From assembly GCA_024278775.1 (NCBI GenBank), contig JAJRSP010000154.1, positions 1 through 16,205 on the forward strand: a stretch of 16,205 nt of DNA, given 5' to 3'. Every line of letters begins with the position of its first letter. Position 1 is the first letter of the stretch. Below, piece after piece: positions 1-16,205 of this stretch. The notes beneath the pieces are model-generated. The model had not been told where the DNA came from. It was given only the letters and a program-made list of their open reading frames with translations, and did not search any database. The stretch comes from Planctomycetota bacterium (GTDB lineage Bacteria; Planctomycetota; Phycisphaerae; UBA1845). Both the position numbers and the translations under genes were made by a program.

Positions 1-13
1 GACCCATCGCACG

Positions 14-439
14 TTATTCCTCCGCCTGCGTCGGCATTGCGTGTAGCACCGCATCGAGCACGCCATTGATAAAACCCGGCGAAGCCTCTCCCCCAAACTC
101 GCGACCGATGTCAATGGCCTCGGAGATCGCCACCTTCGGCGGCACCTTGCCGCCAATCATCTCCACGACCGCGACCCGCATCGTGTTTCGCTCCACGGGA
201 GATAGTCGCGCGAGCGTCCACCTAGTTAGCGCCGCCTCGATCATCGGGTCGATCACTTTGCGCTGCGGCCAGAACGCCGTCACTAGATCGAACGCGTAAC
301 CCGCCGCGTCCAAAGATTCGGAATCCGCATGAAGAAACTTCTGAAGTGAATCGGAGGATTCATCCTCCTGAACCTCCCACTGACACAGTGCCTGCATCGC
401 CAGGATTCGAGATGGACGTCGATCGCGGGCCACCATCAC
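14..439 (-). CDS. nusB: Transcription antitermination factor NusB
   Basis: NusB is a small all-helical RNA-binding protein that, with NusE (ribosomal protein S10), binds boxA in nascent rRNA leaders and helps RNA polymerase resist termination. The 141-residue length matches the family (about 140). Visible family features are the basic N-terminus followed by the ILAMQALCQWE helix, the central YAFDLV and RWTLARLSPVERNTMRVAVVE segments, and the C-terminal PKVAISEAIDIGREFGGE and GFINGVLDAV helices. Possible starts are GTG at 439, ATG at 436 and GTG at 433. The first directly abuts the TAG stop of ribH, so translation is probably coupled to it. A ribH-nusB pair is common in bacteria, which supports both calls. 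Confidence 0.95.
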   Translation of the reverse strand: MMVARDRRPSRILAMQALCQWEVQEDESSDSLQKFLHADSESLDAAGYAFDLVTAFWPQRKVIDPMIEAALTRWTLARLSPVERNTMRVAVVEMIGGKVPPKVAISEAIDIGREFGGEASPGFINGVLDAVLHAMPTQAEE

Positions 440-916
440 CTACGACACGCCATCGAGTTGTTTCAGCACACTCACAAGCTCAATAGCACTCAGCGCCGCA
501 TCCGACCCCTTGTTGCCGGCCTTGGTACCGGCCCGCTCTACCGCCTGCTCCAGCGTATCCGTCGTCAACACGCCGAAGGTCGTCGGCACGCCCGTGGAAT
601 CCGCGACCTGGGCGATCCCCTTGGCCGCCTCGCTCGCGACGTATTCGAAGTGCGGCGTCTGTCCCCGGATCACACACCCCAGGCAGATCACCGCGTCACA
701 CGTACCGGATTCGGCCAACTTGCGGGCCATAAAGGGCACCTCAAACGCCCCGGGCACATGGACCGTGGTAATATCCTGATCCTTACACCCATGCCGCGTC
801 AGTGTGTCGATGGCTCCGCCGAGCAGCTTCGACGTAATAAACTCGTTAAAACGGCTAACCACGATCGCGTAGCGTCCGCCGTCCGCCGCCAACTGCCCGT
901 GTATTTCTTGTGGCAT
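440..916 (-). CDS. ribH: 6,7-dimethyl-8-ribityllumazine synthase
   Basis: This is the penultimate enzyme of riboflavin synthesis. It condenses 5-amino-6-ribitylaminouracil with 3,4-dihydroxy-2-butanone 4-phosphate to lumazine, in the cytoplasm, usually as a 60-mer or pentamer. The 158 residues match the family. Visible motifs are the substrate-loop RFNEF near residue 22, VPGAFEVP at about 54-61, [14 protein letters not shown] with the expected catalytic His near residue 89, and [16 protein letters not shown] followed by NKG in the C-terminal phosphate-binding region. ATG at 916 is the natural start; the Shine-Dalgarno before it is weak. It is the first gene of a two-gene unit with nusB, which follows without a gap. 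No riboflavin (FMN) riboswitch is apparent upstream. Confidence 0.96.
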
Positions 917-1309
917 ACCTGATCATCCCGTGCTGCAACCCGGCACTATACCTTCTCTCGACGGGCCACAGGCTTGGTGAAAAAACGTGGCAGGGGTTCC
1001 ATATACGCCGACCACCCACCGATCACGGTGATTGTGACCATCCGCCGCCGGGGGTCAAGCCACGGCTACGCCCCGTGGGATCGCTCCTCCCTGATGACGG
1101 CCCACCCAGCGATCGGAATCGCCGATAAGCCCCTCCCCGCACTATGAGAAAGCCCTAATCAGCCTATAGCCGGACTTGAAATCAAGTCAGCCGCAGAAGA
1201 TAATGGTACGGACGATCTCGGGAGGCTTTCCGATCGGGATGACTGCACGGATTGCAGGCCCGCGTCAAAACAGGTTTTTCCCGGTGTTCCCCGATGGGGT
1301 GGGTTCTGC
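917..1309. other. Divergent intergenic region, no gene seen
   Basis: These 393 bases separate ribH (leftward) from the metalloprotease gene (rightward). No reading frame here has a family-like protein or a good ribosome binding site; the 72-codon frame on the plus strand starting near 910 overlaps the ribH start and has low-complexity Pro/Arg composition. The only regulatory signal I can support is a plus-strand promoter-like pair at 1176-1204. The leader before the protease start contains only a weak G-rich Shine-Dalgarno-like stretch at about 1296-1303. A TATAGT hexamer on the minus strand (945-950) could serve ribH, but no matching -35 box was found. Confidence 0.5.
1176..1204 (+). promoter_or_regulatory. 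Candidate sigma70-like promoter for the metalloprotease gene
   Basis: A TTGAAA hexamer at 1176-1181 is separated by exactly 17 bases from GATAAT at 1199-1204. Both are close to the sigma70 consensus and lie about 105 bases upstream of the protease start codon, pointing the right way. This is a pattern match only. Planctomycetes carry many alternative sigma factors, so the assignment is moderate. Confidence 0.4.
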
Positions 1310-3466
1310 ATGCGTCGAAGACCATTCATCACACAACGACGGAAGCTTTCTGCGCGCGGGACGTTCGATATCACTCGTGTGCTCGCGGCGGTTATCGCTG
1401 GTGGTGCGTTGCTTCAACCGGCAGCCGCTTTTGAAGGTGTCACCGATACCACTTCGGCGGTCAACAGCCTGTTCGGGCTGCGAGCCAGTGCTCCGTTTGT
1501 CTTGACCTCCCCCCCATCCACTACGGCGACATCCAGTGCCTATCGGTTCCAGGTTCCGATAGCCGGTGGACTGAAAACCATCGAGTTGATTCCGCACTCC
1601 GTGCGAGCCCCCGGGTTCACTGTCGAGGTCCAACGAGCCGATGGCTCATATGAAACCATTGACCCGGGCCCGCCCTCCACACTTCGCGGGATCGTGGTTG
1701 GCCAACCGGGTAGCGTGGTGGCCGGTACTGTCACGGCGGAAGGACTACGGGCCATGATCCTGCTCGCCGACCACACGAAGCTATGGGTCGAACCGATACC
1801 AGCCCGAGCCGCCTCCGGGACGAACGATCACATTGTCTTCCGTCACGAAGACATGAACCCCACCGCCGCAGCGTGTACGCTGGCGCGCCCGGTCGATACG
1901 CCGACACCACTCGACAACGCCAACACCGCCTTCGGGGTGAACACGCAACTTGTTTCGGACGGTGTGACCGCCGGCATCACGATGGCTATCGCCGAGCTCG
2001 CGGCCGACGCCGACTTTGAATACTTCGCCAACTTTGGTGACGCCACCCTCGTCACCAACGACATCGAAAACATCGTCAACCTCACCGATATCCAGTACGA
2101 ACGCGACGTGCATATTCGCCATGTGTTGACGCGGGTGATCGTGCGTACCGCCGAGCCCAACGTCTATTCCCGGGTCTGTGCCGGCGGCAGCGCCAATAGC
2201 CGTCCATGCCACACAAATGGCGACTGTCCCGGCGGCGTCTGTCCGGCCGAAGTCGATCCTGATTCTCTGCTCAACACCCTCATGAACCACTGGAACACCA
2301 CGCAATCACACGTCGCACGTGACGTCACCCAGCTTTTTACCGGCAAGGACATGATAGGCTCGGTCATCGGCGTCGCTTGGCGCGGGACGAGCGCCACGCC
2401 CACCATTTGTGGAACCCAAACGACACGCAATCATGGCTATAGCGTCGTCGAGACCAATTGTGCCGGATGCAATCTGACCGCTAGACGAACCGACCTGACT
2501 GCTCACGAGTTGGGCCACAACTGGAGCGCGGATCACTGCGCCTGCCCCGGATGGACCATGAATCCGGCCATTACGAACGCGAACCGGTTCCATGAGACGT
2601 TTTCCATCCCCGAGATTACCGCATTTCGAGACACGCTGACCTGTCTCGACGCGACGAATGAACTGATACGGCTGTTCCTGACCACGGACAAAAGCGCCAT
2701 CGGCGAAGCGGAGACGCTACAGCTCACGGCCGAGGCGGATTTCGTGAGCGGTCCCAACCAGGACGTCACCACCAATGCCATCTGGGCGATCGAACCGCCT
2801 ACCGCCGGCTCGATCGATGCCGCCGGCGTGTTCACACCAACCAATGTCAACGGCTCCCTCTGCGTCACGGTGACGGGGACCTACTCGTCCGGCGGTATCG
2901 TAAAAAGCTCGCAGGTTTCGTTCACGCTGTATGACGATCAACAACCGCTAATGATCGTGTCCGCGGACCCGCCACTCGCAGCGATCGATGCACGGCAGCC
3001 TACCGATCCAAACGGAACGAACCCTGCCGGCTGGGATGCGCTAACCATCACGCTGAACGGTGCCATTTGCCTACCAAGTATTTTTGATTTCGACGTAACC
3101 GCTACGGGCGGATCGCAGGTCGTCCCGCAGGTGCTCTCGATCGATCAGCTTGACCCGACCACCTACACGTTACACCTTGAGTACGCGATCGAACCCGGGA
3201 CGTGGACCAATGTGGTTCATTTTGACACCGGCGTCACCACGCGGTTCGGCTATTTGCCCGGTGATGTCAACGGCGATGGCACCGCAGGCCCCGCCGACAT
3301 TTTGGCCTTGATTGACTCCCTCAACGGCGTGGGCCCGCCCCGACCCATCTGGTCGCTCGACATCGATCGCTCCGGCGTGACCGGCGCGCCTGACATCCTG
3401 GCCGTGATCGACTTGCTTAACGGCGCAGGCGGGTTTGACCCGTGGAACGGCGTCTCCCTTCCGTAG
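1310..3466 (+). CDS. Secreted metzincin-type zinc metalloprotease with dockerin-like tail
   Basis: This 718-residue exported protein has a signal peptide with a basic start, a hydrophobic core at about 21-35 and a likely cut after PAAA (residue 40). A region of about 250 residues, probably a propeptide and the first half of the catalytic domain, follows. HELGHNWSADH at 399-409 is the HExxHxxxxxH zinc site of metzincins, and Met417 in GWTMNP is the likely Met-turn; the layout suggests an M12B (reprolysin)-like enzyme. A Cys-rich segment at about 290-313 has a CxGG..PC..DCPGGxC pattern. An Ig-like region rich in Thr and Val lies at about 455-545. The end holds two Ca-loop repeats, GDVNGDG (651-657) with ADILALIDSLNG, and DIDRSG (684-689) with PDILAVIDLLNG, a dockerin-like module common in Planctomycetes. 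Codons end mostly in C, unlike the genes to the right. The ATG start has only a weak G-rich ribosome binding site. Substrate is unknown. Confidence 0.85.
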   Translation: MRRRPFITQRRKLSARGTFDITRVLAAVIAGGALLQPAAAFEGVTDTTSAVNSLFGLRASAPFVLTSPPSTTATSSAYRFQVPIAGGLKTIELIPHSVRAPGFTVEVQRADGSYETIDPGPPSTLRGIVVGQPGSVVAGTVTAEGLRAMILLADHTKLWVEPIPARAASGTNDHIVFRHEDMNPTAAACTLARPVDTPTPLDNANTAFGVNTQLVSDGVTAGITMAIAELAADADFEYFANFGDATLVTNDIENIVNLTDIQYERDVHIRHVLTRVIVRTAEPNVYSRVCAGGSANSRPCHTNGDCPGGVCPAEVDPDSLLNTLMNHWNTTQSHVARDVTQLFTGKDMIGSVIGVAWRGTSATPTICGTQTTRNHGYSVVETNCAGCNLTARRTDLTAHELGHNWSADHCACPGWTMNPAITNANRFHETFSIPEITAFRDTLTCLDATNELIRLFLTTDKSAIGEAETLQLTAEADFVSGPNQDVTTNAIWAIEPPTAGSIDAAGVFTPTNVNGSLCVTVTGTYSSGGIVKSSQVSFTLYDDQQPLMIVSADPPLAAIDARQPTDPNGTNPAGWDALTITLNGAICLPSIFDFDVTATGGSQVVPQVLSIDQLDPTTYTLHLEYAIEPGTWTNVVHFDTGVTTRFGYLPGDVNGDGTAGPADILALIDSLNGVGPPRPIWSLDIDRSGVTGAPDILAVIDLLNGAGGFDPWNGVSLP

Positions 3467-3584
3467 CCTGATACCCATTCCCGCCGCATGGCATAGACCG
3501 GGGACATAGGCTACAGGCGTTCGAACGAGAAAAGGTAACACCTTATCCCCGATAGAAAGTAGAAAGTCCCGCTTCCTTTTTTTC

Positions 3585-3613
3585 TTGTACCCGTATTCCC
3601 GATTCGGTAGAAT
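3585..3613 (+). promoter_or_regulatory. Candidate sigma70-like promoter for the addB-like gene
   Basis: TTGTAC at 3585-3590 and TAGAAT at 3608-3613 are separated by exactly 17 bases. Transcription would start near 3620, so the mRNA leader would begin almost exactly at the first arm (3622) of the inverted repeat described next and run about 155 bases to the addB-like start codon. Pattern match only. Confidence 0.45.
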
Positions 3614-3621
3614 AGCGCGGT

Positions 3622-3714
3622 GTGTGGCATGCCCAAGCCGGAGGCGCGGGCATGGGTCTACGAGAAGCCATACGGCATCGGCATGCAATAGCATGCCCCT
3701 TAGCCATGCCACAC
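3622..3714. repeat. Nested inverted repeats in the addB-like leader
   Basis: GTGTGGCATG (3622-3631) is the perfect reverse complement of CATGCCACAC (3705-3714), giving outer arms of 10 bp around a 73-base interior. Inside lie two further palindromes: CATGCCC (3628-3634) with GGGCATG (3648-3654), and GGCATGC (3680-3686) with GCATGCC (3691-3697) around a four-base AATA loop. The last is a compact 7-bp hairpin. There is no T-run after the structure, so it is not a classic intrinsic terminator. It could fold as DNA or as RNA at the 5' end of the addB-like transcript. Confidence 0.7.
3628..3654. repeat. REP-like palindromic repeat, copy 1
   Basis: This 27-base unit begins CATGCCCAA, has a CCGGAG core and ends GGGCATG. 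It matches the unit at 9260-9286 at 24 of 27 positions; one of the three differences is in the last arm, the others in the loop. Two intergenic copies in 16 kb suggest a dispersed REP-like family in this genome. The number of copies genome-wide cannot be seen here. Confidence 0.65.
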
Positions 3715-3762
3715 GGGGAAGGACTGAGTATCGAGCCCAATAATTTTCCTAACACCTTTTCC

Positions 3763-3770
3763 AGGTGAGG
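3763..3770 (+). promoter_or_regulatory. Ribosome binding site that sets the addB-like start
   Basis: AGGTGAGG lies six bases before ATG 3777. The upstream in-frame GTG at 3765 sits inside this Shine-Dalgarno and is therefore an unlikely start. Confidence 0.6.
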
Positions 3771-3776
3771 CACGTC

Positions 3777-6700
3777 ATGTCTGTTCGTTTTATCGTTGGC
3801 CGCGCCGGGACCGGCAAGACCCACCATTGCATGGAGGCGATTCGTGCCGGGCTGCGTGCGGATGCGTTCCGCGGCCCACGCTTGATATGGCTCGTGCCCG
3901 AGCAGGCCGGTTTGCAGATGGAGCGTGCGATCATCGATCCCGCCGGTGGTTGCGACGGTGCCCATCGGGCCGATGTGGTGTCGTTTCAGCGGTTGGCCGC
4001 GCGTGTGTTGGCCGATGCACCCGGCGTGGATCGCGTGGCGCTGACGGAGCTTGCCCGGGCGATGGTGTTGCGGCGCCTGTTGGCGGCGAACGCCGCACGC
4101 ATGAAATACTACTCACGATCCGCCCGTGGGGGCAGCGGGACCGCTCGTGTGGTCGGGGTGGTGGATCGACTGAGCCACAGCATCGCGGAGTTGATCGAAG
4201 AGGGTGTGGAGCCGTCCGAGCTACTCGACGCGATGGGCGAGGCCGAAGACTCTGGTGCAGCGGGTGGACCCGAAGACTCTGGTGCTGGCTCCAAAGAGAT
4301 TGGCTCTCTTTCTTCCCCCCTTACCAAGGGGGGATTGAGGGGGGTTCTTCGGGCGAGCAAGGACCTCCCCCAGCCCCTCCTTGTCAAGGAGGGGAGCCGG
4401 AAGTCGAAGGATTTTAGTGGAAGTGGCAATCACGCGTCGAACCCCGCGCAACAAGCCAAGATGCATGATCTTGCGCTGATTTATCGAGCCTATTTGGATT
4501 TCCTGGGCGAGCGATGGCTCGATCCGACGCGCAGGCTCGAATTGGCCTCCGCCCATTTTGCAGACTGTGATTGGCTCCATGGGGCGCACGTCTGGGTGGA
4601 TGGTTTCGCGTCGCTGTCCGGGTTGGAACTCGGTGCGCTGATTGAGTTGGCCAAGCTGGCGGCGTCCGTGGAGGTGACGTTGCTGGCCGACCCGGTGTGT
4701 CTATCCGGCGACGCCGGCAGCGCGGGAGACGCGGGTTATCTGTTTGCCAAGACCGTGCGGATGTACGGCGACTTGCATCGCGCCTTTACGTCGGCCGGTC
4801 TACACGTCGAAGCGCCGGTGATTCTGGCTCCGGAGACGCCGCCGCGTTTCTCGACGCAGCCGGCGCTGGTGCAGCTTGAGCGGACACTCTTTCGCACGCT
4901 CCCTGCCGACGAACCAACTCCCCACGTGGGAGGTGCGGCCGTGCAACTGATCGAGGCGAGTTCGCGTCGGGTCGAGGTAGACTATGCGGTGTCGCGGGTG
5001 TGCCGCTGGGTGCAGGATGATGCGCTCGGCTACCGGTATCGAGATATTGCGATCGTGACGCGTGATTTGGATTCGTATCACGACCTGATGAGCGAGGCGT
5101 TGACCGCCAGGCACATTCCGTATTTCGTGGATCGGCGTCGCCCGGTGTCTTATCATCCGTTAGTGGAATTGCTGCGAACGCTGCTGGCGATGGCCGTGGA
5201 GGGGATGTCGCTGGCGAGTACCCGGGAGTGGCTCAAGTCCGGTCTGGTGCCGCTATCCAACGAGGCACTGGACGAGTTGGAAAACTATCTGATCGCGCAC
5301 GGTGTCGAGGGCATGGCGGTTTGGTCTGCGGGTGCCTGGGCCCATGATCGGATCACGGCGTTGGACAAGCGTCACCCGGCGCAGGCAGAGAAAACCGCAG
5401 AGGCGTTGGCGCGGGTGAATGCGGCTCGTGATCGCGTGTGGGGTTACTTGGGTCCGTGGATCGAGGACGCACGCCGGCAGAAAGCTGTGACGGGAGCCGT
5501 GTGGTACGAGTGGCTGATTGCCGCGTTGAATCGACTCGACGTGTCCTGGCAGCTCGCGCAATGGGCCGCCGATGCGGAATCCGATGGAGACCTTGATCTT
5601 GCGGAAGAGCATCGCGAGGTATGGAAGCAGATCGGCTCGTTGCTGGATGATTTTCGGTTTTCGTTTTCCGAAGACAGGTTGACGGTGGTTGAGGTCCGAG
5701 ACGTACTCGAAGCCGGCATGTCGTCACTGACGCTCGGGCTGACGCCGCCCATGATCGATCAGGTGTTGGTCGGTTCGATCGAGCGGAGTCGCCACCCGAA
5801 CATCAAGGCCATCATCGTACTCGGGCTCAACGACGGCGTGTTTCCGAAAAGACCGTCCGAAGACTCGATTTTCAATGATGAAGATCGTGAGCGTCTGATC
5901 GATCATGGGGTTCGCATGGGATTGCCGTCTCGTCGCCGCGTGATCGACGAGTCGATGTTGGTGTATATCGCGATGACACGAGCGAGTGAGCGGATCGTGG
6001 CCACATGGGCGACGACGGATGAGGCGGGTAAGGCGCTGCTCCCCTCACCGTATGTCGAGACGATCGAAACGGCGCTTCCCGAGCGGGAGCGGTTACGGAT
6101 CGATGACCCGACCCACGATCGGACTTGTTGGGACGTGCTTTCCGCTTGCGACCTGCCGCGCCGCCTGGCGCAGGAGTTTCGTGATAGGCCCGCTCTCGAA
6201 GAGGACGACCGTGCAGCGCGAACCACATGGAACGAGCTCTACACGGCTAGTCGCGATAGTCTGTCGGCGTCGGACCGGCGTAGTCTCTCCTCTCTGTGTG
6301 ATGACCGGGGCGGTGCGAAAGTAGATACGGCGTTGGTCTCACGGTGGTTGGGACAGCGGCTCAAAGCGAGTGTGTCTTCCCTTGAAACGTATGCGGCCTG
6401 CCCGTTTCAGTATTTCGCAAGGAGTATGATCAAACTGCGAGAGCGTCAGTCTCTGGAGCTTGCCCCCAAGGACAGCGGTACGCTTCATCACGCAGTCCTG
6501 GAGGATTTCTTTCAGCGTGTGATCTCTCGGAAGGATTCCGTGAGCCGGATGTCCGAAACGGAGCTGGTCGCCGGGTTGAACGAGAGCTGTCAACGCATCA
6601 GCGACATGATCGGCTCGAGCGATATCCTATCGGGTGCCCGAGATGCCTACGTCCTTGGTCGGTCGGCCGAGCTACTTGGCCGTGTCGTCGGCGCTCAACG

Positions 6701-7493
6701 GCGGACCATCAAGGCGGGCACCAGCCGGGCGGTTCGTGCGGAAGCATCGTTTGGCTTTGACGATCAATCCCTACCGGCGCTGACGATTCACACGCCCCGC
6801 GGGCATCAGGCAGAGCTGCGCGGCTTTATCGACCGGGTCGATCTCGCGGAGGTGGGTGACGAGCTGTTGGGTATTGTCGTGGACTACAAGCAGACGAAAG
6901 AGAAGAAGCTCAAGTTGAGTGAAGTGTATCACGGCATATCCCTTCAACTATTAGGATATCTGCTGGTGCTGGCCGAGCACGGCCATACGTTAACGGGGCG
7001 GCCCATCAAACCCGGTGGTGCGCTCTATGTCGGTCTGACGCCGCAATACAAGAGCATCCCTCATCCGTCCCAACTCACACCAGCAGAAGCCGTGCTTGCC
7101 GGCATAAAGAAACCGCGCGGACTGTTGTCCGAGACGGTGGTAGCCGCGTTGGATGGTGCTTCGGAAGCTGGTTGGAGCGAGTGTTACCAGTTCTACCGAA
7201 AAAAAACGGGAGACTTCGGAAACGCGGAGAAAAGCGATGTGACCGACAGCCGGCAGTTTCAGGCCGTGCTCGATCACACACGAAAAAAGATGGGGGAACT
7301 GGTCGATGGCATTCTCGACGGCGAAGTGTCGGTGAGGCCGTATCGACTTGGCACGTTTTCGCCCTGTTCGTGGTGCAAGATGGCCTCCGTGTGTCGATTT
7401 GAGATCGGAGTTTGTGACATCAGACGATTGGGTGGGCTTTCGCGTGTTGACGTGCTGAAACGACTGTCCCACACGTTGGACGAGGACGAGTAG
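3777..7493 (+). CDS. addB: AddB-like subunit of the AddAB helicase-nuclease
   Basis: AddB pairs with AddA to resect double-strand breaks and load RecA; its C-terminal nuclease cuts one strand. Numbering from ATG 3777 (1238 residues; B. subtilis AddB is about 1170), the N-terminus has a Walker A GRAGTGKT at 8-15 and LVPEQAGLQME. GLNDGVFP and AMTRASERIVA mark the pseudo-helicase core. The C-terminal half has GFIDRVD (Asp about 1019) and VVDYKQ (Asp1036, Lys1038) of the PD-(D/E)xK nuclease. The four iron-sulphur cysteines expected of AddB are present: Cys875 in ACPFQYF, and Cys1197, Cys1200 and Cys1206 in C-x2-C-x5-C. Residues of about 156-222 are a low-complexity insertion encoded by palindromic repeats, located just before the conserved KMHDLALIYRAYLDF helix. 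No addA lies in the window. The gene seems to lead an operon with the two genes downstream. Confidence 0.9.
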   Translation: MSVRFIVGRAGTGKTHHCMEAIRAGLRADAFRGPRLIWLVPEQAGLQMERAIIDPAGGCDGAHRADVVSFQRLAARVLADAPGVDRVALTELARAMVLRRLLAANAARMKYYSRSARGGSGTARVVGVVDRLSHSIAELIEEGVEPSELLDAMGEAEDSGAAGGPEDSGAGSKEIGSLSSPLTKGGLRGVLRASKDLPQPLLVKEGSRKSKDFSGSGNHASNPAQQAKMHDLALIYRAYLDFLGERWLDPTRRLELASAHFADCDWLHGAHVWVDGFASLSGLELGALIELAKLAASVEVTLLADPVCLSGDAGSAGDAGYLFAKTVRMYGDLHRAFTSAGLHVEAPVILAPETPPRFSTQPALVQLERTLFRTLPADEPTPHVGGAAVQLIEASSRRVEVDYAVSRVCRWVQDDALGYRYRDIAIVTRDLDSYHDLMSEALTARHIPYFVDRRRPVSYHPLVELLRTLLAMAVEGMSLASTREWLKSGLVPLSNEALDELENYLIAHGVEGMAVWSAGAWAHDRITALDKRHPAQAEKTAEALARVNAARDRVWGYLGPWIEDARRQKAVTGAVWYEWLIAALNRLDVSWQLAQWAADAESDGDLDLAEEHREVWKQIGSLLDDFRFSFSEDRLTVVEVRDVLEAGMSSLTLGLTPPMIDQVLVGSIERSRHPNIKAIIVLGLNDGVFPKRPSEDSIFNDEDRERLIDHGVRMGLPSRRRVIDESMLVYIAMTRASERIVATWATTDEAGKALLPSPYVETIETALPERERLRIDDPTHDRTCWDVLSACDLPRRLAQEFRDRPALEEDDRAARTTWNELYTASRDSLSASDRRSLSSLCDDRGGAKVDTALVSRWLGQRLKASVSSLETYAACPFQYFARSMIKLRERQSLELAPKDSGTLHHAVLEDFFQRVISRKDSVSRMSETELVAGLNESCQRISDMIGSSDILSGARDAYVLGRSAELLGRVVGAQRRTIKAGTSRAVRAEASFGFDDQSLPALTIHTPRGHQAELRGFIDRVDLAEVGDELLGIVVDYKQTKEKKLKLSEVYHGISLQLLGYLLVLAEHGHTLTGRPIKPGGALYVGLTPQYKSIPHPSQLTPAEAVLAGIKKPRGLLSETVVAALDGASEAGWSECYQFYRKKTGDFGNAEKSDVTDSRQFQAVLDHTRKKMGELVDGILDGEVSVRPYRLGTFSPCSWCKMASVCRFEIGVCDIRRLGGLSRVDVLKRLSHTLDEDE
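4243..4285 (+). repeat. Direct repeat inside the addB-like gene
   Basis: The 16-base word CCGAAGACTCTGGTGC occurs at 4243-4258 and again at 4270-4285, 27 bases apart and so in frame. It encodes EDSGA twice. It immediately precedes the palindromic repeat pair and looks like part of the same insertion-prone linker. Confidence 0.8.
4312..4396. repeat. Pair of inverted palindromic repeats inserted in coding sequence
   Basis: Two palindromes lie inside the addB-like frame. CCCCCCTT (4315-4322) pairs with AAGGGGGG (4326-4333) around a three-base loop, and CCCCTCCTT (4374-4382) pairs with AAGGAGGGG (4386-4394) around another three-base loop. Each is followed or preceded by the flank typical of one dispersed repeat type (GGGGGGATTGAGGGGGG, and ACCTCCCCCAGCCCC on the other side). 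The second unit is an imperfect inverted copy of the first, so the block is a MITE-like or paired-REP unit. From memory, sequences of this look are abundant between genes in planctomycetes and several other phyla. It is read through in frame as SPLTKGGLRG and DLPQPLLVKEG. Confidence 0.8.
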
Positions 7494-7564
7494 CCGGGAA
7501 GTGCGCGTGGGTGGAGTCGACGAAACGGAAAGCCTGGTAATCGGTTGGCTGGGAGTGCGTGGGT

Positions 7565-8371
7565 ATGTGGTTGACGCGGGCGATCGCGGATCGAGCATCG
7601 TTGCTGTGGCACCGCGTATCGGAACGCGTCAGTCATGGCCGCGTCCCCGAGATGCCCACATCGGATGGTCCGGTGTTGGTGGTGCTGGATGGGGTTGGTC
7701 GGTTTCAGTTCGCACCATATACGATTCGTCGTGTGCTTCGTGAGCGGGAGTCGCCAATCGAGACAGTCATGTATGACTGGCAATTCGGTATTGTCGGCGA
7801 AATCTGGACCGATTTGTGTTGGTTTCGTCGCAACCGCGTCATGGGGGCTCGGTTGGCGCGCCTGCTACGACGGATTCATCGCGTCAGCCCTGACCGTCCG
7901 ATACATGTATTCGCATTTAGCGGCGGTGCCGGTATCGCTGTTTTTGCCTGCGAACGACTGGGTGAGCGCAGAATGGTCGACACATTAGTGCTGGCTGCTC
8001 CGGCCCTGAGCCCGGGCTATGATCTGAGACCGGCGCTGCGTGCCGTCGAGCGTTGTGTGGTGCTGGTCAGTCCGCGGGATCGACTGGTACTGGGGGTTGG
8101 TACGCGCCTTTTTGGCACGACGGATCGGGCGTTTGGGACGGCAGCCGGTCAGGTGGGCTTTGAGGGGATGAATGATTTGCCCCGGGTATCGGGTCCGGGC
8201 TATGATCGGTATCGGCAGATTCGCTGGGATGCGTCGCTTTGTCGTGATGGGCATTACGGCGGTCACGCCGGGTGGATCGCGCCGCCGTTCCTTCGGCGTT
8301 ATTTGCCGGGATTGTTGGGTGGTGACGCCGTGTGGTGGACGGAGATAGCCTCGACGGAACAGGAGTCGTGA
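7565..8371 (+). CDS. Alpha/beta-hydrolase-like protein
   Basis: This 268-residue protein (from ATG 7565) has the order expected of an alpha/beta hydrolase: a first strand VLVVLDGVG, a region of TVMYDWQFG, and PIHVFAFSGGAGIAVF with the candidate nucleophile Ser119 in a degenerate elbow (F-S-G-G in place of G-x-S-x-G). Asp172 in LVSPRDRLV and His234 in YGGHAGW could complete a triad. No N-terminal signal peptide or membrane anchor is evident. The substrate cannot be told. A GTG at 7559 is in frame, but ATG 7565 is better spaced (9 bases) from GGGAG at 7551-7555. It lies 71 bases after the addB-like gene and two bases before the YHS-repeat gene, which indicates co-transcription, at least with the latter. 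Confidence 0.65.
   Translation: MWLTRAIADRASLLWHRVSERVSHGRVPEMPTSDGPVLVVLDGVGRFQFAPYTIRRVLRERESPIETVMYDWQFGIVGEIWTDLCWFRRNRVMGARLARLLRRIHRVSPDRPIHVFAFSGGAGIAVFACERLGERRMVDTLVLAAPALSPGYDLRPALRAVERCVVLVSPRDRLVLGVGTRLFGTTDRAFGTAAGQVGFEGMNDLPRVSGPGYDRYRQIRWDASLCRDGHYGGHAGWIAPPFLRRYLPGLLGGDAVWWTEIASTEQES
8361..8365 (+). promoter_or_regulatory. Ribosome binding site that sets the YHS-repeat gene start
   Basis: AGGAG stands eight bases before ATG 8374, within the last codons of the hydrolase gene. It favours this ATG over an in-frame upstream start at 8332, which would add 14 residues ahead of the signal peptide. Confidence 0.65.
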
Positions 8372-8373
8372 GA

Positions 8374-9159
8374 ATGTTACGTAGCCGTGTGTCTTTCATC
8401 GTGATCGTCTGTGCGTTTTTTGTGTCTGTCGTGGTGGGTCATACTTTTGCAGAGGGAGCGTCCCAGGCCCCGGCGAAATCTCAGGCCACCAAATCGCCGA
8501 CAACGGACGAGAAGCCGGTACTGGGGGGCTATTGCGTTTCGTCTTATCTGATAGATCGCAAGGCGGTGAAGGGTGATCCGAAGTTTCGGACGATATTTCG
8601 CGGGCAGCTCTACTATCACGCCAGCGCCGCGCGAAAAAAAGCGTTCGATGAGGATCCGACCAAGTACCTGCCACAGTTTGATGGGTTGTGTACGGCGGCG
8701 TTGGGTGGGCCTTATGGTACCCGTCTCCCCTCCGACCCGCGCGCGTTTGCGATCCGGAATGACCGCTTGTACATGTTCTCATCGACCAGGGCCATGCGTG
8801 TTTATCTGAAAGACCCTCCGCACTACATTCGGGATGCGGAACAACGGTTTAACATCCCCGACTTCGATGGGTACTGCCCGGTTAGCTATCTTCTCCATGG
8901 TCGAGCGATCAAGGGGAACATACGGCATCCCGCCGTGTATCGTGGTCACGTATACCGTTTTGTCGACAGCCCCTCTCTCCATCTGTTCAATCAGGACCCG
9001 GAGAAATACCTACCACAGTACGAGGGTTTCTGTCCGGTCTCACTGGCCGACAGGAAGCAGGTCAAGGGCGATCCACTCGTGTTCTTGGTGGAGGACGGCA
9101 AGACCTACTTGTTCGCGGATGAGGCTGCGCGCGACAAGTTCAAGGGAAATCCAAGCTAG
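8374..9159 (+). CDS. Exported protein of four YHS-like units, stopped early by TAG
   Basis: The 261-residue product starts with a signal peptide: basic MLRSR, a hydrophobic core at about 6-22 and a likely cut after TFA (residue 26). Four YHS-like units of 50-60 residues follow, each opening with GYC, GLC, GYC or GFC. Units 1, 3 and 4 carry the family's PVxY/KAVKGDP start, a central YRGxxYxF-like strand pair and a DPxKYLPQ end; unit 2 is the most diverged. YHS domains (PF04945) are small and often found in metal-related or periplasmic proteins, but no specific function follows from this. The last unit ends at NPS followed by TAG, exactly where units 1 and 3 have Lys (DPTKYLPQ, DPEKYLPQ). The frame then stays open for 17 more family-like codons. 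See the separate entry for 9160-9213. Confidence 0.75.
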   Translation: MLRSRVSFIVIVCAFFVSVVVGHTFAEGASQAPAKSQATKSPTTDEKPVLGGYCVSSYLIDRKAVKGDPKFRTIFRGQLYYHASAARKKAFDEDPTKYLPQFDGLCTAALGGPYGTRLPSDPRAFAIRNDRLYMFSSTRAMRVYLKDPPHYIRDAEQRFNIPDFDGYCPVSYLLHGRAIKGNIRHPAVYRGHVYRFVDSPSLHLFNQDPEKYLPQYEGFCPVSLADRKQVKGDPLVFLVEDGKTYLFADEAARDKFKGNPS

Positions 9160-9213
9160 ATTATCAAGAAGGCGGATGCGGCGTGGCCACTGTTCCAGAT
9201 GCCGCCGAACTGA
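9160..9213 (+). pseudogene. Orphaned C-terminus of the YHS-repeat protein
   Basis: In the same frame as the preceding gene, the bases after TAG 9157-9159 encode IIKKADAAWPLFQMPPN and then TGA at 9211-9213. YHS-type proteins, from memory, often end with a motif like KYIAKADAxWP, so this looks like the genuine tail separated by a single nonsense codon (AAG to TAG would suffice). It could be a recent mutation, an assembly error or a read-through site. Confidence 0.6.
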
Positions 9214-9254
9214 TACCTCGCCACTAATCAATGGATAGACGCGGTTCGATCGGG

Positions 9255-9291
9255 GGATTCATGCCCAATCCGGAGACGCCGGCATGAATCC
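9255..9291. repeat. REP-like palindromic repeat, copy 2
   Basis: GGATTCATGCC (9255-9265) is the exact reverse complement of GGCATGAATCC (9281-9291), an 11-bp stem with a 15-base loop. Its inner 27 bases (9260-9286) match the repeat at 3628-3654 at 24 of 27 positions. It stands between the YHS-repeat gene and ftsK. Without a T-run it is not a typical terminator, although it could stabilise the upstream mRNA. The rest of the 9214-9495 spacer shows no gene; GATAAT at 9390-9395 resembles a -10 box but lacks a -35 partner. Confidence 0.7.
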
Positions 9292-9495
9292 TCGACAAAC
9301 CGAAGACATGGCCGCGTTTCGCTCGACCATACCACCCAGACGCCCCTTTGTGGTGGGTGTTTCACTCCAGCCCCGAGACGAAGCGAGTCGATAATCGTAG
9401 CGGAGGTTCCCGTGGAGAACGGGCAACGAGTGTGGAGGGGGTGTGCGCTGAGGTTGCATCTCCAGATGTAGCGTCAGCGAGGGAGAACAACGGTA

Positions 9496-12213
9496 ATGAG
9501 CTACGAACGCGAAGAGGCTACGCCGAGATCGCTGGTGCTGTGCTTCGGTGTACTGGCGTGTTTCGTGTTCCTGTGGCCGGCGGTGCTGACCTTTGACGTG
9601 GGGGATTGGCCGAGCGCGAGCCAGTTCCCTTACAACTCTCCCGCGGCCAATGCCTGCGGTGCGGTCGGTGCCTGGCTGGCTTACTATCTACGTTATTTTC
9701 TCGGTTCCGGTGTGTACCCCCTGTTGCTGTTTGGCACGCTGGCGGCGCTGTTTCGTCTGATCCACGGCTATGTGGATCATCTGGTGGAACGCGGGCTTGG
9801 CGTGCTACTACTGATTGCGTGTACGGCCGCCGCCACGCACCTAATCCCCGGATCAAGTTCTCTGGCACCACTGCCCGGGCAGGGCGGACTTGTGGGCGCT
9901 GCGTTGGGAGAGTGGCTTCGGCATAGTGCAGACACGCTTGGCACGATCATCGTGTTGCTGGCGTCTTTTTTTGTGGGTTTGTTGTTTGCGACCGAGGGCT
10001 GGATTCTTCGTGTCCCATCGGCCATCAGCCATGTCGTTCGATCGTCGGCGATGCCGGGTTTGTGGTGGCAACGGTGCCTCGGTTTTCTCTCTTCGTTTCG
10101 CTTTGTGCCTGTTGGGTCCACAGTGACTGCTGAGGAGTCGGTCGCGTTGCTCGATGACCCTTCGCCGCCCCCCCCGCGTTCGAAGCACTCACGCAAGAAA
10201 TCGAGTGAAGAGGAGCCTACGCTCTTTGACGAAGTGGCGTCAGAAGAGGAACCTTCGGCCGCGGCCGGTGACGACGACGGGGAGTCTTCTGAGGCAGCGC
10301 CGCGAAGTCGTAGGGCGAAGAAGGCGGCTTCGCGACGAGCGCAGGCGATCGCAAAAGCGAAACAAGCGGCGTTGGTTGCGGCGAAGAAACAGGTCGGACC
10401 GATCGTCAACTTCCCCTCTGCCGAAAAACTTGAGCGTGCGGTGGCTTACCCCACGCAGATTGAAAATTGGACGCTTCCCAGCCGTGAGCTGTTGCACGAG
10501 CCTGATTTCGGCTTCAACGATGAGCAAGAAGTCATCGTACGTGAGCAGGCCCGCATTTTGGAGAAAACGCTCGAAGAGTTCCGTGTGAACGCCCAGGTGG
10601 TGGAGATCGACACGGGGCCGGTCATCACGATGTTCGAGTTGCGCGTGGGTCCGGGCATCAAGGTGTCTCAGATCGGGAGCCTCTCGAACGATATTGCACG
10701 GGCATTGAAAGCGCATGCGATCCGTGTCGTGGCACCGATATCCGGCAAGAACACCGTTGGTATTGAGGTGCCCAACATCAAGAGCGAGCGCGTCCGGCTG
10801 AAGGAATTGATGACGGTGGGTGGTGCACGCGCGAGCCGTATGGCGTTGCCGTTGTTTCTTGGTAAAGATGCCGGTGGTCAAGCGCTCATGTATGACCTGA
10901 CGAAGATGCCGCACATGCTGATCGCCGGAACGACCGGTTCCGGAAAAAGTGTGTGCCTGAATGCGATTATTCTCAGCTTGCTTATGACCAAGCGCCCCGA
11001 CCACGTCAAGATGATTTTGATTGATCCGAAAATGGTCGAGATGACGCAGTTCAAGGATATGCCGCATCTGATGTGCCCGATTATCACGGACATGCAAAAG
11101 GCGGAGAAGATTCTGGAGTGGGCCGTGACAAAAATGGAGGAGCGGTATGAGCTCTTGGCGGAGGCCCGCGTCAAGAACATCGCGTCGTACAATGCCCTGG
11201 GGCCGGAAGCGCTCTATGCGCGGCTGACACCGAAAACCAAAGAAGAAAAAGCGGCGATTCTCACGTTCATGCCCTATATGGTTATCATCATCGATGAGTT
11301 GGCCGACCTGATGATGACGGCGGGCAAAGAGGTTGAGCATTATCTTTCGCGTTTGGCGCAAAAATCTCGCGCCGTGGGTGTTCACATTATTGTAGCCACG
11401 CAGCGCCCGGAAGTGAAGGTCGTTACGGGGTTGATCAAGTCCAACCTGCCCTCACGAATCTGTTTCCGTGTGTCGTCGCGTATGGACTCGCGGATCGTAC
11501 TTGACCAAAATGGTGGAGAGGTGTTGCTAGGACAGGGCGACATGTTGGTGTTGCCACCCGGCGGGCACAAACTACTTCGCGCTCAGGGTACGCTTCTCGA
11601 AGACGATGAAGTGCAGGCCGTTCTGGAGGACCTGACCTCTCGCTCGAAACCGGAGTTCCATCCGGAGTTGATGCGGATCAAGACACCCGGGGCCGACGGT
11701 GATCTGAACGTTCGTGACCCGCTCTTTAATGACGCGGTGCGGGTGGTTCTGGAGTCACGACGCGGCAGTGTGAGCTTGTTGCAGAGGCGATTGACGATCG
11801 GTTATTCGCGGGCGTCGCGTTTGGTGGAGCAGATGTCGGACGCGGGGATCGTGGGCGATTACAAAGGGTCGCAGGCCCGTGAGGTCTTACTGACCTCGGA
11901 CGAATGGGAGTTGTTGCAGGCGCAGGTGAAGCGGGACATGGACGACGGGTACGCGGCTGATGCCGAAGACTTTGGTGAGTCGTCAGACGCCCTCGCGGTG
12001 CCGGATGTGGCCGAAACAGATGACGACGTCTGGGATGACGAAGACACGGAGGTGGGCGAAGCCACCGATGCGTATCTCGAGGAGGCGGGCGAGCAAGACA
12101 AGGAAGAGGACGAAGACGGGGAGGAGGAGCAAGAGTACGCCGAAGATGAGTATGAAGAATATGAGGAGGGGGAAGAAGAAGAGGAAGACGAGGATGAAGA
12201 AGAACGCGCGTAG
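9496..12213 (+). CDS. ftsK: DNA translocase FtsK/SpoIIIE
   Basis: This 905-residue septal ATPase pumps chromosomal DNA during division and, in many bacteria, activates XerCD at dif. The N-terminus has four membrane segments (about 13-33, 56-88, 101-118 and 147-170). A charged linker with Glu-rich and Lys/Arg/Ala-rich parts covers about 210-310. The motor shows Walker A GTTGSGKS at 478-485, Walker B VIIIDELADLMM with Asp600-Glu601, ATQRPEVKVVTG near 634 and the SRIVLDQNGGEVLLGQGDM segment. The winged-helix gamma domain that reads orientation sequences covers about 741-808 (DPLFNDAV to EVLLTSDEW). Unusually, about 90 residues follow it, with some 50 Asp or Glu and a nearly uninterrupted acidic run at the very end. 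The start has GGGAG ten bases upstream. No clear promoter or terminator was found around the gene. Confidence 0.95.
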   Translation: MSYEREEATPRSLVLCFGVLACFVFLWPAVLTFDVGDWPSASQFPYNSPAANACGAVGAWLAYYLRYFLGSGVYPLLLFGTLAALFRLIHGYVDHLVERGLGVLLLIACTAAATHLIPGSSSLAPLPGQGGLVGAALGEWLRHSADTLGTIIVLLASFFVGLLFATEGWILRVPSAISHVVRSSAMPGLWWQRCLGFLSSFRFVPVGSTVTAEESVALLDDPSPPPPRSKHSRKKSSEEEPTLFDEVASEEEPSAAAGDDDGESSEAAPRSRRAKKAASRRAQAIAKAKQAALVAAKKQVGPIVNFPSAEKLERAVAYPTQIENWTLPSRELLHEPDFGFNDEQEVIVREQARILEKTLEEFRVNAQVVEIDTGPVITMFELRVGPGIKVSQIGSLSNDIARALKAHAIRVVAPISGKNTVGIEVPNIKSERVRLKELMTVGGARASRMALPLFLGKDAGGQALMYDLTKMPHMLIAGTTGSGKSVCLNAIILSLLMTKRPDHVKMILIDPKMVEMTQFKDMPHLMCPIITDMQKAEKILEWAVTKMEERYELLAEARVKNIASYNALGPEALYARLTPKTKEEKAAILTFMPYMVIIIDELADLMMTAGKEVEHYLSRLAQKSRAVGVHIIVATQRPEVKVVTGLIKSNLPSRICFRVSSRMDSRIVLDQNGGEVLLGQGDMLVLPPGGHKLLRAQGTLLEDDEVQAVLEDLTSRSKPEFHPELMRIKTPGADGDLNVRDPLFNDAVRVVLESRRGSVSLLQRRLTIGYSRASRLVEQMSDAGIVGDYKGSQAREVLLTSDEWELLQAQVKRDMDDGYAADAEDFGESSDALAVPDVAETDDDVWDDEDTEVGEATDAYLEEAGEQDKEEDEDGEEEQEYAEDEYEEYEEGEEEEEDEDEEERA

Positions 12214-12374
12214 GAGCGGATGTCTGTGAGTTTGTGGCCCGTAACACCTCCGGCGGCTGCAGTCGTCCCCTGATACTTCTACTTCCTGAAAGCCCTTTCC
12301 CCTTATGCAGCCTGATCGGCACCATCCGCCGTTGCTGTCACGGAGCCGATTAGTTGGCCTGCGAGTAGACTTTC

Positions 12375-12403
12375 TTGACATGACGGTGGTCGTGCTGTAG
12401 AAG
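12375..12403 (+). promoter_or_regulatory. Candidate promoter of the B12-regulated operon
   Basis: A perfect TTGACA at 12375-12380 is followed after exactly 17 bases by TAGAAG at 12398-12403. Transcription would start near 12410, about 50 bases before the closing stem of the cobalamin aptamer, as expected for a riboswitch-led transcript. The stretch 12214-12374 after ftsK holds nothing else I can support. Confidence 0.55.
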
Positions 12404-12454
12404 GCCTGGGGTCGTCGTTTCGGCGGCTTAGTTTCTTTGACAACTGAATCGTAT

Positions 12455-12645
12455 GCGAGAACCGGCGTCCCACGGGGGCGTAAAGGGAAGGTGGTGAAAA
12501 TCCACCGCGGACCCGCCGCTGTAATCGGGGACGAAAACCGCACGAAGCCATTGGTGCTTTGAGGTGGGCGTTTCAAGACGCTCAGGCACTGAGAAGGCGC
12601 GGTGAGTAGGCCGATCCGAAAGCCAGAAAACCTGCCGGTTGTCGT
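12455..12645 (+). ncRNA. Cobalamin riboswitch aptamer
   Basis: The region carries the conserved cobalamin-riboswitch landmarks in order. These are the closing stem AACCGGC (12460-12466) with GCCGGTT (12634-12640), then TAAAGGGAAG with the GGTGG/CCACC hairpin (12490-12494 with 12502-12506), and then GACCCGCCGCTGTAATCGGG, in which CCCG pairs with CGGG. Next come GGCACTGAGAAGGC (12585-12598) and the B12-box-like AGCCAGAAAACCTGCC (12621-12636). These match the AGGGAA, CTGTAA, GCCACTG..GAAGGC and AGxCAGxxxACCTGCC blocks of the Rfam cobalamin family as I know it. Binding of adenosyl- or another cobalamin normally turns expression off. The edges are approximate. Confidence 0.93.
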
Positions 12646-12743
12646 TGGTGTTGGCGTGGTGCCTTCGGAGTTAGAGGTGCCGGTCAGGGCGGTCGTTTTT
12701 CACGCAGTGTGGCGCGGAGTCACGTGTTTGGTTCGACAGCTTT

Positions 12744-12779
12744 CCCCGGCGTTTTCTTCGGAATGTGCCGGGTTTTTTT
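12744..12779 (+). terminator. Intrinsic terminator in the riboswitch expression platform
   Basis: CCCGGC (12745-12750) pairs with GCCGGG (12767-12772), followed directly by seven T (12773-12779). The apex closes further through C-UUCG-G at 12756-12761, a very stable tetraloop. It sits between the aptamer and the first gene, so full-length mRNA needs read-through. GCCGG at 12679-12683 is complementary to CCGGC (12746-12750) and could be part of a competing antiterminator in the ligand-free state; that pairing is inference. Confidence 0.85.
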
Positions 12780-12832
12780 GTGGTTGGTCGTCTGCGACGC
12801 GGAGTTCGAGACGTCCGATGTAAGGAGGAAAG

Positions 12833-14032
12833 ATGTCAAATCGAAAGCAATCGGGTCTGTGGTGTGGTGTGGTGTCCGGGAGGCGATACGCGTCTTTGCT
12901 GGTAGGGTTGTTGGTGGTCGGCGTGAGTGCGGCCAGGACGAACGCGGATGCGGTCGAGCAGTATGTGCTGAGTGGGTCGTATGAGTTGCCGGTCGGATCG
13001 AGTGCGATGGATGTGTTGGCCGACGGTCGAGTGATCGCGCTTTCGGGCGATCAGCTATACGTCGAGACGGCCGCGGCATCGCGGGTGTTTACGCTCGTCG
13101 GAACGCTCCCGGCGGCGGACATCTCCAGCTATGGTGTGGCGTTTCTGGCCGCGTCTCCGGACGGCACGAGAATTGCCGTGGGTAACAACGGCGGTGTGAG
13201 TGGCGCGGACTACCGGGTGGGCGTGTTTTCGTTTCCTTCGCTGTCTGGAGTGTGGTTTTCCTCGAATCACTTTACCGGCACGTGGATGGATGCCACGCAT
13301 CTGGCCATCGCGGCAGGTGATTTCACGACGGGAGAGGTGATCGCCCTCGATGTGACCAGTCCGGACCCTGCGAACCCCATCGTCGTGACAATTCTTTCCG
13401 GTATTGGCGGCGCGTCCGGCGGCGTGGCTTTTGACCAGTTTGGCAGCCTCTACGTCGGCAACGGGTTTATGAGCACCGGCCCGAGCAGCACCGGCGCGGT
13501 CAAGGCGTTTTCCGAAACCGCTTGGCGCGGCGCGATGAACGGCGGCGGACCCATCAATTATGAGACCGCCGGGGACCTGGTCGTGGATATTCTCTCGGCC
13601 ACCTCGCTCGGGTTTGACGCGGAAGACAACTTGCATGTGGCCGGGGGTGACTTCAACATCTCCAAGGTGGATTTCGTCGCGCTGGTGCGCGGCCCGAATG
13701 TTTGGAACGCGACCCACGGCGGCGGGTCGGTCGACATCGCCGACACGACGCAGGTCCGGCGTCTTGATCCGGACCTGGCCAACGCTTTCAACTTCTATGG
13801 CGTGGTCGCCAACAAAACCACGCGAGAGCTACTCCTTCGCAGCGCGGGGGAGAGGACCGTCTATGTCTATGCCGATCCAACGCCGCCAGTGCCAACGGTC
13901 TCCGCTTGGGGGCTGATGGGGACGGCCCTACTTGGTTTGATCGCGGGCACCTTGGCGTTTCAACGGCCATCACCCGGGGCGCGGCCGGTATTCGCCCGCC
14001 AAGAATCGGCGTCACCCTATCGAGGATTATGA
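12833..14032 (+). CDS. Beta-propeller-like surface protein with IPTL-CTERM-type sorting tail, B12-regulated
   Basis: This 399-residue exported protein is the first gene behind the cobalamin riboswitch. The start is fixed by AAGGAGG four bases before ATG. The signal peptide has a basic start, a hydrophobic core at about 20-33 and a possible cut near TNADA. The body (about 40-345) has repeating strand patterns of YncE/NHL-type propellers, for example MDVLADGRVIALSGDQLYV, VAFLAASPDGTRIAVGNNGG, VAFDQFGSLYVGNG and LGFDAEDNLHVAGG. VPTVSAWG at 353-360, a hydrophobic helix (361-376) and Arg form an IPTL-CTERM-type tail, which exosortase H is known to process. A further 20-odd residues follow it, which is unusual. 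BtuG, the Bacteroides B12-capture lipoprotein, is also a beta-propeller; with the riboswitch this suggests B12 capture. That function is inferred, not shown. Confidence 0.75.
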   Translation: MSNRKQSGLWCGVVSGRRYASLLVGLLVVGVSAARTNADAVEQYVLSGSYELPVGSSAMDVLADGRVIALSGDQLYVETAAASRVFTLVGTLPAADISSYGVAFLAASPDGTRIAVGNNGGVSGADYRVGVFSFPSLSGVWFSSNHFTGTWMDATHLAIAAGDFTTGEVIALDVTSPDPANPIVVTILSGIGGASGGVAFDQFGSLYVGNGFMSTGPSSTGAVKAFSETAWRGAMNGGGPINYETAGDLVVDILSATSLGFDAEDNLHVAGGDFNISKVDFVALVRGPNVWNATHGGGSVDIADTTQVRRLDPDLANAFNFYGVVANKTTRELLLRSAGERTVYVYADPTPPVPTVSAWGLMGTALLGLIAGTLAFQRPSPGARPVFARQESASPYRGL

Positions 14033-14035
14033 CTG

Positions 14036-15124
14036 ATGATAATCAACAGCCCAAGACGGAGCGGGGCAATCGGCGTGTGGGTCGTGCTCGCGGGGATGCA
14101 GATCGTACGGGCGCAGTCTCCCTTTGCGACGACGGTGATCGACTATGCCCCTGCTCCCGGGCAGTTCGTGCAGGATGCCCTTTTTAACGATCCGGCGATT
14201 GCACTGGGGCCTCCCGTGGCCGCTGGGATTTCGAACGGCAACGAGGATTCCATCGTCACGCTTGGCGGATTCGGCGGTTCCCTTACCCTCGGCTTCGACC
14301 ACAGAGTGCAGGACGATCCGCTGAACCCTCTCGGGATGGATTTTATCGTCTTCGGGAATGCGTTTTGGGTTGGGGGTGATCCGGAGCGTCGCTTTGCGGA
14401 GTGCGCTACGATCGAGATTTCCCGTGATGATAACGGCAACAGCCTCGCCGACGATGCGTGGTATCTGATTCCCGGTTCCCACATCGTAGACCCGGCCGTG
14501 CAGTTTGAGATTCAGACGTGGGATGACAACACGGCCGACCCGACGTTTCCACCGGATTTTGTCTCGTGGATACCGATTGGTCAGAGCGGATCGTGGGATA
14601 CGTTCGGGTATGCGCTGCCCGTGGCCACGTTTGCGCCACCGTCGCAGGTCGTGCTTAACCCGATGGGTGATGGTGTGAACGAGGGCATCTTCGGCTATGC
14701 GGATTATTCGCCCACGCTGTTTCTTGGCGATCTCAACGCCGACGACATCGTGGACGATCCGACGATAACGGAAGAGGCGTTTTATACTACTCCGGACGAC
14801 CCGCTCACGGTGGGCATCACCTCGGGTTCGGGAGGCGGTGATGCGTTCGACATCGCCTGGGCGGTCGATCCAACGTCCGGTGTGCCGGCCAACCTGGACG
14901 GGTTCGATTTCATTCGGATCACCACGGCCGTCAATTCGGATCAGGGTTTTTTCGGAGAAGTGTCCGCAGAGATTGACGCCGTGGCCGATGTCACCGCGCT
15001 GGAACCGCCGAGCAATGTACCCACGGTGTCCGAGTGGGGCATCGTGATTATGACGCTGCTGTTTCTATCGACCGGGACGGTCGCGCTTCGCAGCAAGGTG
15101 CCGCTCGTCATTCGTGGAAGGTGA
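14036..15124 (+). CDS. Surface protein of a B12-locus type, with IPTL-CTERM-type sorting tail
   Basis: The 362-residue product has a signal peptide cut after VRA (residue 26). Its body has a distinctive set of motifs: SNGNEDSIVTLGGFGGSLTL (about 66-85) then GFDHRVQDDP, MDFIVFGNAF (101-110), IEISRDDNGN (126-135) with LADDAWYLIPGS, and FDIAWAVD (271-278) with LDGFDFIRI and GEVSAEID near the end. From memory, proteins with SLGGFGGS..GFD, DF.I.GNAF, DxNGNxxxDDxWYE and DIDWAVDxxG..V are encoded beside btuB/btuG in Bacteroidetes, where they are called cell surface proteins. VPTVSEWG at 328-335, a hydrophobic helix and Arg/Lys form the sorting tail. It starts three bases after the propeller gene's stop, so the two are almost certainly co-transcribed. 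The molecular role is unknown; ligand binding at the surface is inferred. Confidence 0.75.
   Translation: MIINSPRRSGAIGVWVVLAGMQIVRAQSPFATTVIDYAPAPGQFVQDALFNDPAIALGPPVAAGISNGNEDSIVTLGGFGGSLTLGFDHRVQDDPLNPLGMDFIVFGNAFWVGGDPERRFAECATIEISRDDNGNSLADDAWYLIPGSHIVDPAVQFEIQTWDDNTADPTFPPDFVSWIPIGQSGSWDTFGYALPVATFAPPSQVVLNPMGDGVNEGIFGYADYSPTLFLGDLNADDIVDDPTITEEAFYTTPDDPLTVGITSGSGGGDAFDIAWAVDPTSGVPANLDGFDFIRITTAVNSDQGFFGEVSAEIDAVADVTALEPPSNVPTVSEWGIVIMTLLFLSTGTVALRSKVPLVIRGR
15116..15121 (+). promoter_or_regulatory. Ribosome binding site that sets the pseudopilin start
   Basis: GGAAGG lies seven bases before ATG 15129, inside the last codons of the preceding gene. It favours this start over GTG 15114, which would place extra residues before the prepilin leader. 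Confidence 0.6.
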
Positions 15125-15128
15125 TGCG

Positions 15129-15953
15129 ATGTGGGATTCAAATAGCCTGCGTCGTCGCGGCGTGACCATGATCGAGATTCTCGTGGTGGCCGGGGTGATC
15201 GCCATACTGGCATCGATCTTGCTACCGAGCCTTGCCTCGGCCCGCGCCAGTGCGAGTGCCGTGATGTGCAAAAGTAATCTCGCGCAGGTCGTTCGGGCGA
15301 ATCTCTACTATGCGGATGAAAACGAGAGCACTTATTGCGCCGGGGCCGAGGCCATGCGACCGACGCCCGCGCGTCGGCGCGGGATCAACCTGCATCGGTG
15401 GTACGGCACGCGGGCACGGAGGAATGAGCCATTCCAACCGAGTGGGGGACCGTTGACGCCGTATTTGGGTAAGGACGGGCGCATCCGTCAATGTCCGGCG
15501 TTTCCTGCTGAGGAGATCGCTCGGGAGAGCGGCGGGTTTGAGCGCGGAGCCGGTGGCTACGGATACAATAATGCCTTCGTCGGGATGCAGGTCCACCATG
15601 AGGCGTCGGGTGAGTATACGGTGATATCAGACGCCGGCGGCGCACGAACGCATTGGGTTAAGAAGCCTTCGGCGACGGTAATGTTTGCCGATGCCGCGTT
15701 CGCGGGCCGCACGTTGATCGAATACAGCTTTGTCGAGCCGCGATATCAACCTCAGTTCCCACGCTTTCGCGCGGATCCGTCCATCCATTTTCGCCATCGA
15801 GTACGGGCCAATGTCGGCTGGGTGGACGGTCACGTCGATGCGAGAAACATGACCTTCACGTCCAGCAGCGGCATCTACTCGATACCAGCCAAGCGGTACG
15901 ACATCGGCTGGTTCGGCGAGAGGGACGACAACAGCCTGTTCGATCTCGAGTAA
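15129..15953 (+). CDS. Type II pseudopilin-like protein with H-x9-DG tail
   Basis: This 274-residue protein begins with a prepilin leader, MWDSNSLRRRG, cut by prepilin peptidase after Gly11, followed by VTMIEILVVAGVIAILASIL with the invariant Glu at mature position 5 and a hydrophobic helix. The C-terminal part has His223, nine residues, then Asp233-Gly234 (HRVRANVGWVDG), the H-x9-DG signature of planctomycete pseudopilin-like families such as DUF1559. Two further cysteines (IRQCPAF and the MCKSNL turn) may form a disulphide. It follows the IPTL-CTERM gene by four bases and so belongs to the B12-regulated unit by position. Pseudopilins of this group are numerous in planctomycetes and their roles are mostly unknown. 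Whether this one helps in B12 uptake or is just a passenger cannot be told. Confidence 0.85.
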   Translation: MWDSNSLRRRGVTMIEILVVAGVIAILASILLPSLASARASASAVMCKSNLAQVVRANLYYADENESTYCAGAEAMRPTPARRRGINLHRWYGTRARRNEPFQPSGGPLTPYLGKDGRIRQCPAFPAEEIARESGGFERGAGGYGYNNAFVGMQVHHEASGEYTVISDAGGARTHWVKKPSATVMFADAAFAGRTLIEYSFVEPRYQPQFPRFRADPSIHFRHRVRANVGWVDGHVDARNMTFTSSSGIYSIPAKRYDIGWFGERDDNSLFDLE

Positions 15954-16072
15954 CGGATACGTCTCTTGCAGGCCCACCGTGTTGCGCTACCCTCACACGT
16001 ACCATCACGGTCGGTGATTCGGTCCATCGTGAGATGACCACATCAGCCATGCCCGTTTCTTTGGGTGATTCG

Positions 16073-16205
16073 TTAGGCTCTGTCTGAAAACAGTATTTTG
16101 AGGTAACGCCGTATCATTGCCAACTGAAGCATCCCATGGAAGTTAACGGCCAATTTTTCGAATCGCGTTCCGATCCGCCGCGATTCCTTCATCCATCCGA
16201 CGCAC
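16073..16205 (-). CDS. IS5-family-like transposase, C-terminal 43 residues (cut by window edge)
   Basis: Read leftward from the window end, the frame encodes CVGWMKESRRIGTRFEKLA, then VNFHGMLQLAMIRRYLKIL and FSDRA, followed by TAA (16073-16075). This matches the end of IS5-family DDE transposases, where the catalytic Glu stands seven residues before a Lys (the YREK signature) and is followed by RRIATRYEKLAxNFxAMxxLAxI. Here Lys6 of the visible part fits the signature Lys, putting the Glu just outside the window. The assignment to the family is from memory of the pattern; the subgroup is open. The gene points toward the B12-regulated operon and is separated from it by about 120 bases with no gene. 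Confidence 0.8.
   Translation of the reverse strand, partial: CVGWMKESRRIGTRFEKLAVNFHGMLQLAMIRRYLKILFSDRA
16076..16205 (-). mobile_element. Right-hand part of an insertion sequence, running off the window
   Basis: The transposase fragment reaches almost to GGCTCTGTCTGAAAACAG at 16076-16093, which looks like the terminal inverted repeat of an IS5-group element. The other end lies outside the window, so the inverted repeat cannot be confirmed. If the element ends at 16076, the preceding TTA (16073-16075) would be outside it and could be the target duplication. Confidence 0.6.

Follow-up and report, generated by a model that had tools for sequence, protein, structure and literature searches.

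A cobalamin riboswitch operon encoding a predicted propeller protein, a BtuH-family protein and a pseudopilin: a probable cobamide-capture cassette of planctomycetes

The operon detected in the 16,205 nucleotides of planctomycete DNA analyzed here (the window; contig JAJRSP010000154.1) is probably a B12-repressed cobamide-capture cassette of planctomycetes. Computation identified a cobalamin riboswitch with an intrinsic terminator, a gene with homology to BtuH and the corresponding predicted fold, and a conserved linkage of riboswitch, binder and pseudopilin in related genomes. The preliminary description had proposed that a propeller protein and a second surface protein capture B12 at the cell surface, and this idea was supported: the riboswitch and the genes are conserved as a set, the propeller fold was predicted, and the BtuH family is present. 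The features of the operon are listed in Table 1.

Table 1. Positions of the operon features, counted from the first base of the window.
Feature	Position	Strand	Basis
Possible promoter, TTGACA and TAGAAG	12375..12403	+	sequence only
Cobalamin riboswitch aptamer, RF00174	12446..12653	+	102.1 bits, E 5.4e-25
Intrinsic terminator, 8-bp stem, 12-nt loop, T7	12745..12779	+	sequence, terminator scan of related sites
Gene 1, exported protein, predicted six-bladed beta-propeller, 399 aa	12833..14032	+	predicted model
Gene 2, exported BtuH-family protein, 362 aa	14036..15124	+	sequence homology, predicted fold
Gene 3, pseudopilin, 279 aa from GTG 15114	15114..15953	+	TIGR02532, alignment A3, subfamily analysis

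The aptamer named in the preliminary description was matched over the full length of the RF00174 model (1–189 of 189) with a score far above the gathering score of 31.5. Also the terminator was confirmed, its stem CCCGGCGT/GTGCCGGG including six G-C and two G-U pairs and being followed by seven T residues. A generic scan found six terminator-like sites on the two strands of positions 12200–12900 vs. 0.9 in shuffled sequences, and of 78 related sites with a pseudopilin 36 had such a terminator-like element 3' of the aptamer, while 0.6 were expected from mononucleotide shuffles. Of the proposed promoter only one part stood: the −35-like hexamer TTGACA (12375–12380) is perfect, but after a spacing of 17 nt there is only TAGAAG (12398–12403), and a consensus scan found no promoter. 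A match to the Clostridiales-2 RNA was below its own cut-off and was discarded.

The three genes are closely spaced on the same strand, as had been described. Genes 1 and 2 are separated by 3 nt and genes 2 and 3 overlap, or are 4 nt apart if gene 3 starts at the in-frame ATG at 15129. Domain-profile searches identified no transporter among the three genes and no TonB receptor; the window ends 252 bases past gene 3, and a btuB further downstream would lie beyond it. The earlier statement that none of the genes encodes a known B12 enzyme or membrane transporter holds, but gene 2 is homologous to a known B12-binding protein.

Gene 2 has a signal-peptide-like N-terminus (by eye) and an IPTL-like tail, VPTVSEWG. 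It matched the BtuH domains 8blw_B (1.5e-22) and 7biz_A (4.8e-18), and its predicted model has the BtuH fold. B12 binding has been measured for BtuH2 (PMC8941943) and reported for the BtuH domain of BtuG1 (PMC10404256). The BtuH2 contacts to the nucleotide loop, Gln333 and Asn399, correspond to Q43 and N108 of gene 2 and were present in 40 and 42, respectively, of the 42 aligned sequences, gene 2 included (alignment A2, drawn from the best 120 of 996 proteins). The F401 position was kept in 28 of the 42, while the position of Trp577 is Phe in gene 2 and variable among the relatives. The contacts His476, Tyr510 and Trp511 lie outside the sequence alignment, and the comparison covers the other contacts. 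Because of its homology to BtuH, gene 2 very probably binds B12, and the capture idea is therefore stronger than in the preliminary description, which had taken this protein simply as a second surface protein.

The N-terminus of gene 1 is likewise signal-peptide-like by eye, and its IPTL-like tail reads VPTVSAWG. The propeller fold proposed for it was confirmed on the predicted model: six blades could be read from the predicted strands, and the top fold matches were also six-bladed. Gene 1 had no sequence match in PDB or Pfam, BtuG included. BtuG was also absent among the matches listed by both fold searches, which alone excludes nothing. The BtuG2 propeller has seven blades (PMC10404256), and with the different blade number and the missing sequence match a kinship between gene 1 and BtuG is not supported. 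Gene 1 may bind B12, with a weaker case than that of gene 2.

The tails were only partly consistent with the exosortase-type anchors that had been proposed. The IPTL-like motif is visible by eye in both genes, a loose pattern for it was found in 25 of 53 gene 1 relatives (alignment A1, 53 of 75 proteins), and some relatives of gene 1 are annotated with PF18203. The window proteins themselves stayed below the cut-offs, gene 2 scoring 17.9 vs. 20.5 and 15.4 vs. 20.8 with two sorting-domain profiles and gene 1 having no match to the curated profiles. A firm assignment of the anchor type is not supported.

Gene 3 exceeded the cut-off of TIGR02532 (19.8 bits vs. 16.3), which covers the type IV pilin N-terminus with its cleavage/methylation motif, in agreement with the earlier designation as a pseudopilin. 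PF07963 remained slightly below its cut-off (20.7 vs. 21.2). The protein has a conserved C-terminus of the type IGWFGxxDDNSLFDL, of which GW.G..D.N..FDL was invariant across the 12 sequences of alignment A3, gene 3 among them. In the class survey described below, 29 genomes had pseudopilins scoring over 200 bits, and in 27 of them these were linked to the riboswitch. Linked pseudopilins with lower scores (about 1e-25) could not be separated from the background by score alone. A pattern for the C-terminal tail, composed after inspection of the linked tails, was present in 63 of 79 linked pseudopilins and in none of the 39 pilin-like proteins obtained from 40 control regions of the same genomes. 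The control regions were mostly non-linked A3 matches and also included the unlinked match of G084 and an arbitrary stretch of G030; the tail of the G084 control (L241) is similar but escapes the pattern.

In a tree of 119 sequences the linked pseudopilins formed groups apart from the pilin-like proteins of the same genomes. The linked/unlinked label changed four times along the tree vs. a mean of 33 times in shuffles, none of the 500 shuffles being as low. At least three label changes are forced on the tree, and a single origin of the linked pseudopilins is not supported. Linked and other pilin-like proteins have the prepilin N-terminus in common, but the linked ones differ in their clustering and mostly in their special C-terminal tail.

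One scan of species genomes with the propeller identified 38 loci. RF00174 was over the gathering score in 31 of these, and a riboswitch was visible below that score in two more (L024, L035). In four of the other five loci (L006, L010, L019, L020) no riboswitch was seen in the less than 1 kb available upstream before the contig end, and the fifth, L018 (Desulfospira), lacks it. The relatives in Desulfospira and Desulfocicer, two of the 38, are larger fused proteins; no riboswitch was found in the DNA examined around either, the Desulfocicer one lying near a contig end. Genes for BtuH (own profile, E <1e-8) were present in 33 loci and the pseudopilin (own profile, E ≤1e-20) in 31; four of the seven loci without the latter (L006, L011, L014, L036) reach a contig end. 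Propeller and BtuH share one frame of 822 residues in L028. A weaker BtuH-like ORF (1.3e-6) lies upstream of the propeller in L020. Within the 491,037 bases around the 38 loci there were 32 pseudopilin ORF matches at ≤1e-20, in 31 loci; since 29 of the 38 loci and the window had supplied the sequences for the profile, only the rarity of extra matches counts. Four weaker pseudopilin ORF matches were present in L031.

The class was surveyed with 101 genomes around G001, some of which carry the name Phycisphaerae. Many are incomplete assemblies and a limited number of candidates was scored per genome; because of the incompleteness a single absence means little. RF00174 was over the cut-off in 93 genomes and had some match in 94, with one copy in 80 of these, two in 13 and three in one. 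From these 94 genomes 109 riboswitch places were used, one of the two in G082 being omitted; 103 sites were examined, and 93 with at least 4 kb were readable. G001, G012 and G013 were represented by L001, L016 and L017, and the second copy of G037 lies inside L147. The G117 and G103 sites, at contig ends, were covered in part, and the extra sites L207 and L208 are outside the class counts. A gene was counted as linked when it lay no more than 6.5 kb from the riboswitch, on the same contig and the same strand.

BtuH matches were found in 38 class genomes and were riboswitch-linked in 37 of them; eight of the 38 have a strong full-length match and 30 a partial one (E about 1e-18 to 6e-5). The propeller matched at 1e-3 in ten genomes, of which six matches were strong, all linked, and the remaining four weak or restricted to the tail. 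Conservation of the riboswitch with these genes in relatives was thus found both around the propeller and in the class, and a chance neighbourhood was rejected on the basis of the two surveys. DUF4465 was present in 16 genomes and linked in 15, the exception (G125) being situated, like its pseudopilin, close to the start of a contig. The binder seems exchangeable among sites, because DUF4465 occupies the place of the propeller in G093, and in G030 a PQQ-type propeller-repeat protein (PF13360, 8e-20) stands between a BtuH-like protein and the pseudopilin, G066 having a similar gene order.

No partner of the riboswitch was as constant as the pseudopilin, which was present at 75 of the 93 readable sites and not found within the range examined at the other 18. 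At 63 of the 75 sites it was preceded by BtuH, the propeller, or a protein with a CTERM or dockerin-like tail, the tails being assigned by loose patterns. At four sites (L110, L154, L188, L196) it directly follows the riboswitch, and in G029 one of two divergent riboswitches is followed by a BtuH-type gene and the other by the pseudopilin. At many other sites the first gene contains no recognised domain apart from PEP-CTERM or dockerin. In the same genomes, further riboswitches are located in front of CobU-type genes (L169), ribonucleotide reductases (L131, L142) or TonB receptors (G049, G094).

Most class genomes seem to need imported cobamide, because CbiC was matched in only three of the 101 while the MetH activation domain was present in 60. 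FecCD was found in 100 genomes and the secretin in all 101; Plug was found in 40 and a TonB receptor barrel over the cut-off in 39. A riboswitch was located no more than 5 kb away from ten of 112 strong FecCD places, with about 0.3 expected by a calculation made by hand; FecCD also serves siderophores. Some of the riboswitches adjacent to FecCD regulate cob genes or a TonB receptor and not the cassette. When all 95 Plug places were checked, a TonB receptor was directly behind the riboswitch at two sites only, those in G049 and G094, and no pseudopilin was found at either. Plug had no match in 18 of the 27 genomes with a linked pseudopilin of over 200 bits and in 19 of the 37 with linked BtuH. 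The riboswitch contig of G030, G060 and G066 has about the length of the whole genome; these three genomes have the riboswitch, a partial BtuH, a lower-scoring linked pseudopilin, the MetH domain, FecCD and the secretin, and no match to Plug, the TonB barrel or CbiC.

The cassette resembles the B12 loci of Bacteroides thetaiotaomicron in its cobalamin riboswitch, in its secreted, predicted B12-binding proteins and in the pairing of propeller and BtuH. These two, encoded separately by genes 1 and 2 of the window, are joined in BtuG1 (PMC10404256). The B. thetaiotaomicron loci, however, have lipoproteins and the TonB-dependent BtuB, whereas the planctomycete cassette has CTERM-like or dockerin-like tails and the window no btuB among its three genes, a pseudopilin as the third gene and a six-bladed propeller without a sequence match to BtuG. 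In gut Bacteroidetes over 80% of btuH homologues are reported to be in one operon with btuB (PMC8941943). Compared to BtuH2 (7BIZ), gene 2 has no PKD domains found by the searches and no lipobox visible by eye, and Trp577 is replaced. The DUF4465/BtuJ proteins, which in 15 class genomes occupy the binder position behind a riboswitch of the same type, have a fold unlike that of the window binders and are not present in this window. Elsewhere they are often beside TonB and ABC transporter genes, and the DUF4465 protein 'Pan' of Mucisphaera calidilacus (Phycisphaerae) binds B12 in vitro (PMC13398666; 'planctomyc' occurs 0 times in its main text). No description of the present system was found in the open-licence PMC literature as judged by titles and opening abstracts, and its text gave nothing for cobalamin riboswitch with Planctomycetes, B12 riboswitch with Phycisphaer or BtuH with Planctomycet. 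A paper combining riboswitches and PEP-CTERM (PMC12530212) concerns c-di-GMP riboswitches.

In the capture reading, low intracellular B12 would let the riboswitch leave the transcript unterminated; we infer repression by B12 because such riboswitches usually work so. The two exported binders, the six-bladed propeller and the BtuH-family protein, would then be made together with their dedicated pseudopilin and would retain cobamides on the surface of the cell or outside it. For the pseudopilin, the most likely role is in a type II secretion or type IV pilus-like machine, which would carry the binders out through a secretin or display them, and uptake would be finished by a FecCD (BtuC)-type ABC importer. 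The pseudopilin may alternatively belong to the uptake route itself, the binders loading B12 onto a pilus-like fibre or secretin complex, so that this outer-membrane passage replaces BtuB. The many cassette genomes without Plug, among them the three above with a riboswitch contig of about whole-genome length, the secretin in every genome, the lack of a pseudopilin at the two TonB-receptor sites and the four sites with the pseudopilin in first position all favour such a route. However, secretins serve many systems, the cassette is kept in nine of the 27 genomes together with TonB receptors, and porins, vesicles or an unrecognised transporter would account for these absences as well. We are aware of no example of vitamin uptake driven by a pilus, and the route is considered unlikely. 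Its extension to a TonB-independent B12 acquisition of Phycisphaerae, with interchangeable binders (propeller, BtuH, DUF4465), pseudopilin and secretin carrying the vitamin or the loaded binder instead of BtuB, is just as doubtful.

Slightly less probable still is that the binders serve storage, release in vesicles or competition for B12 between cells. This would agree with the window genes including no transporter and has a counterpart in B. thetaiotaomicron, in which vesicle-borne BtuJ is reported to deliver cobalamin (PMC12751083). Repression through a B12 riboswitch, however, fits scarcity, and because CbiC was not found in 98 genomes intake must occur somehow. The exported proteins could also be adhesins or polysaccharide binders merely regulated by B12 status, propellers and carbohydrate-binding-like folds being general binders and so many first genes elsewhere lacking an informative domain. 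This is very improbable, as BtuH and DUF4465, families with measured B12 binding, are almost confined to places behind the riboswitch.

Relatives of BtuH, which is known from gut Bacteroidetes loci mostly with BtuB, are found here behind what is usually the single B12 riboswitch of the genome, in a class in which most of the sampled genomes show no CbiC and about 60% no TonB-dependent receptor. What was not expected is the constancy with which a pseudopilin follows the B12 riboswitch, in a class often without detected TonB receptors. This raises the testable question of how such a large vitamin is imported and what makes a pseudopilin accompany the riboswitch more constantly than any other gene. 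The cassette further points to a ligand for many 'hypothetical' PEP/IPTL-CTERM proteins.

In genome G029 two divergent cobalamin riboswitches (loci L117 and L188) are separated by about 100 bases, one lying ahead of a BtuH-type CTERM protein and the other ahead of a pseudopilin. At locus L163 the cobalamin riboswitch is followed by a radical SAM/SPASM-type gene according to Pfam, and the gene behind the riboswitch at L153 was placed in the same class from its similar ending. A pseudopilin of the riboswitch-linked type (>200 bits) is located away from the riboswitch in genome G084 (L241), with the tail LGWFEPLDNSLIDLD.

Longer propeller-bearing proteins of two Desulfobacterota, Desulfospira and Desulfocicer, have C-termini that are alike. 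Profile search of the DNA around the propeller gene found neither BtuH nor the pseudopilin at either locus.

Longer propeller-bearing proteins in Desulfobacterota
Genus	Locus	Position
Desulfospira	L018	7812-9932
Desulfocicer	L019	542-2581

Within the window, a GGGGGG...CCCCTCC repeat-like stretch at 4323-4414 lies inside the gene for a 1242-aa protein and gives a sub-threshold Clostridiales-2 RNA match; it may be an inserted palindromic element. Elsewhere the window encodes a reprolysin-like metalloprotease with a dockerin-type end (1310-3466, +) and an exported-looking protein with three YHS stretches (8332-9159, +), above the cut-off of NCBIfam YHS_seleno_dom. At the right edge (16060-16205, - strand) an open frame ends in ...RIGTRFEKLAVNFHGMLQLAMIRRYLKILFSDRA*, resembling the C-terminus of what is presumably an IS transposase, and the contig probably breaks here.

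In genome G096 (L122, 293-2287) a riboswitch is followed by a 664-residue protein, in which a DUF4465 domain comes after an internal weak PEP-CTERM match, and this order suggests that putative binders have been fused or frame-joined.
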